A stretch of 48,426 nt of DNA from Singulisphaera sp. (lineage in GTDB: Bacteria > Planctomycetota > Planctomycetia > Isosphaerales > Isosphaeraceae), in assembly GCA_027451445.1 (NCBI GenBank), contig DAIDJG010000572.1, forward strand, positions 1 through 48,426, given 5' to 3'. The notes beneath the pieces were generated by a model, which saw only the letters and a program-made list of their open reading frames with translations, did no database searches and was not told where the DNA came from. Both the position numbers and the translations under genes were made by a program. This document shows, in pieces, positions 1 through 48,426 of the stretch. The first letter of the stretch is position 1. Every line of letters begins with the position of its first letter.

Positions 1-802
1 CGACCTCCGCTTCGGCCGGTATTATTCGCCGTCGGGGTTCGAGTCGGTCATGGCCGTCAAACGGCCGCTGCTCTCGGTGCCCTACATGTTCAACTTCTCT
101 CCGTTCACATACCTCGGGTTCCAGTCGACCCTGCACGTGAACCCACAACTCAACGTCATCAACGCCCTGGTCAACGGCAACGACCGCTGGTTCGACGAGC
201 GTTACCACGTCAACTACAACGGCGGTTTCAACTGGACGTCGAAGAACGGCAACACGACGTGGGCGTCGTACATCCTGGTTGGACCGGACCAGCTTCCCAC
301 CTTCCCCGCCGTGAACCAGCCCTTTCTGCCGCTGGGCGTTGAGTAGTCGCCCTCCAGATGGGCCGGACGAAATAACCCGTTGTACGCCCATCATCCGCGG
401 ATGTACTTCGACATGGTCGTGACGCACAAGTGGACGTCGAAGCTGACCCAGGCCTCGGAAGGTTTCTTCATCATCGACACCAAGGTTCCGCTGTCGAACG
501 GGACCGTCGCCAACGAGGCGAGCTGGTACGGCTACGCGAACTGGTTCCTCTACACCTTCGACTCTGCCGAGAAGCTCACGGGCGTCTGGCGCTCGGAGAT
601 TTTTGAGGACACCAAAGGGACGGCTACCGGCGTTGCTGGCACGTATTATGAGTTCACGCTCGGCTTGATCTACAAGCCGAAACCCTGGCTCTGGATTCGT
701 CCCGAGGCACGGTACGATTGGAACCAGTTTGCCAAACCGTTCAGTGACGGCACGCGCGGGAGCCAGCTCCTGCTGGCGATCGATGCGATCGTGCAGTTTT
801 GA
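1..802 (+). pseudogene. outer-membrane beta-barrel porin (bbp2/OmpL-like), 3' part, interrupted by in-frame TAG
   Basis: This is the C-terminal part of a planctomycete outer-membrane beta-barrel protein of the putative porin-2 type; the 5' end lies outside the window. The frame is open from base 2 and reads through aromatic, alternating strands typical of a barrel (FGRYYSP, WTSKNGNTTWASY, THKWTSKLTQ, TWYGYANWFLY-like, GLIYKPKPWLWIRPEARYDW) and ends in a strand finishing with phenylalanine, as porins do. A TAG at 344-346 interrupts it, but the same frame continues directly with codons that keep porin-like composition (GRNN...YAHHPRMYF) up to the TGA at 800-802. So there is one stop and no frameshift. 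It is either a recent pseudogene, a sequencing error, or a gene that relies on suppression. Porins of this type form passive channels for small solutes. Confidence 0.7.
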
Positions 803-839
803 GCGATCGCATGATCACGAAACTGCCGTTCGAAGAGAG

Positions 840-1202
840 TCACGGCGTCGGGAGCGGGACAATCCGCAGTCGTCCTTCCTCGGCCACTGCGAAGTGACCA
901 TCCCAGGTGTGAGCTTGGGCCAAGACGGCTCGAGCAAACCGGACAAGGTGGTCGGGTGACCGTAAACGAGGGCGCAGCAGGATGACCCCGGGAGAGGCTG
1001 TTTGCCCGAGGCGGAAGGCAAGCTCGCCAAAGTCCTTATCGAAAGTCAGTAGAACCCGGTTTTCGGATAAGGCGAGGGCGAGCACAACGTCGTCAGACGC
1101 GCCTCGATTCCGTTCCTTGATCCAAGCGACGTCGTGACCGTCGCCACGGAGTGCAGCGACCACATCGGCCGCAACGTTCTCGTTGGCCAGGAGTTTCACC
1201 AT
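840..1202 (-). CDS. DUF5615 family PIN-like protein (toxin-like)
   Basis: A 120-residue protein with the DUF5615 (Mut7-C RNase/PIN-like) pattern: N-terminal LLANEN in place of the usual LLDEN, a central SDDVVLALA stretch, and the LLTFDKDFGEL motif that supplies the acidic residues of the family. These proteins are thought to be ribonucleases of type II toxin-antitoxin-like modules. The ATG at 1202 lies one base after the stop of the upstream DUF433 gene, so the two are one transcript and probably translationally coupled. The DUF433-DUF5615 pairing is a common gene arrangement and supports both calls. Actual toxicity is inference. Confidence 0.85.
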   Translation of the reverse strand: MVKLLANENVAADVVAALRGDGHDVAWIKERNRGASDDVVLALALSENRVLLTFDKDFGELAFRLGQTASPGVILLRPRLRSPDHLVRFARAVLAQAHTWDGHFAVAEEGRLRIVPLPTP

Positions 1203-1203
1203 A

Positions 1204-1434
1204 CTACACGGTCAAAAGATAAACTCGTTCGCGCTTCACTGTCTCTGCGGCGTAATGGAGAGCGGCCTGAATGTCGTCGTCCGTTACGCTCGGGTAGTTG
1301 CGTAGGATCTCCTCCTGGGTCCAGTTTTCCGCGAGGAGCTCCAAGAGAAACTCGACGGCGATGCGGGTGCCCTTGATAATCGGTTTGCCGGTTAGGATCG
1401 CGGGATCAATCGTAATGCGGTCCTGCCAGGACAT
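1204..1434 (-). CDS. DUF433 domain protein (antitoxin-like)
   Basis: A 76-residue protein with the DUF433 core: RITIDP, GKPIIKGTRI, and an ILRNYPSVTDDDIQAAL segment forming the helix-turn-helix-like half. DUF433 proteins are small winged or HTH-like proteins found as antitoxins of DUF5615 proteins. The start is taken at the ATG at 1434 because the family begins there (MSWQDR) and a GGGAG sequence lies about 12 bases upstream; the open frame goes further up, but that extension is not family-like. First gene of the two-gene unit with the DUF5615 gene. Confidence 0.85.
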   Translation of the reverse strand: MSWQDRITIDPAILTGKPIIKGTRIAVEFLLELLAENWTQEEILRNYPSVTDDDIQAALHYAAETVKRERVYLLTV

Positions 1435-1493
1435 GTTTCGTGTGCTCCCGGAAAAGTCACGTTGGAATACGGGCAATCCCGCGCTTTCTCGGC

Positions 1494-1883
1494 TCAGCCA
1501 AAATACTGCTTGATCAATTCTACCAACTCCGTCGTGAAGCGGCTCCGCGGCAAGACCGGATCGCAGCCCGCTGCCTTCGCCACCGCGAGCGCGTCTGTAT
1601 CAACGTGCGAACCGAAAGCGATAAACGTAGCTTCCGGACCCGTTTGCGCACGATAGGCTGCGAGTGCGGGGAGACTCACGAGCTCGCCCGCGGAAAGGTC
1701 GACAAAGACGACCTTGGGATGCCACTGGCCGATCATCTCGGACGCCAGCGCCGTATTGCCGGCCACGAGCACGCGATGGCCCAGCTCGCGCGCTGTCCCA
1801 GTGATCTTTGATGTGAAGAGCAGGTCACGGCTAAGGAGTAGCCCTGGACTGGGCAGAGACTCCGTCTCGTTCGGGTTGGACAC
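1494..1883 (-). CDS. pseudo-receiver-like protein
   Basis: A 129-residue protein starting at GTG 1883, chosen because a strong GGAGG lies five bases upstream; the longer open frame above it reads as antisense of the neighbouring gene. The fold suggested is a response-regulator receiver: LLLSRDLLFTSKI, VVFVDLSAGELVSL with an Asp in the position of the phospho-acceptor, TFIAFGSHVD, and a C-terminal helix ending in IKQYFG. The acidic pair at the N-terminus and the conserved lysine are missing (SRD and R instead), so it may not be phosphorylated. It is divergent from the sigma-factor gene with 125 bases between, which holds both promoters. Function is not known; no output domain is attached. Confidence 0.55.
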   Translation of the reverse strand: MSNPNETESLPSPGLLLSRDLLFTSKITGTARELGHRVLVAGNTALASEMIGQWHPKVVFVDLSAGELVSLPALAAYRAQTGPEATFIAFGSHVDTDALAVAKAAGCDPVLPRSRFTTELVELIKQYFG

Positions 1884-2008
1884 GCTTGCCTCCGGAATTC
1901 GTGACGGCCAGAATTTTTCCGGAACCGTCGGCGCTTCTCGACAGGCTATCGTAACGAAGATTCTCGCGAAAGAGATCCTCAACCTCGCTCCAAGCCGGGG
2001 ACGAACAC

Positions 2009-5000
2009 GTGACCACACTCCGTCGGGAAGGCGTGTTGAACGACGTACGAGACCTCTTCGAGCTGGGAGTCGTCTCGAATCTGACCGATCGACAGCTCCT
2101 CGAACGCCTGGCGATTCGCGATTGCGAGCAGTCACGCAAAGCATTCGAGATCCTCGTGGAACGCCACGGTGCGATGGTCTTGCGCGTCTGCCGACAGATC
2201 TTGAGCGATCCTCACGATGTGGAAGACGCCTTCCAGGCGACCTTCGTCATTCTTATTCGTAAGGGTCACGAAATTCGCAAACCGGGTTCCTGCGCGAGCT
2301 GGCTCCATGGCGTCGCGTTCCGAGCGGCGGCCGCGATTCGCTCGGCGAAAGCACGGCGACAATGGCACGAGCGCCGAGCGGCCAAGGATTCCGTAGCGGT
2401 CGTCGATTGTGCGCCGGATGATCAGCTCGCTCTGATCAATCAGGAACTGCAGCGTCTGCCGGAACGTTACCGCAGGCCGCTTGTCCTGTGCTATCTGGAG
2501 GGCCGAACGTGCGAAGAGGCGGCGCATGAACTCGGCTGGCCGGTCGGTACCGTCAAGAGCCGGTTGTCTCGCGGGCGTGAACGGCTGCGGCAGCGACTTG
2601 TGCGGCGGGGGATGGTGCCCGCTTTGGGCTTGGCCGCGAGCCGAGAGTTGCCCTCCCTGGCGAGAGAGAGCGTACCCCCGGCGCTCACCGCTGCATTACA
2701 CGATGTCGGATCACAAATCCTCCAAGGAAGCGATGTCTCGGTTTCGCTGGCTTCCCTCGTTCGTCTCGAACGCAAACACCGATTGCTGACTCGTACCGGG
2801 AGCCTGTGCGGCATTCTCCTCGGGATCGGAGTCGTCCTCGTCGCGCTGGGACTCTCTGGTGCCGGGGAAGAAGACCACAAGAGTTCGAAGCCCGCCGCCG
2901 CTGCCGAGAAGGCGGAGCGCGACCCAGTCCATATTCGTGTGCTCGACCGTGAGAATAAACCCGTGGCGGGGGTCAAGGTGCGGGCTTTCTCTTCAGACCT
3001 CCCATCTCTCACGGTTGTTTCAAATGGCGCGGGGAACATTGTCGTGCCGCGCGATCACGTTGGTGAGCGATTCTCGTTGGTGGCTCATCACGACGGCGCC
3101 TTGGGATGGGCGCACGGCGATGCAAGGCGGCCGGAACAAACCGGCAGTGCCGCCTTTCCCTTAGAGGTCGTGCTCCTACCCGTTGACCACAACGTCGAGG
3201 GTTCGATCGTCGATCCCAAGGGTCAGCCGATCGCCGATGCTCGAATCGTCGTTGAAATGATCGCCCGCACGGACGAGGTGTTCGTACAAACGCCTCTTGC
3301 GCGTTTGGAGGAAGACGGCTGGCCACTCGGCTCGGCTGTGACCGACGAACGGGGTCGCTATCGACTCACCCTACCATCGGAGGCGAATGCAGGCCTCCGT
3401 GTCCTCCATCCGAACTACGTGGGCCCATGGATCATCGCCCGGGCTGAGGCGAGGAGCATCGATCCTATGACGCTTGAGCCGGCCGGCGCGATCATCGGCA
3501 AGGTCATCGACGAGGAGACGGGCGCACCTGTGCGCGGCGCGTATCTTATTGCGCAGCTCATCGAACGCCGAGCAACAATGACGCGCGGGGGGCTCGACGC
3601 CTACACCAACGACCGGGGGGAATTCGCCGTGAGGCGCCTCGAACCCGGTGTCTACAACCTGCATCTCTACCGTGTTCCAGGGCGGGAGGGAACGGCGGCC
3701 GCCGCCGCGGAAGCCCTACGCGTTCGAGCCGGTGAGGATACACAGGCCGAGCTGCGGGTGATCCGCGGCCGACCTTTGCGTGGCGTCGTCATCAACTTCG
3801 ACACGAACGAGCCTGCCGTGGGAATCCCCGTGGGATGCTACGGACCGGCTCATCCCCGATCCGGTGCGGCTGTGGAATCGCGGCGGACCGATGACCAGGG
3901 CCGCTTCACGTTCTTCGTTCCTCCGGGCGAGCAGTTCGTGTACGTGATGGACGGGACGACGCAGGGCCGCCACAGCCGCTGTGTCGTGGTGGTGCCCGAG
4001 CGAGGCGACGTCGAACCGGTCCGATTGATCCGAGGATCAGGTGCGGCTAACGCGATGGGTTTCCGCAGGATCGAAGTCAAGAAGGATGCTTTGAAAGCAG
4101 CTCGTTCTGTGCCAGCGGACGACGCGCAAAGTCTGCCGGCCGCCGAGGCCAAGGTGGACGAAACGCGTACCGTAACCGGACTGGTCACCGATCGGGACGG
4201 GAAGCCGCTCGCCGGCGTAAGTGTGTATGTCGACCCTAACCGACCTGTGCGTATTGCGCCGCCGCAGTCGTTCGAATCCGCCGCGACCGACCGTAAGGGC
4301 GTTTTCATTCTGCACCTTGTGCCCCGTCGCGACGTCATACTGTGTTTTCGGCAGCCCAACTCCGAAGACCTCGTTTTGTTGGAACAACCGGTCGGGCCTG
4401 AGCAAGATGTTGTGGATTTCGTGATCGCCGCCAACCCTTCCCGATCGCCCTCACCCAATCGTACAGTGCCCGCGGACGAGCCGATCCCACCGGGGCTGCG
4501 CGAGCGCCTGACGTTAGTGAATCTCGACACGAAAGACAATCCGTTCCTGGCCGACGGCCCGGGAGGCAACCGCAACGACCTGGCGCGGCTGCCTCGAGGC
4601 GTTCACAAAATGGGAGAGACCTACTACCGCGTCGGCGAGCGATTGATCCACATGCGAGGTGTGAACGCACCCAGCCTGCCGGACGCCGTGGCCGGGATCG
4701 CCGTCGACGCTCAAGGTGACAGGCTCCACATCGTCCACGCGGCGCACCAGGGTGCTCGTCCCGATACGGAGGTCGGCGCGTACGTCATCCACTACGTTGA
4801 TGGCACTTCAGTGAGTATCCCCGTTGTGTATGGCCGCGACGTCGCCAGTTGGTGGTTGTTCCCCAACCAGCGGAAAGATACGGCGAGCGATGCCACGCTT
4901 GCCTGGACCGGAATGAACGATGTGACCGACCTGAATCCCGGGGTAATCGTGCGCCTGTTTGCCACGACATGGGTGAACCCTCATCCCGAGCGGACCATCG

Positions 5001-5098
5001 CCACGATCGACGTGACGTCGAAGGAAACCACGTGCGAGTTGTTCGTGGTGGCCGTCACACTCGAGCGCAACGAACCGCCGACAGCGAAGCGGCGCTGA
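2009..5098 (+). CDS. ECF sigma factor fused through a membrane segment to carboxypeptidase-regulatory-like domains
   Basis: A 1029-residue protein with GTG start. Residues about 45-110 are sigma-70 region 2 ([13 protein letters not shown], then the [15 protein letters not shown] core) and 140-195 are region 4 with the [26 protein letters not shown] hydrophobic segment at about 263-284 crosses the membrane once. The rest is predicted outside: several carboxypeptidase-regulatory-like (CNA-B-like) beta-sandwich units, marked by GxxxDxxGxPxxGxxV patterns near residues 307, 394, 495 and 715, and a C-terminal sandwich of about 190 residues ([22 protein letters not shown]). Such fusions are a planctomycete speciality. 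The layout suggests that an extracytoplasmic signal is passed straight to the sigma factor without a separate anti-sigma; that is inference, as is the need for proteolytic release. Confidence 0.9.
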
Positions 5099-5128
5099 CC
5101 GGTCGCTCTCAGGAACCCGACATTCGCA

Positions 5129-5671
5129 CTACTGGCGTGCGGCGAGATGCGGGAGAGCGCCTTCTCGAGACTGCCGGAGAAACTCCACGAGTTCCTTAAC
5201 GGCCGGTGTGTTGCGCGCCGACTCGATCTCGTCGGGTGTCAGCGTATCCAGCAGTTCGAGAAAGGGGGTGGGCGGCGCTTGATCGGCGTTCCCAAGGCTG
5301 ATCGGTTCTGCACTTCCTGAGCCGTTGGAAGCGACGGACGCCTTAAGGCGATCCGAAAGACGAGGGTAGAGCGCCTCTTCGATGGTTGGGATCACGAGGA
5401 TAACCCGGAACGGCACGCTCGACGTCACGAAACCGATCACTTCATCCAAGCCTTGCTGCCGCTCGCAGAGCAATTCCGGATCTGTGGTGTGCGCGTCGAG
5501 CACAACGGCCACAGGAATCCTTCGCGCCACAATCAAGGAACAGGCCAGAGATTTGACGTCAGAAAGGTTGCCCGCGGGTACAAAAACGATCGTCCCAAGA
5601 AGTTCTGGAGGAAGACTACGCCGCAGCATTTCCGCATCCGACGGATATTGGGTCACGACATAAGCGGCCAT
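5129..5671 (-). CDS. degenerate TOPRIM-like protein paired with a nuclease
   Basis: A 180-residue protein, no firmly recognised family. The order of strands looks like a TOPRIM domain: YVVTQYPSDAEMLRRSL where TOPRIM proteins have a VEGxTD motif, then SLACSLIVARRIPVAVVLDAHTTD in the place of the DxD strand, then PFRVILVIPTIEEAL. The catalytic Glu would be Gln (Q8) and the second Asp of DxD would be His (H61), so if TOPRIM it is probably inactive as a nuclease. The C-terminal part (120-180) is helical and acidic/basic mixed. Its ATG overlaps the end of the upstream nuclease gene by 19 bases in another frame, so the pair is translated from one mRNA. The fold call is inference from pattern only. 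Confidence 0.5.
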   Translation of the reverse strand: MAAYVVTQYPSDAEMLRRSLPPELLGTIVFVPAGNLSDVKSLACSLIVARRIPVAVVLDAHTTDPELLCERQQGLDEVIGFVTSSVPFRVILVIPTIEEALYPRLSDRLKASVASNGSGSAEPISLGNADQAPPTPFLELLDTLTPDEIESARNTPAVKELVEFLRQSREGALPHLAARQ

Positions 5672-6216
5672 CGCATACCCTCCTCGCCTACATTATATTC
5701 GGGCACACCCTCTTCAGCGCAGAAGCGATATTTCAAAACGAGGAGTTCCCGGATCCGTCGACATTCCAACGCAAATTGTACCTCACGACCGCTCCAGAAG
5801 AGAATGGCCTGCGGCAGCGCAAAGCGGGCCAAGAAGCGAGCCGAGTCGGTGAAGCCGGATCTGCTAAACATCAAACCCACCGTTCCGGCGGGCCGTCGCA
5901 AGAGCTGATTCCGAAGCTTTGCGATCGGCAATACCGAGACACCAGCGTGCATGTCCTTGCACTCGACCAGGCACGACAATCCGTCCGAATGAAGGGCGCC
6001 GTCAATCTGCTCCACAGATTCACCAAAGAGGTCCACCGTGTACGGCCAGCGCACTTCCGCACCGTCGAGCTGAAATGCTCGCAAGACGAGATACTCAAAC
6101 GCGCGCCCCAGATCCCAGTCCGGAGTATCGCGCCGTTCGATCGCCTTCCACAGGTCCAACAACTCATCCCAGCCGAATGTTTGGATGCGCGCCTCATACT
6201 CGGCATTGGTCGGCAT
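5653..6216 (-). CDS. Mrr-like PD-(D/E)xK restriction endonuclease-fold protein
   Basis: A 187-residue protein with a complete Mrr-type PD-(D/E)xK core: helix GRAFEYLVLRAF with E41, then VEQIDG with D72, then the strand CLVECKD giving E85-x-K87, followed by LRNQLLRRP with Q104 on the next helix. These residues bind the metal and cut DNA in Mrr-like restriction enzymes and related defence nucleases. No separate DNA-recognition domain is seen; the N-terminal 35 residues and C-terminal 40 residues are extra. It is followed, with a 19-base overlap, by the TOPRIM-like partner gene. No methyltransferase gene is present nearby, so a classical restriction-modification role is unlikely and an abortive or modification-dependent role is possible. 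Confidence 0.7.
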   Translation of the reverse strand: MPTNAEYEARIQTFGWDELLDLWKAIERRDTPDWDLGRAFEYLVLRAFQLDGAEVRWPYTVDLFGESVEQIDGALHSDGLSCLVECKDMHAGVSVLPIAKLRNQLLRRPAGTVGLMFSRSGFTDSARFLARFALPQAILFWSGREVQFALECRRIRELLVLKYRFCAEEGVPEYNVGEEGMRWPLMS

Positions 6217-6253
6217 AGGATGCCCTTCGGATTCAGCTCGACCGTGGCTCTCT

Positions 6254-6937
6254 TCACTCCGTGCCGAGACTCCGCGCGATCCACTCCGGCGTTATCTCGA
6301 CCAACTCCCTGGCGATGACGTCGGCCCCGGCCTGGCGCAGCTCGGCTTCGGTATACGTGTGAAGCACCGCGGCCGCGACCATCCCGGCAGCCTTCGCCGA
6401 CTCGACGCCTGCCAGGCTGTCCTCAATGACCAGGCAGTCCACAGCATCGACGTCGAAACGAGTACGGAGCGCGTCGAGAGCAAGCAAATAGCCCTGCGGA
6501 TCCGGCTTGCACCGCGTCGTGTCCTCGGCGGAGACGATGGGCCCGATCTGGACTCGGCAATCCATGCGATTGAGCGCAAACTCGATCTCGGGCCGCAACG
6601 CGCCCGAGCAGATCGCCAGCGGCCAGCGTGCCGCGAGAGCCCGCACGCAATCCGCCGCGCCGGGGAAGATGCGCAGGCCGGCTTCCGCCGCTTCGAAATA
6701 ACGCGCAGCCTTGCGGGCGATCAGCGCATCGACGCGCGCACGATTGGCATCCTGGTTCGCCTCGGCCAGAGCGGTCTCGAAACAGCCCCGGTCGTCGTAA
6801 CCGAGGTAGCGGGCGTGGTATTCCTCCTCGGTGAGCGCAATCCCTTCCTCGGCGAGGATGGAGCGCAGGAGGTCGCAATGGACGTGCTCGTCGTCGACGA
6901 GCACGCCATTGAAGTCGAAGATGACCGCGCGGATCAT
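6254..6937 (-). CDS. HAD superfamily phosphatase (beta-phosphoglucomutase-like)
   Basis: A 227-residue HAD hydrolase with a C1-type cap. Motif I is FDFNGVLVDDE (nucleophile D8), motif II is ICSGA, motif III the lysine of RCKPDP, motif IV VIEDSLAGVESA. The second aspartate of the usual DxD is asparagine (N10), a variant that removes the usual general acid/base. The ATG at 6937 overlaps the stop of glnB as ATGA, so translation is coupled to PII. The longer frame upstream lies inside glnB and is discarded. Substrate unknown; the family dephosphorylates small sugar phosphates and similar compounds. Confidence 0.8.
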   Translation of the reverse strand: MIRAVIFDFNGVLVDDEHVHCDLLRSILAEEGIALTEEEYHARYLGYDDRGCFETALAEANQDANRARVDALIARKAARYFEAAEAGLRIFPGAADCVRALAARWPLAICSGALRPEIEFALNRMDCRVQIGPIVSAEDTTRCKPDPQGYLLALDALRTRFDVDAVDCLVIEDSLAGVESAKAAGMVAAAVLHTYTEAELRQAGADVIARELVEITPEWIARSLGTE

Positions 6938-7281
6938 ATGGCCTCGGGCCCACGCTCGCCGGTGCGAATGCGAATGCAATCTTCCATCGGGAGGATGAAG
7001 ATCTTGCCATCGCCGATCTTACCGTCGGGTCCGCTTCGACCCGCCTGGATGATCGCGTTGACGGTCGGCTCGACGAAGTCTTCGTTGACGGCGATCTGCA
7101 ACTCGATTTTGCGCAGGAGGTTCACGGTGAACTCATGACCGCGATAAACTTCCGTGTAGCCCTTTTGCCGCCCGAATCCCTGCACGTCCATCACCGTGAG
7201 GCGGAAGACCTCCACGTGCGACAGGGCCTCCTTGACGGCCTCCAGCTTCGTGGGCTGAATCAAAGCAATGATCAGTTTCAT
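6934..7281 (-). CDS. glnB: PII family nitrogen regulator
   Basis: A 115-residue PII signal protein, the usual length plus a short insertion. The family signatures are present: GFGRQKGYTEVYRG in the T-loop and KIGDGKIFILP and IRTGERG in the B and C loops that bind ATP/ADP and 2-oxoglutarate. By direct alignment with E. coli GlnB numbering, T-loop Tyr46 is kept but the uridylylated Tyr51 is Phe, so GlnD-type uridylylation at that position cannot occur. PII reports carbon/nitrogen and energy status to targets such as glutamine synthetase control or AmtB. No amtB or glnA lies nearby; the next gene in the transcript is a HAD phosphatase with ATGA overlap. Confidence 0.95.
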   Translation of the reverse strand: MKLIIALIQPTKLEAVKEALSHVEVFRLTVMDVQGFGRQKGYTEVYRGHEFTVNLLRKIELQIAVNEDFVEPTVNAIIQAGRSGPDGKIGDGKIFILPMEDCIRIRTGERGPEAI

Positions 7282-7386
7282 GGGGCATCCCGATCGTCCC
7301 GGCGCCGGGATTCGCTCCCGGCGCGTCAGGCCGGAGTTGCGAAGGCCGCCGGGGCTCTAAAAATGGAAACTCCCTGGCAGCATCCA

Positions 7387-7414
7387 ATTGTGACGAAATT
7401 GCCCCGCGCGTCAA
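7387..7414 (-). promoter_or_regulatory. candidate sigma-70 promoter of glnB
   Basis: On the minus strand TTGACG (7409-7414) is followed after 16 bases by CACAAT (7387-7392), about 105 bases before the glnB ATG. The -35 is good, the -10 matches at four of six positions. Confidence 0.4.
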
Positions 7415-7415
7415 C

Positions 7416-7447
7416 AAAAAAAGTGACTCGACCAACGACCAGTCACT
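7416..7447 (-). terminator. leftward terminator-like hairpin upstream of glnB
   Basis: AGTGACT (7422-7428) and AGTCACT (7441-7447) form a 7-bp stem with a 12-base loop; read leftwards the stem is followed by a run of seven T. No leftward gene precedes it, so it would end either an unannotated short transcript or a glnB leader. The stem is short and not very GC-rich. Confidence 0.4.
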
Positions 7448-7701
7448 CTGGCGGGCTCGACCGTTTTTCCGATCACTTTGTCCTCAGACAGCTTCCGTGA
7501 ATACGAGCGTGCCCAAACCTCCTCCTCGAGTGGCTCAAAGCCGGCGCAGGACGGCGACGAACTCCATCCTCAGCGTACGGTTTTGGTAGATCGCCGTGGT
7601 AATCTCGACTACGCCGTTTCTTCTTTGGGAGCGACGCCCATTCATTGGTAGAATGTTGATCCGTCCAGAGCAGTTCCCTCGCCGAGCAGGAGTGGTGGAA
7701 G
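7448..7701. other. intergenic region between glnB and rhomboid gene
   Basis: No convincing gene. It separates divergent genes and must hold the rhomboid promoter; a TAGAAT at 7649-7654 on the plus strand could be a -10 but no matching -35 is seen. The leftward terminator-like hairpin at its left edge hints at a short leftward RNA here. Confidence 0.4.
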
Positions 7702-8955
7702 ATGATCATCCCCCTGGGAACCGATGCTCCGATCTACCACTGGCCGGTAGTCACCGTCGGAATCATCCTGATCAACATCGCGGCGTTTTTTCTCGTTCCG
7801 CCCGAATCGAACTCGATTACCGTGGAGGAAGACGAAGAGCCGCCCGCCGCTGTGTCGCGCTTCGAAACTTACGCTCTGGCACTCGGTGATGGGGTGCACC
7901 CCGTGCAGTGGCTGACGTGCAACTTCCTCCATTTTGGCATCCTTCACCTCGCGGGCAACATGCTGTTCCTGTGGTCCTTCGGGATCGCGGTCGAGGGGAA
8001 GCTCGGGCCGTTCAAATACCTGGCGGCGTACCTGCTCATTGCCACATTGTTCGGGGCATCGCAGCAGTTGCTCTATCCGCGGAGCGATCATGTCATCCAC
8101 GCCGCCGGGGCGTCGGCCATGGTTTTCGCGCTGCTGGGGATGTGCATGATCTGGGCCCCCAAAAACGAGTTGAACTGCGTGGCCTTCTTCTTCATCGGGT
8201 TCCGGGTCCTCGTCTTCCACTGGGACCTGTCCTATACGGTCGTGGCCCTGTTTTACCTCGCCCAGGAGCTCTTCCACCTGTTCTTCCACGGGTCAATCGG
8301 CATCCCGGTGGTCACCGAGCTGGGCCACCTCTCGGGCGGCTTGTGGGGCTGCCTCTTTGCCGTGGGGATGCTCAAGGCCGGCCTCGTCGATTGCGAAGGG
8401 TGGGACGTGTTCACGCTCGCGTCGAAGCGGCGGGGCCTCGCGAAAGACTGGAAGAAACGCGAAGAGCGGCTCGACCGGCAGAAGCGTTCGCTCCGACGCA
8501 AGCTCCAATCGGACGATGAGACCATCGACGAAAAGAGCGCCGAGGAACGTGCCGCATCGGCGGTCAAGAAAGTCCAGAAGCTCATCGCGATGGGCGACTT
8601 CGCCGGCGCTGTTTCGGCCTACGACAAGTCCGCGCGCACACTCGTCCGCTGGCCGCCGCGAGAGGCTCTCATGGAGCTGATCAAGGCCATGCACGCAGCG
8701 CACGCCGAGGTCGACTCGATCCCCCTGATGCGCCACTACTGCCGCGACTACCCCAACGAGTCTGCGCGAATGCGCTTGAAGCTCGCGCAGGTCCTGATCC
8801 GCGACCGCCAGCGGCCGACGGCCGGCTTGCGTGTGCTCGCCGAGTTCCCCGCCGCCGCGCTCACTCCGGAGCTCGACGCTATTCGGCAGAAGCTGATGAA
8901 GCAGGCGCACGCGATGCAGGAAGACGGCGTGCTGGAGCTCGAAGGCGACGATTAA
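7702..8955 (+). CDS. rhomboid family intramembrane serine protease with C-terminal helical extension
   Basis: A 417-residue protein. The first 230 residues are a six-or-seven-helix rhomboid domain: HLAGNMLFLW gives the HxxxN motif (H82, N86), AAGASAMVFALLG carries the catalytic serine S138 in a GxS context, and ELGHLSGGLWG the catalytic histidine H209. Rhomboids cleave membrane proteins inside the bilayer. Between the first two helices is an acidic periplasmic loop (VEEDEEPP). Residues 240-417 are cytosolic, charged and helical, with pairs of helices that resemble TPR-like repeats (VKKVQKLIAMGDFAGAVSAY), likely for partner binding. The start has GGAG-like sequence (caggag) about 10 bases upstream. 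It is a single gene with ispD following in the same direction after 99 bases. Confidence 0.9.
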   Translation: MIIPLGTDAPIYHWPVVTVGIILINIAAFFLVPPESNSITVEEDEEPPAAVSRFETYALALGDGVHPVQWLTCNFLHFGILHLAGNMLFLWSFGIAVEGKLGPFKYLAAYLLIATLFGASQQLLYPRSDHVIHAAGASAMVFALLGMCMIWAPKNELNCVAFFFIGFRVLVFHWDLSYTVVALFYLAQELFHLFFHGSIGIPVVTELGHLSGGLWGCLFAVGMLKAGLVDCEGWDVFTLASKRRGLAKDWKKREERLDRQKRSLRRKLQSDDETIDEKSAEERAASAVKKVQKLIAMGDFAGAVSAYDKSARTLVRWPPREALMELIKAMHAAHAEVDSIPLMRHYCRDYPNESARMRLKLAQVLIRDRQRPTAGLRVLAEFPAAALTPELDAIRQKLMKQAHAMQEDGVLELEGDD

Positions 8956-8967
8956 CGAGCGAGGACG

Positions 8968-8997
8968 TTGACTTTACCCAGCAACCGGCTCAACAAT
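8968..8997 (+). promoter_or_regulatory. candidate promoter of ispD
   Basis: TTGACT (8968-8973), an 18-base spacer and AACAAT (8992-8997) stand 58 bases before the ispD start codon, after the end of the rhomboid gene. The -10 is a four-of-six match. Confidence 0.4.
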
Positions 8998-9054
8998 TCT
9001 TGCGTGAGTTGTGCTCTTTGAACCCTCCCCCCTGGACGCGAACGGAGGGCAACG

Positions 9055-9834
9055 ATGGACCAGTTTGCCGTGATCCTGCCAGCCGCGGGACGTTCGACGC
9101 GATTCGGCGATCCGAAGCAAAAGAAGATCTACGCCGAGCTCGAAGGTCGCGCCGTCTGGCTGCGGGCCGTCGAGCCATTCGTCAACCGCGACGATGTGGC
9201 GCAGGTGATCCTCGCGATCGCAACCGAGGACCGCGAACTGTTCGAACGCCGGTTCCGCGCGAGTGTCGCGTTTATGAATATTCAAGTGATCGACGGAGGC
9301 GAGGAACGCTCTGATACGATCGCGAAAGCGCTGGAAGTGGTGGACCCCTCCTGCTCGTTCGTTGCCGTCCACGACGCCGCGCGTCCCTGCTTGACCAAAG
9401 AGCTCGTCGATGCCGTCTTCGCCGCCGCCCTCGAACACGACGCTGCGCTCCTCGCCGTGCCGGTCGCCGACACCCTCAAGCGAGCCGATGAAAATCGGTT
9501 CGCCATCGAGACGGTGCCCCGCGCGGGTCTCTACCTCGCACAGACGCCGCAAGTGTTTCGCCGCGAATTGCTGATGAGGGCCTATGCGAACCGTGCGCGA
9601 TTGGCGAACGTGACCGACGACGCGCAGCTCGTTGAAGCCTTGGGCCACCCCTGTGCGCTCGTGGAAAGCTCGCCTATGAACCTCAAGATCACCAGCCAAA
9701 CCGATCTGCGCCTGGCGGCCGCCGTCTTGCAAGCGCTCCCCAAACCGAAACGAGAAGGCCCGCTTCATCCGTTCGCCGACGAACGGGCCATGTGGGACGA
9801 TGTCCCCAAACGGAAACCGTCTGACCTGTTTTGA
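9055..9834 (+). CDS. ispD: 2-C-methyl-D-erythritol 4-phosphate cytidylyltransferase
   Basis: A 259-residue nucleotidyltransferase of the IspD family, which joins CTP and MEP to give CDP-ME in the MEP route to isoprenoids. The N-terminal ILPAAGRSTRFGDPKQKK is the glycine-rich CTP-binding loop with the catalytic Arg and Lys; VHDAARPCLTKELV is the IspD-specific metal-binding signature, and LAQTPQVFRRELL the substrate-binding segment. Length is normal (about 230) plus a 25-residue basic C-terminal tail. GGAGG lies six bases before the ATG. No ispF is adjacent. Confidence 0.92.
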   Translation: MDQFAVILPAAGRSTRFGDPKQKKIYAELEGRAVWLRAVEPFVNRDDVAQVILAIATEDRELFERRFRASVAFMNIQVIDGGEERSDTIAKALEVVDPSCSFVAVHDAARPCLTKELVDAVFAAALEHDAALLAVPVADTLKRADENRFAIETVPRAGLYLAQTPQVFRRELLMRAYANRARLANVTDDAQLVEALGHPCALVESSPMNLKITSQTDLRLAAAVLQALPKPKREGPLHPFADERAMWDDVPKRKPSDLF

Positions 9835-9859
9835 AGAGTTGGTGCCCACAAGACGCCGT

Positions 9860-10456
9860 TCAACTCCGCGAAGCGAAGCGCCGGTGAAGTTGGCTCAAAA
9901 GCGTTTCATCTCCTTCATCCGCTGCTCGAATGGCGACGAGGTATTCATCGCGGACGACGCTCGTTGAGCTGAGTGTTTCTTCGGGCCATTCGATGATGGA
10001 TTCATCGTGACGTTTGAGCCAAATGTTGGCGAGCAAACGAGCCCAGCGCCCGTTTCCGTTGAGGAACGGATGAATCTGGACTGCCCGGTGATGAAGTCGC
10101 ACCGCCGCTTCAAAGCAGTCATCGCCCTGCTGTTCCCAGAAGAAGAGATCGTCGAGCAGTATTTGAACCTGCATGGGCACTTGGTGCCAATCACATCCCA
10201 GGTTCAAGTTCTCGCGGCGGAACTGTCCGGCCCATTTCCACACCTTGCCAAGCATCTGCTTATGAACGCGTTTGATCCATTCAAGTGTAAACGGCGCCTC
10301 ACGGCCTGAGGGTTTCTTGGCGAGATACCTCACGACCGCTTCCCGCATGTTTTCGGCCTCGGCTCGATTGAGTTCCGCCCGCGTGCTGATTCCTTTCTGT
10401 TTCAGTCCTGAGACATCGATGGGCGTTTCGCCAGGCAGCAGGTCCCAACCACTCAC
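9860..10456 (-). CDS. Fic/DOC family protein (toxin, mobile mystery protein B-like)
   Basis: A 198-residue Fic protein. The catalytic motif HPFLNGNGR is intact at residues 129-137, so it should be able to transfer AMP, or another nucleotide moiety, to a protein hydroxyl. The flap region WKWAGQFRRENLNLG precedes it as usual. No inhibitory (S/T)xxxE(G/N) motif is seen in its own sequence; one is present in the upstream partner instead. The start is GTG at 10456, overlapping the TGA of the HTH gene as GTGA, so the two are coupled. The arrangement HTH gene then Fic gene fits the mobile mystery A/B pair found on mobile and defence loci. Confidence 0.88.
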   Translation of the reverse strand: MSGWDLLPGETPIDVSGLKQKGISTRAELNRAEAENMREAVVRYLAKKPSGREAPFTLEWIKRVHKQMLGKVWKWAGQFRRENLNLGCDWHQVPMQVQILLDDLFFWEQQGDDCFEAAVRLHHRAVQIHPFLNGNGRWARLLANIWLKRHDESIIEWPEETLSSTSVVRDEYLVAIRAADEGDETLLSQLHRRFASRS

Positions 10457-10839
10457 ATTTTGCTCCAGAGTCTTCGTTTAGAACCCGCCAAAAGTTCGTG
10501 CACTGTTTGCTCGACCATTGATGCGATCGCCGCATCGTCCACCGCTTGGCCCTCAAGAGCCGAGCTTCCCTGGACGAGGGCGACAAGTTTCTTTGCTTTC
10601 GTCTCGGCCTGGTTCCGCTTCAACTCTCGAGGATCAACCGTGGAGTCGAAACGGAGCCCCAAACCCAGAGACTCGGCAACGGCAATAATGCTCGCGAAGC
10701 TCGCCGACGGATGGCGGCCCGATAAGATGCGCTGCACGGTCGGACGGGAAAGACCGCAGCGTTCTGAAAGCAATTCGTAGCTAAGCCCGAGCTCTCTGCG
10801 TCGTTGGTCCAGTTCCTTGAAAATCGCGGCGCTGTCCAC
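10453..10839 (-). CDS. XRE-family HTH antitoxin with Fic-inhibitory motif
   Basis: A 128-residue protein. Residues 8-62 form an XRE/Cro-type HTH (ELGLSYELLSERCGLSRPTVQRIL). Residues 92-97 read SSALEG, an exact (S/T)xxxE(G/N) motif: in class I Fic systems this glutamate, carried on a small partner, reaches into the Fic active site and blocks ATP binding. So one protein seems to be both the repressor of the locus and the inhibitor of the toxin. The start is GTG 10839 with GGGAGAGAG upstream. It is the first gene of the two-gene operon and is controlled by a promoter containing two dyads. Confidence 0.82.
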   Translation of the reverse strand: MDSAAIFKELDQRRRELGLSYELLSERCGLSRPTVQRILSGRHPSASFASIIAVAESLGLGLRFDSTVDPRELKRNQAETKAKKLVALVQGSSALEGQAVDDAAIASMVEQTVHELLAGSKRRLWSKM

Positions 10840-10877
10840 GAGCTCTCTCCCAACCAGGCGGTTTAATCTCCTCGTTC

Positions 10878-10926
10878 AGTATCATTGATGATACAGTTTT
10901 CGTCAACCTTGGCATCGTTTACGATG
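10878..10926 (-). promoter_or_regulatory. promoter with two operator dyads of the HTH-Fic operon
   Basis: Leftward promoter: TTGACG (10901-10906), 17-base spacer, GATACT (10878-10883). A perfect dyad GTATCAT-TG-ATGATAC (10879-10894) covers the -10 and spacer, and a second perfect dyad CATCGT-TT-ACGATG (10913-10926) lies just upstream of the -35. Both contain ATC(A/G)T-NN-A(C/T)GAT and their centres are 33 bases, about three helix turns, apart. They are the obvious autoregulation sites of the HTH antitoxin. Confidence 0.65.
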
Positions 10927-10956
10927 TGATTTCTGTGATCGGATGTCGCGCCAGAA

Positions 10957-12090
10957 TCAATGACGTGAAATCGCTCCGTCCTTCGCGGGTTGCGTGGTCG
11001 ACGGAAGGACCGTGAGTTCTGAAGCTGGTGCCTTGGGCAAATCACGCCGGGCGGACACGACGATCCATTCCGTGTCGATCCCGTCGAGTTGGAACCGCAT
11101 CAACTCGAGTCGCAGCTTGGTCGGCGGGTCACCCGACGAGGCGAGCTTGTCATGAGCGGTTACATCGACTTGCGTTCGAAGGAGACGGTAGGGGCCGTCG
11201 GACTTCAGGGTAAGGAACGGGCGTTTGAGCAAGGCATTCCAGGTGTCGCGGTGATCAGCGTAATCGAAGGCGACGGCCCGCTCGGTGTCGGCGAGAGGCG
11301 GTTTCGCGTCCTCGACGAGCTGGCGATAGGTCGGCAAGAGCTTTCGAGGCGCCAGTGCCCCTTCTTTCAGCTTGATCATGCTCTTGGCCAAGCCTTCGGC
11401 GGCGTCAAAGAGTTCATCGGGGCTGCCGCTCGCGATCTTCTTCGCGATATCGTCATGCTCGGCCTTCGTCTTGGGATCTTCCAGGACGTCGAGCAGCTCG
11501 GCCGCAGCCCCCATGGCGTTTCGAGGGGTGAACCGGCCGGTTTCGGGGTCGTAGACGTATTTCTTGTCGACTTGTGCATTGAAGTCCGCTAGGGGGGCAA
11601 ATGAACCCTGGATCCGCACGTTGCGTGCGGTGTCGCGCTTGGGCGTACCGAACGAACGGATCGCCGGCGGCTCGTCGACCGTGCTCAGCTTCTTCAGGGC
11701 TTCTGCGTCCCCGTCGACGATCGCTTTGAGGAAGCGGTAGGCGGCTGCCTCAGCCCGGTCGGACGGGGTGGGATCGAGCCAGGCCTTGATCCTGGGCAAC
11801 GCAACGAGCACACCTACCCCCGTCACCAGCAACAAGCCCAGCACGCCGAGGACAATTTTCCAGCCGCGTCGCCGGCGCGGAGCGGGCTCGGTCGGCACGA
11901 AGACCGACTCCGACGAGGCCGCGCGGGTCGGGCCGGACAACGTTGCAGGAGCCGGCGCCTCCTCGACGACGACCGTCGCGGGGACCTTTTGCTTCGTACC
12001 GCACTTCGGGCAGTCGATCGCCCGGCCCGCCTGGTCGTCGGATGTCACGAACGCGGTCCGGCAGGAAGCGCAGCGCAACCGAATGCTCAT
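10957..12090 (-). CDS. zinc-ribbon, single-membrane-span protein of unknown function
   Basis: A 377-residue protein, not recognised beyond its layout. It begins with a zinc-ribbon finger (CASC...CPKC, residues 7-30, of the MJ0042-like type common in planctomycetes), then a Pro/Ala-rich linker, a membrane span near residues 79-100 (WKIVLGVLGLLLVTGVGVLV) and a folded domain of about 270 residues on the far side that starts with RAEAAAYRFLKAIVDGDAEAL, a pattern of NTF2-like or DUF4878-like domains. The start ATG 12090 overlaps the stop of the upstream gene as ATGA, so the two proteins are coupled. The ORF extends further upstream only as a shadow of that gene. Confidence 0.7.
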   Translation of the reverse strand: MSIRLRCASCRTAFVTSDDQAGRAIDCPKCGTKQKVPATVVVEEAPAPATLSGPTRAASSESVFVPTEPAPRRRRGWKIVLGVLGLLLVTGVGVLVALPRIKAWLDPTPSDRAEAAAYRFLKAIVDGDAEALKKLSTVDEPPAIRSFGTPKRDTARNVRIQGSFAPLADFNAQVDKKYVYDPETGRFTPRNAMGAAAELLDVLEDPKTKAEHDDIAKKIASGSPDELFDAAEGLAKSMIKLKEGALAPRKLLPTYRQLVEDAKPPLADTERAVAFDYADHRDTWNALLKRPFLTLKSDGPYRLLRTQVDVTAHDKLASSGDPPTKLRLELMRFQLDGIDTEWIVVSARRDLPKAPASELTVLPSTTQPAKDGAISRH

Positions 12091-13025
12091 GGGGTGGCCT
12101 CGGAATCGGGTGTCGGGATCGCGACGGTCGATTGGCAGCGCGGGCACGTCCCCGTAGTGCCCTGAAACGAACGGCCACACTGCGGACAAAGCCCGGCGCT
12201 CTTCCTCAGTTTAGCAAGCGCGGCGCGCAATTTCGCGCCCTCGGTGGTGTCCGCGAAGCTGTCGGCCACGCGCTCGGCAAGCGCTGCGGTCTCCGGGCTC
12301 ACCGCCCCCGCGCGGACTCGTGTCTGGATCAGACCGTAGAGCCAGTGGACCAGCTCGGCGTCGAGGTCGTGAAGCGGCTCGCCGCGGAGGTGTTCCGTGA
12401 GGGCATCGCGTGCGTCGATCGCGGCCTTGGCGTTGCCTGCGGCCCGGGCGCGGTCGAGCTCTTGCTGGAGTGCATCGATCACGGCCTGTCGCGCCTCCGC
12501 GAGCTCATCGGCGAGCCGGGCTCGCTCGGGCGAGCCGGCGAAATCGCGCGCGAAAGCGACAACCAAGCGTTCGGCCTGTCCCCAGCGCCCGGCCTCGATC
12601 GCCTTGCGCGCCGCCGACGCGGCCGCTTCCGCGGGGCTCGGCGCGTGTGACACGACCGGACCACGTTCGAGCGCCGAGGCCAGGCGATTCAACGCGGGAA
12701 CCATGTGCTGCTCGATCAAATCAGCCGTCCGTTCATTGGCCTCGACGCCGTCGATCACCACGTCGATCAGCTCGGCGCTCGTGCGGAGAAGGTGCCCGAT
12801 GACCCACGCGGCGAGCGTCGCGCCGCCGATTGTCATGAGCGCCATGACGCCCATGATACGCCGTTCACTCCAGGTGAACCTGGCATCGGACAATAACGGT
12901 TGCGCCTGATCGAGGAACAGCGAGACGCCGAGGGAAAAGATCCCGAAGCGCACCAAAGGCGCCATCCGGACCAGCATGACGCGTGCGTCACGCAGGGCAT
13001 AGTATCGGGATTGCGGTCGACGCAT
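12087..13025 (-). CDS. membrane protein with C-terminal zinc ribbon, unknown function
   Basis: A 312-residue protein of unknown family. Two hydrophobic spans lie near residues 22-40 and 55-80; then comes a long Ala/Arg/Glu-rich helical region (about 110-270) that looks like a coiled coil or TPR-like array, and a C-terminal zinc ribbon CPQC...CPRC (about 285-303). The start at 13025 (MRRPQSR) is preferred over the upstream frame, which is not protein-like. It is the first gene of a two-gene unit with the next zinc-ribbon membrane protein (ATGA overlap). The complementary placing of the ribbons, at the end of one protein and the beginning of the other, suggests they meet in the cytosol; this is inference. 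Confidence 0.65.
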   Translation of the reverse strand: MRRPQSRYYALRDARVMLVRMAPLVRFGIFSLGVSLFLDQAQPLLSDARFTWSERRIMGVMALMTIGGATLAAWVIGHLLRTSAELIDVVIDGVEANERTADLIEQHMVPALNRLASALERGPVVSHAPSPAEAAASAARKAIEAGRWGQAERLVVAFARDFAGSPERARLADELAEARQAVIDALQQELDRARAAGNAKAAIDARDALTEHLRGEPLHDLDAELVHWLYGLIQTRVRAGAVSPETAALAERVADSFADTTEGAKLRAALAKLRKSAGLCPQCGRSFQGTTGTCPRCQSTVAIPTPDSEATP

Positions 13026-13224
13026 GATGCGAGCACCAACGATGCGCGATCGGTCGGGTTTGAGAACAGACGCCCGCGCGGATCTCGCCCCATTATGCCC
13101 GCAAAGCCGGATAACGGCTATCGAGAGGGAAAGTAATGGCGGACAGGGAGGCGGTGATCGGAGCACGATCGTTCGCCCGCCCGCATCGGCCCTCCGGCCC
13201 CTGCTCTCCCGTTTCGCCTAAAGT

Positions 13225-13413
13225 TCACCCCGGGCCCTGACCGTGGCCGCCTCTGCTTTCACGCCCGCGAGAAACAGGCTGGCCAGCGTGATCTGGGGCA
13301 TCGCTCGATATCGCGTCCCGATCATCCGGCGAAGCCACTTCGTCCGCCGACGCCTTGACGGTATCCGGTCCTGTCTTGGCCTGGTGCGGTGACACCGCAC
13401 AAGATCCGCTCAT
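13225..13413 (-). other. in-frame continuation after UGA (possible selenoprotein C-terminus)
   Basis: The frame of the 29-aa peptide gene continues past its TGA (13414-13416) for 62 codons to a second TGA at 13225-13227. The first residues after the stop are MSGSCAV, so the joined sequence would read GVPT-(UGA)-MSGSC, a place where a Cys or Sec close to another Cys makes chemical sense. The rest is hydrophilic and probably disordered. The alternative is a separate ORF starting at ATG 13413, or plain non-coding sequence. Confidence 0.35.
13384..13400 (-). promoter_or_regulatory. SECIS-like hairpin after the UGA codon
   Basis: Read leftwards, 13 bases after the TGA comes a perfect 7-bp stem GTGCGGT/ACCGCAC closing a 3-base loop GTC. 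The first loop base is G, and 20 bases lie between the UGA and it. Bacterial SECIS elements are described as a stem-loop directly behind the UGA with a G at the start of the loop about 16-37 bases away, so the geometry fits. Confidence 0.35.
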
Positions 13414-13503
13414 TCAGGTAGGCACTCCCATGCGAGGCAAGACCCAGCGGTTGAGCACAAACCAAAGCGCCACCACCGCGAGGGGCAGAAGGAATTCCTG
13501 CAT
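13414..13503 (-). CDS. small single-span membrane peptide (29 aa to UGA)
   Basis: A short gene, ATG 13503 to TGA 13414. AAGGAG lies seven to eight bases upstream, an almost ideal ribosome binding site, and a strong promoter box is 73 bases upstream. The peptide is a single membrane span followed by a basic turn: LLPLAVVALWFVLNRW then VLPRMGVPT. It resembles short membrane peptides seen next to thiol or metal redox genes, but I cannot name the family. Because it shares its promoter type with the DUF4395 and RND operons it probably belongs to the same response. The frame goes on after the stop; see the entry for the continuation. Confidence 0.6.
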   Translation of the reverse strand: MQEFLLPLAVVALWFVLNRWVLPRMGVPT

Positions 13504-13575
13504 CACCGCTCTCCTTCTCATGACCGTGGAACCCTCTCGGGCCGCTATGCTTATGTGGGACTAAATTCCTGGTTT

Positions 13576-13604
13576 ACTATATTCCCGACTTATTATGGGG
13601 TCAA
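13576..13604 (-). promoter_or_regulatory. regulon promoter box A
   Basis: Leftward TTGACC (13599-13604), 17-base spacer, TATAGT (13576-13581), 73 bases before the 29-aa peptide gene. It is one of three boxes with the same -35, -10 and spacing, and shares spacer positions with the others (AT at spacer positions 3-4, A at 9, T at 11). Confidence 0.7.
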
Positions 13605-13605
13605 G

Positions 13606-14089
13606 CCAGGGGCCTCGCTCGCCCGATAATGAGGAAGGGATCGGGAGAACCGGTCGGGCGGATGATAACGGACGTTCGCGTGAGGCCGGGATGCTGCTCG
13701 GCGTGGGCATTCAATCTGGCGTCGGCCCGCGCTCGTCCGGCGACCTCGAAGTGACGGTGATCCGGTGCATCATGCCGCGGCGCGGCGAAGCGAACACGTG
13801 CGGACGGCGACTCCGTGGATACGACTGGGGTCGCTTCGCCGGTTGCGGCCAGTCGATCTGAGTCTTGCGGGCTCCTGGTTCGGCCTGGGCGAATGCGTCG
13901 GGCGACGACGGAAGTCTCAATCCTGCATCCCGCCGGCCGCGGGAGAGGGGCTTCACGCGGCGATTGTACCAGGAGCCGAGGCCCGGGGTACGGGCGATGA
14001 CGATCGTCACCTCTCGACCGACACGGGAATGATTCCACTGGGACGCGCGACGGATCGGGCCGGCGTCTATGGGAGACAGGAGTGAAGCG
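13606..14089. other. 484-base intergenic region before tolC-like gene
   Basis: No frame reads like a protein on either strand. It separates the leftward box A promoter from the rightward TolC gene and must contain the TolC promoter, but I see no clear -35/-10 pair. Confidence 0.4.
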
Positions 14090-15640
14090 ATGGCGATCGT
14101 TGGCCTTCATCCGGGATGGTTACTGGCCCTCGCCCTTGTGGACCAGACGGCCCCGTCCGGCAGGGGAGTCTCGCAACCACTTCCACCGCCTCCCGTCAAC
14201 CAGCCGGCGCTTCCGAAACCCTTGCCGTACCGCGGAGGGACTTCGCTCTCGGAAAGCGACGGCTCGCGGGCGAGCCCGTCGGGATCGCCGCCCGCTACCG
14301 AGCCTGTTCGAATGCCGGCGGGCACGGTGGCACGGACCGAACACCCATCGCCGGACCCGCGTCAACCCTCTGTCACATCCGGGGTCGGTCTGACCACACT
14401 GATCGGCATGGCCCTGGAATCGAACCCGGACCTCCGCTCGGCCTCGGAACGGGTGCAGATCGCCGATGCGACGCTCGCGCGGGCTCGCGCAGAGTTCTTC
14501 CCGACGCTCTCCGTAGCGGAAGCTTTTTTGGATACGAATATCGCCGGACTGGCTTTCTTCCTGGAAGTCAATCAAAGGCGGTTCAGCCTTAACCAGAATG
14601 TCAATAACCCCGGGTTCGTCAACAATTTCAGCACGTTCGTAACGCTTCAGCAGAACGTCTATGCGGGGGGACGGCGGAGCGCCGAAGTGCTCTCAGCCGA
14701 AGAGCAACGCGCGGGTGCACGATTCGCCCTGGAAGCCGCCAGGAACGAACTCGTCTACCGGGTGGCCGAGGCGTTCTACCGCCTGCTCCAGGCCCGGGAC
14801 CTCGTGGCGAGCCGATCGGCCGCCGTGCACCAGGTCGAACGCCATCTCGACCTGGTCCGGTCCCGCTACGAGAACGGTACAGCCGTCCGGTCCGACGTCT
14901 TGACCGTCGAGGTGCGCCAGGCCGAGGTCCGTGAAGGGCTGATCACCGCGTCCAACCAGCTCGAGCTCGCGTGGGCGGTGCTCGAGAACGTGACGGGATG
15001 TCGCCTTCCGCACGTGCTCCCCGAACGCGACGAGCCGGCTCCCTGGTCGGGGCATGTCGGCGCCGTCGAGGCGGCGATCGCGGAGGCGGTGGCCCAGCGG
15101 CCGGAACTGGGAACCTCGTTGAGCGAGACTCGCGGGGCCGCACACGACGTGGAGGCGACCCGGGCTGGGAAACGGCCGCGCGTAGATTTTATCGGCAACT
15201 TCAGCACGTTCGACATCAACGCCGGCAGTGGAGGTAATGGCCTCTTCGTCGGGCTGATCGCGTCCGTGAATTTGTTCGACGGGCACAGGACCAAGGCGCA
15301 GGTGTCTCGAGCTTCGGCCAGGGTTCGCGAGCTTCAAGCCCGGCACCAGCGCCTGCTCATGGACATCGAACTGGAAGTGCGCCGGGCTTACCTGGCGCTT
15401 CAGGACGCCGAGGGACGACTCCAGGTGGCCGGCCGCGCCATCGCCCAGGCGAATGAGAGCGTCCGCGAGATCGAGAACCGTTACGAGGACCAGAAGGCAA
15501 CCATCACACAGTTGGTGGACGCCCAGGTTGCGGCGACGAACGCCCGGATCCGCCGCTCCAACGCGGCGGCCGAAGTGGAGATCGCACGCGCTGGGTTGGA
15601 ACGGGTCGTCGGGCGGCTTACGCAGATCCTTGCGCAGTGA
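14090..15640 (+). CDS. TolC family outer-membrane efflux channel
   Basis: A 516-residue outer-membrane factor. After a short hydrophobic N-terminus (LLALALVDQ, weak signal peptide) comes a Pro-rich linker to about residue 95, then two OEP repeats, each with a long helix pair and a strand pair: ALESNPDLRSASERVQIADATLARARAEFFPTL-type helix starts, FVTLQQNVYAGGRR, and the second copy ending with NRYEDQKATITQLVDAQ. Such proteins form a trimeric tunnel through the outer membrane and periplasm. The start at ATG 14090 has AGGAG eight bases upstream; an in-frame ATG at 14069 is less likely. It lies near the RND pump and adaptor genes but on the opposite strand, and is the natural outer-membrane partner for them. 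Confidence 0.88.
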   Translation: MAIVGLHPGWLLALALVDQTAPSGRGVSQPLPPPPVNQPALPKPLPYRGGTSLSESDGSRASPSGSPPATEPVRMPAGTVARTEHPSPDPRQPSVTSGVGLTTLIGMALESNPDLRSASERVQIADATLARARAEFFPTLSVAEAFLDTNIAGLAFFLEVNQRRFSLNQNVNNPGFVNNFSTFVTLQQNVYAGGRRSAEVLSAEEQRAGARFALEAARNELVYRVAEAFYRLLQARDLVASRSAAVHQVERHLDLVRSRYENGTAVRSDVLTVEVRQAEVREGLITASNQLELAWAVLENVTGCRLPHVLPERDEPAPWSGHVGAVEAAIAEAVAQRPELGTSLSETRGAAHDVEATRAGKRPRVDFIGNFSTFDINAGSGGNGLFVGLIASVNLFDGHRTKAQVSRASARVRELQARHQRLLMDIELEVRRAYLALQDAEGRLQVAGRAIAQANESVREIENRYEDQKATITQLVDAQVAATNARIRRSNAAAEVEIARAGLERVVGRLTQILAQ

Positions 15641-15739
15641 GGAATGCTTTATCGTCGAGGCCCGTCGCGCGCGGCTCCTACGCCCGCGCGCCGATTTGGA
15701 AGCAGTGGCCGGGGTCGTGCGTCTGGGGTCGCCATGCAC

Positions 15740-16300
15740 TCAAACGGTATTGCGGTGCGGACGGTAAGGCACTTCGCACATTTCGCAGCCGAACAGCCGC
15801 GAGTGGAGCCAGCAACCTACACAGAATCCCAGGACGGCTTCAAGCCAGGTCAGGATGAAGCAAATGGTGACGACACCGATGATCCACGCGTTATCGACGT
15901 GAAACAGCCGCATGCCCAGGCAAAGGACGCCGAGGGACCCACCGAGAATCCAGGCGAATCGTTTGGGTTGCGCGGGCTTCCAAACCGGTCGGATCCGCAT
16001 GGTCAACAACGTGCCCAGGATGCCAGTCGGACTCAAGGGCGTCAGGCCCATGGCGGCGGCGCTGAACATGTCGAAGATGACAAAGGGACCGACGTAGATC
16101 ACGGGGTCAACCTGCGGGGCAGCGATAAGCAGGAAGATCGTTGTGCCCGACAAAACGTTGAGCAGCCCGGCGCGCGCTCGCGTCGCGGTCTCGTTGACGC
16201 GCAGGCCCGTGATCTGGGGCGTCGCCTGACCAATGCGCCACCAGGGAGTCGTCAAAAACGTGTGCGATTCGCGGCGGCTCTCTTCCACGACAGAACTCAT
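15740..16300 (-). CDS. DUF4395 family integral membrane protein
   Basis: A 186-residue membrane protein of the DUF4395 type, shown by RVNETATRARAGLLNVL at its start and the C-terminal TWLEAVLGFCVGCWLHSRLF. Four membrane spans lie near 44-62, 68-86, 115-131 and 138-158. Four cysteines form two CxxC motifs, C160/C163 at the end of the last span and C172/C175 just after it; the first is the family hallmark, the second looks additional. DUF4395 genes are often found with thioredoxin-like or sulfur-transfer genes, so a thiol redox role is possible. The ATG overlaps the stop of a 67-aa gene (ATGA) and has GGAG upstream; both are transcribed from promoter box B. Confidence 0.82.
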   Translation of the reverse strand: MSSVVEESRRESHTFLTTPWWRIGQATPQITGLRVNETATRARAGLLNVLSGTTIFLLIAAPQVDPVIYVGPFVIFDMFSAAAMGLTPLSPTGILGTLLTMRIRPVWKPAQPKRFAWILGGSLGVLCLGMRLFHVDNAWIIGVVTICFILTWLEAVLGFCVGCWLHSRLFGCEMCEVPYRPHRNTV

Positions 16301-16500
16301 ACATATTCTCCGAGTGCAAGATGCTCCTTCGAGACGGCCAGGTGACGGCAGCCGGCCACGTTGGCGGCTGTCTCGCTGGGACCGTCCACGCCTCGGTCGT
16401 GACCCGTGCCGTTGGGCAACTCCGCCCGCCGCCAGGCGAGCGCGTCCCTTTCGACGTTCACGACGAGCGAGCCGTACCCCTGTGGGCACGAGCGCCTCAT
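16297..16500 (-). CDS. small hypothetical protein coupled to DUF4395 gene
   Basis: A 67-residue ORF, ATG 16500 to TGA 16297, not recognised. Three things argue that it is real: GGAG/AAGG sequence just upstream of the ATG, very GC-rich third codon positions in line with neighbouring genes, and an ATGA overlap with the DUF4395 start. It begins about 75 bases downstream of promoter box B, so it is the first gene of that operon. It has two cysteines (C5 and one near residue 51) and no membrane span. Confidence 0.5.
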   Translation of the reverse strand: MRRSCPQGYGSLVVNVERDALAWRRAELPNGTGHDRGVDGPSETAANVAGCRHLAVSKEHLALGEYV

Positions 16501-16581
16501 GTGCCTTCTCCGACCGGTTGCCCGGAAGTCTCTGGACGCGGCGAAGGATCGTGGTATACAATTCTACCAGAGCACTAATTT

Positions 16582-16610
16582 ACTATACGGTCAACTAGAT
16601 ATGCGGTCAA
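16582..16610 (-). promoter_or_regulatory. regulon promoter box B (between DUF4395 operon and arsR)
   Basis: Leftward TTGACC (16605-16610), 17-base spacer, TATAGT (16582-16587). A second TTGACC lies inside the spacer (16589-16594). The box reaches to four bases before the ArsR start codon, so a repressor bound here would control both the leftward operon and its own gene. Confidence 0.72.
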
Positions 16611-16614
16611 TCCC

Positions 16615-16968
16615 ATGCCCGTGACGATCCCCGACGAGATCCTGGAGCGGATGGCTGAGAAGTTCCGAACGCTCGGCGACCCAACGCGCCTGGCGATCCT
16701 CCGCGCCTTGCTGGGCGGGGAGAAGAGCGTCGGCGTCGTGGTCGCCGAGACGGGTCAGAACCAGGCAAACGTCTCGAAGCACCTGAAGCTGCTGGCGGAG
16801 GCGGGGATGGTCCGTCGTCGGAAGGAAGGGCTGCAGGTCTTCTACGTCGTGGCCGATCCGCTGGTCGAGAGCCTCTGCGAGCTGGTCTGTGGAACGATCC
16901 TGCGCGAGGCCGAGGCGGACGTCGAGCGCGGCCGCAAGATCATGAAGAGCTGGGGACGTCGCGGCTAA
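16615..16968 (+). CDS. ArsR/SmtB family winged-helix repressor
   Basis: A 117-residue ArsR-type regulator: RTLGDPTRLAILRALL at the start, recognition helix QNQANVSKHLKLLAEAGMV, and wing RRRKEGLQVFYVV. The metal-binding ELCVCD motif of classical ArsR is absent from the DNA-binding helix (VGVVVAETG instead). Two cysteines, C88 and C92, sit in the C-terminal dimer helix (LCELVC), a place where some members sense thiols or metals. No clear ribosome binding site is seen; the leader would be short. Its gene starts next to promoter box B, and identical boxes precede two more leftward units, so it is the likely regulator of all three. Its TAA stop coincides with the target of a MITE-like insertion. 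Confidence 0.88.
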   Translation: MPVTIPDEILERMAEKFRTLGDPTRLAILRALLGGEKSVGVVVAETGQNQANVSKHLKLLAEAGMVRRRKEGLQVFYVVADPLVESLCELVCGTILREAEADVERGRKIMKSWGRRG

Positions 16969-17115
16969 GAGTCTGTCCCAATAGTGCGAGAAGCGTGGCA
17001 ATGGGGACTGGCTCCGGACGTCTTCGGACGGTGCCAGTCCCCATTGCCACGCTTCTCGCTGCGCCGGAAAAGCAGTCCCCCTTTTCCGGCGCAGCTTCAC
17101 TTCCGGGACAGACTC
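16969..17115. mobile_element. MITE-like element (IS5-type ends)
   Basis: A 147-bp non-coding element with inverted ends GAGTCTGTCCC / GGGACAGACTC, flanked by TAA on both sides (16966-16968 and 17116-17118), the 3-bp TNA-type duplication of part of the IS5 family. Inside are two perfect inverted repeats: 27 bp (16986-17012 with 17033-17059) and 12 bp (17060-17071 with 17082-17093). The left TAA is the stop codon of the ArsR gene. No transposase is present, so it would need one in trans. The hairpins may now act as a bidirectional terminator between the convergent ArsR and flavoprotein genes. Confidence 0.75.
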
Positions 17116-17142
17116 TAAGCCGTGCGCCGGCACGGCTCTGCG

Positions 17143-18402
17143 TCACGTCGCGTAGAGGTTCGACATCACTTTGAGCCCGAGGTCCATCGCCTGCCAGGCG
17201 AACCCTGCGTGGAAGGGCTCGCCGCTACCGAACCGCCATGGCAGGTACAGCCCCAGCAACGTCTTGCCCGCCCTCCAGACTGGGGAAACCCCAACCTTGT
17301 AGTGCTCGGCATCCTCGGTGTTAACCGCGACCGGCCGCGCGGGATCGCCGGTGTACTTCAGCGGCACCTGGGCGAACGTGGCCTTGTTGAGCTCCTCCAT
17401 GACGCACATGCTCATCGGCTCGAAATTGACCTCGGGCTTCCGCCCCGCGATCTCAGCGGCCATGTGGTCGGCGGCGGCGTCGGCCTGGAGCAGCGCCAGG
17501 AAGGCCTGTTTGATCGGGAAGTCCGCCGCGTCGCCGACGGCAAAGATGTCCCCGCGGCCCTTGACCCGCCGAGAATCCGGTTCGACGCGGAGAAAGCCGC
17601 GGTCGTCCGCGGGCAGGCCGGGGAACCGCTCCGCCGCGATGTAGGGTGGGAACCCGACCAGCAGGTCGTACGGTAGCCGCTCCCCATTCTGGTACTCGAC
17701 GGCATTCGGCCCAACGGATGTGACGACGAAGCCCTTGTGACCCTCGATGCCGCGCTGCTCGAACTCGTCGGCGACCACGGTATTGAGGCGCGGGCCGAAG
17801 GCCTGGATGTAGCCTTCCTCCATCGTGGTCCACGTCAGGTCGACCGCCTCGCGCAGTCCACGCTCGCGGAGCCGGGTGTCGAGCATCAGCACCAGCTCGT
17901 AGAGCGGGCCGGAGCAGCGGTTGTTCGGCGGGACGACGAACAGGACCCGCTGCCGGTTCCCGTCCCGCGCTTTTTCTTCGACCCGACCCAGGCCCTCCCG
18001 CAGGGCGAGCATGTCGTCGGGGGTCCAGAGCGTCAGGGCGTGTTCCTTGAAGCCGGGGACCTCCTCGGGGCGCATGGCGGCGCCGGTGGCGACGACGAGG
18101 TAATCATACCGCAGCTCCTTCCCGCCGGCCAAGACGCGCCGATTGTCGGGGTCGACTTGCTCGACCGAGCCGTGGACGAACTCGATGTGCTTGCGTTGCG
18201 TCGGCCGGGACAACGGGATCTTGAAGCGCTCCGGATCCTCGCCGAAGGGGATGTAGATCGTGTTCGGCTTGAACAGGAAGTAATCGCGCTCGGAGACGAG
18301 CGTGAGGTCAACCGCCTGGCCGAGCTTGTGCCTCAGATAGAACGTCGCTTCCAGGCCGCCGAACCCGGCGCCCAGAATCACCACTCGCGGACGCGCTGAC
18401 AT
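17143..18402 (-). CDS. sulfide:quinone oxidoreductase-like FAD-dependent oxidoreductase
   Basis: A 419-residue flavoprotein of the SQR/NDH-2 superfamily. The FAD-binding VVILGAGFGGLEA is at the N-terminus, a second Rossmann unit starts near residue 150 (RVLFVVPPNN), and GDIFAVGDAAD near 284-293 is the FAD-binding aspartate motif. It has only two cysteines, C163 in NNRCSGP and C333 in SMCVME, which match the places of the redox disulfide pair of SQR; the third SQR cysteine is missing. The likely role is oxidation of sulfide or another low-potential thiol, with electrons passed to quinone at the membrane. It follows the RND gene after 57 bases in the same direction and is probably the last gene of that operon. 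Confidence 0.8.
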   Translation of the reverse strand: MSARPRVVILGAGFGGLEATFYLRHKLGQAVDLTLVSERDYFLFKPNTIYIPFGEDPERFKIPLSRPTQRKHIEFVHGSVEQVDPDNRRVLAGGKELRYDYLVVATGAAMRPEEVPGFKEHALTLWTPDDMLALREGLGRVEEKARDGNRQRVLFVVPPNNRCSGPLYELVLMLDTRLRERGLREAVDLTWTTMEEGYIQAFGPRLNTVVADEFEQRGIEGHKGFVVTSVGPNAVEYQNGERLPYDLLVGFPPYIAAERFPGLPADDRGFLRVEPDSRRVKGRGDIFAVGDAADFPIKQAFLALLQADAAADHMAAEIAGRKPEVNFEPMSMCVMEELNKATFAQVPLKYTGDPARPVAVNTEDAEHYKVGVSPVWRAGKTLLGLYLPWRFGSGEPFHAGFAWQAMDLGLKVMSNLYAT

Positions 18403-18459
18403 GACATGCTCCTTTTCAGTTCATCGTTTGGCCTAGTCAACGGATCAACATCGCCGGCG

Positions 18460-21400
18460 TCACGGAATCGGGGTCGTCTCGGCACTCTCGCCGCTCGCCA
18501 CGTCGCCGGAGTGAAACAGCCAGTACGTCACCGGGATCACGAATAGAGTGAAGATCGTCGAGGCCAGGAGACCAAAGATCAGCGACCAGGCAAGGCCCGA
18601 GAAGATCGGGTCGAGCGCGATCGGGATACTCGACAGCATGGCTGCCCCGGCGGTTAGCAAGATGGGCCGCATCCGCACGACGCGGCTCTCCATGATCGCG
18701 TCGAACAGCGGCCGTCCCTTCTTCACCGACTGGCCGATGAAATCAACGAGGATGATGGCATCACGGGTCACGATCCCAGCCAGCGCGATCATGCCGATCA
18801 TCGCCGTCGCGGTGAACAGCACCGGGTCGGCGTAACCACCGACGACCTGCCCGCTCAGCGCATTGAGCATCCAGAACCCAGGCATCACCCCAAGCACGGT
18901 GAGCGGGATGGCGAGCATCACGACCAGTGGGATGAGGAACGAGCCGGTCTGCATCACGAGGATCACGTAGATCATCACCATCGCGGCCGCGAAGGCGAGC
19001 CCGAGGTCGCGGAAGACGTCGAGCGTGATCTTCCACTCGCCCTCGCCGCTGAACCCGACGCGGATCCCCTCGGGAACCGCCCAGGCCACTCCGCCGCCGT
19101 TGTGAAGGAACGTCCGCTCGGCTAGCGAACGCGGCTTCGCGTCGGACACCCAACCGTGCCCCCGAGCAGCTCCTGGCGCGGGCGTGCCATCCGGCTTCCG
19201 GTCGAAGCTGACGTCCAGAACGCACTCCGCCGGCGTGCGTCCCAGCGTCTCGGCGGTCACGTAGACGACGCGTTCCAGGTTCTTGTGGTAGAGCGTCTGC
19301 CCGACCCGTGCCTCCTCCCACCGGCCCAGCTCTGAGAGCGGCGTGAACTGTCCCATCCGGCCCTTGACTCGAATCGCGGCCAGGTCGTGGCGGCTGGAGC
19401 GGACGTCGCGGGGCAGCCGCACCTCGACGCGGAGCGGGTTGCGCTCGCCGGCCATTCGAACCGTGCCCGCCTGGCCTCCCGAGAGAACGAGTTGTAAGGT
19501 CCGGCCGATCTCGTCGACCGAGACCCCGTTGAGTGCCGCCTTCTCCTGGTCGGTGATGAACACGAGTTTCTGGGCCGCCGCCTCGACCGTGTCGTCGACA
19601 TCCACCACACCCGGTTCGGCGCCAAGGCGGCGGGCCACGACTTCGGCGGCGGCGATGAGATCGTCGTAAGAGTGATCTGGCCGGCCGGAGACCTCTGCCA
19701 CCAGCGAGGCGAGCACCGGCGGGCCGGGAGGCAGCTCGACCACCTTGAGCCGGGCTTTGTGCCGCTCGGCCAGAGCGGCCAGGCCATCGTGCAGCCGCAG
19801 AGCAATCGCGTGGCTCTGAGCGGTGCGGTGCTTCTTGCCGACGAGGTTGACCCGAACCTCGGCATTGTGCGGCATCCGCCGCAGGTAGTAGTGCCGGACC
19901 AACCCGTTGAAGTCAATCGGACTCGGCAGTCCGACGTAGCTGACATAGTCGGTGACCTCCGGCACCCTGGCCACCTCGGCCTCAACCTCGCGGACCAGCG
20001 CGTTGGCACGCTCCAGGGTCGATCCCTCATCGAGGTCAATCACCAGCAGCAACTCGTTCTTGTTATCGTATGGCAGCATCTTCAGAGGCACGACCCGCAA
20101 GGCCGCCAGCCCCGCTGCCGCGGCGGTCAGCAGCGCGATCACCAGCAAGAACGAGAGAGCGGCTCCCTTGGAGCTGATTAGCGGCGCCATGAGCGGCCGG
20201 AACAGCCGGTACAGAAACGTCCGACGGATGGCCTCGACGTCGTCCCCGTCATGATCCGTGCCGTGCCCCTCGCGTCCGCCGTGAGCGAACTTCTTGTGCA
20301 GCACCTGGTAGGCGAGCCAGGGAGTGATCGTAAACGCCACCACCATCGACATCAGCATCGCGACCGGGACATTCAACGCCATCGGGGCCATGTACGGACC
20401 CATCATCCCGGTGATGAAGAACATGGGCAGAAAGCTCACGATCACCGCCAGCGTGGCGCTGATCAGTGGGGGCCGGATCTCGGCCACCGCCTCGAGTACG
20501 ATGTCGCGCGTGGCACGGCCGCGCATCTCAAAGTGGCGGGCGATGTTCTCGACGTCGACGATCGGATCGTCGACCAGCAGGCCGAGCGAGAGGATCAGGG
20601 CGAATAGCGTCACGCGGTTGATCGTGTACCCGAAGAGCAGGTTTACGCCGAGCGTGAGGCCGAATACCACCGGTACCGCGACGGCGACGATCATCGCCTC
20701 GCGCCAGCCCAGGCTCAGCGTCAGGAGAGCGATCACGATCACAATCGCAACCCACAGGCCCTCGACTAACTCGTTGACCTTCTCGTCGGCCGTCAGCCCC
20801 GAGTTTCTCGTGATGACCAGCTCCATCCCGCTCGGGATCACGTCGCGACGGAGTGATTCGGCCGCCTTCAGCACAGCCTCGGCGACATTCACCGCGTTGG
20901 TGCCCTTCTGTTTGGCGATCGCCAGCGTGACGGCGGGCCGTGATGCTTCGAGGCCGGACGCCGTCATGGCTGATTGCTCGTGGCGCCCGACCTCCGTACC
21001 TGGGAATCCCGCGGGGGCCTCGAAGCCCCGGGCCGGACCCCAGCCGTGTCGGACATAGCTGACAACCTCGTCGGGGCCATCGCGCACCGTCGCCACATCC
21101 TTCAGGAAGACCGGGCGGTTCGCGAACACGCCCACGACCAGCTCGCGAAGTTGCTCAGGGCGCTCGACCGCGATGCCCCCCTCGACTCGGACCACCGCGT
21201 CGTTGCGCGTGAAGTCGCCCGCCGGGTGGGTGACGTTCGCCCCCTGGAGGGCCTGCTGGACTTCGAGCGGGCTCATCGCGTACGCCTGGAGCCGGTCCGG
21301 CTGGAGATCCACCCGTACCGTGCGCGGTTCGCCACCGACGACATAGGCCCGCGACACGCCCGGTAGAGCGGACAGGCGCTCGATCACTTCCTCGCCGACC

Positions 21401-21915
21401 CGCCGGAGCGTAAAGCCGTCCCCATCGGCGCCGGTGAGGGTCAGCGTAACGACTGGAACGTCGTCGATCTCTACCGGCTTCACGACCCACCCAGTGACCC
21501 CGGGTGGGATGGTGTCCTGGTTCTCGCTGACCTTCTTGAAGAGCTTGACCAGGCTTCGCTCCCGGTCCTGCCCGACGTAGAACCGCACGGTGATGACGGC
21601 CTGGTTCTCCCGGGCCATGCTGTAGACGTACTCCACCCCATCAATCTGGTAGAGGATCTTCTCGAGGGGAGTCGCGGCGAGCTGCTCGACTTGCTCGGCA
21701 GAGTAGCCGGGCATGCTGACCATCACGTCGGCCAGCGGGACGACTATCTGCGGATCCTCCTCTCGGGCTGTGACGAGCAGGACGGCCAGCCCGATCAGCA
21801 TCGATACGACGATCAGGATGATGGAAAAGTTGTTGTCCAGAAAGACGTGGACGATGCTGTTGAGAAAATCGTGCCGCTTGGGCTCTGTGGCCCGGGCCGG
21901 ATCGTGCTCGATCAT
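18460..21915 (-). CDS. RND family efflux permease
   Basis: A 1151-residue inner-membrane pump of the AcrB/HAE or metal-type RND superfamily. It has the N-terminal span near residues 22-45, first periplasmic domain (VMVSMPGYSAEQVEQLAATPLE), a membrane block with the proton-relay motif GLLVDDPIVDVENI, a second long periplasmic loop and a final membrane block ending in FGLLASTIFTLFVIPVTYW. A His/Asp-rich cytosolic loop (HGGREGHGTDHDGDD) lies before the second half and could bind metal. The MIEHDPAR start at 21915 is chosen because it overlaps the adaptor stop as ATGA and has GGAGGGAG upstream. It works with the adjoining adaptor and a TolC channel. The substrate cannot be read from the sequence. 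Confidence 0.9.
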   Translation of the reverse strand: MIEHDPARATEPKRHDFLNSIVHVFLDNNFSIILIVVSMLIGLAVLLVTAREEDPQIVVPLADVMVSMPGYSAEQVEQLAATPLEKILYQIDGVEYVYSMARENQAVITVRFYVGQDRERSLVKLFKKVSENQDTIPPGVTGWVVKPVEIDDVPVVTLTLTGADGDGFTLRRVGEEVIERLSALPGVSRAYVVGGEPRTVRVDLQPDRLQAYAMSPLEVQQALQGANVTHPAGDFTRNDAVVRVEGGIAVERPEQLRELVVGVFANRPVFLKDVATVRDGPDEVVSYVRHGWGPARGFEAPAGFPGTEVGRHEQSAMTASGLEASRPAVTLAIAKQKGTNAVNVAEAVLKAAESLRRDVIPSGMELVITRNSGLTADEKVNELVEGLWVAIVIVIALLTLSLGWREAMIVAVAVPVVFGLTLGVNLLFGYTINRVTLFALILSLGLLVDDPIVDVENIARHFEMRGRATRDIVLEAVAEIRPPLISATLAVIVSFLPMFFITGMMGPYMAPMALNVPVAMLMSMVVAFTITPWLAYQVLHKKFAHGGREGHGTDHDGDDVEAIRRTFLYRLFRPLMAPLISSKGAALSFLLVIALLTAAAAGLAALRVVPLKMLPYDNKNELLLVIDLDEGSTLERANALVREVEAEVARVPEVTDYVSYVGLPSPIDFNGLVRHYYLRRMPHNAEVRVNLVGKKHRTAQSHAIALRLHDGLAALAERHKARLKVVELPPGPPVLASLVAEVSGRPDHSYDDLIAAAEVVARRLGAEPGVVDVDDTVEAAAQKLVFITDQEKAALNGVSVDEIGRTLQLVLSGGQAGTVRMAGERNPLRVEVRLPRDVRSSRHDLAAIRVKGRMGQFTPLSELGRWEEARVGQTLYHKNLERVVYVTAETLGRTPAECVLDVSFDRKPDGTPAPGAARGHGWVSDAKPRSLAERTFLHNGGGVAWAVPEGIRVGFSGEGEWKITLDVFRDLGLAFAAAMVMIYVILVMQTGSFLIPLVVMLAIPLTVLGVMPGFWMLNALSGQVVGGYADPVLFTATAMIGMIALAGIVTRDAIILVDFIGQSVKKGRPLFDAIMESRVVRMRPILLTAGAAMLSSIPIALDPIFSGLAWSLIFGLLASTIFTLFVIPVTYWLFHSGDVASGESAETTPIP

Positions 21916-23054
21916 GATCTCCCTCCCGCCGGCGCCGCGCCGGTGCCCCGTGGCAGGACGACCCGTTCGCCCTCGCTCAGGCCCGAGAGGACTTCGCAGC
22001 CCTCGTCGAGCGTTCGGCCAAGCTGGACCGCCCGGCGTTGGATCCCGCCTTTTTCGACGACGTCGACCTCCGCGAGCTGGCCAACGCGCCGGACGGCCTC
22101 CGGGGGGACGACGAGCACGTCTTCGTCCTCCAGCGGGATGAAGATACGGCCGAACATGCCGCTGTAGACGCCAGTGGGACAGGGCCCGGTGACCTTGACC
22201 TGGAACGACCGACTCTCGGCCTGGGCCTCGGGGACGATTTCGCTGACCGTGGCGTGGCAATCGTAGCCGAGCGTGTCCAGCCGCGCGGGGAGCTGTTGAC
22301 CGACCTTCAATTGCAAGGCCAGTGACTCTCGCACCGTGGCCACCATCTGCATGCGCGACGGGTCGTACATCATCACCATCGTCTGGCCGGGGGCGACGGT
22401 GTCGCCTGCGTTGACCTTCTTGTCGATGACCCGCCCCGATATGGGGGCGCGGATGGTGGCATACGACTCGACGATCCGGGACTCCTCGACGCCCCGGCGG
22501 GCGCGCTCCAGTTCCGCCTTCGTCGTCCGCATCGCGGTCTCCGCCTGGTCGAGCTCACTCTGAGTGATCGACTCCCGGGTCCGCAGGCGCCGAGCCCTCC
22601 CCAGGTCGATTTCTGCCTGGTCGTACTTTGCCCTGGCCGCAGTCTCGGCGGCGAGGGCCTGTTCCATGCGCGACTTGAGGTCCGCCTTATCCAGGACGAC
22701 CAGCACCTCGCCCTGCTTGACGTCCTGCCCTGCCTTGACCCGGACCTCCTCGACGCGCGCGAGGATCTTGGACGCGACCACTGCCTCGTAGATGGCGCGG
22801 ATCGTGCCGACCGCGGACTCTCGTCGCGGCTGGCGGATGCGCTTGACGACCCCCACGTCGCGCTCCGATGGCACGGCAGGCCCCTGCGCCTCGGCGGGAG
22901 ACGGGCGTACCTTCACTTTGGGCTGGAACGCCCCGGCCAGGGCGAGCATCAGGGCGACAATTCCTGCCGTGAACAGCGCCAAGAGCGCAAGCGTCACGAC
23001 GACCCGCCCAACCCTTCGGGACATCCCGGCGTGTGGCCTCGCCACCATGGTCAT
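21912..23054 (-). CDS. HlyD/MFP periplasmic adaptor subunit of RND pump
   Basis: A 380-residue adaptor. One N-terminal span (VVVTLALLALFTAGIVALML) anchors it; then the first half of the lipoyl-like domain (AVVASKILARVEEVRVKAGQDVKQGEVLVVLD), an Ala/Glu/Arg coiled-coil hairpin (about 150-210), the second lipoyl half (ATIRAPISGRVIDKKVNAGD), beta-barrel, and a membrane-proximal domain. It joins the RND pump to the TolC channel. Start at ATG 23054 is chosen for a GGAGG about seven bases upstream. First gene of the leftward adaptor-pump-flavoprotein operon, 118 bases after promoter box C. Confidence 0.9.
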   Translation of the reverse strand: MTMVARPHAGMSRRVGRVVVTLALLALFTAGIVALMLALAGAFQPKVKVRPSPAEAQGPAVPSERDVGVVKRIRQPRRESAVGTIRAIYEAVVASKILARVEEVRVKAGQDVKQGEVLVVLDKADLKSRMEQALAAETAARAKYDQAEIDLGRARRLRTRESITQSELDQAETAMRTTKAELERARRGVEESRIVESYATIRAPISGRVIDKKVNAGDTVAPGQTMVMMYDPSRMQMVATVRESLALQLKVGQQLPARLDTLGYDCHATVSEIVPEAQAESRSFQVKVTGPCPTGVYSGMFGRIFIPLEDEDVLVVPPEAVRRVGQLAEVDVVEKGGIQRRAVQLGRTLDEGCEVLSGLSEGERVVLPRGTGAAPAGGRS

Positions 23055-23171
23055 GAGCCACCTCCCTCGTGGTAGTCCGCCCGCCCGTGGGAACACCCTG
23101 GGGATCAGGGCGACGGCTACGGCGGCTGGATGACATCACGTTCTCGAGTGTAACGAAACACCCACTGTAAT

Positions 23172-23200
23172 ACTATATTCCAAATTAGTCATTGAGTCAA
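23172..23200 (-). promoter_or_regulatory. regulon promoter box C
   Basis: Leftward TTGACT (23195-23200), 17-base spacer, TATAGT (23172-23177), upstream of the RND adaptor gene. The last five spacer bases plus the -10 (GGAATATAGT) are the same as in box A. Confidence 0.7.
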
Positions 23201-23254
23201 CTTGAGGGCGGGGTGTTTCCCGACGCCGCCCTCACGCAAAATCGCACCATCCAA

Positions 23255-23290
23255 CAAAAAACCCCGACCGTGCGTTTCCGCACGTCGGGG
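23255..23290 (-). terminator. rho-independent terminator of the LRR gene
   Basis: CCCCGACCGTGCG (23262-23274) pairs with CGCACGTCGGGG (23279-23290) with one bulged base and a 4-base loop; read leftwards it is followed by six T. It ends transcription from the LRR gene before the RND promoter. About 230 bases without a gene lie between it and the LRR stop codon. Confidence 0.8.
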
Positions 23291-23518
23291 CAGCCATAGC
23301 GAGTGAGTTCGCCCGTCGCGAGCGAACCCTCATTCTTTCAGTATAGCCGGGGCGATGGTTTGTGCATAGGTACCACTTCTGAAAAAGGACCGATCGATCC
23401 CGGGGGGGCCTTGGTCCCCGAGGGAGCCGGTGTCGGAGGGATCTTCGTTCACGAAACATTTGTTCCGACCGCTTGCCCCCCATCCGACAATCGAAGCGCC
23501 TCGAACCGCACCTCGCAT

Positions 23519-24421
23519 TCAATCCTGGATCGATTCGAGGATGCCGTCTCGAGATTGGCGCAACGCGTTGATCTCTTCAATCGGGATGCGCGATCCGGTC
23601 ACTTTGAGCTGCCGCAGATGGGGGAGCGTACTGAGGGCGGAGACGTGCCGCACGTGGGTAAACGCGAGGTTAAGTGTCTCAAGAGTCCTCAATTTCTCGA
23701 GGTATCCGAGCCCTTCGTCCGAGATATCGCACGCCTGGAGGTTCAAACTTCGCAACCCGGATAACGCGGCAATTGTCTTCAGCCCCTTATCCGTAACCCG
23801 GGTGTTGAGCAAACTCAGCTCGCGCAACGCGTGCAACGAGGCCAGGTGGGCGAGCCCATCGTCCGTGATCCTCGTGGCGTCCAGGTTCAGCGACTCGAGC
23901 TGTGACAGGTCGCCGAGGTGGGCAAGTCCATCGTCGGTGATGCGCGTGCTACCCAGGTTTAAGCGCGTGAGCTGGGTGAGCGTGCCGAGTCGCTTCAAGC
24001 CCTCGTCGGTCACGGCCGTTCCGAATAATGAAAGTGCGCGCAAGTTCTTGATCCGAGCCAGTGACTGGATTCCACCGTCGGTGACGCGCGTTCCGTTCAG
24101 GTTGAGGACGCGCAGCGCGGGTAAGGATTCGAGATGACGCAAGCCTCCGCTGCCAGCCGACGTGCCACTCAGCGTCAGCACCCGGAGCTCGTCGAGGCAC
24201 TCAAGCGTTTCGAGGTCATCGTCGGTGATCTCCGCCAGCGTCAGGTTCACATTGACCACAGGTCCTCCGGGCAACGAACTGTCGACGTCGTAACGGCCGC
24301 CGACTCGCTCGATGAGGGCAATGGCCCGCTCTCGCTCCGAACGTAGGCCTCCTGTCACGATTTCCACAACGACGATCACGGCGAGCAGCAGGAAACCCAA
24401 GACGACCCAACGCCGAATCAT
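23519..24421 (-). CDS. leucine-rich repeat protein, membrane-anchored
   Basis: A 300-residue protein: N-terminal membrane anchor or signal (WVVLGFLLLAVIVVVEIV), a short linker, then about nine leucine-rich repeats of 23-24 residues from about residue 70 to 290. The repeat unit reads LxxLxxLxLxxTxITDDGLAHL, the cysteine-containing/LRR_6-like subtype with a variable T in the turn. Such proteins bind other proteins outside the cytoplasm and are abundant in planctomycetes. Single gene with its own terminator; it diverges from the glycosidase gene. Confidence 0.85.
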   Translation of the reverse strand: MIRRWVVLGFLLLAVIVVVEIVTGGLRSERERAIALIERVGGRYDVDSSLPGGPVVNVNLTLAEITDDDLETLECLDELRVLTLSGTSAGSGGLRHLESLPALRVLNLNGTRVTDGGIQSLARIKNLRALSLFGTAVTDEGLKRLGTLTQLTRLNLGSTRITDDGLAHLGDLSQLESLNLDATRITDDGLAHLASLHALRELSLLNTRVTDKGLKTIAALSGLRSLNLQACDISDEGLGYLEKLRTLETLNLAFTHVRHVSALSTLPHLRQLKVTGSRIPIEEINALRQSRDGILESIQD

Positions 24422-24657
24422 CGTACACCCTCGCTCGCAGGGGAAGAGACAACGATCTGAGAGTCATAGTGCCTTCGACGATCCCAACGGTTCCGCTTCG
24501 TATCCGCTACGTGACATTGCCCGCGAGCCCAACCCTATCGCGACGTGAGACCGAAGTGAAGCACCTCATGGTGCAGATGACAAAAAATGAAGAAACGATG
24601 AAGCAGGGGCGCAGCCGACCGGTCGAGGACTCGGGCGTTGCCGTTATTCGGTCTCGA

Positions 24658-24700
24658 TTACTGGTACCTCCCAGTAAGTGAGCCGCCGTGGGTTTATAAT
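24658..24700 (+). promoter_or_regulatory. promoter with dyad before the glycosidase gene
   Basis: A perfect -10 TATAAT (24695-24700) is preceded by a dyad TTACTGG-N6-CCAGTAA (24658-24677) lying where a -35 would be; no TTGACA-like -35 exists. This suggests activator-dependent or repressor-controlled transcription. The gap between the LRR and glycosidase genes (24422-24755) holds nothing else I can name. Confidence 0.45.
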
Positions 24701-24755
24701 GTGCGGCTGTCGGCCAACAGGGGCCGTCGTTCGGCGAGCCGGTGGAGAGTTGGTG

Positions 24756-26753
24756 ATGAACGTCGTTGGGACCGCAAAAGTCGCAGGTGTGCTCCTGCTC
24801 GGCACGTTGGTGGCGTCGCCCTGTGTCGCCGGCACCCTTGTGGACGCGGATTTTTCTCGAGGGAGCTTCGCGGCCCTTGGCTGGCAGGCGAAAGGAGATT
24901 GGGACGTTTTCACATACCCCAATCAATCCGCTCACAATCCCGGCGCAGTGGCGCGGTTTGCGGCCAACAAGCCCGATGGTAGCCTGACCAAAACGTTTGC
25001 CGAAATCAAGAATCCCAGGATTCTCAAACTTGCGCTGGAGTACGGCTGGGGCTGGGGTGATGCCGGCCAGGGCGCGGATGCCGTCAGCTTTATGCTCCTC
25101 GACTCCCGACAGAACGGGTATGTCTTCGAGATCCACCGCGTGAAGGCGAACTGGGCCGTGCAGTGGGCAACGGTTTCCGAAGGCGTACCGCGCAAGGAGA
25201 AAACCTGGGCGTCCGAGGAGATTGACGCGACGCATGCGTCGGTGCGCGACGGCGGAGGTCTGGGCCGGCTGACCATCACGCGAGAATCGGACGGAGCCTG
25301 GCGCATCACGAGCCAAGACTGGAACAAGGGGGCCGGCGCGACAGTCCGGTTTGCCGATGTGACCACGTGCGCGTTCAACCAACTGGTCCTTCTGGGGACC
25401 AAGAACTTCGACGAGCAGGTCTTCAACAAGGTCGTCCTGACGACGTCCGCCCATGACCCTGCCTCCTCAACGGCCATCCCGGCCTCGCGGTTCCTGGACA
25501 GCATCGGCGTGGTCACCACCTTCCCCGACCGCGGCCAGCCGCTGCCGAAGACCATCGAGATGGTAAAGTTCGCAGGCTTCCGGTGGGTTCGCGGCGGCAT
25601 TGAAGGGTTGTCGGCGAATGGGCCGACCACCCTCCAGACCTATCTCGATCTGCACAGGGAGACGGGCGTTCGGTTCAGTTGGGGGCTGGTCAGTGGCGGA
25701 AACGATCTTCCCAGGCTGCTCGACACCGCCAGGAAACTGGCCGAGGCCGACGCGCTGCTCGCCTTCGAGGGGAATAACGAACCCAATAACTGGGGCGTCA
25801 CCTACGAGGGCGAGAGTGGGGGCGGCGGCGCCCCTTCGTGGCTGGCGGTCGCGAAGCTTCAGCGCGATCTGTACGCGGGGGTCAAGGCCGACCCCGTGTT
25901 GAAGAGGTACCCGGTCTGGTCAATCAGCGAGGGGGGCGCCGAGGTCGATAACGTGGGCCTTCAGTTCCTGACCATACCCAAGGGCGCGGGGACGTCGCTC
26001 CCCGAGGGGACGAAGTTCGCCGATTTCGCGAATGTCCACAACTATATCTATCATCCCGGCTCGCCCGCCCCGCAGGACAACAAGACCTGGAACGCCGCCG
26101 ACCCCACGTCGGCCTGCAAGGTCGACGGCCTCTACGGCAACTACGGTCTCACCTGGGCGAAGCACTTTCGAGGTTACTCCGAGACCGAACTGTTGACCCT
26201 GCCCCGGGTGACAACCGAGACCGGCTGCACGATCGACGGTTCGATCACGGAGGAGACCCAGGCGCTCAACCTGCTGACCATGTATCTCGACCAGTTCAAA
26301 CGAGGCTGGAGCCACACGGCCGCGTACCTGCTACGGGACCGTACCGACGAAGCCGGCAATCAGTCGTTCGGGTTCTTCCAGCGCGACTACACCCCGCGCA
26401 AAGCCGCTCTGTACTTACACAACCTCACGACCATTTTGGCCGACCGTGGCTCACCCGCCACCCCCGGCCGGGTTGACTACGCAATCCCCGAGCAGCCCGC
26501 CACGGTTCATGAGATGCTGTTACAAAAGAGTGACGGTGCCTTTTATCTCGTCATTTGGGATGAGCGCTTGAAGGGGAATGACGACGTGACCGTGCAACTG
26601 GGTGCGACCTACTCGAAAGTGAAGGTCTATGACCCAACCATTGGCACGGATCCCGTCCGGACACACCAGGGTGTTGACTCTCTGTCGCTGACCTTGGGGA
26701 ATCATCCACTTCTCCTTGTGTTTGAGCCTGTTTCGGGGGCCGGTAAGAAGTGA
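24756..26753 (+). CDS. secreted clan GH-A-like glycoside hydrolase
   Basis: A 665-residue exported protein. Signal peptide at 1-25 (VAGVLLLGTLVASPCVA). Residues 27-235 are a beta-sandwich of the concanavalin/LamG kind (TLVDADFSRGSF, QNGYVFEIHR). Residues about 245-560 look like a TIM barrel of clan GH-A: the acid/base in FEGNNEPNNWG (E342) and the nucleophile in VTTETGCT (E488), about 145 residues apart as expected. The last 90 residues form a beta domain (MLLQKSDGAFYLVIWDERL). It probably cuts a polysaccharide outside the cytoplasm; the exact GH family and substrate are not clear. Start is chosen for the signal peptide and GGAGAG upstream. Confidence 0.7.
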   Translation: MNVVGTAKVAGVLLLGTLVASPCVAGTLVDADFSRGSFAALGWQAKGDWDVFTYPNQSAHNPGAVARFAANKPDGSLTKTFAEIKNPRILKLALEYGWGWGDAGQGADAVSFMLLDSRQNGYVFEIHRVKANWAVQWATVSEGVPRKEKTWASEEIDATHASVRDGGGLGRLTITRESDGAWRITSQDWNKGAGATVRFADVTTCAFNQLVLLGTKNFDEQVFNKVVLTTSAHDPASSTAIPASRFLDSIGVVTTFPDRGQPLPKTIEMVKFAGFRWVRGGIEGLSANGPTTLQTYLDLHRETGVRFSWGLVSGGNDLPRLLDTARKLAEADALLAFEGNNEPNNWGVTYEGESGGGGAPSWLAVAKLQRDLYAGVKADPVLKRYPVWSISEGGAEVDNVGLQFLTIPKGAGTSLPEGTKFADFANVHNYIYHPGSPAPQDNKTWNAADPTSACKVDGLYGNYGLTWAKHFRGYSETELLTLPRVTTETGCTIDGSITEETQALNLLTMYLDQFKRGWSHTAAYLLRDRTDEAGNQSFGFFQRDYTPRKAALYLHNLTTILADRGSPATPGRVDYAIPEQPATVHEMLLQKSDGAFYLVIWDERLKGNDDVTVQLGATYSKVKVYDPTIGTDPVRTHQGVDSLSLTLGNHPLLLVFEPVSGAGKK

Positions 26754-27139
26754 CGTGAGAAAGCAGACGGTCCCATTCGAGGGAACGCAGGGCGGCGGTC
26801 AAGCGAATCGCTAACCCGGAATCCTTGCCGCCGTCCCCTCGGCTGGGGTTGTGGTTGAAGAGCCTCTTTTTCGCGTTCAGTGGGTCGCGGTTGCGACGTT
26901 TGGGGCTTGTCGCCGAATAGGGTGTCATCGGGCAGCACGTGATGGCTTTCGCTGGCTTCGCGAACCGTGGCCCGGCGCCTCACGATTAGCGGGTTCGTGC
27001 ATGCTCGCATCATGCTTCTCTGTGAATCAGCAGAGGCTCGCAAGAGGTTCTTTTGAACCTCACAGCATCTTCAAGTCGAGCAGTTATTTGTATTCGCCTG
27101 GTGTATTCGGAACACGGACCCCACGCGCGGAAATCCACC
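26754..27139. other. intergenic region between glycosidase and DUF1559 gene
   Basis: About 390 bases with no convincing gene. An imperfect GC-rich inverted repeat near 26780-26845 could end the glycosidase transcript, and a 7-bp hairpin GAGGTTC-TTTT-GAACCTC lies at 27044-27061, some 80 bases before the DUF1559 start. Confidence 0.35.
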
Positions 27140-28258
<1,119 letters not shown>

Positions 28259-28322
28259 CCTTCCAACGGCCTCCTGTGCCCTCAACTTCCCTGATCGCTC
28301 AACATCCGGAGACCAGCCGCTC

Positions 28323-29771
28323 ATGAGAACCGTTCGATGGCTCATTGCCGCGACCTGCGTGATCGCCCTCAGCACTGCCCGCGTGCAGTCCGCGGAGCCA
28401 GTCCCCGGCGCTCCCTTCATCGCGAAGCCCTACTTGCAAATTGGCCGCGTCCCCTCACCGGACTCCGTGGTGCTGCTCTGGCACGCCCCCGACGCCGACG
28501 CCGAGTGGTCCGTCGACTACCAGTCCGGCACCGATCGAACTTGGACGAAGGCCGACGCTCCGACATACCGCCGAGTTGACGTTCCGGGCGTCTCGCCGCA
28601 CCGGGTGTACCGGGTCTCGTTGACCCGCCTCGCGGCAGGCGGAACGTACGCGTACCGCGTGCAAAAGGGGGGCGTCACTGTCTTCTCGGCCGAGGCGCGT
28701 GCCCCTAAGGCGGCGAAGCAGCCTTACCGCTTTGTGGTCTTCGGTGACTGCGGCGCGGGAACTCCGGAGCAGAAGCCAATCGCCCACCAGGCTTTCCTCG
28801 CCAAGCCCGACCTCGTGATGATCCCCGGCGACGTCGTCTACGAGCGCGGACGAATCGCGGAGTACCGCGATCAGTTCTGGCCCGTCTACAATGCGGACGA
28901 GCCCTCGCTCTCCGGCGGCGTACCGCTTCTCCGCTCCACTCTGTTCGTGGCCGCGCCCGGGAACCACGACATGGACACGCGCGACCCGGAACACATGAAC
29001 GGAAACCTCGCATATTTTTATTATTGGGATCAGACCCTGAACGGCCCGATCGGCAAGGAAGGAGGACCATTCGTCCCAGCCCTCGACCTCCCAGAGGCGT
29101 TTCGGAAGGGCCTGACGCAGGCGGCCGGCGCTGCGTATCCTCGGATGACCAACTTTTCGTTCGACTACGGCAACGCACACTGGACCATCATCGACTCGAA
29201 CCCTTACGTCGACTGGACCGACGCGGAGTTGAAGCAGTGGGTCGCCTCGGACCTGGCCTCAGCCCAGGGAGCGACGTGGCGGTTCGTCGCCTTCCACCAC
29301 CCCGGCTTCAACTCGGCCCGCGAGCACTTCGAGCAGCAGCAGATGCGGCTGCTCTCGCCGATCTTCGAGGCCGGCAACGTTGACATCGTTTTCAACGGCC
29401 ACGTGCACAACTACCAGCGCTCCTATCCGCTCCGCTTCGTCCCCGACAAGCAGAGCACGCTCCTCGTCGGCCGCGACCTGAAGACCCCGCGCGGCCGCGT
29501 CGTCAACGGTCGATGGATCCTGGACAAGACGTTCGACGGCCGCTCCGATACAACCCCCGAGGGCGTGATCTACGTGGTCACCGGCGCCGGCGGCCAGCAT
29601 CTCTACAACCCCGAACAGCAGGACGACCGCGACTCGTGGCAGGGGTTCACGCACAAGTTCATCTCCAAGGTCCACTCGCTCACCGTGGCCAACGTCAACG
29701 GCAAGACCCTGACGATTCGCCAGGTTACCGGCGAGGGCGAGGAGATCGACCAGTTTGTCGTGACGAAGTGA
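28323..29771 (+). CDS. secreted purple-acid-phosphatase-like metallophosphoesterase
   Basis: A 482-residue exported enzyme. Signal peptide 1-24 (LIAATCVIALSTARVQSA), an N-terminal fibronectin-like domain (about 30-130, PYLQIG...DSVVLLWHA), and a calcineurin-type catalytic domain with all metal-binding blocks in order: VFGDCG (about 138), GDVVYERG, GNHDMD (about 213), FHHPGF and NGHVHNYQRSYP (about 358). It would hydrolyse phosphate mono- or diesters outside the cytoplasm, useful for phosphate gain. It follows the DUF1559 gene in the same direction. A truncated HAD gene on the other strand starts right after its stop. Confidence 0.9.
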   Translation: MRTVRWLIAATCVIALSTARVQSAEPVPGAPFIAKPYLQIGRVPSPDSVVLLWHAPDADAEWSVDYQSGTDRTWTKADAPTYRRVDVPGVSPHRVYRVSLTRLAAGGTYAYRVQKGGVTVFSAEARAPKAAKQPYRFVVFGDCGAGTPEQKPIAHQAFLAKPDLVMIPGDVVYERGRIAEYRDQFWPVYNADEPSLSGGVPLLRSTLFVAAPGNHDMDTRDPEHMNGNLAYFYYWDQTLNGPIGKEGGPFVPALDLPEAFRKGLTQAAGAAYPRMTNFSFDYGNAHWTIIDSNPYVDWTDAELKQWVASDLASAQGATWRFVAFHHPGFNSAREHFEQQQMRLLSPIFEAGNVDIVFNGHVHNYQRSYPLRFVPDKQSTLLVGRDLKTPRGRVVNGRWILDKTFDGRSDTTPEGVIYVVTGAGGQHLYNPEQQDDRDSWQGFTHKFISKVHSLTVANVNGKTLTIRQVTGEGEEIDQFVVTK

Positions 29772-29788
29772 GGAGACCGCGAGGGCTC

Positions 29789-29950
29789 GGGGAAAACCGC
29801 GAGCAGGTCGTCGAGTTCTCGCCCAGTCACAAGGACGAGCTTGCGCCCCGAGCGCCGGAGCCGCTCGAGGACATGGAGCGTCGGCTCTTCGACCCGGCCG
29901 TCGTGGGCGAGCGTCCCGTCGTAGTCCGTGGCAAGGGCAAGGCAGCGCAT
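29789..29950 (-). pseudogene. truncated HAD hydrolase (N-terminal 54 codons only)
   Basis: From ATG 29950 leftwards the frame reads as the first 54 residues of a HAD/Cof-like hydrolase: LALATDYDGTLAHDG is motif I and KLVLVTGRELDDLL motif II. After FPEP near 29789 the similarity stops and the frame runs on antisense to the phosphatase gene, so the remainder of the gene has been lost. The break sits about 17 bases from the phosphatase stop, marking a deletion or rearrangement junction. It lacks motifs III and IV and cannot be active. Confidence 0.65.
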
Positions 29951-30270
29951 CAGTTTGTACTTGCTTTCCGAGTGCTCGGGAGCAGCCCCCCAATTGACCG
30001 ACGACGCGCACGCTTTCGGGTGAGTGTGCCAATCAGGACGTGGTTGCAACTGCCGTTCCGTTTCCGTGCGGTATGCGCCACACGCGCGTGCCGAGCGCGA
30101 TCGCGAGAGAACCGATACGGAGGAACCCCCGACTGAGAATGCGTGTCGTCCGCACTTCCGGTGCGGGCGTTCGCTGGCCGGGGAGCGGCTTTCGGAGTGA
30201 CGGCGCGTTAAATTGTATTTCGTCGCTCCGTGCGATTCCGTCGGATCTCGAATCACCAGGGGCATCGTGC
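29951..30270. other. intergenic region before the Rpn-like gene
   Basis: About 320 bases; nothing recognised. It contains the upstream flank of the truncated HAD gene and the promoter region of the following rightward gene, neither with a clear -35/-10. Confidence 0.35.
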
Positions 30271-31230
30271 ATGCCGCAGTTTGGCGACCCGGACCATGAC
30301 CAGCGGTTGAAGGTACTGCTCAAGGAGTTCTTTGAGTCGTTTTTCCTTTGCTTCTTCCCGACGTGGGCGGAACGGTTCGAGTTTCTTGAAATCAATTGGC
30401 TGGACAAGGAGCTGTTCCTGGCGCCGCCGCAGGGTGAGAAGCGACAGCTCGACCTGGTGGCACGGCTAAAGCTGCGGTCCGGTGCGCCGTTGCCTCGCGA
30501 GGGTGTGAACGATCTGGTGGCTTTAGTTCACATCGAGGTGGAATCGCGGGCGAGCGTGGCGGCGTTTCGGCCGCGAATGTTCGATTATTATGTCCAACTC
30601 CGGCGTGATACTGGCTTGCCCGTACTGCCCATCGCGCTGTTGCTGCGTGTCGGCCTTGACGGCATTGGCTGGGACACGTACGACGAGCACTTCTGGGAGC
30701 GACTTGTTCTTCGCTTCGAGTACGCCTACGTCGGTCTGCCTGCCCTGGACGCGGAGGCGTATGCTACCGGCGAGAACTTGCTGGGAGTGGCGCTGAGTGC
30801 GCTGATGCGTCGACCGGCCGACCGGCGGCCGGAGCTGCACGCAGAGGGGTTGAAACGGATTGCGGTCTCGCGGGAGAATGACTTTCGACGCTATCTCCTG
30901 GCCGAATGCCTGGAAGCCTATGCGGAACTCGATGAGCCAGAGACGGCGAGACTGCGAGCATTGGTGCAATCCGACGCCTATCACGAGGTTGAACCGCTCA
31001 TGAAGACCACATACGAACGCGGCATCGAACAGGGCATCGAACAGGGCATCGAACGCGGCATCGAATTGGGAGAACGGCGGTCAGCCCTGCGGCAGATGGA
31101 AGCAAAATTCGGCCCGTTGTCTCCTGAAATCCGGCAAAGAGTTGACGGACTCTCGTCCGAGGCACTCGCCCAACTCCAGCTTGATCTGCTCACGGTGCAG
31201 TCCATCGAACAACTCAACCTGGGCGACTGA
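30271..31230 (+). CDS. Rpn-family PD-(D/E)xK-like protein
   Basis: A 319-residue protein of the Rpn/transposase-like nuclease group (PDDEXK_2-type), many copies of which occur in planctomycete genomes. The nuclease fold is shown by LDLVARLKL followed by LVALVHIEVESR and MFDYYVQLRR; the usual E-x-K/Q reads E-V-E here, so the catalytic lysine is replaced. An alpha-helical region follows (ENLLGVALSALMRRP), then short tandem RGIEQG repeats near 250-262, typical of these proteins and produced by slippage, and a C-terminal DUF4351-like helix pair (ALRQMEAKFGPLSPEIRQRVDGL). The proteins promote RecA-independent recombination or act on DNA; function here is inference. Confidence 0.78.
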   Translation: MPQFGDPDHDQRLKVLLKEFFESFFLCFFPTWAERFEFLEINWLDKELFLAPPQGEKRQLDLVARLKLRSGAPLPREGVNDLVALVHIEVESRASVAAFRPRMFDYYVQLRRDTGLPVLPIALLLRVGLDGIGWDTYDEHFWERLVLRFEYAYVGLPALDAEAYATGENLLGVALSALMRRPADRRPELHAEGLKRIAVSRENDFRRYLLAECLEAYAELDEPETARLRALVQSDAYHEVEPLMKTTYERGIEQGIEQGIERGIELGERRSALRQMEAKFGPLSPEIRQRVDGLSSEALAQLQLDLLTVQSIEQLNLGD

Positions 31231-31870
31231 GGTTCGAATACGGAGTGATCCGGGGAGGGTAAGACGACGATAGGGCAAGCTATGGGAGCGAGACGATACG
31301 ACTTCGTTTCGTGTGCGAGGCCGGTTTTCCCCACTAACGCCACGCGTGTGGATGATTCCGTCAACAGCGACTTTTCGACGCGACAGGTTCACGGTCTCGA
31401 GATCAACCCAGGCCGTTGAGTGAGGAGACCAGCGGCATGCCGATTTGCCGCAGTCACGAGATATGGTGGCATTCCTGGCCTCCGTCATACTCGACTGATG
31501 TTCTGGATATCGCTTAATTGTTGTCGCGCGTTGCGCCCGCGCGGTACGTCAGCGTCAACGAGACATGGATGGGCGCCTTTCGATCCGCGAAAGGGCGTGC
31601 GTTCGCCGAGCGAACGCCAACTATCGATTCCCGAATGCTGGCAAACCCCGCCTTTCGGTGTGTATGAGGGGATGGAATATCCAGCACCGTCGCAGTCGCC
31701 GAACCGAAAACGCGCCACATCAAAACGATCGATTGGAGTAGCGACGGCGACGATGGCACGGTGGTTGCGCAACCCGTTGGGGTCATGGCGATTGAATTTG
31801 CTCTGGACCGTTCGGCAATCCGACTACAATAGAAGTAGGACGCATGCCCCTCGCCCTTTTGGAGGCTTAC
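31231..31870. other. 640-base region without a recognised gene
   Basis: Somewhat lower GC than its surroundings. Open frames exist on both strands, the best being leftward 31485-31772, but none has family features or a ribosome binding site. A TACAAT at 31825-31830 may be the -10 of the following gene. Confidence 0.35.
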
Positions 31871-32335
31871 GTGCGATTGGACGAGTTCAGCGGCCTCGAA
31901 CCGGACCTGCTCTTCGCGTATGGAACGCTTGGGCCAGTGGATCCTGATGACGCGAGGCAACTCGGCTGGGCCGAGGACGAAATCCGCGGGCGGCTGTTTG
32001 ACCTCGGTCCCTATCCCGCCTTGATTGACCTCGGCAACCCCACAGTAGGCTGGGTTAAGGGCTTCGTTCGCCGCACCGACGCTAAGGAACTGAGCGAGCG
32101 ACTGGACATGTACGAAGGTGTGGACGAGGGCCTCTATCAACGCTGTGCGGCCACGACGCGTTCAGGCCGCCGCGTTTGGGTCTACGTCTATGCGCGGTCC
32201 TTGTCTGCCAACGCCGTCGCTCTTCCCGAAGGGTGCTGGCGGATGGCAGGATCCGATAGCACACAGACGAATCCGCTCTCCAGCCAGGAGATTTCCCATG
32301 GCGACCTCTCCCAATTCGGTCTCGACGACGCGTGA
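31871..32335 (+). CDS. gamma-glutamylcyclotransferase-like (AIG2/GGCT fold) protein
   Basis: A 154-residue protein of the GGCT/AIG2 fold. LLFAYGTL is the substrate-binding loop (YGSL in the family), and [12 protein letters not shown] has the glutamate in the catalytic position. These enzymes make 5-oxoproline from gamma-glutamyl compounds or from gamma-glutamylamines. The GTG at 31871 is chosen over the upstream ATG at 31844 because GGAGG stands five bases before it. The last 38 bases overlap the start of the decarboxylase gene, so the two are co-translated. The C-terminal 30 residues may be dispensable since they arise inside the overlap. Confidence 0.78.
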
Positions 32336-33983
32336 CGGCCAGCAAGACGCCGCGCCGGTGACGATCGGGAGTTACTTAATCGATCGGCTCTCCGCGCTGG
32401 GCGTCGAGCATATCTTCGGAATCCCAGGCGATTATATCCTTGCACTCTACAAGCAGATCGAGTCCAGCTCGATCAAGCTGGTAGGCATGACCCGTGAGGA
32501 CAACGCCGGCTTTGCCGCCGACGCCTATGCCCGACTGCATGGGCTCGGCTGCGTGGCGGTGACCTATTGCGTGGGCGGGCTGAGCATGTGTAATAGCATT
32601 GCCGGCGCCTACGCCGAGAAATCGCCGGTGATCGTGCTCGGTGGTGCGCCCGGGCTGTCGGAACGGGAGCGGAACCCCCTGCTCCACCACCGGGTCAAAG
32701 GATTCGAAACGCAGTTCGAAGTCTTCGAAAAGATCACCGTCGCCTCCGCCGTGCTCGACGACCCGCTCGAGGCGTTCAACGAGATCGACCGCGTACTCGA
32801 AGCTGCGCTCCGTTACAAGCGTCCCGTTTACCTGGAGATCCCGCGCGACCAGGTCCAAACCCGCCAGGTCGGCCCGCACCGCACACCCGCCGGCCTACCG
32901 CCGAGCGACCCCGATGCACTCAACGAGGCGCTTGACGAAGCCTCGGCGATGCTCATCGCAGCCGAGCGTCCCATGATCCTGGCCGACGTCGAAGTCCACC
33001 GGTTCGGCCTTCAAGACGAGTTGATCGCCCTGGCCGAGCAGACGGGCCTGCCGATCGCCACCACGATCCTGGGCAAGAGCGTGATCTCCGAAGGCCACCC
33101 GCTGTTCGTAGGCGTTTACGAAGGGGCGATGGGGCACGACGAGGTCACGGCATGCGTGGAGTCGGCCGATTGCCTCCTGATGCTCGGTTGCTTCATGACC
33201 GACATCAACCTCGGTATCTTCACCGCCAAGCTCGACCCAGCGCGTTGCATCGACGCCACGAGCGAGGATCTGCGGATCCGCCATCATCACTATCGCGACG
33301 TCCGGCTCGATGATTTCATCCTGGGTTTGACCGCGCGGAAGCTGAACGTGGCGCGGACCCCCATTCCCCCGCGCCCCGACCCGTTCGCTTCCCCGTGGGT
33401 CGCCGAGAAAGGGACGGCGGTCACGTCGCGTCGGTTGTTCACGCGAATCAACCAGATGCTCGACGACAAGATGACCGTGATCGCCGACATCGGCGACTCG
33501 CTCTTCGGCTCGACCGACCTCGCGATGCATCGGCGGACGGAGTTTGTCAGTCCCGCCTATTACACTTCGATGGGATTCGCCGTCCCTGCTGCCGTTGGCG
33601 TGGGGATGGCCAACCCTTCAGCACGATCATTGGTCATCGTCGGCGACGGCGCGTTCCAGATGACCGGCATGGAGCTCTCGACCATCGCGCGATACGGCCT
33701 CAACCCCATTGTCATCGTCCTGAATAACCACGGGTACACGACCGAACGGTTCCTGTTGGACGGCAGCTTCAATGACATCCACGAATGGAAATTCCACAAA
33801 CTTCCGGATGTGCTCGGCGTGGGTATGGGGTTTGAGGTCCGCACCGAGGAAGAACTCGACGCCGCGATTCGGGCCGCTCTGGCGAACGTGCAGAGTTTCA
33901 GCCTGTTGAACGTCCATCTCGATCCCTTCGATCGCAGTCCTGCGCTGGAGCGGTTGGCGCACAGGCTTGCGAAGAAGGTCTGA
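32298..33983 (+). CDS. thiamine-diphosphate-dependent 2-keto-acid decarboxylase (pyruvate/indolepyruvate decarboxylase family)
   Basis: A 561-residue ThDP enzyme with the usual three domains. The cofactor-activating glutamate is E67 in TREDNAG; the His pair H130-H131 in [11 protein letters not shown] matches the HH motif of Zymomonas pyruvate decarboxylase with the same offset of 17 as E67; GDGAFQMTG followed by [10 protein letters not shown] is the ThDP/Mg motif, with the active-site glutamate after GYT. Such enzymes turn a 2-keto acid into an aldehyde and CO2. Benzoylformate decarboxylase lacks the HH pair, so this is of the pyruvate/indolepyruvate class. AGGAG lies seven bases before ATG 32298. 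A mandelate racemase gene follows after 151 bases. Confidence 0.88.
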
Positions 33984-34134
33984 CGTCGCGAACGTTCATG
34001 ACGAAACGACGCGTTGCCGTTTTCGCATGAATCCCATCGCTGCCTGGTCGTTGCTTCCCGCTCGCCGCCTTGTTATGAGGAATGATCTGGAGCGCACGTT
34101 CAATCGTTCCTTCCCTTCGAAGCAGGTCGCCTCG

Positions 34135-35208
34135 ATGCCCAAGATCAAAGCGCTAAAGGTCCGAGCGGTTCGCGTGCCGATGGCCCACCCGCACCGGACC
34201 GCCGGCGGGGTCGTCTCGGAATCGCCTCTGGTGCTCACCGACGTGCTGGTCGACGACGGCACCGTCGGCCACAGCATGGTTTTCACCTACACGGCAGCGG
34301 CACTCAAGCCGACCGCAGAGCTGATCCGCAATTTGGAGGGGCTCGTTCAGGGCGAACCGCTTGCCCCGTACGAGATCGAGCAAAAACTCTCGAGCCGGTT
34401 CCGTCTCCTCGGCTCTCAGGGACTCGTCGGCATCGCCCTCGCTGCAATCGACATGGCGCTTTGGGACGCGCTCGCACGCCGGCACGAGACCTCCCTCGTG
34501 GCGCTGCTCGGCGGCGTGGCGAAGCCGATCCCCGCGTACGGTTCGGTGGGATTCGACGGCGTAGAAGGTTCCGCAAGGGTCGCTGCGGAGTGGGTCGAGC
34601 GTGGCTTCAAAGGGGTAAAGGCAAAGATCGGCTATCCCACGGTTCGAGAGGATCTGGAGGTGATTCGCGCCATCCGCAAAACCGTGGGCGATCATGTCGC
34701 AATCATGGTCGATTACAACCAGTGCCTCACTCCGGCGGATGCCGTGCAGCGTGTTCGAGCTCTGGAGAGTGAGGGCCTGGCCTGGGTCGAGGAGCCAACG
34801 CTTGCGCACGACTATGCCGGCCACGCACTCATCGCTCGCGAAGTGGCCACGCCGATTCAGTGCGGGGAAAATTGGTGGGGAACACTCGACCTGCGGCATG
34901 CGCTCGCCGCCCAGGCGTCGGACTATATCATGCCTGACGTGATGAAGATTGGCGGCGTGACGGGCTGGCTACGCGCGGCCGCTCTCGCGCACGCGGAAGG
35001 CGTTCGCGTGTCGAGTCACCTCTGGCCCGAAATCAGTGCGCAACTGCTCTGCGTAACCCCAACTGCGCACTGGCTGGAATACGCCGAGTGGTGGAACGCG
35101 GTCGTTAGTGATCCGCTGTTGATCAGAGATGGAATGGCGACGATTGAGAATGCCGTTGGGACCGGTGTTTCCTGGAATGAGGACGCCGTGGAACGCTACG
35201 CCGTGTAG
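34135..35208 (+). CDS. mandelate racemase
   Basis: A 357-residue enolase-superfamily enzyme. Every catalytic and metal residue of Pseudomonas putida mandelate racemase is present with a constant offset of minus two: K162 and K164 (KAKIG), D193 and N195 (VDYNQ), E219 (VEEP), E245 (GENW), D268 (PDVMKIGG), H295 (SSHLWPE), E315. Sequence blocks between them are also alike (KIGGVTGWLRAAALA). So true interconversion of R- and S-mandelate, or of a close 2-hydroxyacid, is likely. The start at ATG 34135 matches the family start; the longer frame upstream is not conserved-looking. No mandelate dehydrogenase is in the window. Confidence 0.88.
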   Translation: MPKIKALKVRAVRVPMAHPHRTAGGVVSESPLVLTDVLVDDGTVGHSMVFTYTAAALKPTAELIRNLEGLVQGEPLAPYEIEQKLSSRFRLLGSQGLVGIALAAIDMALWDALARRHETSLVALLGGVAKPIPAYGSVGFDGVEGSARVAAEWVERGFKGVKAKIGYPTVREDLEVIRAIRKTVGDHVAIMVDYNQCLTPADAVQRVRALESEGLAWVEEPTLAHDYAGHALIAREVATPIQCGENWWGTLDLRHALAAQASDYIMPDVMKIGGVTGWLRAAALAHAEGVRVSSHLWPEISAQLLCVTPTAHWLEYAEWWNAVVSDPLLIRDGMATIENAVGTGVSWNEDAVERYAV

Positions 35209-35662
35209 AACGGCGCGCGTTCCATTGGCGCACTGATGCTCTGCTCCACCGTATAAGCACGCGGGAGACATGACGATACATGGACTGCCGTGCCGCAAGG
35301 GAGCGGAGGTGGGTCGTCGACGACCGCACCGCCTATCACAACGTCTCGCCGTTTCAACCGATTCATCCTAACCGCTCGGCGTTCCGCGATGTGTTGAACG
35401 AGGGATATATTCCCCTGGCGCGCGGAGCGTGACCGCGCAAGGCACGGCTAATGAACTTCGTCCCTCGCTATCGCCGATGTCCAACGTGCGAAGCGTTTAG
35501 ATGGATGTCCGCTTGGCCCGCGGTTTCCCGATGATGGGCCTCCCTAAGTAGCCTGGTCGGGCGGCGAGCACGGCAATGCGCTCTATAACAGCGTCCCCAC
35601 CTCGACGCGAACCAGCCGAGCCAGAACCCAGAGTCAACCTCAGAGCGCAAAGGAGAGGGCGA
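35209..35662. other. intergenic region, nothing recognised
   Basis: About 450 bases. Short frames on both strands are arginine-rich and not protein-like. No clear terminator or promoter seen. Confidence 0.35.
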
Positions 35663-36025
35663 ATGAAATCATTCGACATTGAGGACACTTATCTTGGGTC
35701 GATCCGGACCAATCCGGGTTCAGCCGGCTTCGAGCTTGAACGGTGGCTGGACGAGCTTCATCGGCATCCGAACGTCATCGCCGGTAAGCCCATCAAGGGC
35801 ATCAATCCCTTCACAAGGCAGCCGATTCACTCCTGCGGCGCGCGCGTGATCACGGGGCGCCAACAGGTCGGCATGTTGACGTGGACTCAGAGCCAGGCCG
35901 AGGTTGAGGTCGCCGTCTTTGGTGCCCCGGAAACGATGCTGCCGATAGCACGCGCGCTCGCGGCGTCGCTCGGTGGGCGATTTGAGGAACACCAGGCGGC
36001 AGACGGTGAGTCGGAGGAAGCCTGA
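35663..36025 (+). CDS. hypothetical protein
   Basis: A 120-residue protein I do not recognise. The start at ATG 35663 has AAGGAGAGGG upstream, which sets it apart from the longer frame. It is mixed alpha/beta with no signal peptide and no membrane span: RWLDELHRHPNVIAGKPIKGINPF, then a strand run GRQQVGMLTWTQSQAEVEVAVFG and a helix IARALAASLGGRFEEH. It looks like a small folded cytosolic domain. Gene stands alone in its direction. Confidence 0.6.
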   Translation: MKSFDIEDTYLGSIRTNPGSAGFELERWLDELHRHPNVIAGKPIKGINPFTRQPIHSCGARVITGRQQVGMLTWTQSQAEVEVAVFGAPETMLPIARALAASLGGRFEEHQAADGESEEA

Positions 36026-36368
36026 AAGAAAGAAGGGGAACGCCGCGAATTGCCAAAGGACGGCGCGAAATCCAGAAGCCCAGGCGAGAACGCCACGTCA
36101 TGCGCGACATTCCGTCAGTGAACGGCAACTATTCGACAAGCGATGGCATCAAGCACGTTCGGGAGAAGCACCGGAGAGCCATCTGGAAGGGGACGGTTCG
36201 TTCCGGGCCGATCCCGAGGCAGACGGGTGCGGATTGCACAAGGATTCGTTACGCTTGCCGATGGACCGATCGGAAACGTGGCCCGTCCCTGCATGCAGGC
36301 TCGGTCGCCTTGCAAGGGACGGGACGGTCGGTCGTTCGTTGCAACCCTGCAAGAGGAGAGAAGACGCC
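36026..36368. other. intergenic region, nothing firm
   Basis: About 340 bases without a convincing gene. Near its right end an imperfect inverted repeat (CTTGCAAGGG about 36309-36318 and CCCTGCAAG about 36346-36354) precedes the ribosome binding site AGGAGAG of the next gene and might be a leader structure. Confidence 0.35.
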
Positions 36369-37322
36369 ATGAGGACACGATTTGCTCGGGTGCTGGGCTT
36401 TTCGGCGGCGCTGCTGCCTCTGACGTTCATCCAGCCGGCGCCCGCCCAGTCGCCGGGGAACGTGGGGCGGCAAGTGGGAGGTCAAATCTTGAACAACGTG
36501 GGCAACGCCGCGGTCGGCCAGCCGGCCGCGGTGGTCCCTGCCCAACCGGTCGTCCCCGGCCAACCGGCCGCCTACGGGGTCCCTGCGACCCCGAGGCAGA
36601 TGCTTCAGGGGATCGAAGCGCAGGCGGTCAACAACGCAACCAGCGCTGTCACTGGGCAGCCGGCGACGTCGGCCACGCGCTATCAGTTGCCGGCGCAGTT
36701 CGCCACGAGCGCGCCCGGCACCACCGTCACCTACGCCGGCGCGAACTATGTCGTCAATGCCGACCGAACGATGAGCCCCACGGGCGCCACGGCTCAACCT
36801 GCGGTGGCCGCCACGCGCTACCAGATCCCCGCTCAGTTTGCCGGGACCGCGCCCGGCACGACCGTCACCTACGGCGGGACAAACTACGTGATCAACAACA
36901 ATAACACGATGAGCCCCGTGGCCCAGGCACCCGGCGGGATCCTGAGCCAGCCGCTGGCACCCGCAGTCGCGACGAGTCCGAGGCAAGCACTGCAGGGAAT
37001 GGAGCGACAGGCGATCAATAGGATGACCAACGCCGGCGCGATTCAGGCGGGGTATGTGCCGACCTCGGCCGTGCGCTATCAGATCCCCGCGCAGTTTGCC
37101 GCGAGCGCACCCGGCACCACCGTCAGCTATCGCGGCGCGAACTACGTCATCAACGCGAACGGAACGATGAGCCCCGCGGCCGCAGCGACGCCCGCTGCAA
37201 ACGCCGTGCGCTACCAGATCCCGGGGCAGTTCGCCGGGAGCGCACCAGGCACGAATGTTACGTACGGCGGTGCCAACTACGTGATCAACAACGACAACAC
37301 GATGAGCCCGGCCGCCCGCTAA
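36369..37322 (+). CDS. secreted protein with four RYQIPAQF repeats
   Basis: A 317-residue exported protein, no known family. Signal peptide 1-26 (VLGFSAALLPLTFIQPAPAQ). Then a Gly/Asn/Val segment (GGQILNNVGNAAVGQ) and a Pro/Val-rich linker. Four copies of a 34-residue unit start at about residues 104, 150, 236 and 281; each reads RYQ(I/L)P(A/G)QFAxxAPGTxVxYxGxNYVxNxxxTMSP. A short helical sequence PRQxLQGxExQAxNxxT occurs twice, before units 1 and 3, so the protein is a duplicated two-part module. The units are rich in aromatic and Asn residues and may bind carbohydrate or assemble on the cell surface; this is only inference. AGGAGAG lies upstream. Confidence 0.75.
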   Translation: MRTRFARVLGFSAALLPLTFIQPAPAQSPGNVGRQVGGQILNNVGNAAVGQPAAVVPAQPVVPGQPAAYGVPATPRQMLQGIEAQAVNNATSAVTGQPATSATRYQLPAQFATSAPGTTVTYAGANYVVNADRTMSPTGATAQPAVAATRYQIPAQFAGTAPGTTVTYGGTNYVINNNNTMSPVAQAPGGILSQPLAPAVATSPRQALQGMERQAINRMTNAGAIQAGYVPTSAVRYQIPAQFAASAPGTTVSYRGANYVINANGTMSPAAAATPAANAVRYQIPGQFAGSAPGTNVTYGGANYVINNDNTMSPAAR

Positions 37323-37344
37323 CGAACGCGCCGCCCAGGTCGTT

Positions 37345-37379
37345 GCGGGAGTCGTGCGTCGAGACGTTATGACTCCCGC
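37345..37379. terminator. terminator-like hairpin between convergent genes
   Basis: GCGGGAGTC (37345-37353) and GACTCCCGC (37371-37379) form a perfect 9-bp stem with a 17-base loop, between the rightward repeat protein and the leftward membrane protein. No T-run follows on either side. Confidence 0.5.
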
Positions 37380-37434
37380 ATCCCGCTCACACCTGAGCGA
37401 AGACCGCCAACTGGCTCACATGCGCGGCGGAAGA

Positions 37435-38103
37435 TCAGCGCGCACGCCTTGACTCGGGATCCGGCTCGATCCAAATCATAAGGCCATTTGACGGCCCGGT
37501 CGTGCCGCCGCTGGGCGAGCTCGAGAATCGACAACGGTGCAGTACGAGCGGTTGGTCGCTGGGGAACTGGTCGGAGATCGAGATATCATCGGACGTCTCC
37601 GAGCTGTCGCTGGAGAACTCCTTGGTCTCCTCGATCGTAAGCTGTACGGATCCGTCCAACGTGAGCACACCCTTCCACGAGTCCTTGACCCGCGGTTGGT
37701 CCACCGCGATGGCGTGCGTGCCCGGCGCGATCGGCATCGACTTCATCACGGGGGGAAAGCCAGTGGTGCCCACCTCGCGCGTCGCCATGCAGATCCGATA
37801 GGATCCGGACGGCAAATAGAGGTCCCATCGTTCCTCGCCCATCCACTGGTTGAGTTTCTTCACGACCGCGATCCGGCCTGGGTCGTCGACTTCCAACTCG
37901 CGGGCGAGCGATCGGAGGACATTGAGTCGCGATTGCATGACGAGGGTCTTCTCACGATTCATGATCACGCCCAACCACGCGGCGACTGCCCAGATCAGCA
38001 GGAGCAACGTGCGCAGGCCAACCTGCCACCGCCCCTTCTTCGTCCGCTCGGCGACTGGGGGACTGGCGGCCGGGCCGTCCGATGGGTTCGCAGGGTCAGT
38101 CAT
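37435..38103 (-). CDS. hypothetical single-span membrane protein
   Basis: A 222-residue protein with one span near residues 30-48 (LRTLLLLIWAVAAWLGVIM), a typical planctomycete RTLLLL...AWLG type anchor, followed by an outside domain of about 170 residues (RWDLYLPSGSYRICMA) and an acidic Ser-rich stretch (SSDSSETSDD). It starts 4 bases after the stop of the gene upstream, which also has one N-terminal span and a similar outside domain, so the two form a unit. Function not known. Confidence 0.7.
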   Translation of the reverse strand: MTDPANPSDGPAASPPVAERTKKGRWQVGLRTLLLLIWAVAAWLGVIMNREKTLVMQSRLNVLRSLARELEVDDPGRIAVVKKLNQWMGEERWDLYLPSGSYRICMATREVGTTGFPPVMKSMPIAPGTHAIAVDQPRVKDSWKGVLTLDGSVQLTIEETKEFSSDSSETSDDISISDQFPSDQPLVLHRCRFSSSPSGGTTGPSNGLMIWIEPDPESRRAR

Positions 38104-38107
38104 AAGA

Positions 38108-38755
38108 TCAATTCTCTACGCTGGGCTGTGGCGTTTGCTTCGGTTCGGGCCTGAACGAAAAACGGAAGAACCGGGGATCGAACCTCGCTCTCCTGTCGGG
38201 TGATAGCTCATTCCGGACCTCGGTTTCCAGATCCGCTGGGACCGTCAAGCTCAGAAGGTCCAGCGGTTCATCCATGCCGACCGACACGGCGCCGTGCGTC
38301 CCGAGTTGTTCGACGAGCACCTTGTCGAAACGACCGTGAAGGACCTTCGAAAGCGCTGGGTCACCGAAGGACTGACGGCTGCTCGAATTCTCGCGGCTTT
38401 GGTAGAGGTTCAAGTCGCCTTCGGAGTCCTCGCGGAACCGGACGCGGAGGATCAGTTCCCGGGCGGGACTCGTACCCGGGACCAGGGAGCCCACCGATGC
38501 AGCAGGCATCACGCGCGTAAACAGCTCATAATCGGCGGGGAGGTAGACACGCCAGGCGAAATGAAGAGGCTCTCCGGTGTCCAGGGCCAGGACGTGGACC
38601 TTGGACGGGTCGGTGATCACAAGATTCCCCGCCGATCGCGACAGCCGCTCGCTCTTGGCTCGCACTCGGCCCTGTTCTCGGCTGGTGTACAAGACCACGA
38701 CGCCGCCGACCAGCGCGATCAACAGCAACGTTGCATCGAGCAGTTTGTGTCTCAA
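38108..38755 (-). CDS. hypothetical single-span membrane protein, partner of the next gene
   Basis: A 215-residue protein with one N-terminal span (ATLLLIALVGGVVVLYTS) and an outside domain. Both this protein and its neighbour contain a WRVYLPADYE / WDLYLPSGSY element at the same place, so they look like distant paralogues. The start is TTG 38755, with GAGG five bases upstream; no better start is seen. First gene of the two-gene unit. Confidence 0.65.
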   Translation of the reverse strand: MRHKLLDATLLLIALVGGVVVLYTSREQGRVRAKSERLSRSAGNLVITDPSKVHVLALDTGEPLHFAWRVYLPADYELFTRVMPAASVGSLVPGTSPARELILRVRFREDSEGDLNLYQSRENSSSRQSFGDPALSKVLHGRFDKVLVEQLGTHGAVSVGMDEPLDLLSLTVPADLETEVRNELSPDRRARFDPRFFRFSFRPEPKQTPQPSVEN

Positions 38756-38894
38756 AGCGACCTCGACTTCGGTGACGGGGTTGAGCCCCGAACGGCCGCT
38801 GATTTTAGCCGTCGCATTCCCATACCGCTACCGCGAAGTTAGCACTCGAATCATGCAGATTCGGCGGAGCTCCCACACAAATCGGAATCGAGAG

Positions 38895-38983
38895 CCATGG
38901 ATATTCATGTAATATCATGGCACGCCGGGGTGACGAAACGACAACGGCCGACCCATCCCGCGCGGGGAGAGCCGGCCGTCGTC
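38895..38983. repeat. two stem-loops upstream of the membrane-protein pair
   Basis: CCATGGATATT (38895-38905) pairs with AATATCATGG (38911-38920) with one bulge; GACAACGGCCG (38940-38950) pairs with CGGCCGTCGTC (38973-38983) with one mismatch. They lie between the FG-GAP gene and the membrane-protein pair, both leftward, and may be transcription end signals of the former. Confidence 0.45.
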
Positions 38984-38998
38984 TATTGAGTCCTAGGT

Positions 38999-39060
38999 AA
39001 GTCGCTTAACGTTTTCTGCGAGATTTCGGCCGAAATCGAGGCTTTTTCGTTAAGCGACTT
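38999..39060. repeat. nested palindrome downstream of the FG-GAP gene
   Basis: A perfect 13-bp inverted repeat, AAGTCGCTTAACG (38999-39011) and its complement (39048-39060), encloses a perfect 16-bp palindrome GATTTCGGCCGAAATC (39022-39037). It stands 40 bases after the stop of the leftward FG-GAP gene. Possible terminator, though without a T-run, or a short mobile or repetitive palindromic unit. Confidence 0.6.
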
Positions 39061-39099
39061 GCGCAGGTTTCAATAAAGCGGGAGTATTCACCCGGTTTT

Positions 39100-41748
39100 T
39101 TACTTATGACGAGGCGTGAGGATCTGGTGCTGCTCTTGCACCGGAATCACGGGGGCCTTGTGGTTGGCAACCACGAGCTTGCCGGGGTGGTAGACGCTGG
39201 TGTCGAAGAAGTGCTGCTTGTGGGTGAAGGCGCGTCCGTTCGGGCCGCTATTCGTGCGTTTGGGCTGGAAGTGGTACCTGGCCGGGTCGGTGTAATTGAG
39301 GATGCGCATCTGGAACCCGAGGTCGGGCAAGAACTGATGGTACGCGACTCGTTTCGGGATCGGCTTGTAGTCGAACGTCGAAAGGGTTGAGGGCGGAGGC
39401 ACGAACTGATCGGCGCCAAAGGGTGGCTGGAAGAAGGTCAGGGCGATGGCTCCGATGGGTGCAATCGTGCCCACCCCGCCGCCACCGCCGTTTACGGGCG
39501 CACCGCTGACCGTGATGGTCGTCGTGCCGGTGAACACCTTGTTCGGCAATGGGGAGCTCGCGAGCGTGCGGCCCGTAATCGTGAGGCTTGTTGTGTTGTT
39601 AGTCAGGCCGAGGTTCGACCGAGGCGAGATGGTGATGATGGCATCCTCAACACCATCGTTGTTCTCGTCGACTGGGTCCTTGGCGATCGTCGCATTGGGG
39701 AAAGCGACACCATTGACGACGATGGTCGCGGGATTGATGTCCTTGACCGGGTCGAATGCCGGGGTCGTACTCGTGGTGCTCTCGACGTAGATCAGCATGC
39801 TGTTCGGCGTGGTCGCATTCACGGGGTACGGCGGGGAGACCGATTCGGGAGCGTCAACGCTGATGGTGGTATTGATGGCGTTGCTGGTTGGGGTTTGCAG
39901 CGGCACGAACTTGCCTTCGAGGATCATGACGCCGCCGTCGAGCCCGCGCTGGCCGGTCGCCGCGTAGCCGGGGGCACCGATGATGAAGTCGGCGATGCCG
40001 TCGCCGTCGGCCGTGAGATTGGTCACTCCGGTCGGGACGACGATGCCCGAGACCGACGCACCGAGGAACGGAGGCGCGGCTTCGCCGGGGGTCGTCAGGG
40101 TAAAGACCGTGGCCGCGATCGGCTGGCTCTGGGCATTTGTCAGGCTGAAGATGCCGGTAAGAGCCAGGTTTCCGGGAATCAGGTAGACCAAGCCGTTGTT
40201 GCCGTTGGCGCCGGGGGAGCCGATCAGGATCGGGTTCGGTGCCTGGGTGAGGTTGATGCGTCCGACCTCTGAGAGTGACCAGCCCGCCAGTGCCCCTCCA
40301 CCTGCCCCGGTAAGCTGGACGCTGGGGTCGTTGGCGGGAATCGCGTCGAGGGAGATGGTGCCGACGAGGTTGTTGCTGGTGGCGGCCTGGCCGTAGAAGA
40401 GCGTGACGCGGCCCTGGTTGGCGTTGAAGAAGGGGGAGCCGATCATGAAGTCGTCGAGTCCGTCGGCGTTGAAGTCGCCTGCCGTCGCGATCGTCATACC
40501 GGTGCCATCGCCGGGCTCTCCGGCGATCGTGGCACCCACGACGGTGTCCGTCGCGGTGCCGGGGGCCCCGAGCCGGTCCAGATTGATCGAGATCAATCCT
40601 CCCACGCTGGTGGCGTCGCTGATCAAGGCACCTCCGCCGTAGACGAGATAAACCGTGGACGCGCCGGGAGCACCGATGAGGAAGTCGGGAATACGCGTGT
40701 TGGAGCTGCTCAAGGAACCGTCGAAGCTGCCCGCGCCGGCGACCGCCATACCGGTTTGGTCGCCCGAGGCGGTGCCGCCGAAGATCACGCCGCGGGGGCC
40801 GCCGTTCTGGCCCACGCGATCGATGAGCACGGTGGAGGTTGTCGTCGGCGCCGCGAAGCCATCGATGAGGAACGCGACGCCAGCCCCGCTGTTGCCGTCG
40901 TAGGTCGCGCCCGGTGCTCCAATGGCGATATCGCCGGAGCCGTCGCCGAAGACGTCGCCGGGTCCGGCCACCGAGGCACCGACCATGGCACCTGTGGCAT
41001 TGCTGACGTAGGTGACGAATGTGACGCCCTGGTTCCCATTCGGGTTGTCGAGGTCGATGGTCTGTCCGGAATGCGATAGCAGGCCTGGGCCGCCATAGAT
41101 CAGGAACGCTCGGCCGGCCTGGCCCGTACCGGCGGAGTTCACTCCGCCGGGAGCACCGAGCATGAAGGCCGGAGTGCCGTGGATCGCGCCGAGGGCGGCG
41201 ACCGAGGCGCCGAGCTGGGAGCCGTTCTCCTGGCTGGTGATGAACTTGATGCCCGCGAACGGGAAGCCGCTCACGCCGTTGATCGGGTTCTGCTGGGCGG
41301 CCGCGGAGTTACCGAGTTGGAGCAGGTCGCCGACGCGTCCTTGCGTCGTGTTGAGTAGCCAGCTAATCGTGCCGGCCGAAACGGACTGAGAACCGAAAAT
41401 GAGATAAGCAGTCGCGTTATTGCCGGCGCCGAGCCCGATCTGCCCGCCATTGTTGACAACGTCGGGGGCGCCAACCACGAAGTCATCATATCCATTGCCG
41501 AGCAAGTCGCCCACGTCGCGGACGCTCCAGCCCGCGCCGCCGCTGGAGACGCCTCCGGCCATGTCGATGCCGTAAGGAAAAGTGGCGATCGTGGGCAACG
41601 GTGATGTCGCGACAGGGCTTGACGGCGGCTGTACGCCTCCCAGATCGATGGCCAGGAGGACGCGATCCTCGAGATTTTCGAGTCGCAGCGGGTTCATCCT
41701 GCGCTGCCGCGGGTTTCCCTTCCCGGGTTTGCGCTTGTCAAACAGCAT
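39100..41748 (-). CDS. FG-GAP (integrin alpha-like) repeat surface protein
   Basis: An 882-residue protein. The N-terminus reads RRMNPLRLENLEDRVLLA, the LExLExRxLL motif that marks many large exported planctomycete proteins and is probably an export signal. Residues about 60-640 hold roughly seven FG-GAP repeats of a beta-propeller, each with GxxxA-GDxxGDGxxDxxIGAP: for example DLLGNGYDDFVVGAPD, DVFGDGSGDIAIGAPG, DFNADGLDDFMIGSP. The D-x-D-x-D turns bind calcium. Residues 660-770 form an Ig-like domain and the C-terminus (GYDK-like region to TPRHK) is basic and Tyr/His-rich. Likely a cell-surface adhesion or structural protein. Start at ATG 41748 has GGAGGGAG upstream. Confidence 0.85.
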   Translation of the reverse strand: MLFDKRKPGKGNPRQRRMNPLRLENLEDRVLLAIDLGGVQPPSSPVATSPLPTIATFPYGIDMAGGVSSGGAGWSVRDVGDLLGNGYDDFVVGAPDVVNNGGQIGLGAGNNATAYLIFGSQSVSAGTISWLLNTTQGRVGDLLQLGNSAAAQQNPINGVSGFPFAGIKFITSQENGSQLGASVAALGAIHGTPAFMLGAPGGVNSAGTGQAGRAFLIYGGPGLLSHSGQTIDLDNPNGNQGVTFVTYVSNATGAMVGASVAGPGDVFGDGSGDIAIGAPGATYDGNSGAGVAFLIDGFAAPTTTSTVLIDRVGQNGGPRGVIFGGTASGDQTGMAVAGAGSFDGSLSSSNTRIPDFLIGAPGASTVYLVYGGGALISDATSVGGLISINLDRLGAPGTATDTVVGATIAGEPGDGTGMTIATAGDFNADGLDDFMIGSPFFNANQGRVTLFYGQAATSNNLVGTISLDAIPANDPSVQLTGAGGGALAGWSLSEVGRINLTQAPNPILIGSPGANGNNGLVYLIPGNLALTGIFSLTNAQSQPIAATVFTLTTPGEAAPPFLGASVSGIVVPTGVTNLTADGDGIADFIIGAPGYAATGQRGLDGGVMILEGKFVPLQTPTSNAINTTISVDAPESVSPPYPVNATTPNSMLIYVESTTSTTPAFDPVKDINPATIVVNGVAFPNATIAKDPVDENNDGVEDAIITISPRSNLGLTNNTTSLTITGRTLASSPLPNKVFTGTTTITVSGAPVNGGGGGVGTIAPIGAIALTFFQPPFGADQFVPPPSTLSTFDYKPIPKRVAYHQFLPDLGFQMRILNYTDPARYHFQPKRTNSGPNGRAFTHKQHFFDTSVYHPGKLVVANHKAPVIPVQEQHQILTPRHK

Positions 41749-41875
41749 TGGAGACTCCCTCCCCCAGGCCAAATGTCGCGCGTTTGCCGCCTTCCAGCCA
41801 GTCCCGGAGCGCGGCCCACGTCCCTCGGAACATCCTTAGCAGGGCGACTCCACCCCACACCGGATCGGCGCGACC

Positions 41876-42112
41876 CTACCGCCGCCAAGGGAATCCAATT
41901 ACCTCAGCAATTTCGGCCCCCCATTCCATCAGGCTCCATCCAAAGGCTGCGGCCAAAGCCCGCATTGCGGCGTTGTCAAGGTGTTTTCCATTCAACCCAT
42001 ACAACCAGCAGGCCCGATAACACTGTCGGAAGCGGATTATCTCTTCTCTCGCCGCTGTCCACACCGCGCGGTCGTAATCGCTCCCAGGCGCGGTGACTCT
42101 CCGTTTCAACAA
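41876..42112 (-). CDS. possible small hypothetical protein
   Basis: A 78-residue leftward frame with TTG start. Its composition is protein-like in the C-terminal half (CYRACWLYGLNGKHLDNAAMRALAAAFGWSLMEWG), but there is no good start codon or ribosome binding site and I do not know the family. It lies in the 390-base gap between the FG-GAP and TolC genes, where I see nothing else. Confidence 0.35.
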   Translation of the reverse strand: MLKRRVTAPGSDYDRAVWTAAREEIIRFRQCYRACWLYGLNGKHLDNAAMRALAAAFGWSLMEWGAEIAEVIGFPWRR

Positions 42113-42141
42113 ACGATGCCATCGAACGAGGCGAGCGTTTC

Positions 42142-44940
42142 ATGATAGTCCGAGCTGTCTCCCAGAACCGGTCCCACCCCGCCCGCGCCTGGCTTATGAT
42201 CTTGGCAGCGTTGGGTTTCGGGTCGCAGACCGGTTGTTCGCGGGAATTTTTCCGGAACTGGGCCAACCAGGACGTATCAGAGGCCGTGTACGAGAAGTCC
42301 CGCGACCCGCGATGGCGTCTCGACATGTTCTCGATAGACCCGCCCGCGATGTCGCGTTTCGCCGATCCGGGCGACCCCGATGCGCCCCCAGCCCCTCCTG
42401 ACGACCGCGCCACCGAGGCGATGGGCCCGGTGCCGCAGTGGCCGAGCAACCGTTTGCTCATGCCGTTCGAGGGGACCGGCTATCTCGAAATGCTCGACCA
42501 GGGGCCGCGGTATGACTCGCCACCACTTCGCCCGGCCGAACCCGCCCCGCCGGCTGCCATTCCCTTGCCACCTCCACCAGGACTGCCGCCGACATTTGCG
42601 CCACGCTCCGGCGCGGCCGGGGGCTCGTCCCTGCCCGGTGGGAATTCGGGGCCGAACCGGGGCGGAATGTCGCCCATTCCTGTACCGGCGACCCCGCCCG
42701 CAACTCCTCCCCTCCCCGCGCCATCTGGACCGCAGGCTCAAGGGAAGGTGCGCGACTCAGGGGTGCGTCGCGCCGCGTTTCAGGCGCCGGGACCCCCGGC
42801 GCCGGTCCGTGCACCGGCAAGCCAGCCCGCGCCGATCGTCGTGCCACCGCCGGGTACCGTCACCGGCCAACCCGCAGCTCCGACCCCCCCGGGCACGTCG
42901 GGCGACAAGGTGGAGCGGACGGACCCCGACCTGAGCGCGCCGGTAAACCCTCGTCCCGACCTCACACCGGATCAATACCGCGCCTCGGAAGCGGTGGGAT
43001 CAGAAATGTCGGCACTCCTCGCCACGGGTAAAATTGACCTCGATCTCGCTGTCGAGTACGGCTTTCCCTACGACAGCAAGCCCTACCAGCTTTCGATCGA
43101 CGAGGCGTTCCGGCTCACGATGATCAACGGCCGAGCGTACCAGAACAACCTTGAAAGCATTTACGGTGCGGCGCTCGCGGTGACTCTGGCCCGCTTCGCG
43201 TTCGCGCCGCAGTTCTATGGCGCTATCGGGTCGCCCGCCGGCGGGTCCGTGGGTACAGGTGGTCTCAACGTTCCCGGCTTTGGGTTCCCCGCAGGGTCGA
43301 TTGTTCCCGGCGGCACGACCTTCAACTACGCGACGCATGCCACAGGGACACCCATCTCGACGTTGAGCATCGGCACCGTCGCGGGCTTCGGCAAGGTGTT
43401 TCAAAACGGTGCCAATGTGGTTGCGGGTTTCGCCAATGAAGTCGTTTTTAACTTCTTTGGGAAACACGGCAATCAGCCTACCGTGTTGTCCGCGCTCCCC
43501 TTGAATCTGGTTCTGCCGTTCCTGCGCGGCGGCGGCCGTGCAGTCACGCTCGAACCGTTGACGCAGGCCGAGCGTAACCTGGTGTATCAAGTACGCACGT
43601 TCGCGTTGTTCCGCCAGCAATTCGTCGTCGCGACGCTGGTCGGCGGCTTCATTCCGAATTTCGGCTCGAATATCCAGACACAAGGCTTCGTCGGCGGTGC
43701 CAACGACCCGGTCGTCGGTTACGTGAACCTTGTCGAAGACCTTCAGCTTCTCGAGAACTCACGGCGCAACGTGGTCACGTTCGAGAATCTGTTCAGAGCC
43801 TTTACAGAGTTGAAGGAAGGGGAATCCTCGGGGCTCACGCCGCTTCAAGTCGACCAAATCCAGAACAACCTCCAATCGGCCCGACTTGCCTACATTAACC
43901 AGCGCAACACGTTCCGCAGCGATATGGACGGATTCAAGGAGCAGATGGGCCTACCCCCCGACACTCCGATCGTTCCCGATCGTTCGCTCACCTCGCGTTT
44001 CAAGAAGGCCTTTGACGCACTCGACGACTGGCAACGCGACCCCAAGCGCAGGCTCGAAGACCTGCCTAAATTTGCGGCGATGCTGCCCGAATTGGAGGAT
44101 ATCGTCCTCGACGGACGCTCGGTGCTCGGTGTCTATGAAGGACAAGACGCCATCGTCGAGGAACGTCTGGAAGATGTCCTGCTCGCGGCCGAGCGGCTTG
44201 CGCTGGAGCACCGTCTCGACTTGATGAACACCCGCGCACAGCTTTACGATAAATGGCGGCAGATCCGCGTCACCGCGAACGCGCTGAAAGGAGTGCTCAA
44301 CGTTTCGCTGACGAACCAGTTCGTTACGCAGCCTGGGAACACGAACCCGTTCGCGTTTCTCGACCAGGCCAAACAGTTCTCGTTGGTGCTCAATGCCGAG
44401 CTCCCTCTTGTCCGCCTGGCCGAACGTAACAATTTTCGCACGGCTCTGATCGCCTACCAGCAGCAGCGCAGGGCGCTCATGAACGCGGAGGACAGCCTCA
44501 AGCTCCTGATTCGCAACGACATTCGTAGCATTCAGGTGAACTACCAGCAGTATCGTATCGCCCGGCGCAACTTCGTCCTGTATGCTCGAATCAAGGATCA
44601 GGCGTTCGAGCAAATCGTCGCTCCCCCGCAGGCGGGTGGAGCGGGCAATGTGGCCAACGCGGCCGTTCAGACCCAAAATCTGATCGGTGCCCAGAACAGC
44701 CTGATCAACGTCGAAAGCCAGCTCGTCTCCACCTGGTACGGATACCAATCCGCCCGCCTTGCCCTCTACCGCGACATCGGCACCCTGCCTTATGATGAAT
44801 GGGAGGCCTTCCGTGCACTTTTCTCTACAGCAGAATACACCCGAGACGTCAGTATCCCCGCCTCCGAGCCAAGCGGCCCACCTGCCGGAGCTGCACCGGC
44901 CCGGCAGCCCGCGGCGGCGCTCGATCCCCGGCGTAATTAA
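42142..44940 (+). CDS. TolC family outer-membrane lipoprotein of an ABC export operon
   Basis: A 932-residue protein, about twice the usual TolC length. The N-terminus ends in FGSQTGCSREFF, a lipobox with the cysteine at about residue 32. Residues 75-300 are Pro/Ala-rich and probably disordered. The rest is an OEP-type channel protein: IDEAFRLTMINGRAYQNNLESIYGAAL is the first helix, and long helix pairs follow (NNLQSARLAYINQRNTF, YQQQRRALMNAEDSLKLLI, QNLIGAQNSLINVESQLVSTWYGYQSARLALYRDIG). First gene of an operon with adaptor, ABC ATPase and ABC permease. The adaptor gene starts 128 bases inside its 3' end. Confidence 0.85.
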   Translation: MIVRAVSQNRSHPARAWLMILAALGFGSQTGCSREFFRNWANQDVSEAVYEKSRDPRWRLDMFSIDPPAMSRFADPGDPDAPPAPPDDRATEAMGPVPQWPSNRLLMPFEGTGYLEMLDQGPRYDSPPLRPAEPAPPAAIPLPPPPGLPPTFAPRSGAAGGSSLPGGNSGPNRGGMSPIPVPATPPATPPLPAPSGPQAQGKVRDSGVRRAAFQAPGPPAPVRAPASQPAPIVVPPPGTVTGQPAAPTPPGTSGDKVERTDPDLSAPVNPRPDLTPDQYRASEAVGSEMSALLATGKIDLDLAVEYGFPYDSKPYQLSIDEAFRLTMINGRAYQNNLESIYGAALAVTLARFAFAPQFYGAIGSPAGGSVGTGGLNVPGFGFPAGSIVPGGTTFNYATHATGTPISTLSIGTVAGFGKVFQNGANVVAGFANEVVFNFFGKHGNQPTVLSALPLNLVLPFLRGGGRAVTLEPLTQAERNLVYQVRTFALFRQQFVVATLVGGFIPNFGSNIQTQGFVGGANDPVVGYVNLVEDLQLLENSRRNVVTFENLFRAFTELKEGESSGLTPLQVDQIQNNLQSARLAYINQRNTFRSDMDGFKEQMGLPPDTPIVPDRSLTSRFKKAFDALDDWQRDPKRRLEDLPKFAAMLPELEDIVLDGRSVLGVYEGQDAIVEERLEDVLLAAERLALEHRLDLMNTRAQLYDKWRQIRVTANALKGVLNVSLTNQFVTQPGNTNPFAFLDQAKQFSLVLNAELPLVRLAERNNFRTALIAYQQQRRALMNAEDSLKLLIRNDIRSIQVNYQQYRIARRNFVLYARIKDQAFEQIVAPPQAGGAGNVANAAVQTQNLIGAQNSLINVESQLVSTWYGYQSARLALYRDIGTLPYDEWEAFRALFSTAEYTRDVSIPASEPSGPPAGAAPARQPAAALDPRRN

Positions 44941-46768
44941 GCTCGGAATCGCGCTCCTGATCATGGTCCTGGGGGCGGCCGGCGTGGTCGTCGGCGTCCC
45001 TGGGGTTGGCAACTCGGTCCGGAAGATGTTCGCCGCGGCCAAGCCGGACATCATCACGGTCGTGGTCAAGGCGGGAAACCTTCCCGTTGTGGTCAGCGAG
45101 CGCGGAACCCTCGAGAGCTCGTCGAATGAGGACGTCTTCTGCAAGGTGGAAGGGCAGACCACGATCATTTCGATCGTTCCCGAAGGCACCCGGGTGACCA
45201 AGGGGCAGCTCGTCTGCGAGCTCGATTCGTCGGCGCTCAAGGACCAACTCGTCAACCAGGAGATCGCCACGCGAGGGGCCGACGCCGCTTACCAGAACGC
45301 CAGGCTGACGCGCGAGGTGGCCGAGATCGCGGTGACGGAGTACACCGAGGGTATCTTCAAGCAGGACTTGAAGACGATCGAGGGTGAAGTCGCGCTGGCC
45401 GAGTCCGACGAGAAGCGGGCGGAAGACCGCGTCGTGTGGTCCGACAAGATGAAGGAAAAGGGCTACCTTTCGACGGCTGCCAACATCTCCGACCACCTCG
45501 CCCTCGATCGCGCGAAGTACTCCAAGGAACAGGCGCAAATGAAGAAGAAAGTGCTCTTGGACTTCACCCTCCGCAAGACGATCAAGGAGCTCAACAGCGA
45601 AGTCGAAAAGGCCCGGTCGGACGAGCTAGCGAAACAGCAAACCTGGGACCTGGAAAAGACCAAGGAAAAGAAGCTTCGCACCCAGATTGAGAACTGCAAG
45701 CTCCTCGCGCCCGGGGATGGACTGGTCGTTTACGCGAACGATCCGAGCCGGTTTGGCGGCAGCGCTCAGCCGCAGATCGAAGAAGGGGCCGCGGTCCGCG
45801 AACGTCAAAAGATCTTCAGCCTCCCCGATATCAGCAAGATGCAGGTGAACACCAAGGTTCACGAATCGATGATCGACCGGATGCAGCTCGGCCTGGGAGC
45901 ACGGATCCGGGTTGAGTCGTTCGCCGACGAGATGCTGCCAGGGTCGGTTGCCAAGGTTCAGCCCCTTCCCGATCCCAGTAGCTTCTTCAGCTCGGACGTG
46001 AAGGTCTACACCACGATCGTGGCGATCGAAAAGGGTCTACCGGGACTTCGGCCCGGCATGTCGGCGCAGGTCGATATTCTGATCACCGAGCTCGACGATG
46101 TGCTTCAGGTGCCGGTCCAGGCAGTGCTCCAGTTCAAGGGGAAGGACCACGTCGCCGTGCGCACGGGCGAGAGTTTCGATTGGCGCGACGTGACCCTAGG
46201 TCTCACCAACGACAAGCAGATTGAAATCAAGTCCGGGCTCAAGGCCGGCGAAGTCGTCGCGCTGAACCCGGTCGCGCTGATGTCCGAAGACGAGAAACGC
46301 GAAGCATTCGGCACGGGCGGCAAGGACGCAACCAAGAAAGGTTGGGGCGGGGCTGGCAAAGCCGCTGCACCCGGCGGGGTGGCGCTGGCGCCCGGTGCAC
46401 CGGGCGCTCCAGGTGCCCCAGGCGCAGCCGGTGCGGCGAAGGGCCAGGCTGGGGCCGCACCGGTTGGTCCGGACGGGAAGGCCAAGGCCAAGGGAGGGCG
46501 CGGTGGTGGCGGGATGATGAACCCTGCCCTCAGGGAGAAATTCCAGAACATCAGCCCCGAAGACCGCGCGAAGATGAAAGGGGCGAGCCCGGAGGAACGC
46601 GAACAGATCCTTCGAGGGGCTGGCTTCACTGACGAGGAAATCAACCAAATGAGCCAGATGCGCCGCGGCGGCGGCGGTGGTGGTGGCTTTGGGCCTGGCG
46701 GCGGTGGTCGTGGAGGCTTCGGGCCCGGCGGCGGTGGATTTGGCGGACGGGGAGGACAGGAGCAGTGA
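44813..46768 (+). CDS. HlyD/MacA-like periplasmic adaptor with Gly-rich tail
   Basis: A 651-residue adaptor. One membrane span (GVIKLGIALLIMVLGAAGVVVGV), lipoyl halves (VFCKVEGQTTIISIVPEGTRVTKGQLVCELD and CKLLAPGDGLVVYAND), and between them a coiled coil of about 130 residues (KDLKTIEGEVALAESDEKRAEDRVV). The beta-barrel and membrane-proximal parts follow to about residue 500. The last 150 residues are special: a collagen-like GAPGAPGAPGAAG run, an EF-hand-free helical part (SPEDRAKMKGASPEEREQIL) and a Gly/Phe-rich tail. The GTG at 44813 is chosen because GGGAGG stands six bases upstream; it overlaps the TolC gene by 128 bases. It ends GTGA-coupled to the ATPase gene. Confidence 0.85.
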   Translation: MHFSLQQNTPETSVSPPPSQAAHLPELHRPGSPRRRSIPGVIKLGIALLIMVLGAAGVVVGVPGVGNSVRKMFAAAKPDIITVVVKAGNLPVVVSERGTLESSSNEDVFCKVEGQTTIISIVPEGTRVTKGQLVCELDSSALKDQLVNQEIATRGADAAYQNARLTREVAEIAVTEYTEGIFKQDLKTIEGEVALAESDEKRAEDRVVWSDKMKEKGYLSTAANISDHLALDRAKYSKEQAQMKKKVLLDFTLRKTIKELNSEVEKARSDELAKQQTWDLEKTKEKKLRTQIENCKLLAPGDGLVVYANDPSRFGGSAQPQIEEGAAVRERQKIFSLPDISKMQVNTKVHESMIDRMQLGLGARIRVESFADEMLPGSVAKVQPLPDPSSFFSSDVKVYTTIVAIEKGLPGLRPGMSAQVDILITELDDVLQVPVQAVLQFKGKDHVAVRTGESFDWRDVTLGLTNDKQIEIKSGLKAGEVVALNPVALMSEDEKREAFGTGGKDATKKGWGGAGKAAAPGGVALAPGAPGAPGAPGAAGAAKGQAGAAPVGPDGKAKAKGGRGGGGMMNPALREKFQNISPEDRAKMKGASPEEREQILRGAGFTDEEINQMSQMRRGGGGGGGFGPGGGGRGGFGPGGGGFGGRGGQEQ

Positions 46769-47580
46769 ATCCGGTCGCCCCCAATCGTAAACCGATCGTT
46801 CAGCTTGTCGACGTCACCAAGACGTACATCATGGGACACGGCGGCGGCGGCCTCTTCGGCCGCCGCAACGGCGCCGAGCAGCGCGTGATTGTCCACGCGC
46901 TGCGAGGCGTCTCGGTCGAGTTCTACCCCGGTGAGTACATCGCGATCATGGGTGCCTCGGGCTCTGGCAAGAGCACGATGCTCAACCTTTTGGGCTGCCT
47001 CGATCGCCCCACGAGCGGCAATTACTTCCTCGCTGACCGGGACGTCGCTCGCCTGGACGACGACGATCTCTCGGAGGTGCGCAGCCGTTATCTCGGGTTC
47101 ATCTTCCAGTCGTATAACCTGATCCAGCAGTACACCGTGACGCAGAACATCCAACTTCCGCTCACGTATCAGGGCAATGGCGTGATCAGCCCGGCGCAGG
47201 AGGAACGCACCCGGGAGTTGGCACGCATGGTGGGTCTGTCCGAACGGCTCGACCACCGTCCCAATCAACTTTCCGGTGGTCAGCAGCAGCGAGTTGCGAT
47301 CGCACGCTCGTTGATCAACGATCCCTACATCATTCTCGCGGACGAAGCAACGGGAAACCTCGACACGAAGACGAGCCACGAGATCATGGCCATGCTGGGC
47401 AAGCTCAACGATGCCGGCAAGACCATCATCATGGTGACCCACGAAGAAGACATCGCTGCGCACGCCAAACGCATCATCCGCATGCGGGACGGCGTGATCA
47501 TCGAAGACGGACCGAGTCCGCGCGAACTCGAGGCCCTGGCTGCCGCCGGGACGAATGGCAAACAGGTTGAGGCTCAGTGA
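46765..47580 (+). CDS. MacB/LolD-type ABC transporter ATP-binding protein
   Basis: A 271-residue ABC ATPase of the MacB/LolD group: Walker A GASGSGKS (63-70), Q-loop FIFQSYNL, signature LSGGQQQ (169-175), Walker B IILADEATGNLD (189-200), H-switch VTHEED. The family TYxMG motif is present, with a Gly/Arg insertion at about 24-40 (HGGGGLFGRRNGAEQR). GTG start overlaps the adaptor stop as GTGA. It powers the export system with the permease that follows. Confidence 0.93.
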   Translation: MNPVAPNRKPIVQLVDVTKTYIMGHGGGGLFGRRNGAEQRVIVHALRGVSVEFYPGEYIAIMGASGSGKSTMLNLLGCLDRPTSGNYFLADRDVARLDDDDLSEVRSRYLGFIFQSYNLIQQYTVTQNIQLPLTYQGNGVISPAQEERTRELARMVGLSERLDHRPNQLSGGQQQRVAIARSLINDPYIILADEATGNLDTKTSHEIMAMLGKLNDAGKTIIMVTHEEDIAAHAKRIIRMRDGVIIEDGPSPRELEALAAAGTNGKQVEAQ

Positions 47581-47599
47581 TCATCGGAGTGGAGCATCC

Positions 47600-48426
47600 A
47601 TGGGACGCTACTGGCGCGGCTTGAAACTGGGAATGAAGAGCCTGTTGTTACATAAACTCCGCTCCGGATTGACGGTGTTGGGTATTGTCTTCGGCGTAGC
47701 CGCCGTGATCTCGATGCTCGCCGTTGCTGAGGGGTCCAGCCGCGACGCCCAGGAACGCATTCAGGCGCTCGGGGCGACGAACATCATCATCCGATCGGTC
47801 AAGCCGACCGAAGAGTCGCAGGCCGCGTCCGGCGGCGGGCGTCCGGGTCGCGTGATCCTGAACTACGGCCTGAAGTACGAGGACTACGATCGGATCCTGG
47901 AAACAGTGCCGACCATCAAGAAAGCCTTGCCAATCCGCGAGATCCGCAAGCCAATCCGCTATCTCAATCGGTCGGTCGAAGGGCGAGTCGTCGGCACGAC
48001 GCACGACTACGACGACTTTAATATGCTTTCTATCGAAAAGGGGCGTTTTCTGACCGAGGCCGACGACAAGAAGTACCAGAACTTCGCCGTGATCGCCTCC
48101 GACGTGGCCAAGAACCTCTTCCCGTACGAGGATCCACGGGGCAAGTCCATCAAGATCGGCACCGACTACTACACGATCATCGGGGTGACCCGCGAGCGCG
48201 CCAGCTCGGCCGGCATTGGCAGTAGCCTTGCGGCGCAAGATTATAACAAAGACGTCTACATCCCAATGAACACCTGTAGGCTCCGGTTCGGCGACCGCAT
48301 CATCGAGAATCGCGCGGGGTCGATGTCGGCCGAGGAGACGCAACTGAGCCAAATCACGTTGCAGGTCGGCAGTATCGCCGACGTGCGGCCGTCCGTTCCG
48401 ATCATCAAGGCCGCCTTCGAGCCGTA
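47600..48426 (+). CDS. MacB-like ABC transporter permease, N-terminal part (cut by window end)
   Basis: The frame is open from ATG 47600 to the end, 275 codons. It has the FtsX/MacB layout: an N-terminal amphipathic start (YWRGLKLGMKSLLLHKLRSGLTVLGIVFGVAAVISMLAV) with the first span, then the periplasmic MacB_PCD core (LGATNIIIRSVKP, IREIRKPIRYLNRSVEGRVVGTTHDY, RFLTEADDKKYQNFAVIASDVAKNLFP, KIGTDYYTIIGVT). The other three spans lie beyond the window. GGAG is seven bases upstream of the ATG. It completes the TolC-HlyD-ABC operon. Confidence 0.9.
   Translation, partial: MGRYWRGLKLGMKSLLLHKLRSGLTVLGIVFGVAAVISMLAVAEGSSRDAQERIQALGATNIIIRSVKPTEESQAASGGGRPGRVILNYGLKYEDYDRILETVPTIKKALPIREIRKPIRYLNRSVEGRVVGTTHDYDDFNMLSIEKGRFLTEADDKKYQNFAVIASDVAKNLFPYEDPRGKSIKIGTDYYTIIGVTRERASSAGIGSSLAAQDYNKDVYIPMNTCRLRFGDRIIENRAGSMSAEETQLSQITLQVGSIADVRPSVPIIKAAFEP

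Follow-up and report, generated by a model that had tools for sequence, protein, structure and literature searches.

Among the known systems closest to the locus analyzed here are those of the sulfane-sulfur-responsive repressors SqrR, BigR, SoxR and sHdrR, with which it shares an ArsR fold, two conserved cysteines and targets handling sulfide or thiosulfate. SoxR is presented as a polysulfide-responsive repressor in the available part of PMC10451225. A likeness by name links the locus to Tso, which combines the ArsR-type TsoR with the selenoproteins TsoA, TsoB and TsoC, one of them rhodanese-like (NCBIfam names and the available part of PMC13188914). The metal sensors CmtR and CzrA and other SmtB/ArsR proteins are similar in fold and related in sequence.

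The window, i.e., the whole stretch of 48,426 nucleotides analyzed (Singulisphaera sp., contig DAIDJG010000572.1), carries three promoter-like boxes near an arsR gene (Table 1). Judged from sequence, these boxes are probably promoter-operators of one sulfur regulon under an ArsR-type repressor, which would include a tiny membrane selenoprotein. Shown computationally are the presence and rarity of the boxes, conservation of their motif, its gene context and, in several tests, the coding of selenocysteine (Sec).

Boxes and genes in the window

Three leftward TTGAC(C/T)-N17-TATAGT boxes had been named in a sequence-only reading and were found at those positions. Their spacers agreed as described (AT at positions 3-4, A at position 9 and T at position 11), and GGAATATAGT was common to the spacers of boxes A and C. 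The boxes had been called identical; they proved similar, not identical. Box B, said to touch the ArsR start codon, adjoins it across a 4-base gap before the ATG (16615), and lies on that side within the arsR leader. Box A scored 23.2 bits with a position weight matrix whose training set included it.

Table 1. Features of the locus and their positions in the window
Feature	Position	Strand	Remarks
Small membrane selenoprotein gene	13225..13503	-	29 aa, Sec, 62 aa
SECIS-like hairpin	13384..13400	-	GTGCGGT-GTC-ACCGCAC; apical loop 20 nt after UGA
In-frame TGA read as Sec	13414..13416	-	
Box A	13576..13604	-	-35 TTGACC 13599-13604; -10 TATAGT 13576-13581; promoter of selenoprotein gene
Box A operator-like 26-mer	13576-13601		
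TolC-type outer-membrane factor	14069..15640	+	Without box in front
DUF4395 membrane protein, 186 aa	15740..16300	-	Pfam PF14340, 70.3 bits
Candidate arsR promoter	16533..16560	+	TGGACG-N16-TATACA; upstream of operator; by eye
Box B	16582..16610	-	-35 TTGACC, -10 TATAGT; promoter towards DUF4395
Box B operator-like 26-mer	16582-16607		
ArsR/SmtB-family regulator, 117 aa	16615..16968	+	
419-aa FAD oxidoreductase akin to type III sulfide:quinone reductase (SQR)	17143..18402	-	NF049943
RND permease	18460..21915	-	PF00873, 473 bits
RND periplasmic adaptor (HlyD/CusB type)	21912..23054	-	TIGR01730, 197.8 bits
Box C	23172..23200	-	-35 TTGACT, -10 TATAGT; promoter of adaptor-RND-SQR operon
Box C operator-like 26-mer	23172-23197		8/13 pairs complementary

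The operon behind box B had been read as 67-aa/DUF4395; the 67-aa ORF (16297-16500) matched nothing in Pfam, none of the loci compared had a homologue, and it was rejected as a gene. The TolC-type factor might pair with the RND pump. An Rfam search of positions 12500-24200 returned nothing at the gathering score.

Rarity of the box and distribution in the family

The pattern TTGACY-N16-18-TATAGT had five exact matches in the 10.88-Mb genome, three of them inside this one 10-kb stretch, and the reversed control pattern had three genome-wide; three such boxes by chance are unlikely, as had been supposed. When the spacer consensus was included and up to three mismatches were allowed, seven matches were obtained against one for the control. 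A fourth box, on contig 470, lies upstream of a rhodanese and a SoxB-like gene, and the regulon set extends with it beyond the three boxes of the window. The fifth exact match (C71:32812-32840) lacked spacer agreement and was set aside as chance; the ORF downstream of it is presumably FHA-like.

Among 45 genomes of the family, 32 pattern matches with at most two mismatches were found, against one for the control. Four of these (A, B, C and the contig-470 copy) were the seeds from which the pattern was drawn. As expected from the sequence-only reading, matches in related genomes adjoined the same gene classes (29/32, or 25/28 without the four seeds), namely arsR, RND adaptor-pump, SQR-like, rhodanese/YgaP, DsrE, DUF4395 and the "29-aa peptide". 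Rather than being common without link to these genes, the box is rare and its family matches are linked to them. Three matches (G000:C536, G023:C9 and G024:C616) had no recognised regulon gene alongside, by matches to reference proteins; these and G023:C7, later found upstream of an SQR-like gene, were omitted from the profile model. The profile search gave 36 matches at E<=0.05, all adjoining regulon-type genes, 32 of them being training sites. The new ones lay ahead of rhodanese-YgaP (G003:C563), DUF4395 (G017:C112) and an SQR-like gene (G019:C53), except for one that separates arsR from the selenoprotein gene (G035:C266); on the G017 contig, where the site precedes DUF4395, no arsR was present in the 7-kb stretch read. 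Sites equivalent to box C were found ahead of adaptor-RND genes in other family genomes, and the box spacer was conserved across genera.

The candidate operator is a loose 26-bp palindrome (~ACTATATnnCC-AT-GGnnATATAGT), which is moderately supported over the boxes. It gave r = 0.82 at one centre, for sites that came from a pattern or matrix already favouring it. Spacer pairs matched in 2.72/7 positions over 46 sites (shuffled 1.85, sd 0.17), and in only 2.22 over the 18 arsR-upstream sites (shuffled 1.76, sd 0.27). A free search of the 70 nt before 30 arsR genes reached 7.37/13 against 6.89 (sd 0.15; top of 300 shuffles 7.30), and in 12/30 no other palindrome outscored the box site.

Hexamers and a 17-base spacing of this kind make a textbook promoter, and boxes A and B taken singly are poor palindromes (4/13 pairs each), so the boxes might be ordinary strong sigma-70-type promoters without a common regulator, alike through the promoter consensus. 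We regard this as quite unlikely given the scarcity of exact matches in 10.9 Mb, the spacer conserved across genera, the shared gene classes at 25 of the 28 non-seed matches, and the co-occurrence of the box with arsR described below.

ArsR regulator and its co-occurrence with the box

The regulator belongs to the ArsR/SmtB family by PF01022 (47.5 bits, cut-off 22) and NF033788 (80 bits, cut-off 55). Its only cysteines, Cys88 and Cys92 (CxxxC), were invariant in 29/29 aligned sequences. Many orthologue leaders carry, as judged by eye, sequences resembling the candidate arsR promoter at the corresponding position.

A site above 10 bits lay within 200 bases upstream of 28/30 arsR orthologues, six such sites having helped to build the scoring matrix; the two others (L028 and L032) had none above this score in that interval. 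Pattern matches were present in 21/34 genomes with arsR and in 1/11 without (p = 0.004), and profile matches, from a profile partly trained on arsR-upstream sites, in 26/34 and 1/11 (p = 1.2e-4). No profile match was obtained for 8/34 arsR genomes.

Comparative genomics supports the earlier reading of an ArsR-controlled regulon, in which the boxes would be recognised by the neighbouring ArsR. That link is drawn from sequence, and one genome (G020) had a pattern match without arsR at E<=1e-20, as might be seen if the boxes were operators of a common regulator other than this ArsR. Such a regulator seems unlikely, since the site precedes arsR itself in 28/30 loci and tracks its presence, and since in the sole arsR-negative genome with a profile match (G003) an arsR stub adjoins the site.

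A probable membrane selenoprotein behind box A

The gene behind box A had been described as encoding a 29-aa peptide. This is the part ahead of an in-frame TGA in a longer frame, the TGA very probably being read as Sec, and the peptide is very probably the front of a membrane selenoprotein of a widespread family. The front part holds one hydrophobic segment (by eye). ATG 13503, which has AAGGAGAG ahead of it, was taken as the start by eye; the in-frame ATG at 13521 is an alternative.

Sec coding was supported computationally by several tests. Nearly all of the relatives read had Sec or Cys at the residue aligned with the TGA. Correspondence between an in-frame UGA and a Cys of homologues is a criterion for bacterial selenoproteins, and it was observed here; downstream residues were conserved as well. 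The codon was TGA in 43 and TGC in 12 of 55 relatives from other records. TGA tracked Sec machinery in two separate tests, one within the family (22/23 versus 0/6 genomes, p = 1.5e-5) and one on the remaining phylum genomes sampled (24/27 versus 0/9, p = 2.3e-6); three phylum genomes, G167 (59% complete), G094 (90%) and G334 (84%), had TGA forms without detected SelA. Sec-lacking G031 carried one copy with TGG and an additional stop, and a second, decayed copy retaining TGA; G007 had a decayed TGA copy as well. The genome of the window encoded tRNA-Sec (71.7 bits; ARAGORN tRNA-SeC(tca)) and SelA (519.5 bits) on one contig.

The limits for bacterial SECIS elements in the available part of PMC13188914 are a loop of 3-9 nt, a stem of 4-16 bp, G in the first two loop positions, a distance of 16-37 nt from UGA and a minimum free energy (MFE) of -7.5 or lower. 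The hairpin of the window falls within these published limits as far as they are given there (stem 7 bp, loop GTC, distance 20 nt; the folded 40-nt stretch gave -15.6 kcal/mol). A search with stem lengths of 4-9 bp and loop lengths of 3-8 nt found a SECIS-like hairpin within these limits in 47/52 TGA forms versus 3/12 TGC forms, and the mean z of the hairpin score against codon-shuffled controls was 1.48 for TGA and 0.11 for TGC (p = 1.6e-4).

An ATG directly follows the TGA in 33 of 43 TGA loci, as it might if the TGA were a true stop after a 29-aa peptide, with nothing behind it or a separate ORF from that ATG. This is highly improbable, and the two-ORF version was rejected: the other ten loci read CTT, ATC, TTG, CTG, ATA, CTC, GCG, GGA, GTT or GGT at this place, genomes without Sec machinery mostly have TGC/TGT and one open frame, and the hairpin stands at a fixed distance mainly in TGA forms.

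Sites above 14 bits were found upstream of 18/24 family copies of the selenoprotein gene, 16 of them above 15 bits; the remaining six copies had no site above 14 bits. Outside the family, 2/55 loci had a site above 15 bits.

The selenoprotein of the window had no Pfam or NCBIfam match at E<=1, and two relatives had sub-threshold Pfam matches only (PF04602, E 0.014-0.14; PF17272, E 0.16). No counterpart appeared, by names and motifs, in the 2026 table of 119 selenoprotein families as available (PMC13188914, Table 1), and the sole word match for a GVPTU-type motif in the literature searched was an unrelated gas-vesicle paper. Being short and cut at the UGA, the family easily escapes notice. We give even chances to the proposal that a previously unnamed family of tiny single-helix membrane selenoproteins (GVxT-U-MSxxC), present in several bacterial phyla and overlooked because its UGA passes for the stop codon of a ~29-aa ORF, is an output of a sulfur-stress regulon under a CxxxC-type ArsR, its Sec carrying out a sulfur-relay or persulfide-reducing step at the membrane beside rhodanese and the RND pump.

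Proposed regulation and inducer

For ArsR binding, repression, inducer and biochemical role, we infer the following scheme. The ArsR/SmtB-type repressor probably binds the palindrome overlying -35 TTGACT and -10 TATAGT, and would block RNA polymerase in the absence of inducer. At arsR itself the site falls inside the leader, mostly directly ahead of the start codon, and binding there would result in autoregulation. The predicted targets mostly handle reactive sulfur (SQR-like, rhodanese, SoxB-like, rhodanese-YgaP, DsrE, DUF4395, RND pump and selenoprotein). Cys88/Cys92, near the C-terminus, would be the target of the inducer, which is likely sulfane sulfur or another thiol-reactive species. 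The selenoprotein, with one hydrophobic segment and GVPT-U-MSxxC, would probably form a membrane-tethered selenol/thiol pair, which probably passes or reduces sulfur equivalents together with rhodanese.

A regulon answering to metals or metalloids (Hg, Cu, As, Cd), with the CxxxC of each subunit binding metal through its thiolates in the dimer, is a rather doubtful alternative. It agrees with the generic ArsR/SmtB metalloregulator score (80 bits against a cut-off of 55), the RND-adaptor-TolC genes and the His-rich box-driven ORFs, two of which were scanned and had no Pfam match. Against it, the box-driven genes with known domains mainly concern sulfur (rhodanese, YgaP-like, DsrE, SQR-like, SoxB-like), and the CmtR metal-sensor equivalog scored 48.6 for a cut-off of 150.

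The RND pump and the His-rich ORFs of one genus are compatible with metal stress too. Pfam domains of neighbouring ORFs from other records gave a diffuse picture; among 94 of the 142 such ORFs listed, picked mechanically and giving rough counts, ArsR-type HTH, cytochrome bd-I-like and histidine-kinase domains were found five times each, HlyD-type three times and YgaP-like twice.

A sulfur regulon with a named candidate operator would provide a probable sulfur-stress setting for an easily overlooked selenoprotein family, which is added here. It offers entry points to the role of a minimal membrane selenol in sulfur metabolism, and to the stimulus sensed by an ArsR whose cysteine pair, spaced by four residues, lies close to its end.

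Comparison with known systems

The best PDB chains for the window ArsR, CzrA among them, scored 41-44 bits; it differs from the CmtR and CzrA metal sensors in cysteine arrangement and gene context. Residues 17-89 matched residues 29-101 of PDB chain 6o8l, which we take to be SqrR; by the cysteine numbers of that protein, its first sensor cysteine presumably falls on Leu29 of the window ArsR. The SoxR-type cysteine pair (positions 50 and 116) is absent, the window ArsR having no counterpart of the first SoxR cysteine (Cys50). Equivalog scores were below the cut-offs for BigR (45.4 versus 155) and TsoR (40.1 versus 115).

The operon flavoprotein matched the type III sulfide:quinone reductase model NF049943 over residues 6-340 with 132.9 bits, below the cut-off of 525, in a frame that is open and has no internal stop. 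The Tso motifs LULAxC, UxxxxU and NEPxGxxU, as given in the available part of PMC13188914, differ from GVPTUMSxxC of the window selenoprotein. A further difference from SqrR, BigR, SoxR and sHdrR lies in the regulon proposed here, to which a selenoprotein and an RND pump belong.

Distribution of the promoter site across the family

The promoter site was linked to arsR and to a set of mostly sulfur-related genes across the family. The three leftward boxes reported by the sequence-only reading were found at the positions and with the readings described there (see table). In their own genome (10.88 Mb, 622 contigs), TTGACY-N16-18-TATAGT had five exact matches (boxes A, B and C, contig 470 and contig 71) against three for the reversed control, and the pattern with the common spacer positions gave seven matches at up to three mismatches against one. 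The contig-470 copy had the spacer of the window boxes and was followed by a rhodanese gene and then a SoxB-like gene (TIGR04486, 301.8 bits, cut-off 550). The contig-71 match, without the common spacer, was set aside as chance.

Features of the window and of compared loci (L numbers)
Feature	Sequence	Position	Strand	Remark
Box A	window	13576-13604	-	before small-protein gene
Box B	window	16582-16610	-	ends 4 bases before arsR ATG
Box C	window	23172-23200	-	before adaptor-RND-SQR-like operon
Small selenoprotein gene	window	13225-13503	-
TGA (Sec) codon	window	13414-13416	-
DUF4395 gene	window	15740-16300	-
67-aa ORF	window	16297-16500	-	probably no gene
Apparent arsR promoter	window	16533-16560		TGGACG-N16-TATACA, by eye
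arsR	window	16615-16968	+	117 aa
MITE-like insert	window	16962-17122		between arsR and SQR-like gene
SQR-like flavoprotein gene	window	17143-18402	-
RND gene	window	18460-21915	-
Adaptor gene	window	21912-23054	-
Terminator-like hairpin	window	23255-23290		directly upstream of box C, by eye
His-rich ORF	L070	8537-9211
His-rich ORF	L072	8150-8713
His-rich ORF	L074	7124-7792
arsR stub	L238	3363-3461		genome G003

Among 45 family genomes, the spacer-bearing pattern (at most two mismatches) gave 32 matches in 22 genomes, four of them the seed boxes (A, B, C and contig 470), against one control match. Of these, 29 (25 of 28 without the seeds) adjoined arsR, the small-protein gene, or RND adaptor, SQR-like, rhodanese/YgaP, DsrE or SoxB-like genes, with the YgaP-like gene of L107 and the adaptor of L096 assigned by likeness only. 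Matches on contigs G000:C536, G023:C9 and G024:C616 had no adjoining match to the reference proteins. Sites above 10 bits lay within 200 bases upstream of arsR in 28 of 30 loci examined (none in L028 and L032), six of these also being among the 28 sites that built the scoring matrix.

Site and regulator co-occurred. ArsR orthologues (E≤1e-20) were present in 34 genomes; pattern matches were found in 21 of these versus 1 of the 11 without arsR (p = 0.004; exception G020), and matches to a 29-column profile built from 46 sites, partly trained on arsR-upstream sites, in 26 of 34 versus 1 of 11 (p = 1.2e-4). The profile exception, G003, kept a stub of the first 33 ArsR residues beside its box and a rhodanese-YgaP gene. 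All 36 places found by the profile (E≤0.05, 27 of 45 genomes) adjoined regulon-type genes, 32 of them being training sites. The four new sites preceded rhodanese-YgaP (G003:C563), a DUF4395 gene with 77% identity to that of the window (G017:C112) and an SQR-like gene (G019:C53), or sat between arsR and the small-protein gene (G035:C266).

Probable regulon members and likely signal

Window members of the probable regulon were the small selenoprotein gene, the DUF4395 gene and the adaptor-RND-SQR-like operon, joined elsewhere in the same genome by the rhodanese and SoxB-like genes. The 67-aa ORF that had been placed upstream of DUF4395 had no homologue in the compared loci and is probably not a gene. 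In other family genomes the site preceded rhodanese-YgaP (L108, L092, L090), DsrE (L083, L071, L102, L081, L106) and SQR-like genes (L104, L240) and, in one genus, His-rich, possibly exported ORFs, two of which (L070, L072) were scanned and had no Pfam match. Members other than the pump and the His-rich ORFs were sulfur genes, so reactive sulfur is the preferred candidate for the signal.

The MITE-like insert had 25-nt inverted ends (84%) and, between them, two shorter inverted repeats (31 nt and 15 nt).

Anatomy of the site

The site is likely, though not strongly, a loose palindrome of about ACTATATnnCC..GGnnATATAGT, as judged from pairing and free-search results. When the site profile was set against its reverse complement, a single clear centre emerged (r = 0.82, second best 0.44), a value inflated because the pattern and matrix used to find sites already favour symmetric ends. 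Pattern-free positions also paired (C at 13 in 26 of 28 sites, G at 20 in 22 of 28), and spacer complementarity reached 2.72 of 7 pairs over all 46 sites versus 1.85 (sd 0.17) when shuffled, and 2.22 versus 1.76 (sd 0.27) over the 18 arsR-upstream sites. A free 26-bp palindrome search of the 70 nt upstream of 30 arsR genes gave 7.37 of 13 pairs versus 6.89 (sd 0.15) on shuffling, with 7.30 as the highest value in 300 shuffles; in 12 of the 30 stretches no palindrome outdid the site. Boxes A, B and C had 4, 4 and 8 complementary pairs of 13, respectively.

One end of the palindrome falls on the -10 (TATAGT) and the other on the ACT of the -35 (TTGACT); both hexamers would therefore be masked by a dimer on the site. 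Read towards arsR, the site belongs to the leader and mostly stops a few bases short of the start codon (about 130 bases off in two genomes), with the apparent separate arsR promoter upstream of it.

A very probable small selenoprotein

The stretch read earlier as a 29-aa peptide ends at a TGA, beyond which box-linked relatives continue in frame with similar residues (GVPT-U-M[SG]xxC). Twelve aligned read-through forms shared invariant W20, L23, W26, LP28-29, GVPT-U/C-M 32-37, C41 and P45; weak members in G206, G213 and G334 were without the Cys five residues past the Sec position. Neither Pfam nor NCBIfam release 20 had a model matching the family: the window protein had no match at E≤1, and two relatives gave sub-threshold Pfam matches only.

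The protein was present in 29 of 45 family genomes. A search of the genome collection gave 64 loci, which came almost entirely from metagenome assemblies and belonged to Planctomycetota, Desulfuromonadales and other 'Deltaproteobacteria', Spirochaetota, Acidobacteria, Verrucomicrobia and Myxococcales. In the 55 of these loci that were not matched to the family genomes, and that may include members of the family, the Sec-position codon was TGA in 43, TGC in 12 and no other. A site above 14 bits lay upstream in 18 of 24 family copies examined, several being matrix training sites, and 17 of the 18 carried TTG at the gene-distal end, an orientation that directs the promoter towards the gene; sites above 15 bits preceded 2 of the 55 other loci.

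The codon varied with the presence of Sec machinery. tRNA-Sec (94-96 nt, at least 62 bits; shorter matches below 54 bits taken as other tRNAs) was called in 28 of 45 family genomes and SelA exceeded its cut-off in 30; the window genome had both on contig 494 (anticodon tca). Counting either as machinery, it was present in 22 of 23 genomes with a TGA main copy versus none of six with TGC (5) or TGG (1; p = 1.5e-5), leaving out decayed fragments in G018 and second, Cys-containing copies (TCLSG) beside arsR and additional to a TGA copy (L085 in G016, L098 in G017, L086 in G018). The TGA genome without machinery, G007, had a decayed copy. G031, also without machinery, had a TGG main copy with a further in-frame stop; its second, decayed copy (L281) kept TGA at the Sec place, as did a further decayed copy in G018 (L282).

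In a phylum sample the protein (E≤1e-6) occurred in 38 of 392 genomes, 36 of them outside the family. Among 28 read from loci, SelA (E≤1e-55) was found in 19 of 20 with TGA (the other being 59% complete) versus none of 8 with TGC/TGT (p = 2.9e-6). With the remaining eight, read later (7 TGA, 1 TGT), the counts were 24 of 27 versus 0 of 9 (p = 2.3e-6). A hairpin within the bSECIS limits given in section 5 of PMC13188914 followed the codon in 47 of 52 TGA forms versus 3 of 12 TGC forms (mean z against codon-shuffled controls 1.48 versus 0.11, p = 1.6e-4), and stem sequence varied between lineages with pairing kept. A separate ORF downstream of the TGA was rejected, the next codon not being ATG in 10 of 43 TGA loci.

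Other neighbours were seen in other records. The small Sec/Cys protein often adjoined a cytochrome bd-I-like gene in one BLAST cluster (L181, L183, L184, L204, L226, L228, L232); PF01654 was matched by L204 and by 5 of the 94 neighbour ORFs scanned. An ArsR-type gene lay downstream in L195, L207, L215, L217 and L231 of other lineages (by eye, and by family scans in L195, L217 and L231), and L217 had an operator-like site upstream.

Proposed mechanism and comparison with known systems

The window regulator is of ArsR/SmtB type, with Cys88 and Cys92 as its sole cysteines; both were conserved without exception in the 29 aligned sequences and are predicted from the family fold to lie in the last helix. 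Beyond site geometry and Sec coding, we infer that ArsR would occupy the site without inducer, masking the -35 and -10, and that reactive sulfur would modify the CxxxC pair and release it. The cell would then make enzymes of sulfur oxidation and sulfur transfer, the efflux pump and the small selenoprotein, which would present, at the membrane, a selenol with a thiol five residues away.

No counterpart of the selenoprotein was visible in the 119-family table of PMC13188914; it may have been described elsewhere. Systems of this kind, with sulfur genes under ArsR control, are known; the literature searched showed none that joins such control to this operator, the CxxxC arrangement and a selenoprotein target. 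The regulator scored far under the BigR, CmtR and TsoR cut-offs and, unlike Hyphomicrobium SoxR, which works through Cys50 and Cys116 (PMC10451225), had no counterpart of the first cysteine. By the features tested it therefore falls outside that sensor subfamily, although it may work in a manner similar to BigR/SoxR-type sensors.
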